Assembly: GCF_001180225.1 (NCBI RefSeq)
Contig: NZ_CVST01000040.1
Coordinates: 124,001-188,000, forward strand
Length of the DNA: 64,000 bases
Reading direction: 5' to 3'
Origin: Candidatus Pelagibacter communis
GTDB taxonomy: Bacteria; Pseudomonadota; Alphaproteobacteria; Pelagibacterales; Pelagibacteraceae
Part shown: piece after piece, positions 1 to 64,000 of the stretch
How positions within the stretch are numbered: position 1 is the stretch's first letter
Layout of the letters: each line of letters starts with the position of its first letter
Made by a program: the position numbers and the translations under genes
The notes under the pieces: generated by a model
Told to the model about the DNA's origin: nothing
The model's input: only the letters and a program-made list of their open reading frames with translations
Databases searched by the model: none

Positions 1-33
1 AAACTACCCTTTGTTATTTACAAGTAAATTATT

Positions 34-900
34 ATGAACCAAATTAAACTTTTCATTGAATTGACAAGATTAAAAAAACCTATCGGTTACATGCTTTTAT
101 TTTGGCCTTGTGCATGGGGTTTAACACTAGCATATGATTTTTCATTGAGTTGGAATAACTATTTTTTTTATTTAATTTTATTTTTTCTTGGTTCAGTTCT
201 AATGCGTTCAGCCGGATGTATTGTGAATGATATTTTAGATAGAGAATTTGATGCTAAAGTTTTTAGGACTAAGGATCGACCGATAGCCTCAGGAAAAATT
301 TCAGTTAAACTTGCAATCTTTTATTCAACAACACTTTGCTTATTAGCTTTTTTAGTTTTAATTAATTTTAACTTATTCACTATAATATTAGCTCTAGGTT
401 CAATGCCACTTGCTTTTACTTATCCTTTAATGAAAAGATTTACTTATTGGCCTCAATTATTTTTAGGTATTACTTTTAATTATGGTCTAATACTTGGATG
501 GACAGCAATTAAAGGTCAGATTGATATAATTCCTGTTCTATTTTATTTAGGAGCCATATTTTGGACATTAGGCTATGACACGATATATGGGTTTCAGGAT
601 ATTAAAGATGATGAAATTATTGGACTAAAATCAACCTCAATTAAATTTAAAGGAAATGCAAAAAAATTTCTATTTTTATGTTACTCAATTTTATTGGTTT
701 TATTTTTTATTGGAGGATATCTAATAGAGTTTAAATCTATTTATTATTTTTTATCTATATTGCCTCTAATGCATTTATTTTTATATCAAATGAGAGTTTT
801 TAATTTAACTAATCCCTTTAGCTGTTTAAAAGCTTTTAAAAGTAATAATGTGTTTGGTCTAATTATTTTTATAAATATTTTAATCTCTAAAAATTTTTAA
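34..900 (+). CDS. ubiA: 4-hydroxybenzoate polyprenyltransferase UbiA
   Basis: Integral membrane prenyltransferase that attaches the polyprenyl tail to 4-hydroxybenzoate in ubiquinone synthesis. The 288 residues match the usual family length. The first Asp-rich prenyl-diphosphate/Mg site, NDxxDxxxD, is seen at residues 65-73, and a second Asp-rich loop (DTIYGFQDIKDD) lies near residues 180-192. Hydrophobic segments run through the whole protein. The ATG at 34 is the only sensible start. The stop overlaps the start of the msbA-like gene by one base, so ubiA is probably the first visible gene of an envelope operon. The 33 bases before it show nothing recognisable and the operon may start outside the window. 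Confidence 0.93.
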   Translation: MNQIKLFIELTRLKKPIGYMLLFWPCAWGLTLAYDFSLSWNNYFFYLILFFLGSVLMRSAGCIVNDILDREFDAKVFRTKDRPIASGKISVKLAIFYSTTLCLLAFLVLINFNLFTIILALGSMPLAFTYPLMKRFTYWPQLFLGITFNYGLILGWTAIKGQIDIIPVLFYLGAIFWTLGYDTIYGFQDIKDDEIIGLKSTSIKFKGNAKKFLFLCYSILLVLFFIGGYLIEFKSIYYFLSILPLMHLFLYQMRVFNLTNPFSCLKAFKSNNVFGLIIFINILISKNF

Positions 901-2636
901 TGAATAAATCTGAAATTTATAAAAGATTGTATAAAGATTATTCGAAAAAATATTTAAATAAAATTTTTTTATCAGCTTTTTTATCTATATTAGTGGCTGG
1001 GAGCACTTCATCAATTGCATGGCTTTTAGATCCTGCAATTAAAAAACTTTTTATAGATAAAGATCAGTCATTATTAGTTTTGATACCTTTAATGATAATA
1101 TTTGCTTTTACAACCAAAGGTCTATCTTTATACTTTGCAAAAGCAACGATGATAAATGTTGGGGAGTCGATTAAAAAAAAACTTCAGAATGACATGGTAA
1201 ATAATTTAGTTTCAACAGATACACAAATTATTGACAAAAAACATTCGGGAAAATTTATTTCAAATCTTACTTATGATGTTACACACATTACAAATTTACT
1301 AAGTAATTCAATATTAACTTTATTCAAAGACTCATTAACACTAGTTGGTTTGTTAATAGTAATGTTTTCACAAAATTGGAAATTGGCTCTTATTTCTATC
1401 ATAATGATACCTTTGGCAAGCTTATCTGCTAAAACTTTAGGAAAAAGAATCAGCAAAGTAGCTACAGAAGCTCAAGAAAAATCTGGTTTTCTAACCACCT
1501 ATCTAGTTGAACTTTTCAAAAATCACAAACTGATTAAAATATTTCAAAAAGAGGAATTTGAAAAAAGTAGAGCTGATGTATTTTTAACAGAATTAAAAGA
1601 GAAAAATCAAAAAATACAAACTGTATTCGTAAGGATGTCTCCAATTATGGAGACCTTTACCGGTATAATGATTGCAATTTTAATTTTTTATTCAGGATTA
1701 CTAATGTCTAAAGGTGAACTTGAAATTAATAATTTTTTTTCTTTTTTAGCAGCAATGATGTTAGCTTACCAACCTGTGAGGGCGCTATCGACGCTAAACT
1801 TGGTTGCAAATCAAGGATTATCTGCAGCTTCTAGGATACTTCCAATAATTGACCAAAAAAATAAAATTAATGACAAAAAAGGAGCAAGTAGACTTTTAAT
1901 TAAAAATTCAAAAATACAATTTTTAAATGTAAATTTTGCTTATGAGAACCAAAGCGAAGATACACTAAATTCAATTAACCTTGAATTTGAAGGGGGAAAA
2001 ATGACCTCATTAGTTGGTCATAGTGGGTCAGGCAAATCAACAATTATGAATCTAATTCCTAGGTTTTATGACAAAAAATCTGGAGATATTTTAATAGACA
2101 ACCAATCTATATATGATGTGAGCATAAAATCTTTGAGAAAAGAAATTTCTCTTGTAAGCCAAGAAACAACACTTTTTGATGATACAATAATTAATAATAT
2201 TAAATATGCCAAAGACGACGCTACAGATGAAGAGATTTTTAAAGTATCAAAATTATCTTTTTGTCATGAATTTATAAATAATTTACCAAATAAATATGAA
2301 ACAATAATTGGTGAAAATGGAGTAAGATTATCTGGAGGGGAAAAACAGAGACTATCAATTGCGAGAGCTATGATGAAGGAAAGTTCTATTATTCTTCTTG
2401 ATGAAGCCACTTCATCATTGGACTCAGAAACAGAAACAAAGATACAAGAAGCGTTAAAAATTTTAACTAAAAATAAAACAACTGTTGTTATTGCTCATAG
2501 ACTTTCAACTATTTTAAATTCTAATAATATTTACTTAATAGATAATGGAAAAATTGTTGATAATGGTAATCACGAAGATTTGCTTGGAAGATCTAAACTT
2601 TACAAAAGCTTTTATGAGAAACAAATACAAAAATAG
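900..2636 (+). CDS. msbA: MsbA-like lipid A/phospholipid ABC exporter
   Basis: Half-size ABC exporter (membrane domain fused to ATPase). The N-terminal ~320 residues hold about six transmembrane helices. The C-terminal ATPase carries Walker A GHSGSGKST (373-381), the ABC signature LSGGE (477-481) and a Walker B ending ILLDEATSSLD, so it should be catalytically intact. Length (578 aa) and position immediately upstream of waaA, lpxK and an lpxL-like gene support a lipid A flippase acting at the inner membrane. Half-exporters of this family also move drugs or peptides, so the substrate is inferred from context. It overlaps ubiA by one base. Confidence 0.88.
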   Translation: MNKSEIYKRLYKDYSKKYLNKIFLSAFLSILVAGSTSSIAWLLDPAIKKLFIDKDQSLLVLIPLMIIFAFTTKGLSLYFAKATMINVGESIKKKLQNDMVNNLVSTDTQIIDKKHSGKFISNLTYDVTHITNLLSNSILTLFKDSLTLVGLLIVMFSQNWKLALISIIMIPLASLSAKTLGKRISKVATEAQEKSGFLTTYLVELFKNHKLIKIFQKEEFEKSRADVFLTELKEKNQKIQTVFVRMSPIMETFTGIMIAILIFYSGLLMSKGELEINNFFSFLAAMMLAYQPVRALSTLNLVANQGLSAASRILPIIDQKNKINDKKGASRLLIKNSKIQFLNVNFAYENQSEDTLNSINLEFEGGKMTSLVGHSGSGKSTIMNLIPRFYDKKSGDILIDNQSIYDVSIKSLRKEISLVSQETTLFDDTIINNIKYAKDDATDEEIFKVSKLSFCHEFINNLPNKYETIIGENGVRLSGGEKQRLSIARAMMKESSIILLDEATSSLDSETETKIQEALKILTKNKTTVVIAHRLSTILNSNNIYLIDNGKIVDNGNHEDLLGRSKLYKSFYEKQIQK

Positions 2637-2638
2637 AA

Positions 2639-3889
2639 ATGTTATTTTTATATCAAATAATTGTTTTGTTAATTTTAATATTATCCCCTTTTATAATTGT
2701 ATTTAGATTAATAAAAAAAAAAGAAGATAAAAATAGGTTTACAGAAAAATTTAGTTTTCCATCAAAAAAAAGAATTAAAGGCAAACTCATTTGGTTTCAT
2801 GGTGCAAGTGTAGGTGAAATTATGAGTGTTATCCCTTTAATTAAACATTATGAAAAAAATAAATCTGTCAGACAAATATTAATTACATCCAGTACATTAA
2901 GTTCATCAAAAGTTATAAAAAAATTTAGATTCAAAAAAACTACGCATCAATTTTATCCTGTAGATTTCTACCAAATTATAAATAGATTTCTAAATTTTTG
3001 GAAACCTGATGTGGCTATCTTCATCGACTCAGAAATTTGGCCCTGTATGTTTCAAAATATAAATAAAAGAAAAATACCCTTAATTTTATTAAACGCAAGA
3101 TTAACAAAAAAAACATATAATAATTGGATTAAAATTAAGAGCTTTGGAAAATCAGTTTTTGACAATTTAACAATTGCTTATCCACAAAATATAGAAACGT
3201 TTTCTTATATAAAAAAACTTTCAAATACTAAAATCAATAATCTAGGAAATTTAAAATTTGCAGAAATTGGAGATTATTATTCTGATAAATTTAATTCGAG
3301 CCTAATATCAGAATTTAAAAAGAAAAAAATTTGGATTGCTTCAAGCACACACAGTCCTGAAGAGATATTTTGTGGCAAAACGCATCTGCATCTTAAAAAA
3401 AAATATAAAAATCTTTTAACAATTATTATTCCAAGACATATACATAGAGTAAATAAAATTAGTTCTGAACTAAATGACCTTGGATTAAATATAACTTTAC
3501 ATAGTTCAAAAAATCAAAAACTAAAAAAAGTAGATATTTATTTAGTTGATAGTTTTGGTGAAACAAAAAAATTTCATGAAATTAGTCCATCAGTATTTTT
3601 AGGTGGCTCAATTGTCAATAAAGGTGGACAAAATCCATTAGAAGCAGCTCGATTTGGAGCAAATATATTGCATGGTCCTAATGTAAATAATTTTACTGAT
3701 ATTTATAAACATCTTAAATCTTTAAATGTATCAAGAACTATTTACTCCCCAAAACAATTAGCTTCTTTAATTAAATTCAAAAAAAACAAAAATACTGGGG
3801 TGAAAATAAAAAAGATTGGAGATAAAATTTTAAAAAAAACTATAAAAGAGCTAGATAAATATATCCTAAATGAATTTAAAAAAACCTAG
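2639..3889 (+). CDS. waaA: 3-deoxy-D-manno-octulosonic acid (Kdo) transferase
   Basis: Adds Kdo from CMP-Kdo to lipid A precursor at the cytoplasmic face of the inner membrane. The N-terminus is a single membrane anchor, followed by the family motif FHGASVGE (53-60), whose Glu60 corresponds to the catalytic base. The C-terminal half has the GT-B donor-site signature (GGSIVNKGGQNPLEAA). Length is 416 aa, typical. The gene starts 2 bases after msbA and its 3' end overlaps lpxK by 20 bases, so the pair is translationally linked. The sequence does not tell whether it adds one or two Kdo residues. Confidence 0.93.
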   Translation: MLFLYQIIVLLILILSPFIIVFRLIKKKEDKNRFTEKFSFPSKKRIKGKLIWFHGASVGEIMSVIPLIKHYEKNKSVRQILITSSTLSSSKVIKKFRFKKTTHQFYPVDFYQIINRFLNFWKPDVAIFIDSEIWPCMFQNINKRKIPLILLNARLTKKTYNNWIKIKSFGKSVFDNLTIAYPQNIETFSYIKKLSNTKINNLGNLKFAEIGDYYSDKFNSSLISEFKKKKIWIASSTHSPEEIFCGKTHLHLKKKYKNLLTIIIPRHIHRVNKISSELNDLGLNITLHSSKNQKLKKVDIYLVDSFGETKKFHEISPSVFLGGSIVNKGGQNPLEAARFGANILHGPNVNNFTDIYKHLKSLNVSRTIYSPKQLASLIKFKKNKNTGVKIKKIGDKILKKTIKELDKYILNEFKKT

Positions 3890-4796
3890 ATTTTGGGAAA
3901 TTAAGAAACCTAACTTTTTAGCATATTTATTACTTCCTATTGCAGTATTAATTCAATTTTTAAGTTTGCTTAAAAGTAGTCCAAAAAAAACTAAATTTAA
4001 AATAAAAACTATCTGCATTGGAAACATTTATATAGGGGGTACTGGAAAAACTTCTCTAAGTATAGAAGTTAAAAATATTTTAGAAAAAAAAAGTATAAAA
4101 TCTTGTTTTATTAAAAAATATTATAGTAATCAAAAAGATGAACAAATTCTCTTAAAAAATCATGGTGAACTTTTTTTATCTAAAAAAAGATTTAACGCTA
4201 TTACGGAAGCTGAAAAGAAAGGTTTTGAGGTTGCTATCTTGGATGATGGTCTTCAAGATAAAAGTGTTGAATATGACACAAAAATTGTTTGTTTTAATAA
4301 TATTAATTGGATTGGGAACGGATTTACAATCCCTGCGGGACCATTAAGAGAAAAAATTAGTAACTTAAAGAATTATGAAAATGTATTTATAAATGGCAAT
4401 TTACAGAATTTAGAGCAACTTAAAAAAGAGATACTTAATATCAACCCAAATATTCAGATATATATAGGAAAATATATGCCAGAAAATTTAGATGAGTTTA
4501 ATATTGAAGATAACTATTTGGCGTTTTCAGGAATTGGTAATCATGGAACTTTTATTTCAATGATGGAAGAATGTGGTTTTAAAATTTTAAAAGATTTAGA
4601 ATTTGCAGATCATTATGATTACAAAGATGAAGATATAAAAAAAATAATCAATTTAGCAAAAGAATTAGATTGCAAGATTGTGACAACTGAAAAAGATTTT
4701 TTAAGGTTAAAAGATATGAACTTTAATAATTTAAAATTTATAAAATCTAAATTGAACATCCTAGAGAAAGAAAAATTTATTGAGTCAATAATCTAA
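3870..4796 (+). CDS. lpxK: Tetraacyldisaccharide 4'-kinase LpxK
   Basis: Phosphorylates the 4' position of the lipid A disaccharide using ATP at the inner membrane. There is a hydrophobic N-terminal helix (residues ~15-33) and the P-loop GNIYIGGTGKTS at 51-62, which is characteristic of LpxK. Downstream the DDGLQD segment is conserved in the family. The protein has 308 aa, slightly shorter than many homologues (about 320-340) but complete. It overlaps waaA by 20 bases and is followed 3 bases later by the acyltransferase gene, a classic lipid A gene order. Confidence 0.92.
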   Translation: MNLKKPRFWEIKKPNFLAYLLLPIAVLIQFLSLLKSSPKKTKFKIKTICIGNIYIGGTGKTSLSIEVKNILEKKSIKSCFIKKYYSNQKDEQILLKNHGELFLSKKRFNAITEAEKKGFEVAILDDGLQDKSVEYDTKIVCFNNINWIGNGFTIPAGPLREKISNLKNYENVFINGNLQNLEQLKKEILNINPNIQIYIGKYMPENLDEFNIEDNYLAFSGIGNHGTFISMMEECGFKILKDLEFADHYDYKDEDIKKIINLAKELDCKIVTTEKDFLRLKDMNFNNLKFIKSKLNILEKEKFIESII

Positions 4797-4799
4797 AAT

Positions 4800-5660
4800 A
4801 TGAAATTTATAAAATATTTTTTTCAATTTTTACTAACTTTGTTTTGTTTTATATTATTTAAAATATTAGGGGTAAAATTATCCTCAAAGTTGGGTGGAAA
4901 AATATTTGAAAATATAGGACCATTTTTTAGATCCACAAGAATAATTGATGAAAATATTAAAAGAGCATTACCAAACATAAGCAAAGAAAATCTAGATCAG
5001 ATCAAAATTTCAATGTGGAATAACTATGGCAGGGTATTTGCAGAATATATTTTTATTAAAAATTTTAGATATGGAAATTTAGAAAAAAATATAGAAATAG
5101 ATGGAAAAGAAATTTTGGAAGAAATAAAAGAAAAAAAATTACAGGTAGTTTTTATCTCAGGACATTTTAGTAATTTTGAATTAATGGCAATGAGTTTAGA
5201 AAAAAATAATATCAAACTTGCAACTATTTATCGTCCATTAAATAATATTTTCTTGAATATAATAATGGAAAAAATTAGAAAAAAATACATATGCCAAAAT
5301 CAGATTAAAAAAGGCATAGGTGGTTTAAAAAATTTAGTAAAATATAAGAAACAAAATTTTTCGACTGCATTAATGATAGATCAAAGAGTATCAGAGGGAA
5401 TTTTAAGCAATTTGTTTAACAAAAAAGCATTAACAACAACAATTCCAGCACAGTTGGTTAAAAAATACAACATTCCTATAGTGCCTGTCTTTATAGAAAG
5501 AATGAATGATTTAAAATTTAAGATAACTATTAATAAACCAATCTTTTTTTCAAAAGATATCTCAATAAATTCCATTACTGATGAATTAAATAAAATTCTT
5601 GAAAAAATGATAATAAAGAAACCTGAGCACTGGATTTGGTCTCACAACCGTTGGAAGTAA
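4800..5660 (+). CDS. LpxL/HtrB-type lipid A biosynthesis acyltransferase
   Basis: Member of the lysophospholipid-acyltransferase-like LpxL/LpxM family, which adds secondary acyl chains to Kdo-lipid A. One membrane anchor is at residues 1-25. The HX4(D/E) catalytic motif is seen as HFSNFE with His122 and Glu127. The C-terminal segment PEHWIWSHNRWK is the typical family ending. Length is 286 aa. Its place after waaA and lpxK supports lipid A as substrate. Whether it is LpxL or LpxM in specificity cannot be told, so no symbol is given. Confidence 0.9.
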   Translation: MKFIKYFFQFLLTLFCFILFKILGVKLSSKLGGKIFENIGPFFRSTRIIDENIKRALPNISKENLDQIKISMWNNYGRVFAEYIFIKNFRYGNLEKNIEIDGKEILEEIKEKKLQVVFISGHFSNFELMAMSLEKNNIKLATIYRPLNNIFLNIIMEKIRKKYICQNQIKKGIGGLKNLVKYKKQNFSTALMIDQRVSEGILSNLFNKKALTTTIPAQLVKKYNIPIVPVFIERMNDLKFKITINKPIFFSKDISINSITDELNKILEKMIIKKPEHWIWSHNRWK

Positions 5661-5665
5661 ATTTA

Positions 5666-5860
5666 TTATTTAAAAGATAGTTCTCTTTTTTTGTTTGCTT
5701 CTACATAAGAGTAATAAGCTTCCTGCTTTTCAACATTCCAATATGTTAAGTCTTCTAACATGATTTTTTTACCTGAAACAGCACACATTACATGGTCACC
5801 AGCCTCCAATACATTGAAGTTATTAGGAAGATACTTTAATTTAGCTAATTTATTTTTCAT
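5666..5860 (-). CDS. DUF2093 family small protein
   Basis: Small soluble protein (64 aa) recognised as the alphaproteobacterial DUF2093 family from its core: LKYLPNNFNVLEAGDHVMCA followed by SGKKI and a LxYWNVExQEAY stretch. The function is unknown. The open frame extends upstream to a TTG at 5896, but that would run into purD. The ATG at 5860 gives the family's usual N-terminus and avoids the overlap, so it is chosen here. The gene is convergent with the lpxL-like gene (5 bases apart) and divergent from purD. Confidence 0.8.
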   Translation of the reverse strand: MKNKLAKLKYLPNNFNVLEAGDHVMCAVSGKKIMLEDLTYWNVEKQEAYYSYVEANKKRELSFK

Positions 5861-5883
5861 TTCTAAGATATATAAATAGTTAT

Positions 5884-7149
5884 ATGAAAATTGCAATTTT
5901 AGGCAGTGGAGGGAGAGAACATGCTCTTACATTTTCAATATCTAAGTCAAACAAAGTTGAAAAAATTTACTGCATACCAGGTAATGCAGGAACATCTGAA
6001 ATAGCTGAAAATATTTCGCTAGATATAAATAACTTCAAACAAGTTCATGAATTTTTAAAAAAAAATAATATCGATTTTGTTGTAGTGGGTCCTGAAGATC
6101 CACTTGTGAATGGAATTGTAGACTACTTGGAAAAATTAAAAATAAAAGTTTTTGGACCAAATAAAATTGCTTCACAATTAGAAGGTTCAAAAATTTTCAC
6201 AAAAAATCTATGTAAAAAATATAATATACCAACAGCAGAGTTTGGTGTTTTTAAAAATGCTGAGGAATCTTGTAATTATATAGATAATGCAAAACACCCA
6301 TTAGTAATTAAAGCAGATAATTTAGCAGCTGGTAAAGGTGTCTATATTTGTAGAGAAAAAAAAGAGTCATATTTAGCGGTAAAAGAAATATTTGATGGCA
6401 AGTTTGGAGCTGCAGAAAATATTCTTTTTGAGGAATTTTTAGAAGGTGAAGAAATGAGCTATTTCATAATTAGTGATGGAAAAACATTTAAGTATTTTGG
6501 CTCAGCTCAAGATCATAAAAGAGTTGGTGAAGGAGACAAAGGTAAAAATACTGGTGGGATGGGCGCATATTCACCATCAAGATTATTTAATGAAAAATTA
6601 GAGCAAAAAATTATAGAAAAAATTATTAAACCAACGTTAAAAGGTATAAATGATTTAGGAACAAAATATAGAGGTTTTCTATATGCAGGATTAATGATTG
6701 TTAAGAATGAACCATTTTTAATTGAATACAATGTAAGGATGGGTGATCCTGAATGTCAAACAATTTTGCCAACATTAGACACTGATATCATTAAAATTTT
6801 TCAATCATGTATTGATGAAAAACTAGATGAAATAGATATAAAATGGATAAATAAAAAAAGTTTGTGTGTCGTATTATGCTCAAATGGTTATCCAGATAAA
6901 TATGATAAAAATTTAATTATAAATAATTTTGATAAATTAAATTTAAATGAGAATAATTATCTATTTCATGCTGGAACACTAAAACAAGATAATAAAATTT
7001 ATTCTGTTGGAGGCAGGGTATTAAATTTTATATCACTTTCAAACACTTACAGTGAAGCAAAAAAAAATATTCACGAAAACTTAGAAAAATTAAACTGGGA
7101 AAAGGGTTTTTTTAGAAAAGATATTGGATACAAAGTCATTAATAAATGA
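5884..7149 (+). CDS. purD: Phosphoribosylamine-glycine ligase PurD
   Basis: ATP-grasp enzyme making glycinamide ribonucleotide from phosphoribosylamine and glycine, the second step of purine synthesis. The N-terminus has GSGGREHAL. The ATP-grasp core contains KADNLAAGKGV and the family signature NTGGMGAYSP, and metal-binding EYNVRMGDPECQ follows. At 421 aa it is full length. There is no Shine-Dalgarno sequence. A TATAAA box at 5871-5876 lies only 7 bases before the ATG, suggesting a very short or absent leader. It overlaps rsmD by 4 bases. Confidence 0.95.
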   Translation: MKIAILGSGGREHALTFSISKSNKVEKIYCIPGNAGTSEIAENISLDINNFKQVHEFLKKNNIDFVVVGPEDPLVNGIVDYLEKLKIKVFGPNKIASQLEGSKIFTKNLCKKYNIPTAEFGVFKNAEESCNYIDNAKHPLVIKADNLAAGKGVYICREKKESYLAVKEIFDGKFGAAENILFEEFLEGEEMSYFIISDGKTFKYFGSAQDHKRVGEGDKGKNTGGMGAYSPSRLFNEKLEQKIIEKIIKPTLKGINDLGTKYRGFLYAGLMIVKNEPFLIEYNVRMGDPECQTILPTLDTDIIKIFQSCIDEKLDEIDIKWINKKSLCVVLCSNGYPDKYDKNLIINNFDKLNLNENNYLFHAGTLKQDNKIYSVGGRVLNFISLSNTYSEAKKNIHENLEKLNWEKGFFRKDIGYKVINK

Positions 7150-7709
7150 GAATTATTGGTGGTAATTTTAAAGGTAAAAAAATTCTTGAACCTAAAGATA
7201 AAGAAACAAGACCTTTAAAAGATTTAACAAAAGAGTCTATTTTTAACATTATTAATCATTCAAATAAATTTTCTATAGATCTTGAAAAATCTTATGTCCT
7301 GGATTTATTTTCTGGGACAGGATCATTTGGTTTGGAATGTTTATCAAGAGAATCAAAACATGTAATTTTTGTAGAAAATTACAAAGGAATATTACCAATC
7401 TTAAAAAAAAATTTAACAAATTTAAAAACGGTCAAAAATTATTCAATTATTGAGAAGAATATTTTTATTGATATTGATTTTTTAAAAAAGATAGAAAAGT
7501 TTGATATTATTTTTTTAGATCCTCCATACAAAGAAAGAGATGTTAATACTATTTTAAATAATCTTTCTAAATTCAAAACTCTTAAACCAGATGGAATAAT
7601 AATTATTCATAGACATAAAAAAGAAAAGGATAATTTTCCAGACAAATTTAAGATTATTGAAGAAAAAAAATATGGAATTTCTAAAATAATATTTGGAAAA
7701 TTTATTTAA
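7146..7709 (+). CDS. rsmD: 16S rRNA (guanine(966)-N2)-methyltransferase RsmD
   Basis: SAM-dependent methyltransferase modifying a guanine of 16S rRNA during small-subunit assembly. The N-terminus MRIIGGNFKGKKI and the ETRPLKDLTKESIFNII stretch are typical of RsmD. SAM-binding motif I is LDLFSGTGSFGLE, and the catalytic motif IV is DPPY near residue 126. Length is 187 aa, as expected. It is translationally coupled to purD by an ATGA overlap and ends in a 4-base convergent overlap (TTAA) with the pgi gene on the other strand. Confidence 0.92.
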   Translation: MRIIGGNFKGKKILEPKDKETRPLKDLTKESIFNIINHSNKFSIDLEKSYVLDLFSGTGSFGLECLSRESKHVIFVENYKGILPILKKNLTNLKTVKNYSIIEKNIFIDIDFLKKIEKFDIIFLDPPYKERDVNTILNNLSKFKTLKPDGIIIIHRHKKEKDNFPDKFKIIEEKKYGISKIIFGKFI

Positions 7710-8860
7710 GTTAAAATTTTCTTTGTTTCAGTTTTAATTAACTCAACAGCTGGTTGGTCAAAAGGATTAATTTTAAGAGCTCTTCCCAACAAGATTGTTT
7801 CTAAAATAAAGAAAGTAAAAAGTTCACTTAGTGTTTTTTCATCTCTTTTCAAAATCTCAAAACTCCTGAAGGGTAATTTGTTATTTTTAAAAACATTTTC
7901 AGTAGCTTGTTTTTGAGCATAAATAATATGATCAATATCTTTATTTTTCAAATAACTTTGCATTTGTAAAATTTGACTATTGTTGATTTTTGGAGAATTT
8001 TTTTCTTTTACGTAAAAAAAAGTAAAAAAATTGTTCTTAAAACCATCTAAATATAATTGCATAACGCTGTGATTATCTTTTGGCATATTTGAGATAATAG
8101 GAAGTACACCAATACTCTTTTTTCCTAAACTTTCAGCTACCAATTGCTGATACCAATTGAACAAATTTATTGATTTCTCATCATAATTTATGATCACGGA
8201 ATTAAATTTTTTTCTTTTTACAAAGAATAGAATTTGGTCAACATTATTTACTAAAGAATTAAAATAATTTTTATTTTTCATCAAATTATTAAGTTGTTTA
8301 AATTTATTTGAATCTAGACCCATCAACTCTGCTGGCAACATTCCTACTTCTGATAAAACAGAGTATCTTCCTCCTATGAAATTATTGTGATGAACTATTT
8401 CTGATTTAAATTTTTCAGCTAAAGTATGAAGATAATTTTTTTTATTTTCTGTAATAAAAATACTTTCACTTTTTTTTTTAACAAAAATATTTGTATTAAC
8501 AATGGTTTCAATAGTATTGCCAGATTTAGATATTATTAAATTTAAATATCTTTTTTTTGTATTTTTTTTTTTATTTGATTTTAAATTATCTAAAAATTCA
8601 AATTTTTTTTTTATTTTATGTCCTAGAAAATCATAAATCGCTTGGGTTCCTAGTGAGGATCCTCCCATCCCAAAAACTCTAAAATTAATATAACTTTTAA
8701 ATTTAGAAATTGTCTTTTTGTTAAAATTATTTTTGTATTCTTTTTTTAATGATTTGATTACAAAATTATCTTCTTTGAGGAGATTTATTAATTTTTTTTT
8801 TAAGTTTCTGTTTAACTTTTTTTCCCTAAAAAGCTTAAGTTTAATATTTTTTGTGAGCAT
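7706..8860 (-). CDS. pgi: Compact glucose-6-phosphate isomerase-like protein
   Basis: Sugar-phosphate isomerase of the PGI/SIS fold interconverting glucose-6-P and fructose-6-P. At 384 aa it is well below E. coli PGI (549 aa) and below the ~450 aa short bacterial forms, yet the key residues are present: GGSSLG (66-71), SKSGNTIET (111-119), a catalytic-base Glu in ESLGK (Glu243), His264 in KDNHSVMQ, and Lys376 in the terminal FDQPAVELIK. The reduction is therefore in peripheral elements and not a truncation of the active site. It is the last gene of the minus-strand ileS operon and shares one base with the DUF3035 gene. Confidence 0.85.
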   Translation of the reverse strand: MLTKNIKLKLFREKKLNRNLKKKLINLLKEDNFVIKSLKKEYKNNFNKKTISKFKSYINFRVFGMGGSSLGTQAIYDFLGHKIKKKFEFLDNLKSNKKKNTKKRYLNLIISKSGNTIETIVNTNIFVKKKSESIFITENKKNYLHTLAEKFKSEIVHHNNFIGGRYSVLSEVGMLPAELMGLDSNKFKQLNNLMKNKNYFNSLVNNVDQILFFVKRKKFNSVIINYDEKSINLFNWYQQLVAESLGKKSIGVLPIISNMPKDNHSVMQLYLDGFKNNFFTFFYVKEKNSPKINNSQILQMQSYLKNKDIDHIIYAQKQATENVFKNNKLPFRSFEILKRDEKTLSELFTFFILETILLGRALKINPFDQPAVELIKTETKKILT

Positions 8861-9171
8861 TAATTATTTTTTATTTTGTCCAAAATAGATCCTTCTAGAT
8901 CGATATCTGACACTTCCTGTTCGGTATTCGCACTACTATCAGTGATTAGACTTTTAATTTTGTTCTCTTCTTTCTGTTCTGTATCTTTATTTTCATTAGG
9001 AATAGGAAGCTCATTAAATTCTGGAGGCATCACCAATGGAGATTTTTTTTCCACCAAAAACTCATCGCTACTATTTTTTTTTGGATTTTTAAAACCTTCT
9101 TTAACTGTATTACATCCTGATAAAATAGTTAATATTAAACCTAAAATGAAAATAAGATTAAATTTTTTCAT
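8860..9171 (-). CDS. DUF3035 (BamF-like) lipoprotein
   Basis: Small predicted outer-membrane lipoprotein of 103 aa. A signal peptide ends in the lipobox LSGC (lipidated Cys at about residue 20). The short conserved part, DEFLVEKKSPLVMPPEF, matches the DUF3035/BamF family described in alphaproteobacteria in connection with the BAM outer-membrane assembly complex. The rest is low-complexity and acidic. It lies directly downstream of lspA, the peptidase that would process it, an order also common in other alphaproteobacteria. It overlaps lspA by 14 bases. Confidence 0.8.
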   Translation of the reverse strand: MKKFNLIFILGLILTILSGCNTVKEGFKNPKKNSSDEFLVEKKSPLVMPPEFNELPIPNENKDTEQKEENKIKSLITDSSANTEQEVSDIDLEGSILDKIKNN

Positions 9172-9682
9172 TATTTATCTCTTCAGATTTGTTCATAATT
9201 TCAATTAATATCATTAAAATTATACCTATAGTTATAAATATATCTGATACATTAAAAATAAACCAATGAAAATTACCCACATGAAAATCTATAAAATCTG
9301 GTACAGCTTTGTAAATTAGTCTATCAAAAAAATTTCCCAAAGCACCACCCAGTACTAATAATAGTGCAAATTTTCTTAAAGGATCACTTTTCTTTATCAT
9401 AAAAATAATAAAAATAATTACTATAAATATTAAAAAAGTTAGTAAATTATAAAAATAATCGTCATTAAATGAAAATAATCCAAACGCTATTCCCTCATTC
9501 CAAATTAAATGAATATTCAAAAATTTTGATGAGTATATTTCAGAATTAAAATTAAGTTTATCCTGATGAATTACAAATAGTTTTGAAATTCTGTCTAAAA
9601 AAAAAATGATTAAAATAATAACCATTTCTAAAAAATAATTTTTAAATATTTTATTTAAAGACATTAAGAACTTTGAGGACAA
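9158..9682 (-). CDS. lspA: Lipoprotein signal peptidase LspA
   Basis: Inner-membrane aspartyl protease that removes signal peptides from diacylglyceryl-modified prolipoproteins. Four hydrophobic helices are visible. The two catalytic Asp residues are in GGALGNFFDRL and FNVSDIFI, and the family's HLIWNEGIAFGL element is present. Length is 174 aa, normal. It overlaps ileS by 19 bases and the DUF3035 lipoprotein by 14 bases. The ileS-lspA order is widely conserved. Confidence 0.94.
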   Translation of the reverse strand: MSSKFLMSLNKIFKNYFLEMVIILIIFFLDRISKLFVIHQDKLNFNSEIYSSKFLNIHLIWNEGIAFGLFSFNDDYFYNLLTFLIFIVIIFIIFMIKKSDPLRKFALLLVLGGALGNFFDRLIYKAVPDFIDFHVGNFHWFIFNVSDIFITIGIILMILIEIMNKSEEINNEKI

Positions 9683-12393
9683 TTAGATCTGGCACATCCT
9701 TTTTCATTTATTTTCCAACACATAGAGCATTTCGTTCCTTTTGCTTTTTCTGTAAGAACATTTACGTCGATATTATTTTCATATTTAACTTCAGCTTTAG
9801 ATGTTATACAAAGCTCTGAAAAATCAATATCCTTTGTGATACTTTCTAAATTTTGATCTAAATGAATTTTAATTTCAGCTTCTAAACTTGATCCTATTAC
9901 TTTGGCTGCTCTTTTTTCTTCTATACTTACATTACATAAATTTCTGATTTTAATTAACTCAATCCATTTCTTATTTAATTTTTCATTATGAAAACTTTTT
10001 GGGAAAGTTAAAAAGTTTTCTAAATGAATACTTTTTTGGTTTTTAAATAATAATTGATAAATTTCTTCAGTTGTGAAAGACAATATTGGAGCAAACCATC
10101 TAAGCAGAGAATTTAAAATTATATTTAGCAACAAGATAGTTGATTTTCGCTTAGGGTCATCTAAAGAATCACAGTATAAAGTGTCTTTTCTTATATCAAA
10201 ATAAAAAGCTGACAAATCTACAGTACAAAAATTTAATAATTCTTTATACAAATTATGAAAATCATAATTCTCAAAATATTTTTTGAAATTATTGTTTAAA
10301 GAATACAATTTGTGTAGCATATACTGCTCTAAATCAGGTAATTTATTTAGTTCTATTTTTTCAAGATCAATTATCTCAAAATTATCGTTAAGATTTCCTA
10401 ACAAATATCTAAATGTATTTCTAATCTTCCTATAGGAGTCTGCGTGTTGATCTAAGATTGAATAATCTATTCTTAAATCTTCAGAATAATTAGATGATGC
10501 TACCCAAATTCTTAAAATATCTGCTCCATATTTTTTTAAAATATCTTCTGGAGCAATCACATTTCCTAATGATTTAGACATTTTTAAACCTTTTCCATCT
10601 ACGACAAAACCGTGAGATAAAATTGAGTCAAAAGGAGCTCTGCCTCTAGTTCCACATGATTCTAATAATGATGAATGAAACCACCCTCTATGTTGATCTG
10701 AACCTTCTAAATACATTGATGCTGGCCATTTAAGGTCATTTCTTTTCTCTAATACAAATGAGTGAGTTGAGCCACTATCAAACCAAACTTCAACGATATC
10801 ACTTAATTTATCATAATCTTGGGCTTTATATTTATCGCCTAAAAATCTTTGCGGATCGTCTGAAAACCAACAATCAGATCCTTCTTTTTCATAAATTGCT
10901 GCAATATTTTCATTAACTTCATCATCAACTAAAATTTCTTTAGTTTTTTTATTAACAAAAATAGGTAAAGGGACACCCCACACTCTTTGTCTAGAAACGC
11001 ACCAATCAGGTCTAGTTTCGATCATAGATTTTAATCTTTCTTTTCCCTTGCTTGGATAAAATGTTGTATCATCAATGGCTTTTAAAGCTTTGTCTCTTAA
11101 TTTATGACTTTCCATAGAAATAAACCACTGAGGTGTTGCTCTATGAACCAATGGTGCTTTTGATCTCCAAGAATGAGGATAAGAATGAACTAGCTCACCA
11201 TTTGATAATAAATTTTTTTGCTCTTTAAGTTTTTCAATTACTATTGGATTAGCTTTAAAAATATGAATACCTTCAAATAATTTTACATTATTTGTATATT
11301 TCCCATCACCATCAACTGTCTCTATTGCTTTTATTCCATTATTCAAACATAAATTAAAATCATCTGGTCCATGACTTGGCGCACAATGAACTATTCCAGT
11401 ACCCTGCTCTGTCGTCACAAATCTTGCTTCTAACATTGGGATCTCAGTTTCATAACCTAATTTTAAAAAGGGATGATTACAAATAGTATCTTTGAACTCT
11501 TTTCCTTTAAACTTTTTAATCTCTTTATAATTTTTAATTCCACATTCTTTTATGACTGACTCAAGTAAAGCTTGTGCGACAACTATTTTTCTGTTTTGAA
11601 AATCTCCCTCATCATTAACTTGCAATAAAACATATTCTAATGCTTCATTATAAGCTAAAGCTTTGTTTGCAGGAATCGTCCATGGTGTTGTGGTCCAAAT
11701 TATAATTTCACTTTTTTCTAATTCTTTGATCTTAGACGACCTTACTGGAAACGATGTATATATAGTATCTGACTTATGATCTTGGTATTCTACTTCTGCA
11801 TCAGCAAGTGCAGTCTTTTCTACAGTTGACCATAAAACTGGTTTGTAACCTCGATATAAACTTCCTTCTTTAAGAAATTTTCCTAGCTCTCTTACTATTT
11901 GAGCTTCCGCATCAAAGCTCATTGTAGAATAATAATTTTCCCAATCACCAACTACGCCTAATCTTTTAAATTGACCTTTGTGAATTTCAATCCATTTTTC
12001 CGCAAAAGATCTACACTCTTTTCTGAACTCAACTATAGGAACATCATTTTTATTTTTCTTATTTTTTTTGTATTCCTCTTCTATTTTCCATTCAATGGGC
12101 AAACCATGACAATCCCATCCAGGGACATAAATTGAGTCTTTTCCATCCATTTGATGAAATTTTACAATTATATCTTTTAAAATTTTATTTAATGCTGTCC
12201 CCATATGAATATTGCCATTTGCATAGGGAGGGCCATCGTGTAAAATAAATTTTTCTTTGCCTTTACTAGATTTTCTCAATTGATCATAAAGATTTATTTT
12301 TTGCCAATAATCCAGAATCTCAGGCTCTCTGATTGGTAAATTGGCCTTCATAGAGAAAGCTGTTTTAGGTAAATTTATATTAGATTTACTCAT
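9664..12393 (-). CDS. ileS: Isoleucyl-tRNA synthetase
   Basis: Class I aminoacyl-tRNA synthetase charging tRNA-Ile. The HIGH-type signature is NIHMGTALNK near residue 62 and the KMSKS loop is LKMSKSLGN in the middle of the protein. A CP1 editing domain with the TTTPWTIPANKALAY region is present, as is a C-terminal zinc-knuckle-like tail (CSMCW...CARSNCP). 909 residues is the expected size. It sits in an operon with ribF upstream (4-base overlap) and lspA downstream. Confidence 0.96.
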   Translation of the reverse strand: MSKSNINLPKTAFSMKANLPIREPEILDYWQKINLYDQLRKSSKGKEKFILHDGPPYANGNIHMGTALNKILKDIIVKFHQMDGKDSIYVPGWDCHGLPIEWKIEEEYKKNKKNKNDVPIVEFRKECRSFAEKWIEIHKGQFKRLGVVGDWENYYSTMSFDAEAQIVRELGKFLKEGSLYRGYKPVLWSTVEKTALADAEVEYQDHKSDTIYTSFPVRSSKIKELEKSEIIIWTTTPWTIPANKALAYNEALEYVLLQVNDEGDFQNRKIVVAQALLESVIKECGIKNYKEIKKFKGKEFKDTICNHPFLKLGYETEIPMLEARFVTTEQGTGIVHCAPSHGPDDFNLCLNNGIKAIETVDGDGKYTNNVKLFEGIHIFKANPIVIEKLKEQKNLLSNGELVHSYPHSWRSKAPLVHRATPQWFISMESHKLRDKALKAIDDTTFYPSKGKERLKSMIETRPDWCVSRQRVWGVPLPIFVNKKTKEILVDDEVNENIAAIYEKEGSDCWFSDDPQRFLGDKYKAQDYDKLSDIVEVWFDSGSTHSFVLEKRNDLKWPASMYLEGSDQHRGWFHSSLLESCGTRGRAPFDSILSHGFVVDGKGLKMSKSLGNVIAPEDILKKYGADILRIWVASSNYSEDLRIDYSILDQHADSYRKIRNTFRYLLGNLNDNFEIIDLEKIELNKLPDLEQYMLHKLYSLNNNFKKYFENYDFHNLYKELLNFCTVDLSAFYFDIRKDTLYCDSLDDPKRKSTILLLNIILNSLLRWFAPILSFTTEEIYQLLFKNQKSIHLENFLTFPKSFHNEKLNKKWIELIKIRNLCNVSIEEKRAAKVIGSSLEAEIKIHLDQNLESITKDIDFSELCITSKAEVKYENNIDVNVLTEKAKGTKCSMCWKINEKGCARSNCPQSS

Positions 12394-13313
12394 TTAGTTT
12401 TTTTTGCAATATTTAAATCAGATTTAATTTGTTTTCTGAGTTGATCAACATTCTTAAATTTTTTTTCTTTTCTAATAAACTTTAAAAACTGCACTGATAA
12501 AAGCTTATTATAAAGATTTCCAGAAAAATTAAACAAATGTACCTCAAGTAAGATTTTTTTTTGATTAAATGTGGGTCTGTAGCCAAGATTTGCTATACCA
12601 CTCAATTTTTTTTGATTTTTTTTTCTTAATACTCTTACTGCATAAACTCCTGGCTGTGCTAAGACATAATCCTTAATATCTATGTTACATGTTGGAAAAC
12701 CAATTTTTTTTCCAACTTGTCTTCCCTTTTGAACTATTCCATCAATGGTCCACTCTCTTCCTAAAAATTTATTAGCTCTATTTAAATTACCTTTTTCCAG
12801 CAAGTTTCTTATTATCGTTGAAGATACTATTTTTTTACTTTTTAAAAGTGGCTTTGGTTTGATTACTTTATAATTATAATTTTTTTCATTTTGTATAAGT
12901 AATTTAACATCACCTTCTCTTTTATTTCCAAATCTAAAATTATTACTTACAAATATAAATTTACAATTGAGTTTTTTATATAAAATTTCTTTTATAAATT
13001 TAGTTGATTTTATTTTAGAAAAATTTTTATCAAATTTTTTTGTAATTATAAAATCTACTTTTAATTCTTTGAGTAATTCTATTTTTTGATTTACAGAAGA
13101 AATTTTAAAATTCTTCAATGAATTATTAAAATACATCTTAGGCATTGGATCAAAATTAATCACACCAATTTTTGAATTATATTTTTTTTTATATGATAGA
13201 GCTAATTTAAATAATTTTTGATGTCCTAAGTGAAGACCATCAAAATTTCCAATTAATATAATTGAGTTTTTATGGTGATTATTAATATTGAAATTTTTAT
13301 ATAACTTTACCAT
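12390..13313 (-). CDS. ribF: Bifunctional riboflavin kinase/FAD synthetase RibF
   Basis: Converts riboflavin to FMN and then FAD. The N-terminal nucleotidyltransferase domain starts with IGNFDGLHLGHQKL. The C-terminal kinase domain has GKKIGFPTCNI and the Gly-rich GVYAVRV segment with the downstream GYRPTF motif. Length is 307 aa, typical. The operon order HAD-ribF-ileS-lspA is compact, with 7- and 4-base overlaps, so expression is probably coupled. Confidence 0.94.
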   Translation of the reverse strand: MVKLYKNFNINNHHKNSIILIGNFDGLHLGHQKLFKLALSYKKKYNSKIGVINFDPMPKMYFNNSLKNFKISSVNQKIELLKELKVDFIITKKFDKNFSKIKSTKFIKEILYKKLNCKFIFVSNNFRFGNKREGDVKLLIQNEKNYNYKVIKPKPLLKSKKIVSSTIIRNLLEKGNLNRANKFLGREWTIDGIVQKGRQVGKKIGFPTCNIDIKDYVLAQPGVYAVRVLRKKNQKKLSGIANLGYRPTFNQKKILLEVHLFNFSGNLYNKLLSVQFLKFIRKEKKFKNVDQLRKQIKSDLNIAKKTK

Positions 13314-14125
13314 TTTAATTCTGTTTGAGTAAAATTAACGATAGCTTCATACTCTTTTGATACTTCGGTAACTCCTTTGTTCTGTATTTCTTCTTTATGA
13401 ATTCCATTACAAACCAACAAGGAATGGTAATTTAATAAGTTAGCACCCTTTATATCTGTATTTAAATTATCACCAATTGCCAAAACTTTCTTACCAATAT
13501 TGTCTATAGACTGATTATAAACCTCAGCATGAGGTTTGCCGAAATAAATTACTTCTCCTCCCATTTTTTCAAAAACCATAGCAACTGAACCTGCACACAA
13601 TTCTCTAATATTACCTCTATCAACAATTAAATCAGGGTTGGTACAAATCATTTTTTTTGTTATGTGTTTTTCAAGCAAGCTTTTATAATAACTTAAATCA
13701 TCCTCATGGTCATCAAACAAACCTGTACAAAGTAAATATTCACTTTCATTTAGTTCGGTTGATTTATTATTTTTAAATTCATTGAATAAATCAAAATCTC
13801 TAGGGGGACCTATATGAAAAAAATTCTTAGATTTGAAAGATGTTTTTAAAAAATTTAAAGCTGCTTCACCCGAGGTATAAACATGCTTTGTCAAATCTTC
13901 ACTCATACCCATTTTTTCTAAAAATTTATTCACTGTAGTATTTGGTCTTGGAGCATTGGTTAATAGAACAAAACTTTTATTTTTTTTCTTCAGTTCATTC
14001 AGAGTTGCTATTGCCGAGTTATGTAATTTGACACCATTATGAATGACCCCCCATAAATCTATGTAAAATAGGTCATAATTATTAGCAATTGACTGAAGGC
14101 CATCTAGGTCTAAATTTTTAGTCAT
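13307..14125 (-). CDS. HAD-superfamily IIA phosphatase (TIGR01459 type)
   Basis: Haloacid-dehalogenase-like hydrolase of the NagD/class IIA group. Motif I appears as FYIDLWGVIHNG near residue 19, with DLWGV in place of DxDG as in the TIGR01459 subfamily. Motif II is VLLTNAPR and the C-terminal metal motif is GDNLNTDIKGA. The cap domain lies between. The substrate is unknown; the position next to ribF raises the possibility of a flavin or other phosphoester substrate, but this is only contextual. First gene of the minus-strand operon, reading away from groES. Confidence 0.82.
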   Translation of the reverse strand: MTKNLDLDGLQSIANNYDLFYIDLWGVIHNGVKLHNSAIATLNELKKKNKSFVLLTNAPRPNTTVNKFLEKMGMSEDLTKHVYTSGEAALNFLKTSFKSKNFFHIGPPRDFDLFNEFKNNKSTELNESEYLLCTGLFDDHEDDLSYYKSLLEKHITKKMICTNPDLIVDRGNIRELCAGSVAMVFEKMGGEVIYFGKPHAEVYNQSIDNIGKKVLAIGDNLNTDIKGANLLNYHSLLVCNGIHKEEIQNKGVTEVSKEYEAIVNFTQTELKW

Positions 14126-14191
14126 TATTTTACCTATAAACCATAATATTTATATTTTCCTAGCATAATTACTCTGAAAAGATTCTCTAAT

Positions 14192-14219
14192 CTTGAAATA
14201 GGCTACGAAATATCTATAT
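14192..14219 (+). promoter_or_regulatory. RpoH (sigma-32)-like promoter of groES
   Basis: A -35-like CTTGAAAT at 14192-14199 is followed by ATCTATAT at 14212-14219, which matches 5 of 8 positions of the sigma-32 -10 CCCCATNT. The gap is 14 bases counted from CTTGAA. An inverted repeat AAGATT-CTCT-AATCTT (14179-14194) overlaps the -35 element. No CIRCE/HrcA operator (TTAGCACTC repeats) is seen. The call is motif matching plus the heat-shock identity of the downstream genes. Confidence 0.6.
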
Positions 14220-14255
14220 GAGGCTCATATTTATATAGAATTATAAAGGAGATTT

Positions 14256-14546
14256 ATGAAGTTTAAACCGTTACATGACAGAGTACTAATCGAAGTTTTA
14301 GACAGTAGTGAAAAAACTGCTGGTGGAATAATTATACCAGATACAGCTCAAGAAAAGCCTCAAGAAGGAAAAGTTGTTGCTGTTGGTGGTGGAGCTAAAA
14401 CAGAAGATGGAAAAACAATTCCAATGGATGTTAAAGTTGGAGACAAAGTTTTATTTGGCAAATGGTCTGGGACTGAAGTCAAAATAGATGGCAAAGAATA
14501 TAGCATAATGAAAGAGTCTGACATTATGGGTATTTCAAGTAAGTAA
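14256..14546 (+). CDS. groES: Co-chaperonin GroES
   Basis: Heptameric lid of the GroEL chaperonin, 96 aa, full length. It has the family's N-terminal [11 protein letters not shown], the mobile loop [20 protein letters not shown] and the C-terminal [18 protein letters not shown] strong Shine-Dalgarno sequence AAGGAG (14246-14251) sits 4 bases before the ATG. It lies 23 bases upstream of groEL in a classic two-gene heat-shock operon with an RpoH-like promoter. Confidence 0.97.
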
Positions 14547-14551
14547 TTTAA

Positions 14552-16234
<1,683 letters not shown>

Positions 16235-16260
16235 TCCCACTACTCTAAAACTAAAATTTA

Positions 16261-16290
16261 AAAGGCCATCATATGATGGCCTTTTTTTTT
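16261..16290 (+). terminator. Intrinsic terminator of groESL
   Basis: Perfect palindrome with arms AAAGGCCATC and GATGGCCTTT around an ATAT loop, followed by a run of about ten T on the plus strand. It lies 27 bases after the groEL stop. This is the clearest Rho-independent terminator in the window. Confidence 0.93.
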
Positions 16291-16305
16291 AGGTAAATAT
16301 TGATT

Positions 16306-16422
16306 ATGTCTAAAAGATACAGTGGAAAGTCATTTAAAGATTCGAGTGTAAAAAAAAAACCCAAATTAAGTTTTAAAGAAAAAAGGAAACTTAAAAAAGA
16401 TAAACAAAAAAAGCCTAATTAA
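16306..16422 (+). CDS. Possible small, highly basic peptide (38 aa)
   Basis: An open frame of 38 codons starting ATG-TCT-AAA-AGA and ending TAA, located between the groEL terminator and typA. The product is Lys-dominated (16 Lys and 2 Arg of 38, three acidic residues) and begins MSKRYSGKSFKDSSVKKKPK. There is no good Shine-Dalgarno sequence. I do not recognise it. Basic composition would suit binding to RNA or ribosomes, but an AT-rich genome produces Lys-rich frames easily, so it may not be a gene. Confidence 0.4.
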   Translation: MSKRYSGKSFKDSSVKKKPKLSFKEKRKLKKDKQKKPN

Positions 16423-16507
16423 TCACAAGTTATTTAAATTAATCAAGCCAGTCATGAGTTTTTTTAAGTTTTAATATCAAATTAAATATGTATAAGAGCC
16501 ACAATTT

Positions 16508-18334
16508 ATGAGCAACAATATAAGAAACATCACAATCATAGCCCATGTCGACCATGGCAAAACTACTTTGATTGATAATTTAATGAAACAAAGTGGATCA
16601 TTTAGAGAAAATGAAGTTGTTGATGAAAGATTAATGGACTCTGGGGAACTAGAAAAAGAAAGAGGAATTACAATTCTTGCAAAACCTGCATCTATTAACT
16701 GGAATGATTCAAGAATAAATATTATCGATACGCCTGGCCACAGAGATTTTGCAGCAGAAGTTGAAAGAGTTTTGAGTATGGCTGACGGAGCTCTTTTATT
16801 AATCGACTCTGCAGAAGGAGTAATGCCTCAAACAAAATTTGTTTTATCGAAAGCATTAAAACAAGGTTTGAAACCAATTGTAGTGATCAATAAATTAGAT
16901 AAAGCGGATCAAAGGGCTAATGAGGTTTTAGATGAAACTTTTGATTTATTTGTAAGTTTAGATGCAAATGAAGAACAATTAGATTTTCCTGTTTTATATG
17001 CAAGTGGAAGATCTGGATGGGCTGATCATGAGGTAGATGGACCAAGAGAAAATTTAAATCCTTTATTAGACTTAATTGTGGAGCACGTTAAACCGGCTGA
17101 ATTAGATAAAACCAAACCTTTTGCAATGTTATCTACATTGCTTTATTCAGACAGTTTTTTAGGTAGAAGTCTTGTGGGTAGAATTACACAAGGTACAGCA
17201 AGAGCAAATCAACCAATCAAAGCTATTAATTTAAATGGTGAAAAAGTTGATGAAGGAAAATTAACAAAGATTTTTAGATATGAAGGAACTAAAAAAGTTC
17301 CAATTGATGTTGGAGAAGCAGGAGATATTGTCGTTGTAGCTGGATTAGAAAAGGCAAATGTTGCTGATACAATCTGTAATTTGGAAGTTAATGATCCTAT
17401 ACCAGCAACTCCGATTGATCCTCCTACAATGTCGATTACAATAACTGTTAATACTTCTCCATTAGCAGGAACAGAGGGTAAAAAACTTACAAGTACACAA
17501 ATTAGAGAAAGATTAGTTCAAGAAGCACAAAACAATGTTGGAATTACTTTTTCAGAAAATGATGGAAAAGACTCATTCGTTGTAAGTGGACGAGGTGAAT
17601 TAATGTTGGAAATACTTCTTACTCAAATGAGAAGAGAAGGTTTTGAAATGACAGTGAGTCCACCAAAAGTTTTGTTTAAGACTGATGAGCAAGGAAACAA
17701 ACTTGAACCAATTGAAGAAATTACTATGGATTTAGATGAAGAACACTCTTCAAAAGTAATCGACTCAATGAATAGAAGAAAAGGTAAGTTAATTGAACTA
17801 AAAGATACCGGTACAAATAAGAAAAGATTGATATTTCATGCACCTACGAGAGGTTTGATGGGATACACAAGTAGATTTCTAACTCTTACTAAAGGGGAAG
17901 GTGTAATTAATAGAATATTCCACGACTACGGACCTTTCGAAGGTGAAATGGAAGGTAGAAGAAATGGTGCATTGATTGCTATGGAACAAGGTAAAGCAGT
18001 AGCTTTTGCAATCTTTAACCTTCAAGCAAGAGGAGAAATGTTTGTCACTCATAATGATCCTGTTTATCCAGGTATGATTGTTGGATTATCACCAAAACCA
18101 GGAGACATGATTATAAATGTCATGAAAGGAAAAAAATTAACAAACATGAGAACACAAGGAACTGACGAAAACGTAGTTCTTACTCCTGTTAGAAAAATGT
18201 CAATAGCTGAACAACTAAGTATGCTTAACAGTGATGAAGCATTAGAGATTACTCCTGAGTCTTGTAGATTGAGAAAAGCAATTCTTGATCCTCATGAAAG
18301 AAAAAAAAGTGAGAAAACTAGCGCAGCTGCTTAG
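16508..18334 (+). CDS. typA: Ribosome-associated GTPase TypA/BipA
   Basis: Translational GTPase related to EF-G that acts on the ribosome in stress adaptation and 50S assembly. G1 is AHVDHGKTTL, the switch region is ERGITILAK, G3 is DTPGHRDF and G4 is NKLDKADQR, all in the first ~140 residues. The BipA-specific C-terminal domain includes the HAPTRGLMGY and RTQGTDENVVL segments. 608 aa is standard. A TATAAG box at 16491-16496 lies 11 bases before the ATG and no Shine-Dalgarno sequence is seen. The 3' end overlaps the convergent membrane-protein gene by 4 bases (TTAG). Confidence 0.96.
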   Translation: MSNNIRNITIIAHVDHGKTTLIDNLMKQSGSFRENEVVDERLMDSGELEKERGITILAKPASINWNDSRINIIDTPGHRDFAAEVERVLSMADGALLLIDSAEGVMPQTKFVLSKALKQGLKPIVVINKLDKADQRANEVLDETFDLFVSLDANEEQLDFPVLYASGRSGWADHEVDGPRENLNPLLDLIVEHVKPAELDKTKPFAMLSTLLYSDSFLGRSLVGRITQGTARANQPIKAINLNGEKVDEGKLTKIFRYEGTKKVPIDVGEAGDIVVVAGLEKANVADTICNLEVNDPIPATPIDPPTMSITITVNTSPLAGTEGKKLTSTQIRERLVQEAQNNVGITFSENDGKDSFVVSGRGELMLEILLTQMRREGFEMTVSPPKVLFKTDEQGNKLEPIEEITMDLDEEHSSKVIDSMNRRKGKLIELKDTGTNKKRLIFHAPTRGLMGYTSRFLTLTKGEGVINRIFHDYGPFEGEMEGRRNGALIAMEQGKAVAFAIFNLQARGEMFVTHNDPVYPGMIVGLSPKPGDMIINVMKGKKLTNMRTQGTDENVVLTPVRKMSIAEQLSMLNSDEALEITPESCRLRKAILDPHERKKSEKTSAAA

Positions 18335-18978
18335 TTAAATATTTTTCCAACTAAAAATAGTCCTAAAGCTACACAAGGGCCAATTCCAAAAGCAAATATA
18401 AGTGTGCCCACTCCAACGGTCCCACCTAAATACCAACCAATAATTACAACAGTAATTTCTAAAAAAGCTCTTACCAAGGCTATAGGTAAATTTGTTGTTT
18501 TTGTTAGTCCTGTCATTAAACCATCTCGTGGACCTGGACCAAGGTTAGCTACTAAATAAATACCACTACCAAGTCCTACTAAAATTACTGAAAGAACTGC
18601 TAATAAATATTTTGTAAAAAGAGATGAAGGCGGTTGAAAATAATTTAGAGTGAAATCAATCATAGCAGCAATCACGATGATATTAAATATTGTTCCAAGG
18701 CCTGGTTTTTGTTTTAAAAAAATCCATAAAAAAAGTACTCCTACACTTACAAAAAAAGTTGCTGCTCCAATGGATAAACTGGAGTTAAGTGAAATTCCTT
18801 CAGCTAATACTGACCAGGGTGAGTTTCCAGTTGTTGATAAAATTAACAAACCTTCTCCTAAACCAAAAATTGTTAATCCAAAAATTAAGAAAAATGACGT
18901 TGAAAATTTTGGTCTGAAATTCAAACTTTCATTTGAGCTCCAATTTACTTTCGGAATATTTTTTATAGATAGGAACAT
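18331..18978 (-). CDS. YczE/YitT-type integral membrane protein
   Basis: Predicted five- to six-helix membrane protein of 215 aa. The family pattern includes TIFGLGEGLLILSTTGNSPW near the N-terminus and GIYLVANLGPGPRDGLMTGL in the second half. These LGxxPWDxL-like loops are typical of YczE/YyaS proteins. The family has no firmly established function; some members are annotated as regulators or transporters. It is convergent with typA and starts 44 bases from the divergent DUF6134-like gene. Confidence 0.72.
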   Translation of the reverse strand: MFLSIKNIPKVNWSSNESLNFRPKFSTSFFLIFGLTIFGLGEGLLILSTTGNSPWSVLAEGISLNSSLSIGAATFFVSVGVLFLWIFLKQKPGLGTIFNIIVIAAMIDFTLNYFQPPSSLFTKYLLAVLSVILVGLGSGIYLVANLGPGPRDGLMTGLTKTTNLPIALVRAFLEITVVIIGWYLGGTVGVGTLIFAFGIGPCVALGLFLVGKIFN

Positions 18979-19022
18979 TAAATACTGATACTCTTAAATT
19001 TCTTTTTATTTATATTGTTATC

Positions 19023-19703
19023 ATGAAAAAATTTTATTTTATTCTTATATTATTTTTAATTACTTTTAACTCAAACGCGCATGTTGGTCATTATAATAAC
19101 TTTAAAAAAATTGAACTTGAAATATTAAGAAATAATGAAGTTATAGGATACAACAATTACTCTTTTTCTAGGAAAGACAATCAAACAACTGTAAATAATG
19201 AATATAAATTTACGGTAAAACTACTTGGAGCAACTATTTTTGAAGTAGAAGGTTTTGGAGAAGAAAAATATTTAGGAGATAATTTAATTTCCTTTAAATC
19301 TAAAACACGTCAGAATAAAAAAGAAAAATTTGTAAATTTAATATTAAATAATCAAACTAATAAATTTGATATTCAAGGTTCTTCTTTTTCTGGTGAAGCT
19401 TCTTTGAAAAGTACAATTGGAAATTGGTGGAGCCATAAATTATTACAGGCAGAAAGCCAAATTAGTCCTATTTCTGGAAGTATAAAAGAACAACTAGTTA
19501 CATTTATCGGTAAGGAAAAAATCACTATCAATGGAAAAGAATTTAATACTGATCATTTTAAACTCACTTCAAAAGACATGACACTTCCAGAAGACAAAAG
19601 ATTAAATTTTGATATATGGCTTGATAAAAAAACTTCAGTGATAGTTAAAGTTACCTATGAAAGAATGGGAAGTTGGGAGTATAGAATTAAAAATATTGAG
19701 TAA
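19023..19703 (+). CDS. Secreted DUF6134-like protein
   Basis: 226-residue protein with a clear signal peptide (residues 1-19, ending SNAHV) and a beta-rich body. It contains the pattern IELEILRNNEVIGYNNYSF near the N-terminus and ends with DIWLDKKTSVIVKVTYERMGSWEYRIK. This resembles the DUF6134 (DUF3108-like) family of periplasmic lipid- or envelope-associated beta proteins. The function is unknown. It is convergent with the renalase-like gene, two bases apart. Confidence 0.65.
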   Translation: MKKFYFILILFLITFNSNAHVGHYNNFKKIELEILRNNEVIGYNNYSFSRKDNQTTVNNEYKFTVKLLGATIFEVEGFGEEKYLGDNLISFKSKTRQNKKEKFVNLILNNQTNKFDIQGSSFSGEASLKSTIGNWWSHKLLQAESQISPISGSIKEQLVTFIGKEKITINGKEFNTDHFKLTSKDMTLPEDKRLNFDIWLDKKTSVIVKVTYERMGSWEYRIKNIE

Positions 19704-19705
19704 TT

Positions 19706-20677
19706 TTATCTCTTTATTTTCCTAAAAAGGTCATTAGCACTTATCCATCCCGCTTCTAATCTGGGTCCAACAAACCAATCAGCACAAACTCCTAAATTAA
19801 TTTTTGAATTCCAATAACTTTTAATTTTTAAAGGTTTTGAATTTGATGAATACATCCATCCATGATTTAAAGAAAAAAGGATGTTGGTTTTTTTAATACC
19901 AGTCAGATCAAAAAATTTGTTAATTAATATTTTTGAATTTAAATCTTTATTTTCTTTATTTTTTAAAATTTTTTTATTTGCCCATATTGCTGTACTTTGA
20001 AGTGTCCAAAATTCATAAATACTTTTAAATCTTAACTTACTATTTTCTCTAGCAGCCCAACCTAAAATTTGATCATCAAACAAAAAACTACTTATATTTT
20101 TTTTTGTTTTTTTCATTTTTATCATGACAGTAATATTTGCATCCATTTTTAATTTTTTTTTAATAAAAGAATGATTAATAAATTTTTTTGCTAATTTAAG
20201 TAATTGAGGATGTGGGCAAGTTAAAATTAGATTATCATAAAATTTATTATCACCATCAGCAAAGGTAAGTTTCCATTTGTTTTTATTATAATCAATTTTT
20301 TTTAATTCTTTTTGAAAATTACAATTAATTTTTTTTAATAAATACTTACTAATATCGTTATTACCTTTTCTGCCAATTATTTTTTGATGATTTTTATTTT
20401 CTTTAATTTTTTTATTTTGAAAAATATGCTGGCCCTTCCAATTTTTTAATATTTTTTTTTCTATGAGTTTTGTTGTGAATTTTTTAAACTCACTAGTCTT
20501 AGGGGAAATATATTGAACGCCATGATCAAAGCCTATTTTTTTATCTAACCTTTTAAATGACGATCTCCCACCAGGACCTCTTGCTTTGTCATAGAGGTCT
20601 ACAGAGTGTTTTTTATTTAATAGATTTGAAATTGTAGCACCAGATATTCCAGATCCAATTACACAGTAAGTGCTCAT
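19706..20677 (-). CDS. Renalase-like FAD-dependent oxidoreductase
   Basis: FAD/NAD(P)-binding protein of the renalase-like amine-oxidase fold, 323 aa. The Rossmann dinucleotide motif GSGISGATIS is near residue 8. It is followed by a family-typical YDKARGPGGRSS segment and GFDHGVQYI, which contact FAD. The C-terminus has LGVCADWFVGPRLEAGWISA, the FAD-binding signature of these enzymes. The substrate is unknown. It overlaps tldE by 4 bases, so it is probably co-transcribed with tldD-tldE. Confidence 0.82.
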   Translation of the reverse strand: MSTYCVIGSGISGATISNLLNKKHSVDLYDKARGPGGRSSFKRLDKKIGFDHGVQYISPKTSEFKKFTTKLIEKKILKNWKGQHIFQNKKIKENKNHQKIIGRKGNNDISKYLLKKINCNFQKELKKIDYNKNKWKLTFADGDNKFYDNLILTCPHPQLLKLAKKFINHSFIKKKLKMDANITVMIKMKKTKKNISSFLFDDQILGWAARENSKLRFKSIYEFWTLQSTAIWANKKILKNKENKDLNSKILINKFFDLTGIKKTNILFSLNHGWMYSSNSKPLKIKSYWNSKINLGVCADWFVGPRLEAGWISANDLFRKIKR

Positions 20678-21990
20678 TTACCTGCAACTGTCATTCCTTC
20701 TATCATCATAGTTGGTGAGTTAATGGAATATTCAAAATCTAAATCACTGGCTAAAGTTATATTTTTAAACATATCTTTGAAATTTCCTGCAATTGTTATC
20801 TCATTTACTGGAAATTTAAATTCGCCATTTTCAATTAGGAAGCCTGTTGCACCCACTGAATAATCTCCTGTAACTAAATTACTTCCATGGCCTATTGTTT
20901 CGGTTACATAAATATGTTTTGAATTACTTTTTAATAAATCTTCAAAACTAATATTTCCATTATCGAAATATAAATTTGTTGTACCACCAGATCGTCCATT
21001 TGATTTTAAGTTAAGTTTTTTTCCATTGTAAGTATCGACTAAATAATTTTTTAAAACACCATTTTGTACAAGATTTAAAGTATCTGATTTTACTCCCTCT
21101 GAATCAAAAATTTGGGACCCAACACCTTTGTTTATATCGGGTTTATCAATAACATTTATTGTTTCTGTAAATATTTGTTCATTGATTTTGTCCTTAAGAA
21201 AAGATGTTCCTCTAGAAATCGCAGATGAAGATATGGCCCCTGCAAAAGCTCCCAACATCCCTTTTGCAATTCTTTTATCGAATATAATGCTTATTTTTTC
21301 ACTTCCAATTTTATTTGGGCTTAATTTTTTTATAGTTTGTTCAGAAGCTTTTTGACCAAGTTCTTTTGCGCCCTTAATGTCAGATAAATGACGTTTGCTT
21401 GTAAATTCATAGTCTCTTTCCATACTATTTTCATCTTTAGCAACAGTAACACAAGATGCACTAAATGAAGATGATTTGTATCCATCACAAAATCCATCAC
21501 TATTTGCTAAAATAAAGTTAGATTTATTTTCAGTAAAACTAGACTCTGTATTTATGATTTTTTCTTCTGAAGATGCAACGCTCTCAAGTTCTTTTAAATA
21601 CTCAATTTTTTTTTCATTATCAAAGTGTGTTTCATCATATAAATTTAAATTTTTAATTTCTTTAGCCAAAAGATCTTTATCTGGTAAAGAATTAAATTCA
21701 TCTTCAGGGGTATTTTTAGTTGTTTCAAAACATTTTTCTATTAGGGTTTTAATGTTATCATCTAATAAGTTTGATGAAGAAATTGAAGATCTTTTTTTTC
21801 CCAAATAAGTCTCTATACTTATTGCTAATCCATCTGATCTATTAGACTCGTCTAAAGTATTATTTCTAAAATTTACAGTTTCAGAAATTGAATGACCTAC
21901 TGTTACACTTGATCCGGTTGCACCTAATTTTTTAGCTAAATCTAAGCAAAATGATGCTTTTGATCTTAAATATTCTTGATCCTTAACCAT
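20674..21990 (-). CDS. pmbA: TldE/PmbA, partner of metalloprotease TldD
   Basis: Non-catalytic partner of the TldD/TldE heterodimeric protease involved in processing small peptides and degrading unfolded substrates. 438 residues. The N-terminal domain includes VGHSISETVNFRNN. The C-terminal half has RAIAKGMLGAFAGAISSSAI-type Ala/Gly-rich segments and HIYVTETIGHGSNLVTGDYS. It lacks the HExxxH zinc motif found in TldD, as expected for TldE. It starts three bases after tldD ends. Confidence 0.9.
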   Translation of the reverse strand: MVKDQEYLRSKASFCLDLAKKLGATGSSVTVGHSISETVNFRNNTLDESNRSDGLAISIETYLGKKRSSISSSNLLDDNIKTLIEKCFETTKNTPEDEFNSLPDKDLLAKEIKNLNLYDETHFDNEKKIEYLKELESVASSEEKIINTESSFTENKSNFILANSDGFCDGYKSSSFSASCVTVAKDENSMERDYEFTSKRHLSDIKGAKELGQKASEQTIKKLSPNKIGSEKISIIFDKRIAKGMLGAFAGAISSSAISRGTSFLKDKINEQIFTETINVIDKPDINKGVGSQIFDSEGVKSDTLNLVQNGVLKNYLVDTYNGKKLNLKSNGRSGGTTNLYFDNGNISFEDLLKSNSKHIYVTETIGHGSNLVTGDYSVGATGFLIENGEFKFPVNEITIAGNFKDMFKNITLASDLDFEYSINSPTMMIEGMTVAGK

Positions 21991-21993
21991 AAT

Positions 21994-23406
21994 TTAAAGT
22001 TTTGTTCCACCAACTGTCATTTTATCGATTAGAATTGAAGGTTGGGCAACTCCAACAGGTACACCTTGTCCAGCTTTACCACAAGTTCCTATACCAGGAT
22101 CTAACATCATATCGTTTCCAACCATAGAAACTTCTTTTAAAATTGAAGGACCATCTCCTATTAATGTCGCTCCCTTTATCGGTGAACCAATCTTTCCGTT
22201 ATTAATTTCATATGCCTCAGTACAATTAAATACAAATTTTCCAGATGTAATGTCAACTTGTCCTCCTCCAAAACTTACTGCAAAAATTCCTTTATCTACT
22301 GATTTGATCATTTCTTCTTGAGTTTGGTTTCCACTCAACATCATTGTATTTCTCATTCTTGGCAAAACAACATGTCTATAATTTTCTCTTCTTCCTGAAC
22401 CAGTCGATTTGGTATTCATCAATCTAGCATTTAATCTATCTTGCATAAAATTCTTTAATATCCCATTTTCAATCAATACTGTTTTTTCTGTTGGTGTACC
22501 TTCATCATCAATACTTAAGCTACCTCTTCTATTATCAATTGTTCCATCATCAACAATCGTAACTCCCTCACTGGCAACCTTTTGGCCCATAAGATCATGA
22601 AATGCAGAAGTTTTTTTTCTATTAAAGTCTCCCTCTAAACCATGTCCAATAGCTTCATGTATTAAAATTGCTGGCCATCCAGGTCCTAAAACAACTTTCA
22701 TTTCTCCTGCTGGAGCAGGTTTACTTTCTAAATTTACTGACGCAATTCTAAATGCTTCTTCACATACAGTTTTCCAATTGTCATTTTTTAGATATTCATC
22801 ATAAGATTGTCTTCCACCTATTCCATAAACGCCAGTTTCTTTTCTTCCATTTTTTTCTAACATCACAGATACATTAAATCTAATTAGTGGTCGGACATCA
22901 GTTAATACCTCACCACCTGATCTTATAATCTCAATAGATTTTTGTTCACCTGCAAAACTCGTAGTAACTTGTTTTACAGATTGATCTTTTTTTCTTAGAT
23001 ACTCATTTACTTTATTTAATACTTCTAATTTCGAATTTAATGTTTTTTGCTCTATGGGATTAATATCTTGATAAAATTTTTTATTAGATCTTGAAATATC
23101 TTGATTATAAGTACCTTTCATAGATTTCAGTGTAGATTTTAAATTTTCAGAAGATTTTTTTAATGAATCTTTTGATATTTCATTAGAGTGAGAATATGCA
23201 ACAACCTCTCCTGTAATTGCTCTAAATCCAAAACCTAAATCTGAACTATAGCTTGAGCTTTTAATTTTATTATCATCTAATAAAATAGATTCGGATTTAG
23301 TGTCCTCCAAATATAGCTCACCATCATCACAATTTTGTAATGTATCAGATACTATTGCATCAGCATCTTTTCTTGTTAAATCAGATTTGTCAAAAAAATT
23401 ACTCAC
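21994..23406 (-). CDS. tldD: Metalloprotease TldD
   Basis: Catalytic zinc subunit of the TldD/TldE protease. HEAIGH (His250, Glu251, His254) is intact and is followed by the GLEGDF motif. Length is 470 aa, as in the family. The start is GTG at 23406, the codon before it in frame being a TGA stop. An ATG 4 bases upstream is in another frame and stops after three codons (Met-Ser-Glu). The local sequence ATGAGTGAGT looks like a 4-base duplication of AGTG, without which the ATG would read directly into the same protein. Confidence 0.92.
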   Translation of the reverse strand: MSNFFDKSDLTRKDADAIVSDTLQNCDDGELYLEDTKSESILLDDNKIKSSSYSSDLGFGFRAITGEVVAYSHSNEISKDSLKKSSENLKSTLKSMKGTYNQDISRSNKKFYQDINPIEQKTLNSKLEVLNKVNEYLRKKDQSVKQVTTSFAGEQKSIEIIRSGGEVLTDVRPLIRFNVSVMLEKNGRKETGVYGIGGRQSYDEYLKNDNWKTVCEEAFRIASVNLESKPAPAGEMKVVLGPGWPAILIHEAIGHGLEGDFNRKKTSAFHDLMGQKVASEGVTIVDDGTIDNRRGSLSIDDEGTPTEKTVLIENGILKNFMQDRLNARLMNTKSTGSGRRENYRHVVLPRMRNTMMLSGNQTQEEMIKSVDKGIFAVSFGGGQVDITSGKFVFNCTEAYEINNGKIGSPIKGATLIGDGPSILKEVSMVGNDMMLDPGIGTCGKAGQGVPVGVAQPSILIDKMTVGGTKL

Positions 23407-23456
23407 TCATTTTAGATAGTGCTTTATTATTAATTTTCAACTAATCATTTGGCGCA

Positions 23457-23487
23457 TTTACATGCTTAATTTTAAAGTTAATATAAT
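23457..23487 (+). promoter_or_regulatory. Sigma-70-type promoter with TATAAT next to the start codon
   Basis: A perfect -10 TATAAT at 23482-23487 lies 5 bases before the ATG at 23493. A -35-like TTTACA is at 23457-23462 with 19-base spacing, which is slightly long. If used, transcription would begin at about the start codon. Confidence 0.5.
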
Positions 23488-23492
23488 TTTCT

Positions 23493-23840
23493 ATGAAAGT
23501 TTATTTTAATAACTCTTGCAAAATTTGCAGATCAGAAATCAATATGTATAAAAAAGAAAATATTGAAGATATTGATTGGATAGATATTACAAATAACAAA
23601 GAAGCAGAAAAAGAAACTTCGAAAAATGACAAAGAACTTTTAAGAAGATTGCACATTAAAGAAAACGATCAAGTAATTGAAGGTGCAGAAGCTTTTCTTT
23701 ATGTATGGAAGAGAATACCAAAATATAAATTCTTATATAGTTTTTTCAAACTTCCTATTATCTTTACAATTTTTAAATATGGATATGAAATAGTTGCTTA
23801 TTTCTTATATTTAAAAAATAAAAAACAATTAAAAAATTAG
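23493..23840 (+). CDS. DCC1-like (DUF393) thiol-disulfide protein
   Basis: 115-residue protein with a redox-type CxxC at the N-terminus: VYFNNSCKICRSEI, Cys10 and Cys13. This matches the DCC family (named for its conserved Asp-Cys-Cys-type motif), here with Asn-Ser-Cys in place of Asp-Cys. A hydrophobic C-terminal third could associate with membrane. The family is predicted to act in thiol-disulfide exchange, but substrates are unknown. It is convergent with the small two-TM gene, with a 4-base stop-codon overlap (TTAG). Confidence 0.72.
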   Translation: MKVYFNNSCKICRSEINMYKKENIEDIDWIDITNNKEAEKETSKNDKELLRRLHIKENDQVIEGAEAFLYVWKRIPKYKFLYSFFKLPIIFTIFKYGYEIVAYFLYLKNKKQLKN

Positions 23841-24130
23841 TTAAGAAAAAATATCAAAATTTGACTTAATAAAGACATTGAAAGAATAAACATAATTAAA
23901 ACTACTGAATACATAAGGGTAATAATTTTATTTCTCTTTCTTCTTAATCTTACAAAATTCTTGTCATCTAAATCGGATATGTCTCTTTCTCCATCAACTT
24001 CATAATCATAACTCCATCTCCAGGTTGATTGTCCTAACCTTTCGTCCTGACTATTAAAGTATCTGATCCAAGCAAGTATATAACTTAAGAACACATACAA
24101 AATTACCATTGCAATTATTCCATAAAGCAT
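23837..24130 (-). CDS. Small two-helix membrane protein of unknown function
   Basis: 97 aa. One hydrophobic helix is at residues 1-20 and a second at about 70-95. They are separated by a charged loop with aromatic WRWSYDYEVDGERDISDLDD and a basic stretch RLRRKRNK just before the second helix. By the positive-inside rule the loop end near the second helix faces the cytoplasm. I recognise no family. It follows the Lys-rich coiled-coil gene by 30 bases on the same strand, so the two may be co-expressed. Confidence 0.6.
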   Translation of the reverse strand: MLYGIIAMVILYVFLSYILAWIRYFNSQDERLGQSTWRWSYDYEVDGERDISDLDDKNFVRLRRKRNKIITLMYSVVLIMFILSMSLLSQILIFFLN

Positions 24131-24160
24131 AACTAATAATACTTAAATTAAATGTAATAA

Positions 24161-25357
24161 TTAATTGTTATTTTTCGCTCTTTTTCTTGCAATTAGTTGA
24201 GTTAAGGAGTCCACCATAGTGTCTGAAGCCTTAAATATTTCATTATTTTTAAATTCGTGAGAGATATTTTTCTCAGGATTAGTTTTATCTTCAATCACTA
24301 TACCTTCATCAGGAGAATTATTTTTAATATAAATTAATAATAACCACTCTTCATCAGGAGCCTCATCCCACTTAACAAATATCTCACCTGTTTCAAATCT
24401 TCTATCTATACATCGAAAAATAGACATGTGTCTTGTGATATGCCTTTTATTTAATTGGAAAACTAAACTGCTAGCACTTCTATAAAAGCTCTCAAGAGCA
24501 AACTCAATTTTTTGCCTTGCTAAAGTATACTCTTTTTCTTTCCTTAGTAATGTTTCCCTATCTTCATCACCTTGAATTTTAACTCCTAAAGCTTCTACTC
24601 TTTCTCTTATTTTTTGATCTCTGATTATTCGATATTTCTCTTTTAACTTCTCAATTCTCTGTTGAAGTCCTGCATAATCTTCTCTTTTTTCTTTTAATGA
24701 TATTTTTTCTAATTTTTCTAATTCTTTAACTTCCCTTACTCTAAATTTTTCAATTTGTTTTTCTAATTTTAATTGTTGTAAAAATTTCTTCTGTTTTTCA
24801 GCTTGTTCAATTCTTAATAATGCCTGCTCTTTTCTTAGGAATAACTTAATTTCTTTTTTTCTTTGTTTTTCTAATCTAATTTCTTCTTTTAATACTTGTT
24901 CATTTAGTTTTAACTTTAATTCTTGTTCTTTTTGCTTCTCTAGCTGTATGGCTAATTTTTCCTGTCTTTCTTGTTCCTGTTTTTCAAGTTTTATTCTTCT
25001 CTGCTCTTCTTTTTTAAGATCCTTATAATTACTGATTGTTTCAGAAATTTTATCAAAAAATGCTTGAATATATTTTTCTATATTAATATTTATTTTAAAT
25101 TTGAATTCAGGTTTAAGTGAATTTTGAAAATTAATTATTTTTAATAAAAAACTTTTTTTTTTAGTTTTTCTAATAACTATTTTTTTTGTTTTAACTCTTA
25201 AATTATTTTTTTTTTTGGTTTTTCTTTTATTACTTTTGTTAATCTTAGATTTTGTTTTTTTAACTTTAGAAATTTTTTTAGATTTTTTAGATTTTAGCTG
25301 AGATTTTTTCTTACTTTTTTTAACAGATTTACTTTGTTTTTTTTTTATTTTTTTCAT
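24161..25357 (-). CDS. Lys-rich coiled-coil protein of unknown function
   Basis: 398 aa in three visible parts. Residues 1-75 are extremely Lys/Ser-rich and histone H1-like. Residues ~105-290 are a long charged coiled coil of Lys, Glu, Gln, Leu and Arg. The C-terminal ~110 residues look globular and contain SLVFQLNKRHITRHMSIFRC and a GEIFVKWDEAPDEEWLLLIY stretch. No signal peptide or membrane segment is visible. I do not recognise a family. The basic tail would suit nucleic-acid binding (nucleoid or RNA), an inference from composition only. It lies between cfa (upstream, 28 bases) and a small membrane protein gene. Confidence 0.7.
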   Translation of the reverse strand: MKKIKKKQSKSVKKSKKKSQLKSKKSKKISKVKKTKSKINKSNKRKTKKKNNLRVKTKKIVIRKTKKKSFLLKIINFQNSLKPEFKFKININIEKYIQAFFDKISETISNYKDLKKEEQRRIKLEKQEQERQEKLAIQLEKQKEQELKLKLNEQVLKEEIRLEKQRKKEIKLFLRKEQALLRIEQAEKQKKFLQQLKLEKQIEKFRVREVKELEKLEKISLKEKREDYAGLQQRIEKLKEKYRIIRDQKIRERVEALGVKIQGDEDRETLLRKEKEYTLARQKIEFALESFYRSASSLVFQLNKRHITRHMSIFRCIDRRFETGEIFVKWDEAPDEEWLLLIYIKNNSPDEGIVIEDKTNPEKNISHEFKNNEIFKASDTMVDSLTQLIARKRAKNNN

Positions 25358-25374
25358 TTAAAGGAATTTATTAT

Positions 25375-25395
25375 TTATCAATAAATTATTGATAA
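25375..25395. repeat. 8-bp hairpin at the cfa stop codon
   Basis: Inverted repeat with arms TTATCAAT and ATTGATAA around a 5-base AAATT loop. It spans the cfa stop codon and the short gap before the coiled-coil gene. There is no T-run, so it is not a standard intrinsic terminator. The all-AT arms could occur by chance here. Confidence 0.5.
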
Positions 25396-26576
25396 ATATA
25401 GTCTCTTGTAACAGGTGTTGAAGTATAGTTTTTCGTAAGTTGAAATTGATATACAACTTGGTCTCCCCATTTAAAAGCCATTTCACAACCTGCTAAATAA
25501 AATTCCCACATTCTAAAAAAACGCTCATCGAACATATTAATAATTTTATCTTTATTCTTTAGGCAATTTTCTTTCCAATTTCTTAATGTGTGAGAATAAT
25601 GCATTCTTAATACCTCAATATCAGCAACAATTAAGCCTGCTTTTTCGATTGGAGTAGTTACTTCACTTAAACTTGGTGTATATCCACCTGGAAATATGTA
25701 TTTTGTAATCCATGGATGAGGATCTCTTGGAGGATTTACTGATCCAATGGTATGAATTAACGAAACTCCATCATCTTTAAGAAGTTTTTCAACTTGTGAG
25801 AAAAACTTTTTGTAAAATTTTCTTCCCACATGTTCAAACATTCCAACACTTACAATTCTATCAAATTTTTCATCCAGCTCCCTATAATCCATCAACTTAA
25901 ATGTTAATTGATTTTCTAAATTCAGTTCTTTAGCTTTTTGTTTGCAATATTTAAATTGATTCTCTGATAAAGTGATTCCAGTTACTTCACAATTTGCTGA
26001 TTTAGCTATATCAACAGCTAAAGATCCCCACCCACATCCAATATCTAATACTTTTTGATTTGGCTTTATATTTAATTTTTTAATTATATGCTGAATTTTA
26101 TTATTTTGAGCAGTCTCTAGAGTATCATTTTCATTTTTGAAATAAGCACAAGAATATTGTCTTTTAGGATCTAAAAATAAATCATAAAGGTCATCTTTGA
26201 TATCATAATGATGTGAAACATTCATTTTAGATTTTTTGATAAAATTAAAATTTGTTAGATATCTGTATGATCCTCTCAATCTATTAATTAAGTAACTAAA
26301 AAAATTTAAATCTCCTCTGCCAAAATTCATCAAAGACAAATCTAAAAAGTCTGTAAGACTACCGTTCTCAATAACTATTTCTCCATCTGTATAAGCTTCT
26401 CCAAAATATAGATCAGGATGAAATAAAAGTTTATAATGAAGTTTTTTATTTAATATTTTAACTTTTATAGGATTTTCATTCTCGGGATTTCCAATTATAT
26501 AACTTTTAGAATTTGCATCAACTAGGATAAAACCATCTTTCTTAAAAACACTATTTAAGAACCTTGCTAATTGCAT
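25386..26576 (-). CDS. cfa: Cyclopropane-fatty-acyl-phospholipid synthase family methyltransferase
   Basis: SAM-dependent enzyme that adds a methylene bridge to unsaturated acyl chains of membrane phospholipids. The SAM-binding motif is VLDIGCGWGSLAVDIA near residue 173. It is preceded by the family's SHHYDIKDDLYDLFLD and SCAYF elements and followed by GMFEHVG and GGYTPSL. 396 residues is typical. Related methyltransferases make other branched lipids, so substrate remains an inference. It starts two bases after the DapA-like gene ends. Confidence 0.87.
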   Translation of the reverse strand: MQLARFLNSVFKKDGFILVDANSKSYIIGNPENENPIKVKILNKKLHYKLLFHPDLYFGEAYTDGEIVIENGSLTDFLDLSLMNFGRGDLNFFSYLINRLRGSYRYLTNFNFIKKSKMNVSHHYDIKDDLYDLFLDPKRQYSCAYFKNENDTLETAQNNKIQHIIKKLNIKPNQKVLDIGCGWGSLAVDIAKSANCEVTGITLSENQFKYCKQKAKELNLENQLTFKLMDYRELDEKFDRIVSVGMFEHVGRKFYKKFFSQVEKLLKDDGVSLIHTIGSVNPPRDPHPWITKYIFPGGYTPSLSEVTTPIEKAGLIVADIEVLRMHYSHTLRNWKENCLKNKDKIINMFDERFFRMWEFYLAGCEMAFKWGDQVVYQFQLTKNYTSTPVTRDYIYQ

Positions 26577-26577
26577 A

Positions 26578-27462
26578 TTAAGCTGCCATAGATGATTTAA
26601 ACGAAAAATCTAATTTCTCTAATTTATTTAAAAGATCAAATTCTTCCTCTTTATTAAGAATTCTCAAAGGAGGAAGCAAATTTTCATAAATACTATCTTT
26701 ATGCTTAAAAAAAGTATGTAAACCAGAAATTAAATTATATTTTTCAAATGTCCCTCTTACATCACATAAATTGGTATTAACTTCCTGTTCTTTTCCATCA
26801 TTAAAATCATCATATACTTTTCTAGCAAGTTTAGATGTTGCGTTACATGTTGCTGTGATTATTCCCGAACAACCTAATCCTAGTCCTTTTAATAATTTTG
26901 TTTCTGAGCCTGGCATTACAGAAAAATTATCTATCTTTAAATTTTCAAAAAGATTATACGAACTGTCCTTAACACCAACTATTTGATCTGGAAAATTTTT
27001 GGCTAGTTTTTCAACACATTCCACACTGAATTTATATCCACAAAGTTTTTCAAAATTATATAATACAATCTTAGCATTTGGAATTGACTCTACAATTCTG
27101 GAGTAAAAATTAAAAACATCTTCATCGCTATATTTATAAAATGCAGGTGGCATAATTAAAAATTTTTCTAAATCCAATGATGTTGCAACTTTCATTAAAT
27201 TTATTATTTCTCCTAAAGAATTTAACCCTGTACCAATAATAAAATTATCTTTGTATTTATTAGTTGATATTTTGTTTAGAAGTTTAATTTTTTCAGCAAC
27301 TGGTATCAGCTGAGCTTGTCCTGTACTTCCAAAAATTGCAGCCCCATGGCAACCATTTTCTATCACCATCTCAGAATGCTCAATTGTTTTGTCAATGTTT
27401 AATGTTAAATCGTCATTTAACACAGACATTGATGCAGCATAAATACCTTTTAATAAACTCAT
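26578..27462 (-). CDS. DapA/N-acetylneuraminate lyase superfamily aldolase
   Basis: Class I aldolase or lyase, 294 aa, (beta/alpha)8 barrel. The Schiff-base Lys164 is in VGVKDSSYN and the catalytic Tyr134 in VLYNFE. The substrate-binding loop is GSTGQ (45-49) rather than the GTTGE of true dihydrodipicolinate synthase. The Arg that follows the Tyr by five residues in DapA is replaced (Leu139). It is therefore unlikely to be the lysine-pathway enzyme; a 2-keto acid aldolase or lyase is more likely. It is transcribed away from the SDR gene and runs into cfa. Confidence 0.78.
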   Translation of the reverse strand: MSLLKGIYAASMSVLNDDLTLNIDKTIEHSEMVIENGCHGAAIFGSTGQAQLIPVAEKIKLLNKISTNKYKDNFIIGTGLNSLGEIINLMKVATSLDLEKFLIMPPAFYKYSDEDVFNFYSRIVESIPNAKIVLYNFEKLCGYKFSVECVEKLAKNFPDQIVGVKDSSYNLFENLKIDNFSVMPGSETKLLKGLGLGCSGIITATCNATSKLARKVYDDFNDGKEQEVNTNLCDVRGTFEKYNLISGLHTFFKHKDSIYENLLPPLRILNKEEEFDLLNKLEKLDFSFKSSMAA

Positions 27463-27498
27463 ATATTTTTTAAAAGAATATAATAATTCAAAAAAAAA

Positions 27499-28434
27499 AT
27501 GAATAAAAAAGTAAACTTAATTATTGGATCAGGTGTATTAGGGGCATATCTTTCTGCAGAGCTTTTAAAGAAAAATGAAAAAATAATTGTAACCTCAAGA
27601 AAGTTGAATAAAAAATTTACTAATTATGAATATCTGAAAATACAAAAAAAAGTTAATTTTGAAAAACTAAATACAAATAATAAAAAACAAATTAATCATA
27701 TTTTAAATAAATATAATCCTAAAAAAATTTTTTATTTTAGTGGGCAAAGCTCAATTCCAAAAAGTATCAAATTAAAAAAAGCAACTTTTTCATCTCATTA
27801 TGTTGGGACTAAAAATTTCTTAGATATTTTAAAAAAAGAAAAGTCAGAAACAAAATTTTTTAAAGCAAACTCTGGGTATATATTTTCACCAAAAAAAGGG
27901 TTGGTAAATCTAAATTGCAAATACTCAACAAACAAAAATCCATATATCCAAACGCAGAAAGAAGTATTCAAGTTAATGAAAAAATACAGAAAATATAAGT
28001 TAAATTTATTTAACTTAGTATTTATGCAGATTGAATCCCCTTTAAGACCTGATGATTTTTTTATCAAAAAAATTTGCTTAGCCGCAAAAAATAAAAAAAA
28101 AGTAGAAGTTGGAAATATAAATACATTTAGAGATTACTCATGGATAACAGAAGTTGTAAAATTAATATTAAAAGTATCAAATCTTGGAAGTAAGGATTTG
28201 ATTATTTCACCAGGTAAAAAATTATCTGGGAAAGAAATAATAAAAACAGCTTATTATTTAAACAAACTTGATTATAAAAAATACTTCTCAATAAATAAAA
28301 AATATTTCAGAAAACAAGAAAACAAATTATTAGCTAGTGATAGCAAAAACTCTTTATTTCTAAAAAAAGCATACAATTTTAAATTTAATATTGTTGGGAA
28401 AAAACTTATTAAAAAAATGTATAACTCACTATGA
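27499..28434 (+). CDS. Extended SDR, GDP-mannose-4,6-dehydratase/epimerase-like
   Basis: 311-residue NAD(P)-binding protein of the nucleotide-sugar epimerase/dehydratase type. The Gly motif GSGVLGAYLS is at residues 10-19. ANSGYIFSP (123-131) corresponds to the catalytic Ser/Thr region and QIESPLRPDDFF to a GMD-like substrate loop. The expected YxxxK is altered: Tyr149 is followed by Ile-Gln-Thr-Gln-Lys, so position +4 is Gln and the Lys is one residue late. Activity is therefore uncertain. It overlaps the GT9 gene by 4 bases, which points to glycan synthesis. Confidence 0.75.
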   Translation: MNKKVNLIIGSGVLGAYLSAELLKKNEKIIVTSRKLNKKFTNYEYLKIQKKVNFEKLNTNNKKQINHILNKYNPKKIFYFSGQSSIPKSIKLKKATFSSHYVGTKNFLDILKKEKSETKFFKANSGYIFSPKKGLVNLNCKYSTNKNPYIQTQKEVFKLMKKYRKYKLNLFNLVFMQIESPLRPDDFFIKKICLAAKNKKKVEVGNINTFRDYSWITEVVKLILKVSNLGSKDLIISPGKKLSGKEIIKTAYYLNKLDYKKYFSINKKYFRKQENKLLASDSKNSLFLKKAYNFKFNIVGKKLIKKMYNSL

Positions 28435-29372
28435 ATACAGGAATATATTTAAGCTATTCTGGACTGGGTGCAAATTTATTACATCTTGCATACTGCCATG
28501 AAGTAGCAAAAAAGCACGGGCCAGTTACAATTATTACACTTTGTAAAAATTTAAAAGAAGCTTTAGCTGACGATCCATTAATTGAAAATGTATTTTACTT
28601 AGATAAATTTACTAAAAAATTTTTTGACATATTTAAACTTAGTAAAATTTTAAAAAAATTTAATTTTGAAAATTTATTAATTTTTTACCCAAGTTTAAGA
28701 ATATATCTTGCAGCAAAAATTTCAGGTATAAAAAATGTTTATTCTTATAAATTTTATGAAAAAAAAAATTTACATTTGATTAGGTCAGCTAAATCATTTA
28801 CCGAAAAAACACTAAATATCAAAAATTCTCCAACAGAAACAAAATTTTACATTAAAAAAGAAAGATTAGAGAAAATCAAATCTGAAATTAAAAATGATTA
28901 TTTTAAAATAGTGCTTGGTGTGGGATCTTCTGGACCAACAACAAGATGGGGTTCAAAAAATTTTTCTAATTTAGTAAACAGTTTAAATAAAACAGGGAAA
29001 TATTTTTTTCTAATTCTATGCGGTCCAAATGAAAAAGAAATTGAATATGAAATTACTTCGAATTTAGAAAATGATAATTTTATGACATTAAGTGATAAAA
29101 AAATTTATGATGTTTTACCTTATTTATGTGCTTCAGACATGTATGTAGGTAACGACTCTTTTGGTTCTCATGTAATTTCTCAATCAGGTAAAAAAAGTAT
29201 TGTATTTTTATTAGATGCTCCAAAAGCTTACACAGATTATAGTAAAAACTATTTTAGATTAGTACCTCATGGATACAATATTGAGAATATAACACATGGT
29301 ACAAACGCAGATCCAAACCTTATTTCTGTAGAAAGAGTAATCGAAACAATAAATAAATTAAAAATTAGCTGA
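28431..29372 (+). CDS. Glycosyltransferase family 9 (heptosyltransferase-like)
   Basis: 313-residue GT-B glycosyltransferase of the family containing LPS heptosyltransferases. Seen are the family signature GVGSSGPTTRWGSKNFSNLV (about residues 163-182) and the C-terminal donor-binding YVGNDSFGSHVISQSGKK. It likely transfers a sugar to the LPS core or to another surface glycan at the inner membrane. The acceptor is unknown. It is translationally coupled to the SDR gene (ATGA) and overlaps the convergent J-domain gene by 8 bases. Confidence 0.82.
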   Translation: MNTGIYLSYSGLGANLLHLAYCHEVAKKHGPVTIITLCKNLKEALADDPLIENVFYLDKFTKKFFDIFKLSKILKKFNFENLLIFYPSLRIYLAAKISGIKNVYSYKFYEKKNLHLIRSAKSFTEKTLNIKNSPTETKFYIKKERLEKIKSEIKNDYFKIVLGVGSSGPTTRWGSKNFSNLVNSLNKTGKYFFLILCGPNEKEIEYEITSNLENDNFMTLSDKKIYDVLPYLCASDMYVGNDSFGSHVISQSGKKSIVFLLDAPKAYTDYSKNYFRLVPHGYNIENITHGTNADPNLISVERVIETINKLKIS

Positions 29373-29865
29373 TATCATTAAGAACAATTTCTTTAGCTTC
29401 ATTTACTAAAGTAGATAACCTAGAAGTCTCAGGAGAAATATCTGGATGAATTTTTTTTTGTATTTTTATGTATGCCTTATTTACATCCTCTTTAGTTAAA
29501 TTTTTAGAGGGATTTAAATTAAGTATACGATAAGCTTCTTCAGTAGACATTGTGTTTAAATTTGATGCAGCGTTATTAAATGAAAATCTGCCTGAATTTC
29601 TTAATGTTTGTATTAATCTGTACAATGAAATTAATTGAAAAATAGACATACCTTTCAATTTTAAAAGAGCAAGACTCGCGAGAGTAAGAGGTAAAGTAAG
29701 TAAAAATTTACCTCCGATTGCAAACAAAACTGCAAAGATAATTAAAACTATAAATAAGAATACTCTTAAACCTTTTGATATTTTTTTTGACGCAACTTGA
29801 GTAAAAAGCCTTAATAAAAAATATAAACCAACTACAATTAATAATGTATAAATTATAAAATTCAT
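29365..29865 (-). CDS. Membrane-anchored J-domain protein
   Basis: 166 aa with two to three hydrophobic segments in the first ~75 residues and a J-domain at the C-terminus (about 106-166). The diagnostic HPD is in KKIHPDISPET, preceded by EEAYRILNLNPSKNLTKEDV. This layout (membrane helices plus a C-terminal J-domain) occurs widely in alphaproteobacteria and resembles the Tim14/DjlA-type arrangement. It should stimulate DnaK at the inner membrane. It is divergent from the oligopeptidase gene, with only 16 bases between starts. Confidence 0.83.
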   Translation of the reverse strand: MNFIIYTLLIVVGLYFLLRLFTQVASKKISKGLRVFLFIVLIIFAVLFAIGGKFLLTLPLTLASLALLKLKGMSIFQLISLYRLIQTLRNSGRFSFNNAASNLNTMSTEEAYRILNLNPSKNLTKEDVNKAYIKIQKKIHPDISPETSRLSTLVNEAKEIVLNDIS

Positions 29866-29881
29866 ATATTTCCAGTTAAAA

Positions 29882-31957
29882 ATGAAAGTACCATATCTAA
29901 AAAAAAAACCAGAGCTAAAATCTTGTCACAATATAGAGTGGGTAGATAACTATAGCTGGATACATCAAGAAAATATTTTAGAAGTCTTGCAAGACAAAAC
30001 TAAGCTTCTTCCAGAAGTAAAAGAATATTTAGAAAATGAAAATGAATATACTGATTATCATCTAAAAAATACTAAAAATGCTCAAAAAATATTATTTGAT
30101 GAAATTAAAGGTAGAATAAAATTAGATGATGAAAGCTTACCTTTTAAAGATCATTCATATGAATATTGGACAAAAACTACTGCCAAAGGAAATTACTCTA
30201 TAAAATTAAGAAAAAAAATTGGTTCGTCAGAAATTGAAGAAATTTGGAATGGAGATAAAGAAAAAGAAAAATTAAATGTGGAATATTTTGGAGTTGGAGA
30301 TTTAGAGGTTAGTAATAATGATCAATATCTTGGGTACTCACTAGATACCAAAGGTTCTGAGTATTATACAATTTATGTAAGAAATATTAAAAATAATAAA
30401 ATAATTTCAAAAGAAATCAAAGAAACCTCGGGAAGTATAATTTTTAGCTTGGATGATAAGTATCTTTTTTATTCAAAGTTAGATGAAAATCATAGAGCTA
30501 GAAAAATTTATAGACATAAAATTGGAAATTTTGAAAGTGAAGATGAACTAATCTTTGAGGAAAAAAGTGAAGCTTTCACTGTTAGTATTGGATTAAGTTC
30601 TGATGAAAAATATTATTTCATAAACACTTCTGATCATAATACTTCAGAGCAATATTACTTTCACGTAAATGAAGTAAAACCAAATCCAAAATTAATAATT
30701 AAACGAGAAAAGGGAATTCTTTACTCTGTAAATTCATGGAATGGAAAATTTTATAATCATACAAATAAAGATGCAGAGGATTTTAAAATAGATATTTCAG
30801 AAACATTAGAAAATCAGAATTGGGAGACATTTATTCCTGCAAAAAAAGAAGTGCTAATTGGTGGACTTTCTTTTTTAAATAAATGGATAATTAGATCCGA
30901 AACATCAGATGCTTTGGACAAATTATTTGTTATTGATACTTCAACAAATAATGAAGAAGAACTAATTTTTTCTGACGAAAAAGTGTGTGTTCCTGGTGTT
31001 TCATTAACTCAAAGAAATAGAGATACAGATGAGGTTTATGTTTCATACTCTTCACCTAAAACACCCTCAAGAGTTTACAAATACAATTTAAAAACTAAAT
31101 CTAAAATACTTGTAAAAGAACAAGAAATACCATCAGGCCATAATACAGATGATTATATAGTTGAGAGAATAGAGTTTAAATCTCATGATGGAAGAATGGT
31201 TCCACTTACGATTACAAGACATAAAAGTACAAAAATAGACGGAACAGCAAATTTGTTACTATACGGATACGGATCGTATGGTAGTTCGATGAGTCCAAGT
31301 TTTTCCTCAACAAGACTGAGCTTAATAAATAGAAATATTATTTGGGCTACTGCACACATTAGAGGTGGAATGGAAAAAGGAATGAAATGGTGGAAAGAAG
31401 GAAAGTTAACAAATAAAAAAAATACGTTTGAAGATTATATTTATGCTGCAAAATATTTGATAGAAAACAACTATACCTCAAAAGGAAAAATAATTGGAAT
31501 GGGTGGATCTGCAGGTGGCTTGTTAATGGGTGCAGTTGTAAATAAAGCTCCTGAATTATTTTTAGGTATAATTATGGCTGTTCCTTTTGTGGACTCATTA
31601 ACAACAAATCTTGATCACTCTTTGCCACTTACAGTTGGTGAATTTGATGAATTTGGAAATGCAAAAGATAACAAGGAGCACTTCGATTATATATATTCAT
31701 ATGCTCCATATAATAATATAAAAAAAATGGATTACCCTCATATGCTAATAACCACTAGTTTAAGTGATAACAGGGTTTTGTTTGATGAACCTGCAAAATT
31801 TACAGCTAAACTTAGAGACTATAAAACTGATAATAATTTGTTGCTCCTTAAAACAGAAATGAATGCGGGTCATGGAGGTAAATCTGGTAGAGATGGGGCA
31901 ATAGAAGAAATTGCACTCGACTACGCATTTGCATTAAAAATTTCAGAAAAAATTTAA
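29882..31957 (+). CDS. ptrB: Oligopeptidase B-like S9 serine peptidase
   Basis: Prolyl-oligopeptidase family enzyme, 691 aa, with an N-terminal beta-propeller and C-terminal alpha/beta hydrolase. The catalytic triad is visible: Ser543 in GMGGSAGG, Asp629 in SLSDNRV and His664 in MNAGHGG, matching the spacing in E. coli oligopeptidase B. It probably cleaves short peptides after basic residues in the cytoplasm; no signal peptide is seen. In an organism that feeds on amino acids this may serve nutrition or turnover. It lies between the J-domain gene and hsp20. Confidence 0.92.
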   Translation: MKVPYLKKKPELKSCHNIEWVDNYSWIHQENILEVLQDKTKLLPEVKEYLENENEYTDYHLKNTKNAQKILFDEIKGRIKLDDESLPFKDHSYEYWTKTTAKGNYSIKLRKKIGSSEIEEIWNGDKEKEKLNVEYFGVGDLEVSNNDQYLGYSLDTKGSEYYTIYVRNIKNNKIISKEIKETSGSIIFSLDDKYLFYSKLDENHRARKIYRHKIGNFESEDELIFEEKSEAFTVSIGLSSDEKYYFINTSDHNTSEQYYFHVNEVKPNPKLIIKREKGILYSVNSWNGKFYNHTNKDAEDFKIDISETLENQNWETFIPAKKEVLIGGLSFLNKWIIRSETSDALDKLFVIDTSTNNEEELIFSDEKVCVPGVSLTQRNRDTDEVYVSYSSPKTPSRVYKYNLKTKSKILVKEQEIPSGHNTDDYIVERIEFKSHDGRMVPLTITRHKSTKIDGTANLLLYGYGSYGSSMSPSFSSTRLSLINRNIIWATAHIRGGMEKGMKWWKEGKLTNKKNTFEDYIYAAKYLIENNYTSKGKIIGMGGSAGGLLMGAVVNKAPELFLGIIMAVPFVDSLTTNLDHSLPLTVGEFDEFGNAKDNKEHFDYIYSYAPYNNIKKMDYPHMLITTSLSDNRVLFDEPAKFTAKLRDYKTDNNLLLLKTEMNAGHGGKSGRDGAIEEIALDYAFALKISEKI

Positions 31958-31967
31958 TTTCTCATAT

Positions 31968-31995
31968 ATTGAAATTTTTTTAATCATACCTAAAT
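31968..31995 (+). promoter_or_regulatory. RpoH-like promoter of hsp20
   Basis: ATTGAAA at 31968-31974 resembles the -35 CTTGAAA. ACCTAAAT at 31988-31995, 13 bases later, matches 5 of 8 positions of the sigma-32 -10. The predicted start would be near 32002, at the 5' edge of the first hairpin of the putative thermometer. Confidence 0.5.
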
Positions 31996-32001
31996 ATACA
32001 A

Positions 32002-32058
32002 TGTAAGTCGCCTAATGGGGCTTACCTAAAATAAACTTGCTTAAAAAAGGAGGATATT
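32002..32058 (+). promoter_or_regulatory. ROSE-like RNA thermometer in the hsp20 leader
   Basis: Two hairpins are visible in a ~57-base leader. Hairpin 1 (32003-32025) has left arm GTAAGTCGCC and right arm GGGGCTTAC with a TAAT loop, one unpaired G and one U-G pair. Hairpin 2 (32036-32052) pairs CTTGCTT with AAGGAG, burying the Shine-Dalgarno AGGAGG (32048-32053). Its TTGCT (32037-32041) opposite AGGA with one bulged G is the core motif of ROSE thermometers. The loop is AAAA. ROSE elements are established regulators of hsp20 genes in alphaproteobacteria; function here is inferred. Confidence 0.75.
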
Positions 32059-32505
32059 ATGACAAGTAAGGATCTATCTATATTTAACTCACTAAGACCT
32101 TTTTCAATTGGCTTTGACGATATGTTTGAGCAATTCGAAAGTATGTTGGGTAATGGAGGTTTGACAATGCAATCAAACTATCCCCCATACAACATCAGAA
32201 AAACTGGTAAGGATAATTATGCAATTGAAGTTGCATTAGCTGGTTTTAATAAAAATGACGTTGAGGTTGAGTTTGAAGATAATTTATTAACGGTAAGAAC
32301 AAAACAAGTTAATAAATCTGAAAACAATGAAGTTAATGGAGAAATAATTCATAAAGGTATTTCTCAAAGACAATTTGCAAGATCATTCACTATTGCTGAT
32401 GATGTTAAAGTTAATGGTGCTGAACTTAAAGATGGTCTTTTAACAATATCTTGTGAAAGAATTATCCCAGAACACAAAAAGAAAAAACTTATAGAAATTA
32501 AATAA
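32059..32505 (+). CDS. Small heat-shock protein Hsp20 (IbpA-like)
   Basis: 148-residue alpha-crystallin-type holdase chaperone. The N-terminal FNSLRPFSIGFDDMF is typical of class A bacterial sHsps. The alpha-crystallin domain (about residues 50-140) includes YAIEVALAGFNKNDVEVEFED and the GI-X-R-like GISQRQFARSF. It ends LTISCERIIPE. A strong Shine-Dalgarno sequence is present but should be masked at low temperature by the leader hairpin. It is monocistronic, convergent with a lipoprotein gene. Confidence 0.94.
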   Translation: MTSKDLSIFNSLRPFSIGFDDMFEQFESMLGNGGLTMQSNYPPYNIRKTGKDNYAIEVALAGFNKNDVEVEFEDNLLTVRTKQVNKSENNEVNGEIIHKGISQRQFARSFTIADDVKVNGAELKDGLLTISCERIIPEHKKKKLIEIK

Positions 32506-32508
32506 GTT

Positions 32509-32544
32509 TACCCTTACTTGCGAGGATTTATCCTCGCAGGTAAA
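32509..32544. terminator. Hairpin between convergent hsp20 and lipoprotein genes
   Basis: Perfect 8-bp stem TGCGAGGA/TCCTCGCA with a TTTA loop at 32519-32538, flanked by a partly matching TTTACC/GGTAAA pair. This is unusually GC-rich for the window. No T-run follows on either strand, so it may work as a transcript-end stabiliser or weak bidirectional terminator. Confidence 0.6.
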
Positions 32545-32546
32545 AC

Positions 32547-32852
32547 CTAAAAACATCCATTAGAAGCAAACCCAATTACTATCTTATCTGGATTAATCTC
32601 AAATCTTCTCTCACATGGAAATCCATACTTCTTGGTATTGTAAACAAAAATAAAATTACCTTTTTCATTTTCAAAATCTTCATCAGGTTTTCCAAGTTCC
32701 ATTTGTAATTTACTTGCTGATTGACCAATAAATTCACTCAACTTTTTGTTTTCATTTTCTATAGCAGCATCAGTTTTTTGCTTTACTGTTTGACACCCTG
32801 AAACAAATAAAAAGATAAAAAACGTAATAAATAAAATTCGCAAATTTTTCAT
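32547..32852 (-). CDS. Small BamE/SmpA-like lipoprotein of unknown role
   Basis: 101 aa with a lipoprotein signal peptide (lipobox VSGC, lipidated Cys20). The mature part has a helix and then SASKLQMELGKPDEDFENEKG followed by FVYNTKKYG, a pattern reminiscent of BamE/SmpA-like folds. Two further Cys residues near the C-terminus (CERR and NGCF) could form a disulfide. The family assignment is by weak pattern only. It is convergent with hsp20 and divergent from the purine permease. Confidence 0.65.
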   Translation of the reverse strand: MKNLRILFITFFIFLFVSGCQTVKQKTDAAIENENKKLSEFIGQSASKLQMELGKPDEDFENEKGNFIFVYNTKKYGFPCERRFEINPDKIVIGFASNGCF

Positions 32853-32906
32853 ATAACAACACTATCATTACAAATATGGCATAAATATAAACTTGTGGGT
32901 TGAATT

Positions 32907-32943
32907 TTGTGAATAAAATGGACTTATTCAAAGTATTATTCAA
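32907..32943. repeat. TTATTCAA repeat cluster upstream of the purine permease
   Basis: Two direct copies of TTATTCAA (32924-32931 and 32936-32943) lie 12 bases apart. An inverted copy TTGTGAATAA precedes them, giving an exact 7-bp inverted repeat TGAATAA/TTATTCA (32910-32916 and 32924-32930). It may be an operator. AT-rich background makes chance plausible. Confidence 0.4.
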
Positions 32944-32978
32944 TAGAATCAAATATTTATCTGACATTAGGAGGACAA

Positions 32979-34289
32979 ATGCTTGATAATTATTTTAATT
33001 ATAAAAAACACAAAACAGATTTTAAAACAGAAGTCATAGCGGGAACAACAACGTTCTTAACGATGGCTTATATAATGTTTTTAAATCCATTTATCTTATC
33101 GGGAGAATTCGCCGGACCCGAAAAAGGTTTCTTTGATTTTGGCGCAGTATATACAGCTACTATTTTAGCTACAGCTTTAGCATGTTTTATTATGGCTTTT
33201 TATGGAAAAACTTGGCCAATAGGACTTGCACCCGGAATGGGTATTAACGCATTCGTTGCATTTGGTGTATGTGCTGGAATGGGGTACACACCTCAAGAAG
33301 CACTTGGTGCTGTATTAGTAGCAGGTGTATTATTCTTAATAATATCTTTAACGCCCATAAGGGCATGGCTAATTAACTCAATTCCAAAAAGTTTAAAATT
33401 AGGAATTGGTGCAGGTATAGGGTTATTTTTAGCGATTATCGGATTACAAATTATGGAAGTAGTTGTAGATGATCCTGTTACTTTAGTTAAATTAGGTAAT
33501 CTTGGAGATCCATTAGTTCTTTTAGGATGTGCAACTTTTATAGCAATCATTGTTTTAGAAAAAATGAATGTAAAAGGAAATATCATTATAGGAATTTTGG
33601 TATTTAGTATCATTGCTTGGGCTGCTGGACTTGCTAAATTTAATGGTTTAGCTAGCTCACCTCCTCCAATGACATATCTTTTTGATTTTGATCTGTCTGC
33701 CGCAATGACTGCTAGTATGTCTACAGTAATCTTTACTTTATTGTTTATCGACTTCTTTGATACGGCTGGAACTTTAACTTCTGTTGCAAACGTTGCAGGT
33801 AAAGTTGGTAAAGATGGAAAAGTTCAAGATATCAATAAAGCAATGTTATCTGACAGTGTTGGAACAGTTGCAGGTGCAATGATGGGGACTACTACTGTAA
33901 CAAGTTATGTTGAGTCTGGTGCCGGTGTAAAAGCAGGCGGTAAAACAGGAATGACATCTCTTGTAATAGGTATTTTGTTTTTAGCATGTATCTTTTTTGC
34001 TCCTTTAGCAACTAGTTTACCTAAACAAATTGATGGTGCAGCTCTACTTTTTGTGTCTGTTCTTTTTGTAAGAAATATTACAGATATTGAGTGGAACGAC
34101 ATTTCTGAGTCTGCTCCTGCGATACTTGCAATGATAGCAATGCCGTTAACATACAGTATTAGTAATGGAATTGCCCTAGCATTTGTTTCTTACGCATTAA
34201 TTAAAATATTTACTGGAAAGTTTTCAAGCACTTCTCCAGCAATATGGGTAGTTGCAATACTTAGTGTTGTAAGTTTTGCTGTAAGTTAA
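32979..34289 (+). CDS. NCS2-family purine permease (AzgA-like)
   Basis: 436 aa, about 12-13 transmembrane helices. It resembles the AzgA/PbuG branch of the nucleobase-cation symporters (adenine, guanine, hypoxanthine). Seen are EVIAGTTTFLTMAYIMFLNP at the N-terminus, PIGLAPGMGINAF, the DFFDTAGTL motif and TTTVTSYVESGAGV. A strong Shine-Dalgarno sequence (AGGAGG, 32970-32975) precedes the ATG. It faces a phosphoribosyltransferase gene across a shared hairpin, consistent with purine salvage. Confidence 0.88.
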   Translation: MLDNYFNYKKHKTDFKTEVIAGTTTFLTMAYIMFLNPFILSGEFAGPEKGFFDFGAVYTATILATALACFIMAFYGKTWPIGLAPGMGINAFVAFGVCAGMGYTPQEALGAVLVAGVLFLIISLTPIRAWLINSIPKSLKLGIGAGIGLFLAIIGLQIMEVVVDDPVTLVKLGNLGDPLVLLGCATFIAIIVLEKMNVKGNIIIGILVFSIIAWAAGLAKFNGLASSPPPMTYLFDFDLSAAMTASMSTVIFTLLFIDFFDTAGTLTSVANVAGKVGKDGKVQDINKAMLSDSVGTVAGAMMGTTTVTSYVESGAGVKAGGKTGMTSLVIGILFLACIFFAPLATSLPKQIDGAALLFVSVLFVRNITDIEWNDISESAPAILAMIAMPLTYSISNGIALAFVSYALIKIFTGKFSSTSPAIWVVAILSVVSFAVS

Positions 34290-34297
34290 ATAAGATC

Positions 34298-34327
34298 TTA
34301 ACAGGGCTAGTAAACTAGCCCTGTTAA
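34298..34327. terminator. Bidirectional hairpin terminator
   Basis: Perfect 13-bp stem (arms TTAACAGGGCTAG and CTAGCCCTGTTAA) with a TAAA loop, lying exactly between the two converging stop codons of the permease and the phosphoribosyltransferase. No long T-run follows, so efficiency is uncertain, but the long symmetric stem can serve both strands. Confidence 0.8.
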
Positions 34328-34846
34328 CTAATTTCTTTTAATTAATTCTTCGATAGATAATTCCTCGTAATGTTCAGTTGGCTGAACAATCCATGGGTCA
34401 GAATCTAGTCTTACTGGACAGAAATCTGGTTCGAAAGTTGATGATTTTTTTTTCCAAAGACAAGCAGTTTTAACTTCTTTTATAAAATTTTTTGTTTGAG
34501 GATAATTTTTTAACCACTCAATACTTTTATTTAAAGTTAAACCAGTATCAGAAAGATCATCTATCAATAAAACTTTACTAAAATCCTCGTTATTAGCTAA
34601 TGAGCTTATTTCTCTAGCAAACATAAGTTCACCCTGCTTATCTTCCATTCCTTCGCCTGAATAACTTTGAATAACAATGTAGGCTATTGGTAATTTTAAA
34701 ATCCTCGATAAGATATCAAGGATCGGTGCAGCACCTCTCATAATACCAATTAAAACTGTAGGTTTGTATTCCTTGTGAATTTGTATTGCCAGTTTCTCAA
34801 CAATTTTTATATATTCATCAAAAGAGATTATGAGTTTGTCAGCCAT
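34328..34846 (-). CDS. Hypoxanthine/xanthine-guanine-type phosphoribosyltransferase
   Basis: Type I phosphoribosyltransferase, 172 aa from the chosen ATG, resembling the COG2236 purine PRTases. The PRPP-binding loop is VLLIDDLSDTG and the N-terminal IGIMRGAAPILDILS forms the PPi loop. It should convert a purine base plus PRPP to the nucleotide. The frame extends to 34861, but the internal ATG (MADKLIISFDEY) gives the usual family start. Its convergent neighbour is a purine permease, so uptake and activation are adjacent. Confidence 0.82.
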   Translation of the reverse strand: MADKLIISFDEYIKIVEKLAIQIHKEYKPTVLIGIMRGAAPILDILSRILKLPIAYIVIQSYSGEGMEDKQGELMFAREISSLANNEDFSKVLLIDDLSDTGLTLNKSIEWLKNYPQTKNFIKEVKTACLWKKKSSTFEPDFCPVRLDSDPWIVQPTEHYEELSIEELIKRN

Positions 34847-34889
34847 GAAGTTTAGTATCATAAGTAAAAAAATTTAAAAAGGAGAAATG

Positions 34890-35186
34890 ATGAAGGTTTA
34901 CTGGATTGCTTTGTATAAAAAGATAGATAGCCAAGAAAATATTAAAAAATATGGAGCTAAAGTTACAGATATAATCAAAAGTTATGGAGGTGTACCATTA
35001 GTAAGAGGAGGAAAATTTAATACTTTAGAGGGAGAAACTTACCCAAGAACAGTAATTTGGGAATTTCCTAGTTATGAAAAAGCTATGGAGTGTCATGACT
35101 CTAAAGAATATCAAGAAGGTTGGGCGCTCGCAAAAGATACTACCGAAAGAAACTTACAGATAGTCGAAGCTTTTAATATTGAATAG
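34890..35186 (+). CDS. DUF1330 family protein
   Basis: 98 aa dimeric ferredoxin-like alpha/beta barrel of the DUF1330 family. The starting MKVYWIALYK and the core RGGKFNTLEGE...RTVIWEFPSYEKAMECHDSKEYQ are characteristic. Two ATG codons stand in tandem; the second (34890) is chosen because it is 5 bases from GGAG (34881-34884), while the first is only 2 bases away. Function is unknown. The 3' end overlaps the convergent glycosylase gene by 14 bases. Confidence 0.83.
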   Translation: MKVYWIALYKKIDSQENIKKYGAKVTDIIKSYGGVPLVRGGKFNTLEGETYPRTVIWEFPSYEKAMECHDSKEYQEGWALAKDTTERNLQIVEAFNIE

Positions 35187-35808
35187 GCTCAGGATCTATA
35201 CTTCTCCAAAGATACCATGTGGCTACAGAACAATATGGGGAAAATCTTTTTTGTAATAAGTTTACATAGCTTTCTGGTGGAAGATATTTTTTATTATAAT
35301 TTTTTGAAATAGCTCTTAAAAGTCCTATATCTTGTACAGGCCATATATCGGGACGATTATAAGTAAATAATAAAATCATTTCAGCTGACCATCTTCCTAT
35401 TTGTCTAAGTTTAGATAAGTATACAATTGCTTCTTCATCAGACATACCTGGAATAACTTTAGGATTAAATGTTTTATTTAATACTTGTTCTGCTAAACTT
35501 TTTATACCCTTAACTTTTTGTCTGCTTAATCCACAGCTCTTTAATTGAGAGCTTGATAATTTATTCACTGTTTTTGCATTAATTTTGTTTTTACACTTTT
35601 TTGTAAACTTTAAAAAAACTGAGTTAGCGGCGGCTACACTAATTTGTTGACCAATTATACTTTTACAAAGAGAAAAGAAAACATCTCGCCTTGATGTAAG
35701 AACGGTTTCTGATGGTGACTTATATTTTTTAATCAAAGAAGACATAGTTTTATCTTTTTTTGATAAATACTTTTTTGCTTTATTCCAATATAATGGGGTT
35801 TTACTCAT
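35173..35808 (-). CDS. DNA-3-methyladenine glycosylase (AlkA/HhH-GPD)
   Basis: Base-excision repair glycosylase removing alkylated bases, 211 aa. Helix-hairpin-helix region LSKLRQIGRWSAEMILLF is followed about 20 residues later by the catalytic Asp in WPVQDIGLLRAI. The N-terminal RRDVFFSLCKSIIGQQIS is typical of this family. It lacks the extra N-terminal domain of E. coli AlkA, as in many compact homologues. It overlaps the EamA transporter gene by 8 bases. Confidence 0.87.
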   Translation of the reverse strand: MSKTPLYWNKAKKYLSKKDKTMSSLIKKYKSPSETVLTSRRDVFFSLCKSIIGQQISVAAANSVFLKFTKKCKNKINAKTVNKLSSSQLKSCGLSRQKVKGIKSLAEQVLNKTFNPKVIPGMSDEEAIVYLSKLRQIGRWSAEMILLFTYNRPDIWPVQDIGLLRAISKNYNKKYLPPESYVNLLQKRFSPYCSVATWYLWRSIDPEPIQY

Positions 35809-36682
35809 GACGTGAAACAGATAGTTTTTTTTTCAAATACATTTCTCTTCTAAATATAATTATAGATGAAACAATAACTAATAAAGCACCTAATAAAGTT
35901 TTAGAAGTTGGTATTTCATTCCAAATAAAATATCCAAATATTATTGCAAAAACTAATCCAAGATATTTTAAGGGAGAAACCAAACTAACTTCTGAATATT
36001 TATAAGATTGTGATAGCCATAAATTTGCAAGACCACCTAATATACCAACCATTGATAGCAAAAATAAATCAAGTAAACTTGGCAAGATCCACCCCTGATA
36101 AAACGATAAAAAACTTAGAAGCATTATAGAGAATGAAAAGAAAAAACTAATCAACCAGGCAGGTTCGGTTGATGATAATTTTCTTATAGCAATTGCTACA
36201 TAGGAAAGACCTAAACAAAAAATAATTGGGTACATATAATACACATTTAAAGCACTAAAACCTGGCTCAGTAATAAATATTATTCCTAAAAATCCAACTA
36301 ACACTGCCATCCATCTATATAATCCAACTTTTTCATTTAATAAAAAAATTGAAAAAATTGTAATAAAAATCGGTGCGGCAAAGGAAATACTTACAACAGT
36401 TGCCAAAGGTAAATTTCGAAGTGCAATAAATATAGAAACTAAAGCTATAAGTCCTGCTAAGCATCTTTTAAAATGAAGCACAGGTCGCGTTGTTTTATAG
36501 AAATCAAAATAACGATCTTTAGGGATAAGGAATAAAATTGGGATTATTCCACAAAATCCTCTAAAAAACAAAACTTGCCCAACTGGATAATCATCAGACC
36601 ATTTAACAATTAAATCCATTAGCGAGAAAGCGCATACAGATATAAACATATAAAAAAAGCCCAATTGATTTTTCGATAACAT
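35801..36682 (-). CDS. EamA/DMT-superfamily transporter
   Basis: 293-aa membrane protein with ten predicted helices arranged as two EamA repeats. The first includes FSLMDLIVKWSDDYPVGQVL and RNLPLATVVSISFAAPIF, the second VSLVSPLKYLGLVFAIIFGY. A basic C-terminal tail is present. Members export or import metabolites such as amino acids; substrate cannot be told here. It starts 33 bases from the divergent msrA. Confidence 0.82.
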   Translation of the reverse strand: MLSKNQLGFFYMFISVCAFSLMDLIVKWSDDYPVGQVLFFRGFCGIIPILFLIPKDRYFDFYKTTRPVLHFKRCLAGLIALVSIFIALRNLPLATVVSISFAAPIFITIFSIFLLNEKVGLYRWMAVLVGFLGIIFITEPGFSALNVYYMYPIIFCLGLSYVAIAIRKLSSTEPAWLISFFFSFSIMLLSFLSFYQGWILPSLLDLFLLSMVGILGGLANLWLSQSYKYSEVSLVSPLKYLGLVFAIIFGYFIWNEIPTSKTLLGALLVIVSSIIIFRREMYLKKKLSVSRHE

Positions 36683-36715
36683 GTGATTAACTTAGATTAA
36701 TTAAGGTATTTATCA

Positions 36716-37159
36716 ATGGAAATAGCAATTTTAGGTTTAGGATGTTTTTGGGGACCAGAAATAAAATTCAGCAAACTTGATGGTGTTGCAAAGACAGAAG
36801 TGGGATATTGTGGAGGTAACTCTGACAAAACAAATTATAAAGAAGTTTGTTCTGGTACAACCAATCATGCTGAAGTAGTTAAATTAGAATTTGATCCAAA
36901 TATAATTTCTTATGAAAATATTCTTGAACATTTTTTTAAATTTCATGACCCCACTACCTTAAATTCTCAAGGGCCTGACTTTGGTACTCAGTATAGAAGT
37001 GAAATTTTTTATACAAACGATGATCAAAAAAATATTGCTGAAAAGATGGTAGAAAAAGAAAATATTAAACTGTCTGGCAAAGTGGTAACAAAAATTTCAT
37101 TAACTAAAAACTATTGTACAGCAGAAGAGTATCACCAAAAGTATCTAGAAAAAAGATAG
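36716..37159 (+). CDS. msrA: Peptide-methionine (S)-S-oxide reductase MsrA
   Basis: Repairs oxidised methionine using thioredoxin-derived electrons. The catalytic Cys10 is in LGCFWGPE. The YCGGN and the FHDPTTLNSQGPDFGTQYRSE segments bind substrate. A Cys in NYCTAEEYHQKYL near the C-terminus could be a resolving residue. 147 aa is short but complete for the core domain. It is followed 1 base later by a sulfurtransferase gene, suggesting a sulfur/redox pair. Confidence 0.93.
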   Translation: MEIAILGLGCFWGPEIKFSKLDGVAKTEVGYCGGNSDKTNYKEVCSGTTNHAEVVKLEFDPNIISYENILEHFFKFHDPTTLNSQGPDFGTQYRSEIFYTNDDQKNIAEKMVEKENIKLSGKVVTKISLTKNYCTAEEYHQKYLEKR

Positions 37160-37160
37160 T

Positions 37161-37973
37161 ATGTCATTAGTTGATACAGATTGGCTAGAAAAAAATCTCG
37201 ACAAAGTGAAGATAATTGATTGTTCTTGGCATATGCCTGCTGAAAATAGAAATGCTCAAGATGAATTTGATAAAGAGCATATCCCAAATGCTATTTTTTT
37301 TGATTTAGATAAGAATTCAAAACAAAACACTGACCTTCCTCATATGCTTCCAAGCTTAGAGGTTTGGAACGATTTAATTTCAAACTTAGGAATTTCAAAT
37401 GATGATCAAATTGTAATTTATGATAATTCAAATGTCATAAGTTCATGCAGAGGCTGGTATAATTTCATTTATTTTGGTCATGATCCAAAATTGGTGAATG
37501 TTCTTGATGGTGGTTTTAAAAAATGGAAAAGTGAAAATAAAGAGACCTCAAATATTTCAGCAAATTTTAATAAATCTAATTATAAGGGTAATGAGTTATC
37601 TAAACTTGTAAAAAATAAAGTCTTGATTGATAAAAATATTTCTAAAAAAGAATTTAAAATAGTAGATGCGCGAAGTAGAGAAAGATTTGAAGGTAAAGCT
37701 CCAGATCCAAGAAAAAATGTAAGAAGTGGTTCTATTCCAAATTCGGTATGTTTACCTTTTGTAGAGGTAATAAATGAAAATAAGACTTTTAAAAATAAAG
37801 AGGATTTAAATAAATTATTTCAAGAAATATCAAAAAATTTTGAGGAGAATTTAGTTTTTTCTTGTGGATCTGGTGTTACTGCTTGTGTTTTAGCGCTTGC
37901 ATATTCTTTAGTTAATACTAAATATCTCCCAACCATTTATGACGGATCTTGGTCAGAATATGGAAGAATTTAA
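37161..37973 (+). CDS. sseA: 3-mercaptopyruvate/thiosulfate sulfurtransferase
   Basis: Two tandem rhodanese domains, 270 aa. The inactive N-terminal domain has DKEHIPNAIFFDLDKNS and the C-terminal domain ends with the active-site loop CGSGVTACVLALA. CGSGVT is typical of mercaptopyruvate-type enzymes, whereas thiosulfate rhodaneses usually have CRKGVT. The residue pattern DARSRERFEGKAPDPRKNVRSG is also family-specific. It transfers sulfur to thiols or cyanide in the cytoplasm. It lies between msrA and the RND adaptor gene. Confidence 0.9.
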   Translation: MSLVDTDWLEKNLDKVKIIDCSWHMPAENRNAQDEFDKEHIPNAIFFDLDKNSKQNTDLPHMLPSLEVWNDLISNLGISNDDQIVIYDNSNVISSCRGWYNFIYFGHDPKLVNVLDGGFKKWKSENKETSNISANFNKSNYKGNELSKLVKNKVLIDKNISKKEFKIVDARSRERFEGKAPDPRKNVRSGSIPNSVCLPFVEVINENKTFKNKEDLNKLFQEISKNFEENLVFSCGSGVTACVLALAYSLVNTKYLPTIYDGSWSEYGRI

Positions 37974-37976
37974 ATT

Positions 37977-38972
37977 ATGAAAACATCAACTAAAATCACG
38001 AGTATAATCGTCATCTTCTTTTTAATTATTGCCATAGTGATTATTGGCAGAACAATGATTGGAAATCATTTTAAGAAAAAATTTAGTAAAAGACCTCCTC
38101 CTGGAATAATAGTAACCACAACACAAGAGAGAACTTTTGAAAATGTTATAAGTACATACGGAACAGCAGCACCAGTTAAAACTCAGTCATTTAAGGTTGA
38201 AAAGTATGAGATATTAAAGCCAATAGATTTTAATAAAAAAGTTAAAAAAGGTGATGTTGTTGCTAATCTTAAGAATAGAAAAATTATTGCTCAATTTGAT
38301 GGGGTTATTGGGAAAAGAGAATTTTCTGAAGATTTAGAGGTATCAAAATCTTCTCTATTAATTAATTTAGAAGATACTAGCTCACTGTATTGCGATGTGG
38401 ATATACCAGAAATTTTTGTTCCATTTATAAAAGTTGGTTTACCTGTTGATATAAAGTTTTCTGGATATAAAAATAAAATTTATAAAGGTGAAGTTGACTC
38501 CTTCGCAAGCAGAATAAGTCAAGACACCAGATCATTAGCTACAAGAATAAAAATGGATAATAAATCTGGAGAAATTTTACCAGGTTCATTTTTAGAAATT
38601 TCAATTAAATACAATGTTAGAGATGGTTTAAGTGCACCTGACACAAGCACAATTGTCGAAGGTGAAAATATTTTTATATATAAAGTGGATGAGAAAAATA
38701 AAGTAATGAAAACAAATGTAACTGTAGGTGATAGGTATTTAGGATTTGTAGAGATTTTAGATGGATTAAATAAAGGAGATAAAATCGTTGCTGAAGGCAC
38801 AAAAAAAGTTAGACCAAATTTAACGATCAGACCTATAGAAAAAGGTACAAAGAAAAAACAAGGAAATTCTGGTTGGGGTAAAAAAAAGGGATCTAAAAAA
38901 GCTGAGGAAAAAAAAGGTAAATTTGATTGGTTAAAAAATATTTTTAAAAAATCTGAAAAAGAAAAAAAATAA
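37977..38972 (+). CDS. RND efflux periplasmic adaptor (membrane fusion protein)
   Basis: 331 aa HlyD/AcrA-like adaptor linking an RND pump to an outer-membrane channel. A single N-terminal membrane anchor (about residues 7-25, no lipobox) precedes a compact lipoyl/beta-barrel body. Typical fragments are IIAQFDGVIGKR and GSFLEISIKY. The coiled-coil hairpin is very short compared with AcrA. The C-terminal ~45 residues are highly Lys-rich. It starts 3 bases after sseA ends and precedes the permease by 4 bases. Confidence 0.87.
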   Translation: MKTSTKITSIIVIFFLIIAIVIIGRTMIGNHFKKKFSKRPPPGIIVTTTQERTFENVISTYGTAAPVKTQSFKVEKYEILKPIDFNKKVKKGDVVANLKNRKIIAQFDGVIGKREFSEDLEVSKSSLLINLEDTSSLYCDVDIPEIFVPFIKVGLPVDIKFSGYKNKIYKGEVDSFASRISQDTRSLATRIKMDNKSGEILPGSFLEISIKYNVRDGLSAPDTSTIVEGENIFIYKVDEKNKVMKTNVTVGDRYLGFVEILDGLNKGDKIVAEGTKKVRPNLTIRPIEKGTKKKQGNSGWGKKKGSKKAEEKKGKFDWLKNIFKKSEKEKK

Positions 38973-38976
38973 TTAA

Positions 38977-41900
38977 ATGTATATAACCGAAGTTAGTATT
39001 AAACGACCTGTTGTTGCTTGGGTAATGTCTTTAATTCTAATCATTTTTGGAATATTTGTTTTTGCAGAGCTACCTGTTCGAGAACTTCCAGATGGAATAC
39101 AGCCTCCAGTAGTCCAAGTTCAAACAGATTATAAGTCAGCATCAGCAGAAATTGTTGATGAAGAAATAACTCAAAAACTTGAAGATGTTATAGGTGGTGC
39201 AGAAGGTATTAAAAACATAGACTCTAGTTCTTTGAATGGACGAAGCAGAATTAATATACAATTTAATACAGACATTGATTTAGACGATGCAGCGAATGAT
39301 ATTAGAGAAAGAGTTGCTCGAGTTGTTGACAATTTACCTAGCGAGTCTAATCCACCCCAAATTCTAAAACAAGCAGCAGGTTTCACAACTACAATGTGGG
39401 TAGCACTAACATCTCCTACATGGGATGATCTTGATCTTGGAGATTATGCTGAAAGATATCTGATAGATGCTTTTTCAAGTGTTCCAAATGTTGGAAGGAT
39501 TTTAGTTGGTGGACTAAGAGAGCTTAGTGTAAGAGTTTGGATAGACCCTATTAAATTAGCAGCCAATAACCTTACAATTCAAGAGGTTGAAAGAGCTTTA
39601 AGAAATGAAAATCTTAATATTCCTGCTGGTACATTAGAGGCAAATAATAAAGATTTAACTTTAAATATAGATAAGTCTTATTCAAACATAGATACTATAA
39701 AGCAACTTCCTCTAAGAAAAAATAAAGACAAAGTAGTAATACTTTCTGATGTTGCAAATATAGAATTTGGACCTGTTTCAGAGAAAACTTTATTCAAAGC
39801 ACAAAGTAAAAATGCTCTCAACCTAAAAACTGTAGGAATTGGCATATACGCTAAAAGTGGTGCTTCAACAGTAGAGTTATCAAACCAAATTAAAGCCAAA
39901 ATAAAAGAACTGAATAAGTCACTTCCGGATGGACTAAGTTTGGAGATAGCATTTAACAGAGCAACATATATTGGTGCTGCAATCGAAGAAGTTTATAAAA
40001 GTTTAATTATTGCTTTTGTTTTAGTAGTTTTAATTATTTATCTTTTTCTTGGAAATCTTAAAGCGGTAATTGTACCAGCTGTAGCTCTTCCTGTTAGTTT
40101 AATTGGTTCATTTCTTGGATTATACATTTTTGATCTCTCAATAAATATTTTTGTATTATTAAGTTTTATTTTAGCAATAGGAATAATTACTGATGACTCT
40201 GTAATTATGACAGATGCTATTTATACTAGAATAGAAAATGGTGAAACACCACTAGTTGCTGCTTATAAAGGTTCTAAGCAAATTACTTTTGCTATTATTG
40301 CAACTACTTTAATTTTAATTGCAGTGTTCTTGCCCCTTATATTTATTAAAGGAATATCTGGAACTTTATTTAAAGAGACAGCCATAGCGCTATCATTTTC
40401 AATTGTAGTATCATCCTTTGTTGCATTAACCCTATCTCCAATGCTTGGAAGTAAGTTTTTAAATAAAAAAGAAAAAGTTAATTTCTTAGTTAAAAAATTT
40501 AATAATAAATTTAAATCTTTTACTGGATTTTATATTGATTCACTCAAGTACTGGATAAATAGACAAAAAACTATTTCGATATTTATAATTTTTATCGTTG
40601 CAGCATCTGTTTATCTTTTTAATTTTTCAAAAAAAGAATTACTGCCTATGGAGGATAGAGGTTCTTATTTAATAATAGGTTCGACAGATGAAGGTAGTTC
40701 ATTTGAATATACTCAAGAAAAAGCTCAGATAATTGAAGGAAGAATATTAAGATTATTGCAAGCAGAAAATAGCCCATATGAAAGACTAATCATGAGAGTT
40801 CCTGGATTTGGAAGATCAGCAACATCTTATAACACTTTTATAATAATTGCTTTACTTGATGAATGGAAAAATAGAGAAAAAAATAGTCAAACTGTATTAA
40901 GAGAAGCTATTGGACAAGTGGTTTCGGTTCCAGAAACTTTTGCATTTCCAATATCTCCACAAGGAATAAGAGTTTCAAACTACAACAAACCAGTACAGAT
41001 GGTTATTTATGGGACAAGCTATGAAGAATTAGAAGATATTCAAAATAGTGTTCTAAGAGAATTAAGAAAAAATAGAAATATGTTCAGAATTGAAAGTGAT
41101 TACACAAAAAACAAACCTGAAGTTAAATTAATTACAAACAAAAATAGAGCTAATGACTTAGGTGTATCTACAGAAAATATAGGTAGAACTCTTGAAACAC
41201 TTTATGGAGGAAAAAGAGTTACTTCATTTAGTAAAGAAGGAAGAGAATACCCAATAATCTTACAACAATATTTAGCTGATAGACGTGATCAAGACGGATT
41301 ATCAAAAATATTTGTAAGATCAGAAACAACTGGAAAATTAGTTTCAATAGCTAGTCTTGTTGAATTTGAGGAAAAAGGAACTGCTGAGACACTACCAAGA
41401 TATAATCGACAAAGAGCTGTTACAATTTCAGCTGCACTATCAGAAAATTACACACTAACTGAAGCTGTTAAATATTTAGAAGATGTAATGATAAAAGTTG
41501 CACCTCAAAACCAAATTACTTGGAAAGGAAAATCAGAAGAATTGAAAGAAACTACAAATGAAATTTATTTAATTTTTGCTTTAGCTTTGTTAACTGCTTA
41601 TTTAGTAATGGCAGCAACATTTAACTCTTTTGTACACCCTTTCATAATTATTTTGACAGTTCCTTTGGCTGTGTTTGGTGGTTTGGTATTTATTCTATTT
41701 TTAAATAGTTCGGTAAATATATTCTCACAAATTGCCCTGATTATTCTTATTGGTATTTCTACGAAGAATAGTATTTTAATTGTTGATTACGCAAACCAAA
41801 TAAGAACAACAGGTGTTAAAATTCAAGAAGCAGTGTTGAAAGCCTGTAAGCTAAGAATTAGACCTATTATAATGACATCACTAAGTACTATGATTGCTAT

Positions 41901-42099
41901 GATACCTTTGGTTATCGGAAATATAGGTCCTGGTGCTGGAGAAGGATCAAGATTAGCAGTTGGAGCAACTATTTTAGGTGGAATGATTATATCAACATTC
42001 TTTACTCTATATGTAACTCCTACAATGTATTTAGCATTAGCAAAAAATACTAAGCGTATTGATGCAGTAGATATAGAGCTGAAAAAACAATTAAATTAA
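38977..42099 (+). CDS. RND-family efflux permease
   Basis: 1040-residue inner-membrane pump of the AcrB/MdtB-like HAE1 type. The N-terminus SIKRPVVAWVMSLILIIFG is typical. Two large periplasmic loops separate the TM1-6 and TM7-12 halves. The proton-relay Asp residues are in TM4 (IGIITDDSVIMTDAI), and TM10-11 carry NSILIVDYANQIR. Substrates are unknown. No TolC-type channel gene lies next to it, so the channel must be elsewhere. It overlaps the convergent lipoprotein gene by 4 bases (TTAA). Confidence 0.93.
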   Translation: MYITEVSIKRPVVAWVMSLILIIFGIFVFAELPVRELPDGIQPPVVQVQTDYKSASAEIVDEEITQKLEDVIGGAEGIKNIDSSSLNGRSRINIQFNTDIDLDDAANDIRERVARVVDNLPSESNPPQILKQAAGFTTTMWVALTSPTWDDLDLGDYAERYLIDAFSSVPNVGRILVGGLRELSVRVWIDPIKLAANNLTIQEVERALRNENLNIPAGTLEANNKDLTLNIDKSYSNIDTIKQLPLRKNKDKVVILSDVANIEFGPVSEKTLFKAQSKNALNLKTVGIGIYAKSGASTVELSNQIKAKIKELNKSLPDGLSLEIAFNRATYIGAAIEEVYKSLIIAFVLVVLIIYLFLGNLKAVIVPAVALPVSLIGSFLGLYIFDLSINIFVLLSFILAIGIITDDSVIMTDAIYTRIENGETPLVAAYKGSKQITFAIIATTLILIAVFLPLIFIKGISGTLFKETAIALSFSIVVSSFVALTLSPMLGSKFLNKKEKVNFLVKKFNNKFKSFTGFYIDSLKYWINRQKTISIFIIFIVAASVYLFNFSKKELLPMEDRGSYLIIGSTDEGSSFEYTQEKAQIIEGRILRLLQAENSPYERLIMRVPGFGRSATSYNTFIIIALLDEWKNREKNSQTVLREAIGQVVSVPETFAFPISPQGIRVSNYNKPVQMVIYGTSYEELEDIQNSVLRELRKNRNMFRIESDYTKNKPEVKLITNKNRANDLGVSTENIGRTLETLYGGKRVTSFSKEGREYPIILQQYLADRRDQDGLSKIFVRSETTGKLVSIASLVEFEEKGTAETLPRYNRQRAVTISAALSENYTLTEAVKYLEDVMIKVAPQNQITWKGKSEELKETTNEIYLIFALALLTAYLVMAATFNSFVHPFIIILTVPLAVFGGLVFILFLNSSVNIFSQIALIILIGISTKNSILIVDYANQIRTTGVKIQEAVLKACKLRIRPIIMTSLSTMIAMIPLVIGNIGPGAGEGSRLAVGATILGGMIISTFFTLYVTPTMYLALAKNTKRIDAVDIELKKQLN

Positions 42100-42695
42100 A
42101 AAATAATATACTTACTTGTAGTTAATTTATTTTTACAATCTGATAATTGTTTTTTATAAATATTTGACTGTTTCTCAACTCTTTTAGCTAACTTAATAAC
42201 CTTGTTATTTTTTTTATAATTCTTGTAATTCCCCCACCCCTCATGATAAGCAACATATTGTCTAAAAGCATCTTTCTTCGAAACTTTTAAAATTTTTTCA
42301 GTTTTGTTTGTGTACCAACCAATAAAATCAACGCTGTCCTTAAATCTTGTTCTTGTAGCAAATTTATTACCTGTTTCTTCTTTATATTGTTTCCAAGTGC
42401 CTTTAACCGCTTGAGAATATCCAAAAGAACTGGAAGGTCTTTTGTAAGGGATAACTTTAAATATTTTTTGTCTTGGAGGTTTTGCCAACCAATCAAAGCT
42501 GGATTCCATCTTAATTATAGCTAGTTGTAAATACACTGGTGTACCCCACTTTGCTTCTGTTTTTTTAGCGTGCTTATACCACAAATATCTTTCATTAAAT
42601 ATTGAGCAACCATCAGATATATTTTTTGGTACCGAAGAACAGCCACTTAAAAATAAAATAAATATAAATATATAAATACCTCTAATATTTTTCAT
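42096..42695 (-). CDS. Lytic transglycosylase-like lipoprotein
   Basis: 199-aa predicted lipoprotein (lipobox LSGC, lipidated Cys19) with an SLT-like fold. The putative catalytic Glu is in IIKMESSFDW. The motif FGYSQAVKGTWKQYK matches the GxxQ/W region of Slt domains and YHEGWGNY the C-terminal part. It should cleave or bind peptidoglycan at the outer membrane. It overlaps vanZ by 14 bases. Only the domain-level function is certain. Confidence 0.82.
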   Translation of the reverse strand: MKNIRGIYIFIFILFLSGCSSVPKNISDGCSIFNERYLWYKHAKKTEAKWGTPVYLQLAIIKMESSFDWLAKPPRQKIFKVIPYKRPSSSFGYSQAVKGTWKQYKEETGNKFATRTRFKDSVDFIGWYTNKTEKILKVSKKDAFRQYVAYHEGWGNYKNYKKNNKVIKLAKRVEKQSNIYKKQLSDCKNKLTTSKYIIF

Positions 42696-43071
42696 TTTTT
42701 TTTAAAAAAAAGCTTATGATTACAACTATAACAACACCAATTAAATTTCCAAATAAATCAGAAAATTGAAAACCTCTTTCCGGAATTACTAAATGTAGAA
42801 ATTCTAAAATTATAGAAAGTAAAATCAAATAAATACTTATTATTTTAAATTGTTTTATTTTATTAAAAGTAAAAAATCCCAATACAGAAAGTATTAAAAA
42901 AGCATACAAATGGTTTGTTGAAATCAAAAAATCTGGGGTAATTTGTGGTTGTTTTAGACAATTATCATATAAAAAACATCCTAAAAAACTTCCAGGAAAT
43001 AAATACAGAAAAATTATTACGAAGTTAAAAAAATAAAAAATGAACTTATATCTTGAAAATATATTAATCAT
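42682..43071 (-). CDS. VanZ-like membrane protein
   Basis: 129-aa membrane protein with four hydrophobic segments. The C-terminal region has the VanZ-type pattern FQFSDLFGNLIGVVI (Asp and Asn in a DxxxNxxG arrangement). VanZ-family members have no firmly assigned role in such bacteria. It overlaps the transglycosylase-like lipoprotein gene, suggesting a shared envelope function, and is divergent from gpmA. Confidence 0.72.
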   Translation of the reverse strand: MINIFSRYKFIFYFFNFVIIFLYLFPGSFLGCFLYDNCLKQPQITPDFLISTNHLYAFLILSVLGFFTFNKIKQFKIISIYLILLSIILEFLHLVIPERGFQFSDLFGNLIGVVIVVIISFFLKKNEKY

Positions 43072-43115
43072 TGATGTAAAAGTTTTATTATCAAATAAAT
43101 CTAAAAGATAAACAA

Positions 43116-43826
43116 ATGAGTTATTTAATCTTAGTAAGACACGGTCAAAGTGTTTGGAATCTGGAAAAAAAATTCACTGGTTGGGTAGATGTTGATTTAA
43201 CAGATAATGGTAAATCAGAAGCAAAAAAAGCGGGTGAATTAATTAATAAAAATAATCTAAAAATAGACCTTTATTTCTCTTCTGTTCAATTAAGAGCCAA
43301 AAATACCCTTAAAATTATAAAAAATGAATTAAAGGATGATAAAAATCCTACTCAAGCATGGGAACTAAACGAAAGACATTATGGTGCACTTACTGGTCTT
43401 AATAAAGACGAGATGAAGATAAAATTGGGGGAAGATAAGGTACATCAGTTTAGAAGATCTTGGGACTTAAGACCTGATCCTCTAGAAAAACAAAATCCAT
43501 ATCATCCATGTAATATAGAAATTTATAAAAATATTCCTGAAGATAAAATACCTAGTACTGAGTCTTTAAAAGACACTTATGAGAGAGTAATAGATTTTTA
43601 CAAAAAGAAAATTGAAATCATAAATGATAAAAATATTTTAATATCTGCACATGGAAATTCAATTAGAGCTCTTTGTAAGTACCTATTTAATTTAGATAAT
43701 AATGTAATTTCAAAATTAGAAATACCAACAGGTAATCCTTTGCTCATTGAGGTAAATGGAGATAGAAAAGTTTTAAGTGCTAAATATTTAGACTCTGATA
43801 GAGCTAAAGATCTTTTAGTTTTTTGA
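43116..43826 (+). CDS. gpmA: 2,3-bisphosphoglycerate-dependent phosphoglycerate mutase
   Basis: Interconverts 3- and 2-phosphoglycerate in glycolysis/gluconeogenesis. The phosphohistidine motif LVRHGQSVWN has His9. The TGWVDVDLTDNG, LNERHYGALTGLNK and SAHGNSIRAL segments are diagnostic. 236 aa is typical for dPGM. Along with the Pgi-like gene it shows part of a triose/hexose route retained here. The last 23 bases overlap the convergent murU-like gene. Confidence 0.95.
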   Translation: MSYLILVRHGQSVWNLEKKFTGWVDVDLTDNGKSEAKKAGELINKNNLKIDLYFSSVQLRAKNTLKIIKNELKDDKNPTQAWELNERHYGALTGLNKDEMKIKLGEDKVHQFRRSWDLRPDPLEKQNPYHPCNIEIYKNIPEDKIPSTESLKDTYERVIDFYKKKIEIINDKNILISAHGNSIRALCKYLFNLDNNVISKLEIPTGNPLLIEVNGDRKVLSAKYLDSDRAKDLLVF

Positions 43827-44493
43827 AGATTTCCAAGTTAGTTAAATGATAAAAATTTTGTTTGCTTTCATATCCATTTAAATCTTTGGTATCAATCAAT
43901 TTGTTCCAAATTTTAGAAATTGAAAACTTTTCATTAGTTTCATTTTTAAACAATTTTTTACTTAATATCTGACAGCCGATGTAAATATAATTTTTATCTA
44001 ATTCCTTAGTAATAATATTATTTTCTAAATTGAAATCGCCCATTAAATTTTTATCAAAACTTAAATTTTTGTTTACTAATAGAAGAATATTTTTTAGTTT
44101 TTCACTAAAATAAAACTCTTCCATTTTATTAATTTCATCAAAATACTCTTTTGTCCAAACAGTATCAGGATTAAAAACAATAAAATCATCTTCATTAGAA
44201 TGCTTGATTAAATTTAAAATACCACCCCCAGTATCTAGAATTTCATTTCCATCCTCTATAATTTCAATATCAATATCAAAATTGTTATCTTTAAAAAATT
44301 TTGGAAAATGATCTTTTAAATAAAATGAATTTATTAAAATTTTTTTAATTCCCAAACTTTTAATCAATTGGATACATTTTTCTAACATTGTTACATTATT
44401 TAACTCTAATAATGGTTTGGGTGTATCTAATGTTATTGGGTTTAATCTTTTTCCATATCCTGCACATAATATTAAAGCTGTATTTATTTTCAT
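43804..44493 (-). CDS. murU: N-acetylmuramate-1-phosphate uridylyltransferase-like MurU
   Basis: Sugar-1-phosphate nucleotidyltransferase, 229 aa. The N-terminal LCAGYGKRLNPITLDTPKPL is the nucleotide-binding signature, with Lys and Arg in the expected places. A metal-binding Asp is in VFNPDTVW. Next to an AmgK-type kinase, it fits MurU, which makes UDP-MurNAc from MurNAc-1-P in the cell-wall recycling pathway described in Pseudomonas and alphaproteobacteria. Other NDP-sugar synthases have the same fold; the assignment rests on the neighbour. Confidence 0.82.
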   Translation of the reverse strand: MKINTALILCAGYGKRLNPITLDTPKPLLELNNVTMLEKCIQLIKSLGIKKILINSFYLKDHFPKFFKDNNFDIDIEIIEDGNEILDTGGGILNLIKHSNEDDFIVFNPDTVWTKEYFDEINKMEEFYFSEKLKNILLLVNKNLSFDKNLMGDFNLENNIITKELDKNYIYIGCQILSKKLFKNETNEKFSISKIWNKLIDTKDLNGYESKQNFYHLTNLEIFKKLKDL

Positions 44494-44496
44494 AAT

Positions 44497-45438
44497 TTAA
44501 TTAATAAATTCTGGAAAATTATTTTTTAATAATAGTTTTAAATCCTTAAAAATCTTATTCTGTTTTAATCTGTAATCTATCATTTCCCATGCATAAGGGA
44601 TTAATTGAATATATTTTTTTTTATTATCTCTATAAGCAAGCCTTGTGAAAATTCCAATGATTTTTAAATTTCTTAGAACTGATAGTATTTCAAAGTCTTG
44701 TTTAAATTTAATTAAATTGATTTTTTTATTGGTTTTTATGTAATAATCAAAAATCTTTTTTTTTAATTTGTTATTAGTTTTTAATCTAACATCATCTATC
44801 AATGATGCTAAATCATAAGCTTTATTTCCAATAAGAGCGTCTTGATTGTCAATTAAGCCAATTTGATTTTTAAAATACATTAAATTTGAAACATGAAAAT
44901 CCCTATGTACAAAAGTAATGTTTTTATTATTAAGTTTAGATAATAATTTATTTATCTCGTTTTTAAATTTTTTTTTGAATAAAGATTTATTTCTATTTAA
45001 TTTTTTTTCAACATACCAGTCACTAAAAAGTTTTGCTTCATTATATAAAATTTTATTTTTATATAATTCAAGTTTGTAATTTTGATTTAAAAAGTTTTTT
45101 ATTTTTTTAGTTTTTATACTTTGTAATTTATTCAGTGTGTGAATAATATTTTTAAAAAATAAATACTTATTTCTTTTTTTATTTTTTAAAATTTTAAATA
45201 ACGAAACATTTCCAAAATCCTGAATTTCAATGAAGTTTTTTTTATAATCATGGCTAATCAGATTTGGTGCAGAAATTCTATTTTTTATTAAAATTTTGTT
45301 GACCGCATCATAAATTAATAAATTTTTCTTTTTTTCTTTTTTTGCATAAACAACTATAGAGTTATTTTTTTTACTTCTATAAAAAGTTCTAAATGATGCA
45401 TCTCCTTTAATTTTTTGCAAATCTTGTGAATTTTTCAT
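44497..45438 (-). CDS. amgK: Anomeric MurNAc/GlcNAc kinase AmgK-like
   Basis: Phosphotransferase of the APH-like kinase fold, 313 aa, very rich in Lys. Catalytic loop FVHRDFHVSNLMY carries the HxD...N signature, and the following GLIDNQDALIGNKAYDLASL supplies the metal Asp. In the AmgK-MurU route it phosphorylates MurNAc or GlcNAc at C1 during murein recycling. It lies between murU (4 bases away) and tsaE, the same order seen in other alphaproteobacteria. A different sugar kinase role cannot be excluded. Confidence 0.82.
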   Translation of the reverse strand: MKNSQDLQKIKGDASFRTFYRSKKNNSIVVYAKKEKKKNLLIYDAVNKILIKNRISAPNLISHDYKKNFIEIQDFGNVSLFKILKNKKRNKYLFFKNIIHTLNKLQSIKTKKIKNFLNQNYKLELYKNKILYNEAKLFSDWYVEKKLNRNKSLFKKKFKNEINKLLSKLNNKNITFVHRDFHVSNLMYFKNQIGLIDNQDALIGNKAYDLASLIDDVRLKTNNKLKKKIFDYYIKTNKKINLIKFKQDFEILSVLRNLKIIGIFTRLAYRDNKKKYIQLIPYAWEMIDYRLKQNKIFKDLKLLLKNNFPEFIN

Positions 45439-45450
45439 TCTATTATGTTC

Positions 45451-45903
45451 TTAATCGATGCCTGTGATTTCAACACTTCTATTATTTAGCTCATTTTCAT
45501 ATTTAAATCTTAATACAATAACTTTTTCCTGAATATCTTTAACTAACTCTGGCCACTCAATAAAAGTAATTAAATTATCATTTTTTTCAAATATGTTTAG
45601 ATCATTAGTATCTCTTTTATTTTTAATCCTAAATAAATCGTAATGTTTTATCTTCTTAGAACCTACTTGATATTCATTTAATAAATTGAATGTTGGACTT
45701 GAAACTTCTGTAATAGGAAGATCTGAACTTTTTTGAAATTCATTAACCAAATATTTTATAAATGTAGTTTTACCCACACCCATTTCACCGTATAAAAATA
45801 TAATTTCTCCACCTTGTAAAAAATTTTTAAAACTTTCTGCTAAAACTTTTGTTGTTTCTTCTGAACTTATATCGATCTTGCTATTTTTAATAGCGATAGG
45901 CAT
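45451..45903 (-). CDS. tsaE: tRNA threonylcarbamoyladenosine ATPase subunit TsaE
   Basis: ATPase partner of TsaB/TsaD in t6A37 tRNA modification. The Walker A motif is [16 protein letters not shown]; the family motifs [10 protein letters not shown] and KHYDLFRI are present. The frame can start at a GTG (45933) deep inside ahcY. The ATG at 45903 (MPIAIKNSK) is chosen because it gives the normal family length (150 aa) and a 17-base overlap with ahcY. Confidence 0.9.
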
Positions 45904-47173
45904 CTGGTTTGAATGGGCCTTCTGTACCAACACTTATGTAATCTGCTTGTTCTTTTGATAATTTTGTTAATTTAGCCCCAACTTTTTTCAAATGTAATGT
46001 TGCTACTTTTTCATCTAAGTGCTTGGGTAAAACATAAACTTTATTTTCATAATTTTTATGGTTATGCCAAAGTTCTATTTGAGCAATTACTTGATTGGTA
46101 AAAGATGCGCTCATTACGAAACTTGGATGTCCAGTTGCACAACCTAAATTAACTAATCTTCCCTCGGCTAAAAGGATAATTCTCTTTCCACTTGGTAGTT
46201 CGATTTCATGTACTTGGGGCTTAACTTCTGTCCATTTGTAATTTTTCAATGCCTCGACTTGTATTTCATTATCAAAGTGTCCAATATTACATAAGATTGC
46301 TCTATCTTTCATATCTCTCATATGATCAGCTGTAACTATATCTTTATTTCCAGTTGCTGTAACAACTATGTCTGCTCTACTAATAGCTTCTTCCATTAAA
46401 ACTACTTCATAACCTTCCATTGCTGCTTGAAGTGCACAAATAGGATCTGCTTCAGTAACAAGAACTCTAGCACCACTTTGTCTTAAAGATGCGGCACTTC
46501 CTTTTCCAACGTCACCAAAACCAGCAACTATTGCAATTTTACCCGACATCATAACATCAGTAGCTCTTCTGATACCATCAACTAAACTTTCTCTACATCC
46601 ATATAAGTTATCAAATTTAGATTTCGTTACAGAGTCATTAACGTTTATTGCAGGAACTAATAGAGAATTATCTTTCTCCATTTTATTTAATGCTTTAATT
46701 CCAGTTGTAGTCTCCTCAGAAACACCTTTTATATCTTTCATCAAATCTTGGTATTCATTATGCATGATGGCAGTTAAATCTCCCCCATCATCTAATAACA
46801 TGTTGGGTTTCCAATCAGGTTTTCCAACTATTGTTTGTTTAATACACCATAAGTACTCTTCTTCTGTTTCACCTTTCCATGCATAAACAGGAATGCCAGC
46901 TTTTGCTATTGCTGCTGCTGCATGGTCTTGTGTAGAAAATATATTACAAGATGACCATCTTACTTCTGCTCCGAGATCTACTAATGTCTCTATTAGCACT
47001 GCTGTTTGAATAGTCATATGAAGACATCCAATAATTCTAGCACCTTTTAATGGTTTTTCTTTTGAATACTCTTCTCTTAATGCCATTAAACCAGGCATTT
47101 CACTTTCTGCGATAGAAATTTCTTTTCTTCCAAATTCAGCTTGGGAAATATCTTTAACTTTAAAATCATCCAT
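45887..47173 (-). CDS. ahcY: Adenosylhomocysteinase (SAH hydrolase)
   Basis: Splits S-adenosylhomocysteine into homocysteine and adenosine, relieving product inhibition of methyltransferases. NAD-binding motif [14 protein letters not shown], the signature [16 protein letters not shown], and the C-terminal KPDAYRY are all present. 428 aa, a compact form lacking the ~40-residue insertion found in many longer bacterial homologues. A good promoter ends 7 bases before the ATG, so the mRNA is probably leaderless. The chvG end lies 42 bases upstream. Confidence 0.96.
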
Positions 47174-47180
47174 AGCGAGC

Positions 47181-47208
47181 TTTATACAGTTAAGTTCTAT
47201 TTTATCAA
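47181..47208 (-). promoter_or_regulatory. Sigma-70 promoter of ahcY, leaderless arrangement
   Basis: On the minus strand TTGATA (47208-47203) and TATAAA (47186-47181) are spaced 16 bases. Only 7 bases (GCTCGCT) separate the -10 from the ATG at 47173, so transcription should start at or one or two bases before the start codon. No Shine-Dalgarno sequence is present. Confidence 0.72.
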
Positions 47209-47215
47209 CTAAAGA

Positions 47216-48757
47216 TTATAAACCAGGAAATTGTATTTCTATCGATGCTCCTTGCTTATCTAGCCTATTGGATGCTTCAATTTTTCCATCATGAAGATCA
47301 ACTAAATTTTTTACAATATTTAAACCTAATCCTGAATGCTCACCAAAATTTTCTGGTCTATTACTGTAAAAACGATTAAAAATTTTTGAAGTATCTTTTT
47401 CTTTAAATCCTTGTCCTTCATCTAAAATTTTAACAATAACTTTTTTTTCTAATCCATTTGAAACATTCACGATTACCTCACTACCATCCTCACTAAATGA
47501 AATAGAATTATCCAATAAATTAGCAACGATTTGTTCAATCCTATTTTCTATTCCATTAATTAGATACTCTGACTTTCCATCATTTTGATAGTTTATACTT
47601 ATATTTTTCTTGAATTTATAAATGTTGTTATAATCATCAACAACAGATTGGATAATTGGTTGTATATCTAGTTTTTTCATTTGCTCTCTACTAAGGGCAA
47701 CTTCATCTTTCAACATTTGTGAATAATCTGTAATTAATCTTTCAATTCTTTGTACGTCATGAGTAAGAATATCTAAAAGCTTAGTTCTTTGATTTATATC
47801 TTTTGTATCTTTTAAAATTTCCGATGCACTTTTTAAAGATGCTAGTGGATTTCTTATTTCATGAACTAAATCTGTTGAGAAATTTTCTGCATGAGAAATT
47901 CGTTTTTGCAATTCATTAGTCATATCCTCCATTGAATTAGATAATAATCCCAATTCGTCATTTCTATTCTTCAAATTTTCAATTCCTGTTTTGCCAGGGT
48001 TTTTTTCTTTTACTTTGATTGTATATCCAACTAGGTTTTGAATTGGTTTAATAAAATATCTGCTAAGTACAAAAGAAAAAATTAAAATTACAAAACCAAC
48101 TGATATAGCTGTTCTAATTACAAATGCTTTTCTCTCGTCTATAGCTGTCTTAATCTCATTGGCGTTCTCTGAGATAACTATAAAACCTAAATTACTTTCA
48201 TCGCTTTTTACATTTTTAACTGTTGTAACTTTAAATTGATTTAAGTTATCTTCTGTAAAAGTATAATAATTTCCATAGTTATCTGAATTATTATACCTTT
48301 CTAATAAATCTTTAAATGAAGCCTTTGTTTCATTATTTTGAGAAGAATTATTTTCTTTGTTTTCATCTTCATTGACTTCTTCACTCAAACTTTCAAATTC
48401 AATTTTATCTAATCGTGTTGAAAAAGATCGTGGATCAAGATCTAAAGTATCAGTATCACCAATTAATTCTAATCTATTATCAAAGAAAATGACTCTATCT
48501 AAATTTTGAAAAATAAATCTTGTAGAAAATAAAAATTTTCTAATGTCATTTTCCTGAAATTTTATATTCAATCTTTTAATATTATCAATCGTATTATTAA
48601 TTATATTAATATGATCTTCAGATTTTTTTTTTAATAAACTTGGTTCAATATTAGTAAGATAAACAAGTGTAAATAAACCAATAATTGTAAATATTACAAA
48701 GTTTATAAATAGAAATTTTTTAAGAATAGAAAGAGTCTTTAAGTATTTACTAAACAT
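47216..48757 (-). CDS. chvG: Sensor histidine kinase ChvG-like
   Basis: 513-aa membrane histidine kinase. There are two transmembrane helices (about 14-35 and 212-232) flanking a periplasmic domain, then HAMP, then the dimerisation H-box HEIRNPLASL with the phospho-His, and HATPase motifs (N box DNSISFSEDG, G1 DEGQGF, G2 GLGLNIV). The ChvI partner lies directly upstream and shares one base. In alphaproteobacteria ChvG/ChvI senses envelope stress or acidity. The gene order chvI-chvG-ahcY is consistent with this class. Confidence 0.87.
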   Translation of the reverse strand: MFSKYLKTLSILKKFLFINFVIFTIIGLFTLVYLTNIEPSLLKKKSEDHINIINNTIDNIKRLNIKFQENDIRKFLFSTRFIFQNLDRVIFFDNRLELIGDTDTLDLDPRSFSTRLDKIEFESLSEEVNEDENKENNSSQNNETKASFKDLLERYNNSDNYGNYYTFTEDNLNQFKVTTVKNVKSDESNLGFIVISENANEIKTAIDERKAFVIRTAISVGFVILIFSFVLSRYFIKPIQNLVGYTIKVKEKNPGKTGIENLKNRNDELGLLSNSMEDMTNELQKRISHAENFSTDLVHEIRNPLASLKSASEILKDTKDINQRTKLLDILTHDVQRIERLITDYSQMLKDEVALSREQMKKLDIQPIIQSVVDDYNNIYKFKKNISINYQNDGKSEYLINGIENRIEQIVANLLDNSISFSEDGSEVIVNVSNGLEKKVIVKILDEGQGFKEKDTSKIFNRFYSNRPENFGEHSGLGLNIVKNLVDLHDGKIEASNRLDKQGASIEIQFPGL

Positions 48758-49464
48758 CAGCTAACATTCCATCTATATCCACTACCATATCTAGTTTCAA
48801 TAGCTGAAAAATCAGGATCTACTTTTTTGAATTTTTTTCTTATTCTTTTGACGTGACTATCAATAGTTCTATCTTCAATATCTGTATCTTCTCTGTAAGC
48901 AATGTCCATTAGTTGGGCTCTTTCTTTAATAATCCCAGGTCTTTTTGCCAATTCTTTAACAATCAAAAATTCAGTAGTTGTTAATTTATCTGGCAATTGT
49001 TTGCCATTCCACTCACACTCAAGCTGAGATGGATCAAGTTTTAATCTACCATGTGATATTAAGCTTTTATTTTCCTCTAATGTATTATTTGAGTCTTTTT
49101 TTCTTAATTGAACTCTTATTCTTTCAATCAAAACTTTAATTGAAAATCCTCCAGATTTTTTTACAAAATCATCTGCACCTAATTTTAATCCTAGCAACTC
49201 ATCAATTTCATCATCTTTGGATGTTAAAAATATTACTGGCAGAGAAGTTTTTTTTCTTAATTTCTTAAGTAATTCTTCGCCATCCATTTTTGGCATTTTA
49301 ATATCAATAACTGCTAAGTCAGGTGGCATTCTAGTAAGCCCAATTAATGCACTCTCTCCATCAATATATGTCTGAACTTTAAAACCCTCTTTTTCTAAAG
49401 CAATACTAAGACTAGTTAGTATATTTCTATCATCATCAATTAGAGCTATAGTTTGTTTTTGCAT
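48757..49464 (-). CDS. chvI: OmpR-family response regulator ChvI-like
   Basis: 235 aa: an N-terminal receiver domain and a C-terminal winged-helix DNA-binding domain. Phospho-acceptor Asp is in LAVIDIKMPKMDGEE, and the conserved Lys in FLTSKDDEID. The C-terminus has ERTIDSHVKRIRKKFKKVD and RYGSGYRW, typical of OmpR-type proteins. A TATAAT (49475-49480 region) stands 10 bases before the ATG without a Shine-Dalgarno sequence. It is the partner of the downstream kinase. Confidence 0.89.
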   Translation of the reverse strand: MQKQTIALIDDDRNILTSLSIALEKEGFKVQTYIDGESALIGLTRMPPDLAVIDIKMPKMDGEELLKKLRKKTSLPVIFLTSKDDEIDELLGLKLGADDFVKKSGGFSIKVLIERIRVQLRKKDSNNTLEENKSLISHGRLKLDPSQLECEWNGKQLPDKLTTTEFLIVKELAKRPGIIKERAQLMDIAYREDTDIEDRTIDSHVKRIRKKFKKVDPDFSAIETRYGSGYRWNVS

Positions 49465-49519
49465 TTATATTTTTATTATAAAAATATTAAATTGTTCTAA
49501 ATTAGGCAATTGAATATAA

Positions 49520-52294
49520 TTAGTGAAGCATTCCCCAATTATCACCAACATTTACATCAACTGTTAAAGGGGTAGAAAAAGAATGATAATCACTTTGAGT
49601 AACACTTGTCATCTCATTCTGTATTAACTTGACCATAGCCTTTTCCTCTTTTTTTGGAACTTCAAAAATAAGCTCGTCATGTATTTGAAGAAGTATTTTT
49701 GATTTCAAATTTTTTTCTTCATTTAATTTTTTGTCTAATCTGATCATTGCTAATCTCATAACTTCAGATGCCGATCCTTGAATTGGAGCATTAATTGCTG
49801 CTCTCTCTTGAAAATTTCTTACATTAAAATTTTTATCATTTATTCCATTAAAATGAGATCTTCTTCCGAATATGTTATTTACATAACCACTTTTTCTACA
49901 AAAATTAATTGTGCTATCCATATAAAATTTAATTTCGGGAAATTTAGCAAAATAAGCATTAAGAAATTCTTCTGCTTCATAATTAGAAACATTTATTTGT
50001 TTGGCTAAACCATACTGAGAAATTCCATAAATTATTCCAAAGTTAATTGCTTTAGCCTTCCTTCTGTGGTCTTGATTTACCTTTTTGATATCAATATTAA
50101 ATATTTGGCTAGCTGTTAATGAGTGAATATCCTCGTTATTTTTAAAAGCTTTTTTAAGTTCTTTAACATCTGCAAGATCTGCTAAAATTCTCATCTCAAT
50201 TTGATTGTAGTCTGCTGATATCAATAAATGATCTTTTTTAGCCTTAAACGCTTTTCTTATATCTTTTCCATCTTCAGATTTAATTGGAATATTTTGCAGA
50301 TTTGGATCACTTGAGGCCAATCTGCCTGTTGTTGTTGCTGCCAATAAAAAAGATGTATGAACCCTTTTTGTATTTGGATTAATATGCTCTGGCAAAGCGT
50401 CTGAGTAGGTATTTTTTAATTTTGAAACCTGTCTCCAATCTAATACTAATTTTGGAAATTCATGACCTTTGAAGGCTAAATCTTCTAAAACACTTGCGCT
50501 TGTTGCAAAACTTCCCTTTTTTGTTTTTTTTGTCCCTGCAATTTTAAGATCATTATAAATAATTTCTCCTAATTGTTTTGGTGAAGCAATGTTAAATTCT
50601 TTCTTTGAAATCTTGAAAACTTCTTTTTCAATTTTTTTAATTTTCTTATCAAATTTAGAGGAAAGAGAATTTAAAAATTTACTATCTACTTCAACACCTT
50701 CGATTTCCATGAATGCGAGTATTTTAATTAGTGGTTTTTCAAAAATCTCATAGATATTAAATAATTTTTCAGATTTTAAACTTTTGACAAATTTTTTATA
50801 TAATCTGAAGGTAACGTCTGCATCTTCTGCTGCGTAATTTTTTGCTGTTTCTAATTCTACTTCACTAAAATTTATTTCTTTTTTGCCAGTACCAACAATT
50901 TCTTTAAATGAAATTGTTTTATGTCCAAGATGGATATCCGAAAGGGTGTCCATGTTATGTCTATTTTTTCCAGCATCTAAAACATAAGACATAAGCATAG
51001 TATCTTCCATTGATGAAAGTGAAATGCCAAGTTTGTAGAGAACTATAAAATCAAATTTAATATTTTGACCAATTTTTTTAACACTTGGATCCTCTAATAA
51101 ATTTTTTAATTTATTGATAACACTATCTTTATTTAAACAATCCTGAGACTTATGACCAACTGGGATATAACAAGCTTTTCCAAATTTTGAACAAAGTGAA
51201 ATTCCAACTAAATCAGCCTGATGAGGGTCTAACGAACTTGTCTCTGTATCGACAGCAACCTCCCCCGCTTCCTCTGCTTCTTCTATCCACTCATCAATTT
51301 CATCAATATCTTTAATTAGATGATAGTCTTTATTATTTATTGGTTTTTGTTTTTCAGTAGATTTTAAATTATTTTCAGATCCAGATAACTTTGGTTCACC
51401 ATAAGCTGAAATTGCAGAACTTAATAATCTATTAAATTCCATTTCTCTTAAAAATTTATACAGTTTGTCTTTATCAACTTCTTTGAGTTTAAATTCTGTT
51501 AAGTTTTTATTTACAGGAGACTTGTTGTCTAGAGTCACAAGTTTTTTACTAATTAAAGCTTTATCTTTATTCTCTATTAAAGTTTCTCTTCTTTTGTTCT
51601 GTTTAATCTCATGGGCAGAGTCTAATAATTTTTCTAGAGTGCCATACTTATTAATTAATTCTGCGGCTGTTTTCACTCCTATTCCTGGAACACCAGGTAC
51701 GTTGTCACTACTATCACCTGCTAAAGATTGGACATCTATAACTTTTGAAGCATCAACACCAAACTTTTTAATCACATCGTCCTCTGTGATAAATTTATTT
51801 TTCATGGGATCAAAAATTCGAACGCCTTTTTTATAAAGCTGCATTAAATCTTTGTCGGATGAAACGATTGTAACTTTAGCTCCTTTTTTAAGAATTTGAT
51901 CAACATATGTGGCTATTAAATCGTCAGCTTCATAGTTAGGTAAATCCACAGAAGGTAAATTAAATGCTAAAACTGATTTTCTAATATATTCAAATTGAGG
52001 TGCCAAATCATCAGGGGCTTCAGATCGATTTGCTTTATAATCACTATAAATTTCATTTCTAAAGGTCTTTCTGGCTGAGTCAAAAATTACTGCAAAATGA
52101 GTTGGTTTTTGTAAATTTTGATCAGATTTTGAATCCTCTAATAATTTAAACAACATGCTACAAAATCCACTAACAGCACCTGTAGGTAGCCCATCACTTT
52201 TTCTAGTTAATGGTGGTAAGGCATAATAAGCTCTAAAAATATAACCAGAGCCATCAATTAAATAAAAATGATCTGTTTTTTGTATTTTATTCAT
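49520..52294 (-). CDS. polA: DNA polymerase I
   Basis: Replication and repair polymerase, 924 aa from the chosen start. It has an N-terminal 5'-3' exonuclease with YEADDLIATY and GDSSDNVPGVPGIGVKTA. The central 3'-5' exonuclease keeps its metal residues (VAVDTETSSLDP), so proofreading is probably active. The C-terminal polymerase has SADYNQIEMRILA and the terminal QIHDELIFEVP. The frame opens at a TTG at 52306; the ATG at 52294 (MNKIQKTDHFY) is preferred. It is divergent from bioY. Confidence 0.95.
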   Translation of the reverse strand: MNKIQKTDHFYLIDGSGYIFRAYYALPPLTRKSDGLPTGAVSGFCSMLFKLLEDSKSDQNLQKPTHFAVIFDSARKTFRNEIYSDYKANRSEAPDDLAPQFEYIRKSVLAFNLPSVDLPNYEADDLIATYVDQILKKGAKVTIVSSDKDLMQLYKKGVRIFDPMKNKFITEDDVIKKFGVDASKVIDVQSLAGDSSDNVPGVPGIGVKTAAELINKYGTLEKLLDSAHEIKQNKRRETLIENKDKALISKKLVTLDNKSPVNKNLTEFKLKEVDKDKLYKFLREMEFNRLLSSAISAYGEPKLSGSENNLKSTEKQKPINNKDYHLIKDIDEIDEWIEEAEEAGEVAVDTETSSLDPHQADLVGISLCSKFGKACYIPVGHKSQDCLNKDSVINKLKNLLEDPSVKKIGQNIKFDFIVLYKLGISLSSMEDTMLMSYVLDAGKNRHNMDTLSDIHLGHKTISFKEIVGTGKKEINFSEVELETAKNYAAEDADVTFRLYKKFVKSLKSEKLFNIYEIFEKPLIKILAFMEIEGVEVDSKFLNSLSSKFDKKIKKIEKEVFKISKKEFNIASPKQLGEIIYNDLKIAGTKKTKKGSFATSASVLEDLAFKGHEFPKLVLDWRQVSKLKNTYSDALPEHINPNTKRVHTSFLLAATTTGRLASSDPNLQNIPIKSEDGKDIRKAFKAKKDHLLISADYNQIEMRILADLADVKELKKAFKNNEDIHSLTASQIFNIDIKKVNQDHRRKAKAINFGIIYGISQYGLAKQINVSNYEAEEFLNAYFAKFPEIKFYMDSTINFCRKSGYVNNIFGRRSHFNGINDKNFNVRNFQERAAINAPIQGSASEVMRLAMIRLDKKLNEEKNLKSKILLQIHDELIFEVPKKEEKAMVKLIQNEMTSVTQSDYHSFSTPLTVDVNVGDNWGMLH

Positions 52295-52405
52295 GAGGAT
52301 TAACAAATATTACATTGCTAACAATTTCTGTATATAAAAAAATAAAATTAAATCTTAAGACTAATATAGCTAGATTATTTTTTATATTTTGAGTATTATT
52401 TTAAT

Positions 52406-52957
52406 ATGGAACTTACAAAAAACTTAACACAAACAAAAATCATAAAATCTTTATTAGCAGTAATTCTAGGTTCAATTGCTTTAACTATTTCTGCAAAAAT
52501 TAAGATTCCATTTTATCCAGTTCCAATGACAATGCAGACATTTGTTGTGTTATTCTTAGGTGTAAGCTTAGGTTATAAAATTGGTTTAGCTTCTGTAGGT
52601 TTGTATTTGTTAGAGGGTATTGCAGGATTACCAGTATTTTCAAATTCCCCAGAAAAAGGAGTTGGTATAGTCTATTTTACTGGTCCAACGATGGGATATT
52701 TAATTGGTTTCTTAACTGCTTGTTATTTAGCATCAAAAATTAATACAAAAGATAGTTTAATAAATATTTTAACTAAATTAGTTATTGCAACCTCTACGAT
52801 TTATATCTTGGGTTTAATATGGCTAGGTACTTTGATTGGTTGGGATAAACCAATATTCTCACTAGGTGCAAAACCTTTTTTATTAGCAGAATTATTTAAA
52901 ATTGTTATTTTAGCTTTAGTTGCTAAACAAATAATTAAAATTAGAAATATTATCTAG
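52406..52957 (+). CDS. bioY: Biotin transporter subunit BioY
   Basis: 183-aa membrane S-component of an ECF-type biotin importer, six helices. Family patterns are seen: ISAKIKIPFYPVPMTMQTF, GVSLGYKIGLASVGLYLLEG, PVFSN, and GPTMGYLIGFL. No bioM/bioN energising genes are adjacent; BioY alone can transport biotin in some bacteria. SAR11 cells are known to depend on some external vitamins, which would fit. It overlaps the convergent regA by 8 bases. Confidence 0.91.
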   Translation: MELTKNLTQTKIIKSLLAVILGSIALTISAKIKIPFYPVPMTMQTFVVLFLGVSLGYKIGLASVGLYLLEGIAGLPVFSNSPEKGVGIVYFTGPTMGYLIGFLTACYLASKINTKDSLINILTKLVIATSTIYILGLIWLGTLIGWDKPIFSLGAKPFLLAELFKIVILALVAKQIIKIRNII

Positions 52958-53513
52958 GAGATCTTTTAGATAGAATTCTTTGAAGAGTTCTTCTATGCAT
53001 CTTCAATCTTCGAGCTGTTTCGGAAACATTCCTATTACATAATTCAAATACTCTATGGATATGTTCCCATTTAACTCTATCAGCTGACATTGGATTTTCT
53101 GGTGGTGCTGCTTTTTTAGCTGGATCTGCCAACAATGCTTTTTCTACATCTTCTGCATCTGCTGGTTTTGCTAAGTAATCAATTGCACCTTCTTTAATTG
53201 CTGCAACTGCTGTGGGAATATTTCCATAACCAGTTAGCATTATAATTCGGCTATCATTATTTGAAGATTGAATTTCCTTAACAACCTCAAGACCATTGCC
53301 ATCTCCAAGTCTTAAGTCTACTACTGCAAAACCTGGTTTTTTACTTTTAACAGATTCAATACCTTTTTTTACACTCTCAGCTTGAAAAACTTCAAAGCCC
53401 TTTTTTTCCATTGCTCTTGCAAGTCTTTCTCTAAAAGGATTATCGTCATCTGCAATTAGAAGTGATTTATTTTCAAAATCACTTAAATTTTGTAATTTGG
53501 CTTCGTTTTTCAT
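52950..53513 (-). CDS. regA: RegA/ActR/PrrA-type redox response regulator
   Basis: 187 aa from the chosen start: receiver domain followed by a short Pro/Ala linker and a Fis-type HTH. The phospho-acceptor Asp is in FAVVDLRLGDGNGLEV, and the C-terminus NVSETARRLKMHRRTLQRILSKRSPR is the nearly invariant RegA helix-turn-helix. The frame extends to ATG 53552, with another ATG at 53522; ATG 53513 gives the usual family length. No regB kinase gene is adjacent. It controls redox-responsive energy metabolism in other alphaproteobacteria. Confidence 0.88.
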   Translation of the reverse strand: MKNEAKLQNLSDFENKSLLIADDDNPFRERLARAMEKKGFEVFQAESVKKGIESVKSKKPGFAVVDLRLGDGNGLEVVKEIQSSNNDSRIIMLTGYGNIPTAVAAIKEGAIDYLAKPADAEDVEKALLADPAKKAAPPENPMSADRVKWEHIHRVFELCNRNVSETARRLKMHRRTLQRILSKRSPR

Positions 53514-53625
53514 AACCAACATATGGGGTCTAAATCTAATATTACAATACATGAAAAATATGCATATCAGGCTTGAATTATTTACTTTACATTACCTACG
53601 TTTACTTTATATGCCTCAAATTATT

Positions 53626-53650
53626 AAAGTTTTATTAAAAACTTTTTTTT
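53626..53650 (+). promoter_or_regulatory. Terminator-like AT hairpin in the leader of the polyamine operon
   Basis: Arms AAAGTTTT (53626-53633) and AAAACTTT (53638-53645) around an ATTA loop, followed by T residues. The stem is 8 bp with only one G-C pair on each side, so it is weak. It could be an attenuator or only a chance AT palindrome. It lies 16 bases before the Shine-Dalgarno sequence of the decarboxylase gene. Confidence 0.35.
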
Positions 53651-53678
53651 ATTAAATTTTTTTTTGGAGGCATATGAA

Positions 53679-54863
53679 ATGCAAAAATTTAAGTCAGTTG
53701 AAGAACTTATAAATCAGCTGAAACCTGAAAAACCTGTTTATTGTATTAGGAAGAAATCCATAGAGTCTTCGGTTAAATTTTTCTTAGATAAATTCCCTGG
53801 AAAAATATTATATGCAGTCAAAACAAACCCACATCCTGAAGTTATTCAAACTATTTTAAATAATGGTGTAAACCAATTTGATGTTGCCTCGATAGAGGAA
53901 ATTAAGGCCATAAGAAAAATAACTCAAAATGCAAAATGTTCTTACATGCATACAATAAAAAGTAGAGAAAGTATAAAAGAGGCCTATTTTAATTATGGTG
54001 TAAAAACTTTCTCATTAGATACAAAAGAAGAGTTAATTAAAATTATTGAAAGCACAAATAATGCAAAAGATTTAGAATTATTTGTAAGAGTTGCTGTTTC
54101 AAATGAGCATGCTGAAATTGATTTATCTAAAAAATTTGGAGCACTAACATCTGAAGCTGTGGGATTGCTAAGATTAGTAAAACAATACGCAAAAAAAATT
54201 GGATTAAGTTTCCATGTTGGATCACAGTGTATGCACCCAATTTCATACGCCAAAGGTATAAATGAGATTGGAAATATAATTAAAAAAACAAAAATAATCC
54301 CTGATACAATAAATGTTGGTGGTGGATTTCCAACAATTTATCCAGATTTAATTCCTCAATCATTAGATGAATACTTCAATGAAATTAAAAAAAGTTTATC
54401 TAATTTAAAATTAGAAAAGTTGCCAGAGATAATTTGTGAACCAGGAAGAGCATTGGTTGCAGAAAGTGGTTCAACAATTGTTAAAGTTAATTTAAGAAAA
54501 AAACAAAAACTTTATATAAACGATGGAACATATGGAACTCTATTTGATGCAGGAACACCTAACATAGTTTATCCATCTAAAATGATCAAAGAAAATTCAA
54601 ATAAAATAATTTCAAAAAAATTGACTGCTTTTGATTTCTTCGGTCCTACTTGCGATAGCATGGATTATATGAAAGGACCTTTTTTATTACCAAATAATAT
54701 TAAGGAAAATGATTACATAGAGCTTGGTCAACTTGGAGCATATGGATTAACTTTTAGAACACAATTCAACGGTTACTATTCAGATGAAATTTATGAAGTT
54801 GAAGATAAACCGATAATGTCAATGTATGAAAAAGACGTTAACAGCGCTCATATGGTTGCTTAA
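53679..54863 (+). CDS. Type III PLP-dependent ornithine/amino-acid decarboxylase
   Basis: Alanine-racemase-fold decarboxylase, 394 aa. The PLP Lys48 is in YAVKTNPHPEV; the Gly-rich phosphate loop is NVGGGFPTIYP and the C-terminal catalytic Cys is in FFGPTCDSMD, as in ornithine decarboxylases. It probably makes putrescine (or cadaverine/agmatine) for polyamine synthesis. The frame begins at a TTG (53664), but the ATG at 53679 is chosen: GGAGG at 53666-53670 is ideally spaced 8 bases before it. The end overlaps the next gene by one base. Confidence 0.85.
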   Translation: MQKFKSVEELINQLKPEKPVYCIRKKSIESSVKFFLDKFPGKILYAVKTNPHPEVIQTILNNGVNQFDVASIEEIKAIRKITQNAKCSYMHTIKSRESIKEAYFNYGVKTFSLDTKEELIKIIESTNNAKDLELFVRVAVSNEHAEIDLSKKFGALTSEAVGLLRLVKQYAKKIGLSFHVGSQCMHPISYAKGINEIGNIIKKTKIIPDTINVGGGFPTIYPDLIPQSLDEYFNEIKKSLSNLKLEKLPEIICEPGRALVAESGSTIVKVNLRKKQKLYINDGTYGTLFDAGTPNIVYPSKMIKENSNKIISKKLTAFDFFGPTCDSMDYMKGPFLLPNNIKENDYIELGQLGAYGLTFRTQFNGYYSDEIYEVEDKPIMSMYEKDVNSAHMVA

Positions 54864-55906
54864 TGTCAGACCAAAAAAATCCAGGACATAACAGTAAAAG
54901 AGATTTTTTAAAAAATCCTGTCGAACATATAGATATTACTTCATTTGACTCTAGAACAATTATTTCTTCAATGGAGAAAATGTCATTTGTATCTAGAGAA
55001 ACTGCAAATGCAGCGAACATTTACAACGAAATGCTTAAAGATAAGGAGTGTACAATTTTTCTTACTTTAGCAGGATCAACATCTGCAGCAGGATGTATGA
55101 ATATTTATAAAGATCTTGTTAAATACAATATGGTTGATGCAATTGTAGCAACAGGGGCATCAATTGTAGATATGGATTTTTTTGAAGCTCTTGGATTTAA
55201 ACATTATCAAGGATCTCAATTTCAAGATGATACTGAATTAAGAGACAACTATATTGATAGAATTTACGACACATATATCGACGAAGAAGAGCTTCAAATG
55301 TGTGATAAAATTATTTGCGAAATAGCAGATACTTTAGAACCAAGAAGTTATACTTCGAGAGAGTTTATTTCAGAAATGGGAAAATATCTAAAAAAAAATT
55401 CAAAAAAGAAAGATTCTTTAATTGAAACAGCATACGATAATAATGTTCCAATTTTTTGTCCAGCTTTCACAGACTCAAGCGCAGGCTTTGGTCTTGTAAT
55501 GCACCAAGAAAAAAATCCAAAAAAACATATGACCATAGACTCTGTTAGAGAGTTTAGAGAACTAACTGAAATTAAAATCAAATCAAAAGGTTCTGGTTTA
55601 TTTATGATTGGTGGAGGAGTTCCTAAAAATTTTATTCAAGACACTGTTATTTGTGCTGAGCTTCTTGGTAAAAATGTAGATATGCATAAATATGCTGTAC
55701 AAATTACAGTTGCTGATAGTAGAGATGGTGCATGTAGTAGTTCTACTTTAAAAGAAGCAAGTTCTTGGGGTAAAGTGGATATTACGAAAGAACAAATGGT
55801 ATTTGCTGAAGCAACAAGTGTATTGCCATTAATAGCTAGCGATGCTTACCATAAAGGTGAGTGGAAAAATAGAGAACGAAAAAACTTCTCAAAATTATTT
55901 ATATAA
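54863..55906 (+). CDS. Deoxyhypusine-synthase-like aminobutyl/aminopropyl transferase
   Basis: NAD-dependent enzyme of the deoxyhypusine synthase (DHS) family, 347 aa. Segments LTLAGSTSAAGC and VATGASIVDMDF are typical. The active-site Lys that forms the enzyme-imine intermediate in human DHS is conserved as Lys304 in SSWGK. Bacteria do not hypusinate EF-P, and bacterial DHS-like proteins have been linked to homospermidine synthesis. The neighbours, a decarboxylase and an arginase-fold enzyme, point to polyamine assembly. Specific substrates are not known from the sequence. Confidence 0.83.
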   Translation: MSDQKNPGHNSKRDFLKNPVEHIDITSFDSRTIISSMEKMSFVSRETANAANIYNEMLKDKECTIFLTLAGSTSAAGCMNIYKDLVKYNMVDAIVATGASIVDMDFFEALGFKHYQGSQFQDDTELRDNYIDRIYDTYIDEEELQMCDKIICEIADTLEPRSYTSREFISEMGKYLKKNSKKKDSLIETAYDNNVPIFCPAFTDSSAGFGLVMHQEKNPKKHMTIDSVREFRELTEIKIKSKGSGLFMIGGGVPKNFIQDTVICAELLGKNVDMHKYAVQITVADSRDGACSSSTLKEASSWGKVDITKEQMVFAEATSVLPLIASDAYHKGEWKNRERKNFSKLFI

Positions 55907-55908
55907 AA

Positions 55909-56784
55909 TTGAAATATTTATCAAACAAACATGGTTTCTTAGGAATTGATAATACATTCAACTTCAAAGAAAAAGTAGTAGTCGTTCCATTTGGACTTGA
56001 AAAAACAGTTAGTTATGGCGGTGGAACAAAAAATGGACCAAAAGAAATTATCAAAGCTTCTCACCAAGTTGAACTTTATGATGAGGAACTAAATTGCGAA
56101 CCTTACAAAAAAATAGGTATCAAGACATTAAAACCATTTAAAATTGATAAAAATATCAAATTAGCACTTAATAAAATTTCTAAAATCAATGGGGAAATTT
56201 TAGATAAAAAACTATTTCCAATGACTTTTGGTGGTGAACATTCAATTACACCAGGATGCATTGTTCCTTTTACAAAAAAATATAAAAATATTTGTCTTTT
56301 ACATTTCGATGCGCACGCAGATTTACGTGAAAGTTATAATGGTGAAAAATTTTCACATGCATCAGCAATAAGAAGATGTTTAGATTATAAAAATGTATCT
56401 TTAATTTCTTTTGGAATTAGAAATATATCAGAAAGTGAGATTCCATTTTTAAAAAAAAATTCAAATAGAATAGATATCTTTTGGGCAAAAGATAAAAAAA
56501 AATGGAATTTAAATAAATTTAAAAAATTAATAAAAAATAAGACTGTTTACTTAACGTTTGATGTAGACGGATTAGATTCAAGTATTATGCCTGCTACCGG
56601 AACACCTGAACCAGGCGGATTGTTGTGGGACGAGACATTAGAGATAATTAGAATTGCAGCAAAAAATTCAAATATAGTTGGAGCTGACATTAATGAACTT
56701 TCTCCAATTAAAGGATTCAACTCCTATAATTTTCTTGTTGCTAAATTAGCTTATAAAATTTTATCTTATAAATTTTTATATTAG
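55909..56784 (+). CDS. speB: Agmatinase/arginase-family ureohydrolase
   Basis: Mn-dependent ureohydrolase of the arginase/agmatinase fold, 291 aa. All metal-site motifs are intact: GGEHS, HFDAHADLR, and TFDVDGLDSSIMPATGTPEPGG. The start is a TTG at 55909; no in-frame ATG occurs before the catalytic core, so TTG is accepted. It follows the DHS-like gene by two bases. Agmatine is the usual substrate, but here a guanidino-polyamine is possible, because the DHS-like gene comes just before it. It overlaps the convergent yhhQ gene by 4 bases (TTAG). Confidence 0.84.
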   Translation: MKYLSNKHGFLGIDNTFNFKEKVVVVPFGLEKTVSYGGGTKNGPKEIIKASHQVELYDEELNCEPYKKIGIKTLKPFKIDKNIKLALNKISKINGEILDKKLFPMTFGGEHSITPGCIVPFTKKYKNICLLHFDAHADLRESYNGEKFSHASAIRRCLDYKNVSLISFGIRNISESEIPFLKKNSNRIDIFWAKDKKKWNLNKFKKLIKNKTVYLTFDVDGLDSSIMPATGTPEPGGLLWDETLEIIRIAAKNSNIVGADINELSPIKGFNSYNFLVAKLAYKILSYKFLY

Positions 56785-57335
56785 ACTTTAATTGGCTTAA
56801 ATATTTTTAATAACATTCTAAATGGTATTAACATTATTAGTGCTACTAGCAACTTAACACCTAAATCACCTAAGGACAAAGTTACCCAAGGAACTCCTGT
56901 TCGATAAAATGATATTGAGAAAAATAAAAAAGTATCAATAGTTGAACCAATTAATGATGAAGTTAGAGGTGCAACAAACCACTGTTTTTTTCTTAAACGA
57001 TCAAATATTTGAATATCTAGCAATTGGGCTGTAAGGAAAGCAACTCCAGATCCAACTGCAATTCTAATGGATATTAAATCATCGAAGTTTGTTGAAAAAA
57101 ATAAAGTAAAAATAATTCCTATAAAAAAACCAAAATAAACTATTTTTCTTGCAATTATCTTTCCATAAGATCTATTTGCTAAATCAGTTATCAAAAAAGC
57201 TACTGGATAACTAAAAGCTCCATAAGTAAGAATTTCATTTAATCCATAATAATTTATTGGAAATTGAACAAGATAGTTTGAAGATAAAACAACCACACCC
57301 ATCATTAAAGATAGGCTGATAAAAAATTTATTCAT
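56781..57335 (-). CDS. YhhQ/VUT-family queuosine-precursor transporter
   Basis: 184-aa integral membrane protein with about six helices. The family pattern includes YGAFSYPVAFLITDLANRSYG and the basic IFDRLRKKQWFVAPLTSSLIGS loop with FFSISFYRTGVPW. YhhQ proteins import queuosine precursors (preQ0 and preQ1), which serve tRNA modification. Neighbours (rpmB, pyrD, lysS) are unrelated housekeeping genes. Starts one base after rpmB ends. Confidence 0.83.
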   Translation of the reverse strand: MNKFFISLSLMMGVVVLSSNYLVQFPINYYGLNEILTYGAFSYPVAFLITDLANRSYGKIIARKIVYFGFFIGIIFTLFFSTNFDDLISIRIAVGSGVAFLTAQLLDIQIFDRLRKKQWFVAPLTSSLIGSTIDTFLFFSISFYRTGVPWVTLSLGDLGVKLLVALIMLIPFRMLLKIFKPIKV

Positions 57336-57646
57336 TAAGCAGATTTAGCTACTGGCTTTTTTTTATATGGTGATTTTAATAAAATAACTTTTTTAAGTTT
57401 TTTTAATCTTGGTGATATATTTTTGTTTTTTACAGTTTTTAAGAATTCGTCAAAACTTCCTTTTTTGTCAACTGATCTTACTCCTGAATTGCTAACTGTT
57501 AGTTTTAAACTTCTTCCAGCAAGCTCACTTGTAAATTTTACTTTTTTTAAATTAGGTAAAAATCTTCTTTTAGTCTTATTGTTAGCATGACTAACATTAT
57601 GACCCTTCATAGGAATTTTACCAGTTAGTTCACATTTTTTTGACAT
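57335..57646 (-). CDS. rpmB: 50S ribosomal protein L28
   Basis: Ribosomal protein of the large subunit, 103 aa. The start [21 protein letters not shown] is diagnostic (Cys and the SHA motif). The frame opens upstream to 57721, but the ATG at 57646 is the family start. A strong promoter (TTGACG-17-TATATA) ends 12 bases before this ATG, supporting this start and an mRNA with a leader of about six bases. The C-terminus is Lys-rich. Adjacent genes are pyrD (upstream) and yhhQ. Confidence 0.94.
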
Positions 57647-57658
57647 AATTTCACTGCC

Positions 57659-57687
57659 TATATAAGGGGAGATATTAAAGGCGTCAA
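57659..57687 (-). promoter_or_regulatory. Strong sigma-70 promoter of rpmB
   Basis: On the minus strand TTGACG (57687-57682) and TATATA (57664-57659) with 17-base spacing, near consensus. Predicted start near 57652, giving about six leader bases before the ATG at 57646. The promoter lies just upstream of the pyrD stop, so rpmB can be expressed independently of pyrD. Confidence 0.78.
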
Positions 57688-57698
57688 GTTTATTAAAA

Positions 57699-58751
57699 TT
57701 AAGAAAGAGTTTTATTTCCAACGATTTCTGAAATATTTTTCACTCCATCTCTTAGAAGTAATTCTTTTAGCTCTTTTTTAATGTTTGCAGCAATGTTAGG
57801 TCCTTGAAACACCATCCCGGTATATAACTGAATATAATCTGCCCCCAACAAAAATTTATCATGTGCAGACTTTCCAGAGTCAATTCCTCCTACCCCAATA
57901 ATTTTAATTCTACCATTTAGTAGTTTAAAGAATTGATTAATAAGTAAATTTGATTTTTGTTCAATTGGCTTTCCTGACAAGCCTCCTTTTTGGTGTCGTT
58001 GAATATTTTTTAAATCATCTCTAGTGCTTTCTGATGTATTTGAAATAATTATTGCAGATATATCATTTTCAAAAAGAATCTCTGATATTAATTCTATTTG
58101 CTTTAAATGAATATCTGGAGAAATTTTAACTGCAATTGGAATATTTGTTTTCAGTTCATTTTTCTTATCTTTAATTGATTTTAATAATTCTTTTAATTTA
58201 TTTTCATCATGAAAATTTCTTAAATTTTCGGTATTTGGAGATGAAATATTAATTGTAATATAATCAGCAACTTCATGAAATTTTTCTAATCCAATTAAAT
58301 AATCATTCAATCGATTATCAGAGTCTTTATTTGGTCCAACATTTACTCCAAGTACTCCATTTTTTTTATTTGATTTTATTCTATTTAAAATAGTTTCAGA
58401 TCCTTGATTGTTAAATCCCAATCTATTAATTAATGCTTGATCTTCAACCAATCTAAATACTCTTGGCTTTTCATTGCCATATTGTTTTAAAGGAGTAACA
58501 GTTCCAACTTCAACAAAACCAAATCCTAATTTAAATAAAGGATTGTAAACCTCTGCATTTTTATCAAAACCAGCTGCTATTCCTATTGGATTACTTAAAT
58601 CTTTACCAAATATTTGTGTTTTGAAAATTGGATCATTTTTATTTTCATCAAATACATTTGATACTAAATTAAATTTTAAAGATTGAATTGCTAGAGTATG
58701 AGCTTTTTCTGGATCTAATTTGAAAATTAAAGATCTTAAATTTGAATACAT
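57699..58751 (-). CDS. pyrD: Dihydroorotate dehydrogenase, class 2 (quinone-linked)
   Basis: FMN enzyme of pyrimidine synthesis bound to the inner membrane, feeding electrons to quinone. 350 aa, the class 2 length with the N-terminal helical extension (residues 1-~40). Motifs are [22 protein letters not shown], the catalytic Ser region [12 protein letters not shown], and [27 protein letters not shown]-like C-terminal FMN site. It shares one base with lysS. Confidence 0.94.
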
Positions 58752-60313
58752 TATTTGAGTTTACTCATTATAAGGTCTTTTGTTTCATTAACACCAAAAA
58801 AACTTATAAAAAATCCCATTCTTGGTCCATTTTCATCACCAAAAACCACCTCATAAATAAGTTTAAACCAATCTCTTAAATTTTCAGCATAACCATTTTC
58901 TTTTCCAGTAGAATAAATCAAAGTTTGGATTTCCTCTGGTGGCATCTGATCATTGCATTTTTCTAAAGTTGAAATTAAAGCTTTAAGAGCTTTTTTTTCA
59001 TCTTCAGAAGGTGTTTTGTATTTTTTTTGAGACTTAATTACATCATTAAAATATTTAATTGCGTATCCTACTAATCCATCAAAAATTGGAAAGTTAGTTT
59101 CTTGAATATTTGGTTTGTATTTTTTTACAAATTTCCATAACAAATCTTTACTATCTGCATTACTTGTTTCTACTAGGTTCAATAACATTGAAAAACTCAT
59201 AATCATATCTTCTTTTGGAATACTCCCATTGTGGACATGCCACACTGGATTCATTACTAATTGCTGCTCAGTCTGCTTTTTAGATTTTTCAATATTATCC
59301 AAATATTCATCTACTGCTTTTGGAACTATTTCTTTATAAAGTTTTTTAGCTCTTTTTGGATTTTGATACATATATAGTGATAAACTTTCTGGTGAAGCAT
59401 ACTTCAACCATTGATCAATAGTTATTCCATTACCTTTAGATTTTGAAATTTTCTCACCCTTTTCATCTAGAAAAAGTTCATATGCAAATCCTGATGGATT
59501 CTTTTTACCCAATAAATTAATGATTTTTGTAGATAAAATTGCACTTTCAATCAAATCCTTGCCATACATTTCAAAATCAATGTCTAAAGCAAACCATCTC
59601 ATTGCCCAATCTACTTTCCACTGTAATTTACAATTACCATCTAAAATACTACTCTCTAATTTTTTACCTTTATTATCGAATATTATTTTAGAATTAGACT
59701 GATCAATTTCTATTACAGGTATCTCCAAAACATGACCAGTATCAGGACATACTGGTAAAAAAGGACTGTATGTTTTTTGTCTTTCTTTTCCAAGTGTTGG
59801 TAAAATAACATTCATTATTCCTTCATAATTTTCTAAAATGATTTTCAAAGTAGGATTAAAAAATCCTGCCTTGTACAAAGATGTGGAACTTTTAAAATTA
59901 TATTTAAAATTAAAACTGTTTAAAAAATCCTTTAGCATTTCATTATTATGTTCTCCAAAACTATTAAATTTTTGGAAAGGATCAGGTACTTGCGTTAAAG
60001 GTTTGTGAAGGTTTTGTTGCAACAATTCTTGGTTAGGAACATTATCTGGAACTTTTCTTAAGCCATCCATGTCATCTGAAAATGTAATAATTTCTGTTGG
60101 TAAATCTGTGAGTTGATTAAGTGCATTGACCATCATTGAAGTTCGTGCAACTTCTCCGAAAGTTCCTATATGAGGTAATCCACTTGGACCATATCCTGTT
60201 TGGAGAGTAATCTTACCTTTTTTTTCAATAAAAGCTTTTCTTTCACGAAGCATTTTTTTAGCTTCTACAAAAGGCCAAGCACTTGTCTTTTCTAGAACAT
60301 CTTTTTTAATCAT
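58751..60313 (-). CDS. lysS: Lysyl-tRNA synthetase, class I
   Basis: Class I-type LysRS, 520 aa, unlike the class II enzyme of most bacteria but usual in alphaproteobacteria. The HIGH-like element is GPSGLPHIGTFGE near residue 43 and KMSKS is represented by KISKSKGNG near residue 290. It charges tRNA-Lys; the window encodes many Lys-rich proteins. It is probably the first gene of the lysS-pyrD run, divergent from trkH. A TATAAT sequence is in the 87-base gap to trkH. Confidence 0.92.
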   Translation of the reverse strand: MIKKDVLEKTSAWPFVEAKKMLRERKAFIEKKGKITLQTGYGPSGLPHIGTFGEVARTSMMVNALNQLTDLPTEIITFSDDMDGLRKVPDNVPNQELLQQNLHKPLTQVPDPFQKFNSFGEHNNEMLKDFLNSFNFKYNFKSSTSLYKAGFFNPTLKIILENYEGIMNVILPTLGKERQKTYSPFLPVCPDTGHVLEIPVIEIDQSNSKIIFDNKGKKLESSILDGNCKLQWKVDWAMRWFALDIDFEMYGKDLIESAILSTKIINLLGKKNPSGFAYELFLDEKGEKISKSKGNGITIDQWLKYASPESLSLYMYQNPKRAKKLYKEIVPKAVDEYLDNIEKSKKQTEQQLVMNPVWHVHNGSIPKEDMIMSFSMLLNLVETSNADSKDLLWKFVKKYKPNIQETNFPIFDGLVGYAIKYFNDVIKSQKKYKTPSEDEKKALKALISTLEKCNDQMPPEEIQTLIYSTGKENGYAENLRDWFKLIYEVVFGDENGPRMGFFISFFGVNETKDLIMSKLK

Positions 60314-60400
60314 GAATTGCTCTTTTTAACCTTAAACCAGTGATTATATTTATTCTTATAGAGTTGAAATTTATTTACCATAAAATATTGTTCTTTCAAA

Positions 60401-61840
60401 ATGTCTAATTACAAAACTGTTTTTTTTACGCTTGGAATTCTGCAAATAATATTGGGTGTATCAATGTTCATCCCAATTATAGTACAATTCTTTTACTCAG
60501 AGATAGACTCATCTTTCTTTGGCTCATCTATTGTAACCATAATCTTTGGAACTTTATTTTTTTTATCAAATTTAGATCACGATAAAAAACTTAATCTACA
60601 ACAAGCTTTCTTATTAACTGCCCTATCTTGGATTAGTATTGCAGTATTTGGATCTTTACCGTTTGTATTCTCTAGTATTGAACTTTCAATTACAGACTCT
60701 TTTTTTGAAAGTATGTCAGGAATTACTACAACTGGATCTACAATAATCTCAGATTTAGAGAACGCACCAAAGGGTCTTCTTTTATGGAGAGCTATTTTAC
60801 AATGGCTAGGTGGAATTGGAATAATTGTAATGGCGATTACTTTAATGCCTATAATGAATGTTGGAGGTATGCAATTATTTAAAATTTCAAGTAATGACTC
60901 TTCAGAAAAAATACTCCCTAAGTCAAAAGAAATAGCACTTAGATTAATTTATATTTACTCAGGATTAACAGGCCTTTGCGCAATCACTTATTGGATATTT
61001 GGTATGGGTAAATTTGACAGCTTAACCCACTCAATGACTACAATTGCTACTGGAGGCTTTTCTAACTACAACGAGTCAATTGGATACTTTAATAGTTTAC
61101 CAATTGAGATTTCATCAATGTTTTTTATTATATTGGGAAGTATTCCTTTTATTGCTTACATTAAATTTATAAGTGGAAACAAAAAAATTTTTTTAAATGA
61201 TATTCAAATCAAAACTTTTTTAAAAATTATAATATTCACTGTTATAATTTTATCTATTTACTTATTATTTTCTAACCAAGAAAACTTTAGTTTAAGATCA
61301 ATATTTTTTAATACTATATCAATCCTGAGTGGTACTGGTTATGTAAACGCAGAATTTGATAAATGGGGCAGTTTTCCTATAACCCTGTTTCTTGCACTGA
61401 TGTTTATAGGTGGATGTGCGGGTTCTACAGCTTGTGGTGTAAAAATATTTAGAATTCAAATTCTTTATCTATTTATTCTGAACCAATTAAAAAAAATAAT
61501 TTATACTAAAGGGGTATTTGTAATTAAGTATGATCAAAGTGCAGTTGATGAAAAGTTTATAGCTTCAATTATTTCATTTATTTATTTTTATATCGTAATA
61601 TTTTTTATTCTTACTGCATTGTTATCATTAACTGGTTTAGATTTTATTACAGCTATCTCGGGTGCCGCTACATCTATTTCAAATGTTGGACCTGGTCTTG
61701 GTCCAATAATTGGCCCCAATGGAGATTTTTCTTCATTACCAGATCTTTCTAAATGGATTTTAACAGTTGGTATGATTTTGGGTAGACTTGAGCTATTTGC
61801 AATATTAGTGTTATTTTTACCATCATTTTGGAAAAATTAA
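60401..61840 (+). CDS. trkH: Trk/Ktr-type potassium transporter TrkH
   Basis: 479-aa potassium-translocating subunit with four P-loop repeats. Selectivity-filter-like loops are SGITTTGST, TIATGGFSNY, SILSGTGYVN and SISNVGPGLG. TrkH normally needs a cytoplasmic TrkA regulator; no trkA lies in this window. It is followed 2 bases later by an AmpG-like gene. Residual sequence upstream (60314-60400) has no obvious Shine-Dalgarno sequence. Confidence 0.92.
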   Translation: MSNYKTVFFTLGILQIILGVSMFIPIIVQFFYSEIDSSFFGSSIVTIIFGTLFFLSNLDHDKKLNLQQAFLLTALSWISIAVFGSLPFVFSSIELSITDSFFESMSGITTTGSTIISDLENAPKGLLLWRAILQWLGGIGIIVMAITLMPIMNVGGMQLFKISSNDSSEKILPKSKEIALRLIYIYSGLTGLCAITYWIFGMGKFDSLTHSMTTIATGGFSNYNESIGYFNSLPIEISSMFFIILGSIPFIAYIKFISGNKKIFLNDIQIKTFLKIIIFTVIILSIYLLFSNQENFSLRSIFFNTISILSGTGYVNAEFDKWGSFPITLFLALMFIGGCAGSTACGVKIFRIQILYLFILNQLKKIIYTKGVFVIKYDQSAVDEKFIASIISFIYFYIVIFFILTALLSLTGLDFITAISGAATSISNVGPGLGPIIGPNGDFSSLPDLSKWILTVGMILGRLELFAILVLFLPSFWKN

Positions 61841-61842
61841 TT

Positions 61843-63219
61843 ATGTCTGAAATAAATAAAACATCCTGGTTAGAATCGATTTCAGTTTACAAAGATATTC
61901 GGATGTTAAGAATTTTATTACTTGGTGCAATCAGTGGATTTCCATGGGTCTTGATTGCTAGTAGTTTAAGTCTTTGGTTAAAAGAAGAAGGATTAAGTAG
62001 ATCTACTATTGGATGGGCAGGACTTATTTTTGGGGTTTATGCTTTTAATTATCTTTGGGCACCTATTATAGATAGAATTCAAATTCCTTTCCTAACTAAA
62101 AAATTAGGTCACCGAAGAGGTTGGATTGTTTTAATGCAATTAGTAATTCTATTAAGTTTACTAGTTTGGAGTATTATAAATCCTACAGAAAATTTAGCGT
62201 TGATAATTACAGTTGGGTTAATCATCGCTATAGCATCAGCAACTCAAGATATAACGGTAGATGCATTAAGAATTGAACAAATTAATGAAAATGAGGGAAA
62301 ATCAATGGCAGCAGGTGCTGCAATGGCTGTAGTTGGTTGGTGGACAGGTTACAAATTAGGTGGTGTAGTTGCTTTATTTACTGCAGAGTTTTTTGAAAAT
62401 ATTGGTATCCAAGATTACTGGCAAGCAACTTTTTTAATATTAGGTATTTTAATTATTTTAATGAATATTGCTCTGATGTTTGTTCATGAGCCAGTAGAAA
62501 CTGATAGACAATCAAAGCAAAAAGAAACTGATAATTTAATTAAAGGTAAACTAGGATCTAATAATATTATTACGACTTTTGTTGCCTATATAACTGGAAC
62601 AATTGGTGGGCCCATTATTAGCTTCTTTAAAAAAAATGGTTTTGCCATAGCTGCAGGAATTTTAGGATTTGTCTTTTTGTTTAAAATTGGAGAAGCATTC
62701 ATGGGTAGAATGTCGATTGTATTTTATAAAGAAATAGGCTTTTCAAAAGGACAAATAGCAATCTATTCAAAAGGATTAGGTTGGATCACAACTGTCGTAT
62801 TTACTTTAATTGGTGGTGTAATGGCCATGAGGACTGGAACTATAAAAACTATGTTCTTTGCTGGAGGTTTAATGGCGGTTACAAATCTGTTATTTGCTGT
62901 CTTGGCATGGACTGGTAAATCTGAACTATTATTTGCAATAGCAGTTATTGCTGACGATATTACTGCAGCTTTTGCAACTGTAGCATTTGTAGCATTTATA
63001 TCTTTACTGGTTGATCGAACATATACAGCAACACAATACGCATTACTTGCATCTATAGGAACTGCTGGGAGGACAACTTTAGCATCATCATCAGGAGCTT
63101 TAGTAGATTGGTTAAACGGAGATTGGGGAACATTTTTTGTCTTAACAACTATTATGGTTATTCCTTCACTAATATGCCTATGGATGATAAAAAATAAAAT
63201 TAAAATTGGTGCAAAATAA
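61843..63219 (+). CDS. AmpG-like major-facilitator permease
   Basis: 458-residue MFS transporter with 12-14 helices. The N-terminus matches AmpG, the importer of anhydro-muropeptides: GAISGFPWVLIASSLSLWL, FNYLWAPIIDRI, GHRRGWIVLMQ and ASATQDITVDALRIE. AmpG brings recycled cell-wall fragments into the cytoplasm, which suits the AmgK/MurU genes and the transglycosylase in this window. The frame starts at a TTG at 61828 but the ATG at 61843 is preferred (trkH ends at 61840). Confidence 0.82.
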   Translation: MSEINKTSWLESISVYKDIRMLRILLLGAISGFPWVLIASSLSLWLKEEGLSRSTIGWAGLIFGVYAFNYLWAPIIDRIQIPFLTKKLGHRRGWIVLMQLVILLSLLVWSIINPTENLALIITVGLIIAIASATQDITVDALRIEQINENEGKSMAAGAAMAVVGWWTGYKLGGVVALFTAEFFENIGIQDYWQATFLILGILIILMNIALMFVHEPVETDRQSKQKETDNLIKGKLGSNNIITTFVAYITGTIGGPIISFFKKNGFAIAAGILGFVFLFKIGEAFMGRMSIVFYKEIGFSKGQIAIYSKGLGWITTVVFTLIGGVMAMRTGTIKTMFFAGGLMAVTNLLFAVLAWTGKSELLFAIAVIADDITAAFATVAFVAFISLLVDRTYTATQYALLASIGTAGRTTLASSSGALVDWLNGDWGTFFVLTTIMVIPSLICLWMIKNKIKIGAK

Positions 63220-63952
63220 ATTTTATTTTACAGGTAGTTTTTCTAATATTTATAAGAAATCCTCTAAATTTTCAGAAGTAACCTCACAAATATTATATGG
63301 AGAGAAATTTAAAATTTTATCTAAAACTAAAAATTGGATAAAAATAAAATCTAGTTTTGATAATTATACTGGGTACATTCAAAATAAAAATTATTCAAAA
63401 GAATTTAAAGCTAATTATAAGGTAAGTAGTTTAAAAGCAAATATCTATAAAAAACCAAATTTAAAAACTAATACTTTTCTGTCTTTTGGATCAAAGTTGT
63501 CAGTTAAAGAAACTAATAAAAATTTTGCCAGAATTGATAAAAATAAATGGATTAAAAAAAAAGATATAAAAAATATAAATTATAAAGACAAAAACTTCAT
63601 TAAAGTTTTTAAAAAATTTTTGAATATAAAATATATCTGGGGTGGAAAAAGTTACGGGGGAATAGATTGCTCAGCCCTATTACAAATATTTTACTATTAT
63701 AATAATAAGTTTTTTCCTCGAGATACCAAAGATCAAATTAAATATTTAAAAGGAAACATAAAAAGAAATTATCAAAAGGGAGATATCATTTTTTGGAAAG
63801 GGCATGTCGCAATGTGTTTAAATTCCAAGCAATTAATACATGCATATGGACCTGAAAAGAAAGTATTGATCATGCCTATAATTAAGACAATTAGAAGAAT
63901 TGAAAATACAGCAAAACTTAAAGTTAAAAAAATAGCTAAAATTAAAATTTAG
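63206..63952 (+). CDS. SH3-containing NlpC/P60 (C40) cysteine peptidase
   Basis: 248 aa with two bacterial SH3-like domains (about residues 8-55 and 70-115) and a C-terminal NlpC/P60 domain. The catalytic Cys155 is in GGIDCSALLQ, and His200 in WKGHVAMCL. It resembles YkfC-type enzymes that trim murein peptides or gamma-D-glutamyl dipeptides. There is no signal peptide, so a cytoplasmic role in recycling is likely. No ATG start fits; a TTG (63206) or GTG (63209) must be used. It overlaps the AmpG-like gene by 14 bases. Confidence 0.83.
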   Translation: MVQNKFYFTGSFSNIYKKSSKFSEVTSQILYGEKFKILSKTKNWIKIKSSFDNYTGYIQNKNYSKEFKANYKVSSLKANIYKKPNLKTNTFLSFGSKLSVKETNKNFARIDKNKWIKKKDIKNINYKDKNFIKVFKKFLNIKYIWGGKSYGGIDCSALLQIFYYYNNKFFPRDTKDQIKYLKGNIKRNYQKGDIIFWKGHVAMCLNSKQLIHAYGPEKKVLIMPIIKTIRRIENTAKLKVKKIAKIKI

Positions 63953-64000
63953 CTTCTTCCAAAATCTGGCTTATTAATATCTTGTTTGAGTTTGATTATT
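63949..64000 (-). CDS. 3' end of a minus-strand gene (partial)
   Basis: An uninterrupted minus-strand frame enters from beyond the window end and stops at TAA 63951-63949, with C-terminal residues ending KLKQDINKPDFGRS. It overlaps the C40 peptidase stop by 4 bases (TTAG), the same layout as several other convergent pairs here. With only 17 codons no product can be named. Confidence 0.5.
   Translation of the reverse strand, partial: IIKLKQDINKPDFGRS

Follow-up and report, generated by a model that had tools for sequence, protein, structure and literature searches.

The leader of hsp20 in Candidatus Pelagibacter communis is, with high probability, a ROSE-like RNA thermometer, and by comparison of sequences it is one member of a compact, conserved and uncatalogued branch of ROSE-like elements in SAR11 bacteria that agrees with the definition of the class while lying outside the curated Rfam families. 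The case is built on sequence conservation, covariation in one of two hairpins, a fixed layout of promoter and leader, and the reappearance of this structure upstream of hsp20 in other lineages, all of which the comparisons below document; masking in the cell, melting and heat induction are what we infer from them.

The stretch analysed here, hereafter the window, is 64,000 nucleotides of contig NZ_CVST01000040.1, and all features named in it without further remark are on its forward strand. The hsp20 open reading frame (ORF; 32059..32505) opens with an ATG at 32059 and encodes 148 aa with a Pfam HSP20 match of 62.3 bits. Its leader comprises 57 bases (32002-32058) and folds as two hairpins. 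Hairpin 1 (32003..32025) has nine pairs, a bulged G at 32010 and a UAAU loop (GUAAGUC-G-CC UAAU GG GGCUUAC). Hairpin 2 (32036..32052), the ROSE core, has the form CUU-G-CUU AAAA AAGGAG: an anti-Shine-Dalgarno strand CUUGCUU (32036-32042, bulged G at 32039) faces AAGGAG (32047-32052), and is predicted to mask the Shine-Dalgarno (SD) sequence AGGAGG (32048..32053), which ends 5 bases before the ATG. We found hsp20 in 155 of 201 Pelagibacter genomes, and in 28 of the 29 that are nearly complete; the 80 named relatives are Pelagibacteraceae or Pelagibacterales genomes together with one 'Candidatus Pelagibacter ubique' strain, that is, SAR11. One genome has two hsp20 matches of equal score and identity on the same contig (G122:C13:1764-2207 and 7158-7601), which is either a duplication or an assembly artefact.

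The window sequence by itself would not have sufficed, because its fold is only mildly unusual (z -1.56, with 17 of 200 shuffles equally good); the comparison of leaders settles whether the structure is real. From 203 Pelagibacter loci, 202 of them readable (L098 was left out), we obtained 176 distinct leaders with 70 bases upstream. All 176 keep the core pairs of hairpin 2 (C-G, U-A, U-G, bulged G, C-G), and 174 also have the U-A pair that follows; an outer or an inner end pair forms in 173, meaning that the ends of the helix slide while its length is maintained. Hairpin 1 could be parsed in 175 of the 176; each of its pairs 3 to 7 is intact in 160-173 of these 175 rows, beating all 500 shuffles. 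RNAalifold, run on a MAFFT alignment of 41 rows, predicted hairpin 1 unguided, with double changes at five of eight pairs; it did not predict hairpin 2 from the same alignment. Across 82 loci from at least five genera, hairpin 1 accumulates 72 double-change cells vs 13.7 after shuffling in an alignment fitted to the model, and 97.4% of the cells in this structure-fitted alignment pair, vs 90.2% when shuffled. A chance hairpin is rejected by the retention of the structure across 176 leaders. The observation of a two-hairpin leader with a U(U/C)GCU anti-SD strand and a bulged G, as originally predicted from a single sequence, is thereby confirmed, with the comparison rather than that one sequence carrying it. 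The original prediction was to fall if SAR11 relatives lacked compensatory base changes; hairpin 1 has them, while the core of hairpin 2 is invariant, so that covariation can neither support nor refute it.

Upstream of the leader lies a candidate promoter with a -35 box TTGAAA (31969..31974) and a -10 box CCTAAATA (31989..31996; genus consensus CCCATATA) at a spacing that is conserved among the leaders. TTGAA followed by a CCCATATA-like box, matching in at least 5 of 8 letters, occurs in 167 of the 176 distinct leaders, with a spacer of 14 nt in 160 of the 167 and a distance of 6 nt from the box to the hairpin 1 stem in 144; control stretches further upstream yielded 0 matches in 175. The consensus of RpoH-type promoters is CTTGAAA/CCCCATNT, and on that basis we take the boxes to be those of the RpoH sigma factor, whose gene is present in the genome of the window above the curated cut-off. 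Elsewhere in this genome the exact promoter pattern has one match, vs two for controls. The conserved spacing between box and stem places the probable mRNA start near 32002, at the foot of hairpin 1, as had been predicted together with the RpoH-like promoter; the fixed layout and the rpoH gene bear both out. The arrangement thus fits an RpoH-type promoter held at a fixed distance before hairpin 1, which would put hsp20 in the RpoH regulon at promoter level.

In the mechanism that we propose, transcription from this promoter would begin at the foot of hairpin 1. Hairpin 2 would, at growth temperature, pair CUUGCUU with AAGGAG round the bulged G and block ribosomes; warming would loosen its weak, bulged helix and allow hsp20 to be translated, with hairpin 1 as a stable companion that stays closed. 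Nearest-neighbour folding gave answers that depend on the length folded, and with them the predicted burial of AGGAGG at low temperature. At 5 C, the unpaired fraction of the SD is 0.17 for the leader alone, 0.47 and 0.48 with 12 and 18 ORF bases added, 0.17 with 30 and 0.00 with 60. Between 5 and 42 C, exposure is almost flat for the leader alone (0.17 to 0.22), and in the window it spans 0.45-0.48 with 12 ORF bases, 0.48-0.65 with 18, 0.17-0.34 with 30 and 0.00-0.05 with 60; some relatives show larger opening with 12 or 18 bases, up to 0.97. With the first 16-18 ORF bases another structure is best at 20-37 C, in which the SD is about half open; this half-open state with 12 or 18 bases arises because the anti-SD strand can also pair with AAGUAAG of codons 2-4. 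Folding the full mRNA of the window gave SD exposures of 0.01 at 15 C and 0.22 at 37 C, and the means over 40 species were 0.33 and 0.41; the helix between anti-SD and SD has more than 3 expected pairs in 14 of these 40 at 15 C and in 7 at 37 C. Models of this kind take no account of the unusual base pairs found in ROSE cores, so these results neither prove nor refute a thermometer.

An alternative is that the leader serves mainly to bind a protein, Hsp20 itself for instance, and does not sense heat directly; the loop of hairpin 1, which is conserved, and its bulged G are features that a protein could recognise. Gammaproteobacterial IbpA is reported to repress its own expression, and E. coli IbpA to bind its own 5'UTR (PMC10474464). 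A protein site alone, however, would leave unexplained why a bulged-G helix of U(U/C)GCU with the SD is kept across orders and in phages, and we consider this reading improbable as the main role; protein binding and a thermometer are also compatible with each other.

ROSE elements are defined by a U(U/C)GCU strand that pairs with the Shine-Dalgarno sequence in the last hairpin, with a bulged G, as described in parts of PMC3669281 and PMC11342760, and experiments in Pseudomonas have established both the motif and the part it plays in a two-hairpin thermometer (PMC3669281). Measured against this class, the SAR11 leaders have the motif-SD pairing with bulged G in 176 of 176 cases by sequence, a stable hairpin 5' of the sensing one in the form of hairpin 1 with its covariation, and a position before a small heat-shock gene (Pfam HSP20), which is usual for the class, not exclusive to it. 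The original reading is thus supported in kind. Membership in the curated families RF00435, RF02523 or RF01832 does not follow, as the gathering thresholds are not reached: Rfam at these thresholds has 0 matches in the window, and no ROSE match in 34 related bacterial loci (18 + 16, of which L251 and L281 are the same place), the sole match being one unrelated tRNA among the 16. Below threshold, when all 4227 Rfam families were ranked on a 171-base local stretch, ROSE (RF00435) came first at 20.9 bits (threshold 45, E 0.27) and ROSE_3 (RF02523) second at 20.4 bits (threshold 43, E 0.024). The proposed check by ROSE covariance models therefore failed at threshold and favoured ROSE in the local ranking. 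As a control, E. coli ibpA passes ROSE_2 (RF01832) at 100.4 bits.

To follow the element beyond the genus, we used a search model of the SAR11 element built in this analysis, R1. In the window it scores 83.7 bits at the hsp20 leader and 11.4 at the next best place; over the whole genome of the window there is no second convincing copy (next 15.6 bits, E 2.4). Over 240 genomes of the class, R1 found 21 places at E 0.1 or better in 20 genomes, about the chance expectation at that limit. The head of the ranking, however, departs from chance: nine of the top 11 precede hsp20 (the window, L242-L247, L250 and L251), and the two exceptions, L248 and L249, stand before an rpoH-like gene and an ABC protein respectively; among all 21, ten precede hsp20, the tenth being L258. 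R1 does not find E. coli ibpA, a ROSE_2 element, which indicates that the SAR11 branch is distant from the enterobacterial one. In a second family of the order (L029, L030, L119-L138), all 22 of 22 loci carry UCGCU in place of UUGCU, as AAUCGCUUAAGGAGGAUU, and the leader is seemingly longer than that of Pelagibacter. Separately, the exceptional place in genome G588 (L248, ATG at locus position 1565 after reverse complement) resembles ROSE in its leader, CAUUGCUU...AAAGGAUG, which stands upstream of a gene that by eye looks like rpoH (R1 29.6 bits, E 0.0016); it is a single case in the 240 class genomes, one other member of the family of G588 gave no match, and the rpoH leader in the genome of the window has no U(U/C)GCU/SD hairpin by eye.

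Marine phages also appear to carry this leader. A hairpin 2 pattern run over IMG/VR hit 109 stretches, and we retained 80 of them (L311-L390). Of these, 49 have a YPP motif, as in Hsp20, in the ORF begun by the ATG; the other 31 sort into ten groups on their 12 N-terminal residues, and the member tested from each was a Pfam HSP20 match in ten of ten. R1 scores all 80 loci, with 81 matches of 24 to 66 bits (L378 twice), hairpin 2 being present by construction. Hairpin 1, which lay outside the search pattern, has 122 double-change cells vs 38 shuffled over 45 distinct rows in an alignment fitted to the model; the number of its pairs with any double change, 7 vs 6.7 shuffled, is not above expectation. 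We also picked 20 named phage records (L420-L439), several of them close relatives, from 123 + 111 records with similar Hsp20 proteins. R1 matches directly before hsp20 at E <0.001 in 16 of the 20 and at <0.03 in 18, among them the Pelagibacter phages Mosig, HTVC008M and HTVC103P, Methylophilales phage Melnitz, the Prochlorococcus phages P-SSM3 and P-SSM4 and Synechococcus phage S-PM2; in S-SSM4 the match precedes a start upstream of the annotated one, and R1 found none in Synechococcus phage S-B68 or in the unannotated Pseudomonas phage Y7 record. Rfam reports no ROSE in 14 viral loci. Taken together, hsp20 genes of marine phages (Kyanoviridae and others: pelagiphages, cyanophages and a methylophage) probably carry ROSE-like leaders with U(U/C)GCU and a hairpin 1 with bulged G, and among the matches listed from open-access journal papers we found no earlier report of phage ROSE elements. 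Two of the viral contigs hold further items. One has a second ROSE-like leader before a short non-Hsp20 ORF (L378:4308-4371, MTEEVKQENPQLSLQDIATM..., R1 29.8 bits). The other, filed as viral (L353:11419-11715, IMGVR_UViG_3300006620_000406), has a permuted tmRNA of alphaproteobacterial type and a tRNA on one stretch with its ROSE-bearing hsp20 and is either phage-borne or host contamination.

Beyond the stretch first proposed for it (31968-32058), the element may take in the 3'UTR and the first codons as well. At the foot of the terminator, hsp20 messages of Pelagibacter have CCUURCUUG in the 3'UTR, complementary to CAAGUAAGG of the first codons. In the window, the partners are element c, CAAGTAAGG in codons 2-5 (32063..32071), whose AAGTAAG is complementary also to the anti-SD strand, and element d, CCTTACTTG in the 3'UTR (32512..32520), both of putative function; d overlaps a terminator-like hairpin (32514..32543, by eye) that resembles hairpins after hsp20 in the Pelagibacter loci listed. 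A convergent 101-aa ORF (32547-32852, minus strand), lipoprotein-like by eye and with no Pfam match at 0.001, has its end adjoining this terminator.

Codons 2-5 have the lowest synonymous variation of any four-codon window of hsp20 (0.104; the next separate window has 0.344), although the single codons 17 and 103 are likewise very low. ACA and AGT are fixed in 165 of 165 rows each and AAG in 158 of 163; elsewhere in hsp20, AGT makes up 8.5% of Ser codons and AAG 21% of Lys codons. Among 70 sampled genomes, the best partner of d in the mRNA overlaps c in 69, at one offset in 66, with a mean duplex energy of -12.3 vs -5.6 for the next region. The two elements also vary together: where the wobble base of codon 4 is G, 160 of 163 rows have CCTTRCTTG as d (the exceptions are L062, L064 and L066), vs one of seven where it is A, the other six having an altered d (Fisher 1.9e-8, kinship ignored; three of the seven, L229, L230 and L233, came from a pattern search for such codons, matching 7 of 399 genomes). 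Where codon 4 is AGG (L014 and L084), CCTTACTTG is kept and still pairs. In a sister genus (eight genomes) the 3'UTR conserves another sequence, AATATAGRTAGAG or a close variant of it, that is complementary to the ORF start of that genus, CTTTATCTATATT; ranked by duplex energy, the ORF start comes first in four of the eight and within the first four in seven (the rank of L279 is meaningless, as the ranking took a wrong start codon there).

These observations suggest a two-state switch or 5'-3' lock beside the ROSE core, adding to the core rather than replacing it. The anti-SD strand would pair either with the SD (off) or with AAGUAAG in codons 2-4, which leaves the SD in a loop, and CCUURCUUG of the 3'UTR would compete for codons 2-4 and favour the off state. 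The near-frozen synonymous sites of codons 2-5, the overlap of d's best partner with c, the joint change of d and codon 4, and the different yet complementary pair in the sister genus all argue for it. The compensation, however, is incomplete. Altered d restores pairing strength with the altered codons in L094, L097 and L103 (-10.5 to -11.4 vs -6.1 to -6.5 with consensus d), whereas there is no restoration in the other four (L025, L229, L230 and L233), and the altered d of the first three pairs similarly well with consensus codons (-10.2 to -11.3), so that it is compatible with both and makes no private match. On the tree there are six changes of c and seven of d, with three supported independent pairs (median p 0.25-0.5 in a kinship-aware test), too few for that test to be able to reach significance.

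Ranking and shuffling speak weakly. When the duplex energy of the ORF start with its own 3'UTR was ranked against all ORF windows, it came first in 25 of 175 Pelagibacter rows and in the top three in 78 (mean rank 4.4); single-genome shuffles of seven loci gave p 0.02-0.067; and in the genome of the window hsp20 has a relative rank of 0.095, with 5% of 59 genes at 0.1 or better. Of 40 species, 15 have full-length folds that favour pairing of c and d at 15 C and nine at 37 C; for the window, the expected pairs number 0.04 and 1.28 at these two temperatures. This ranking did not show the pairing in the second family of the order (first in 0 of 22, top three in 1 of 22), in the class-wide set (top three in 0 of 25, four of 29 loci having been dropped with unreadable ORFs) or in phages as a group (4 of 59 have a relative rank of 0.1 or better; mean 0.59), and among the loci found by R1 the ORF start ranks first in one of seven. 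A general rule that the hsp20 3'UTR pairs with its own ORF start is not supported. A DNA inverted repeat was also considered for c and d and rejected: the R position of d is G in 119 of 176 distinct rows, which makes G-U pairs and fits RNA pairing rather than a DNA repeat. On balance we regard the switch or lock as a possibility that falls somewhat short of probable.

Part of d is itself terminator stem (its CTTG lies inside), and this counts against the lock and in favour of a 3'UTR element that serves the terminator only or acts in trans as a processed 3'UTR small RNA, without pairing to its own ORF. CCTTRCTTG occurs nine times in the 1.0 Mb genome vs five for the reversed control, two of the nine being the c and d sites, so trans targets are conceivable. 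By eye, however, CCTT lies outside the stem in most of the loci listed and is kept despite differing sequence further downstream, and d changes together with codon 4; we therefore think that a role confined to the terminator or to other messages is unlikely. If c and d do pair in the message, the hsp20 mRNA of Pelagibacteraceae would be closed at both ends, with the ROSE hairpin masking the ribosome site and the 3'UTR beside the terminator pairing with the first codons; this pairing would free or hold the anti-SD strand, the first codons would be the hub between open and closed forms, and the set point would be tuned by the far end of the mRNA. Such a system would occupy a 57-base leader, nine coding bases and nine 3'UTR bases in a very small free-living genome. 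We put forward this description, and the size that goes with it, as a tentative proposal that may well need revision.

SAR11 are very abundant ocean bacteria known for few regulators. How they handle heat is relevant to a warming ocean, and a 57-base thermometer that needs no protein fits a cell with few regulators. The position of the element below Rfam thresholds suggests that ROSE elements may be under-counted in AT-rich marine genomes, and, with copies before hsp20 in phages that infect SAR11, cyanobacteria and a methylophile, viruses would possess a chaperone switch of their own under temperature control. Pairing through the 3'UTR, if real, would give this class of riboregulators, mostly regarded as acting locally, a further level of control over long range. 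What is new here, as far as comparison can tell, is the uncatalogued SAR11 ROSE-like element with its attached promoter; a possible 5'-3' lock and viral copies are suggested. Searches for SAR11 or Pelagibacter together with thermometers gave, among the matches listed, no report of the hsp20 leader element. For SAR11 strain HIMB5, a survey notes 'a possible RNA thermometer' in a main text that leaves the gene unnamed, and its supplement may hold an earlier sighting of the element (PMC6429828); in the matching passages of PMC9111926 and PMC4448311, Pelagibacter is named only for riboswitch work or in references. A term search of PMC2704228 gave no occurrence of thermometer, heat shock or hsp20.

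Compared with known systems, the SAR11 leader aligns with Rfam RF00435 in the layout of hairpin 1 (GCC, a 4-base loop, GGgg, one bulged G) and in the same anti-SD core, but most of the 28-position middle block of that family is missing from it. ROSE_2, as in E. coli ibpA, shares gene family and working principle with the SAR11 element. The nearest likeness is to the short ROSE-like thermometers of Pseudomonas ibpA (61-62 nt), which in the sections of PMC3669281 that describe them have two hairpins, U(U/C)GCU paired with the SD in the 3' hairpin, a stable hairpin 1, a small heat-shock gene and a comparable length. It is a likeness by description, and the SAR11 element differs in adding complementarity between ORF and 3'UTR. 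Since a two-hairpin ROSE of 61-62 bases is known from that work, compactness in itself is not new; of the minimal version that had been predicted to be notable, what stands is a compact element conserved in SAR11. For the far end of the message, the parallels are S. aureus icaR mRNA (PMC3868564) and B. subtilis hbs mRNA (PMC7821165), each of which pairs its 3'UTR with its own start region or 5'UTR; in SAR11, by contrast, the candidate partner is the first codons rather than the SD or 5'UTR, it lies beside a probable thermometer, and it is known here from comparison.
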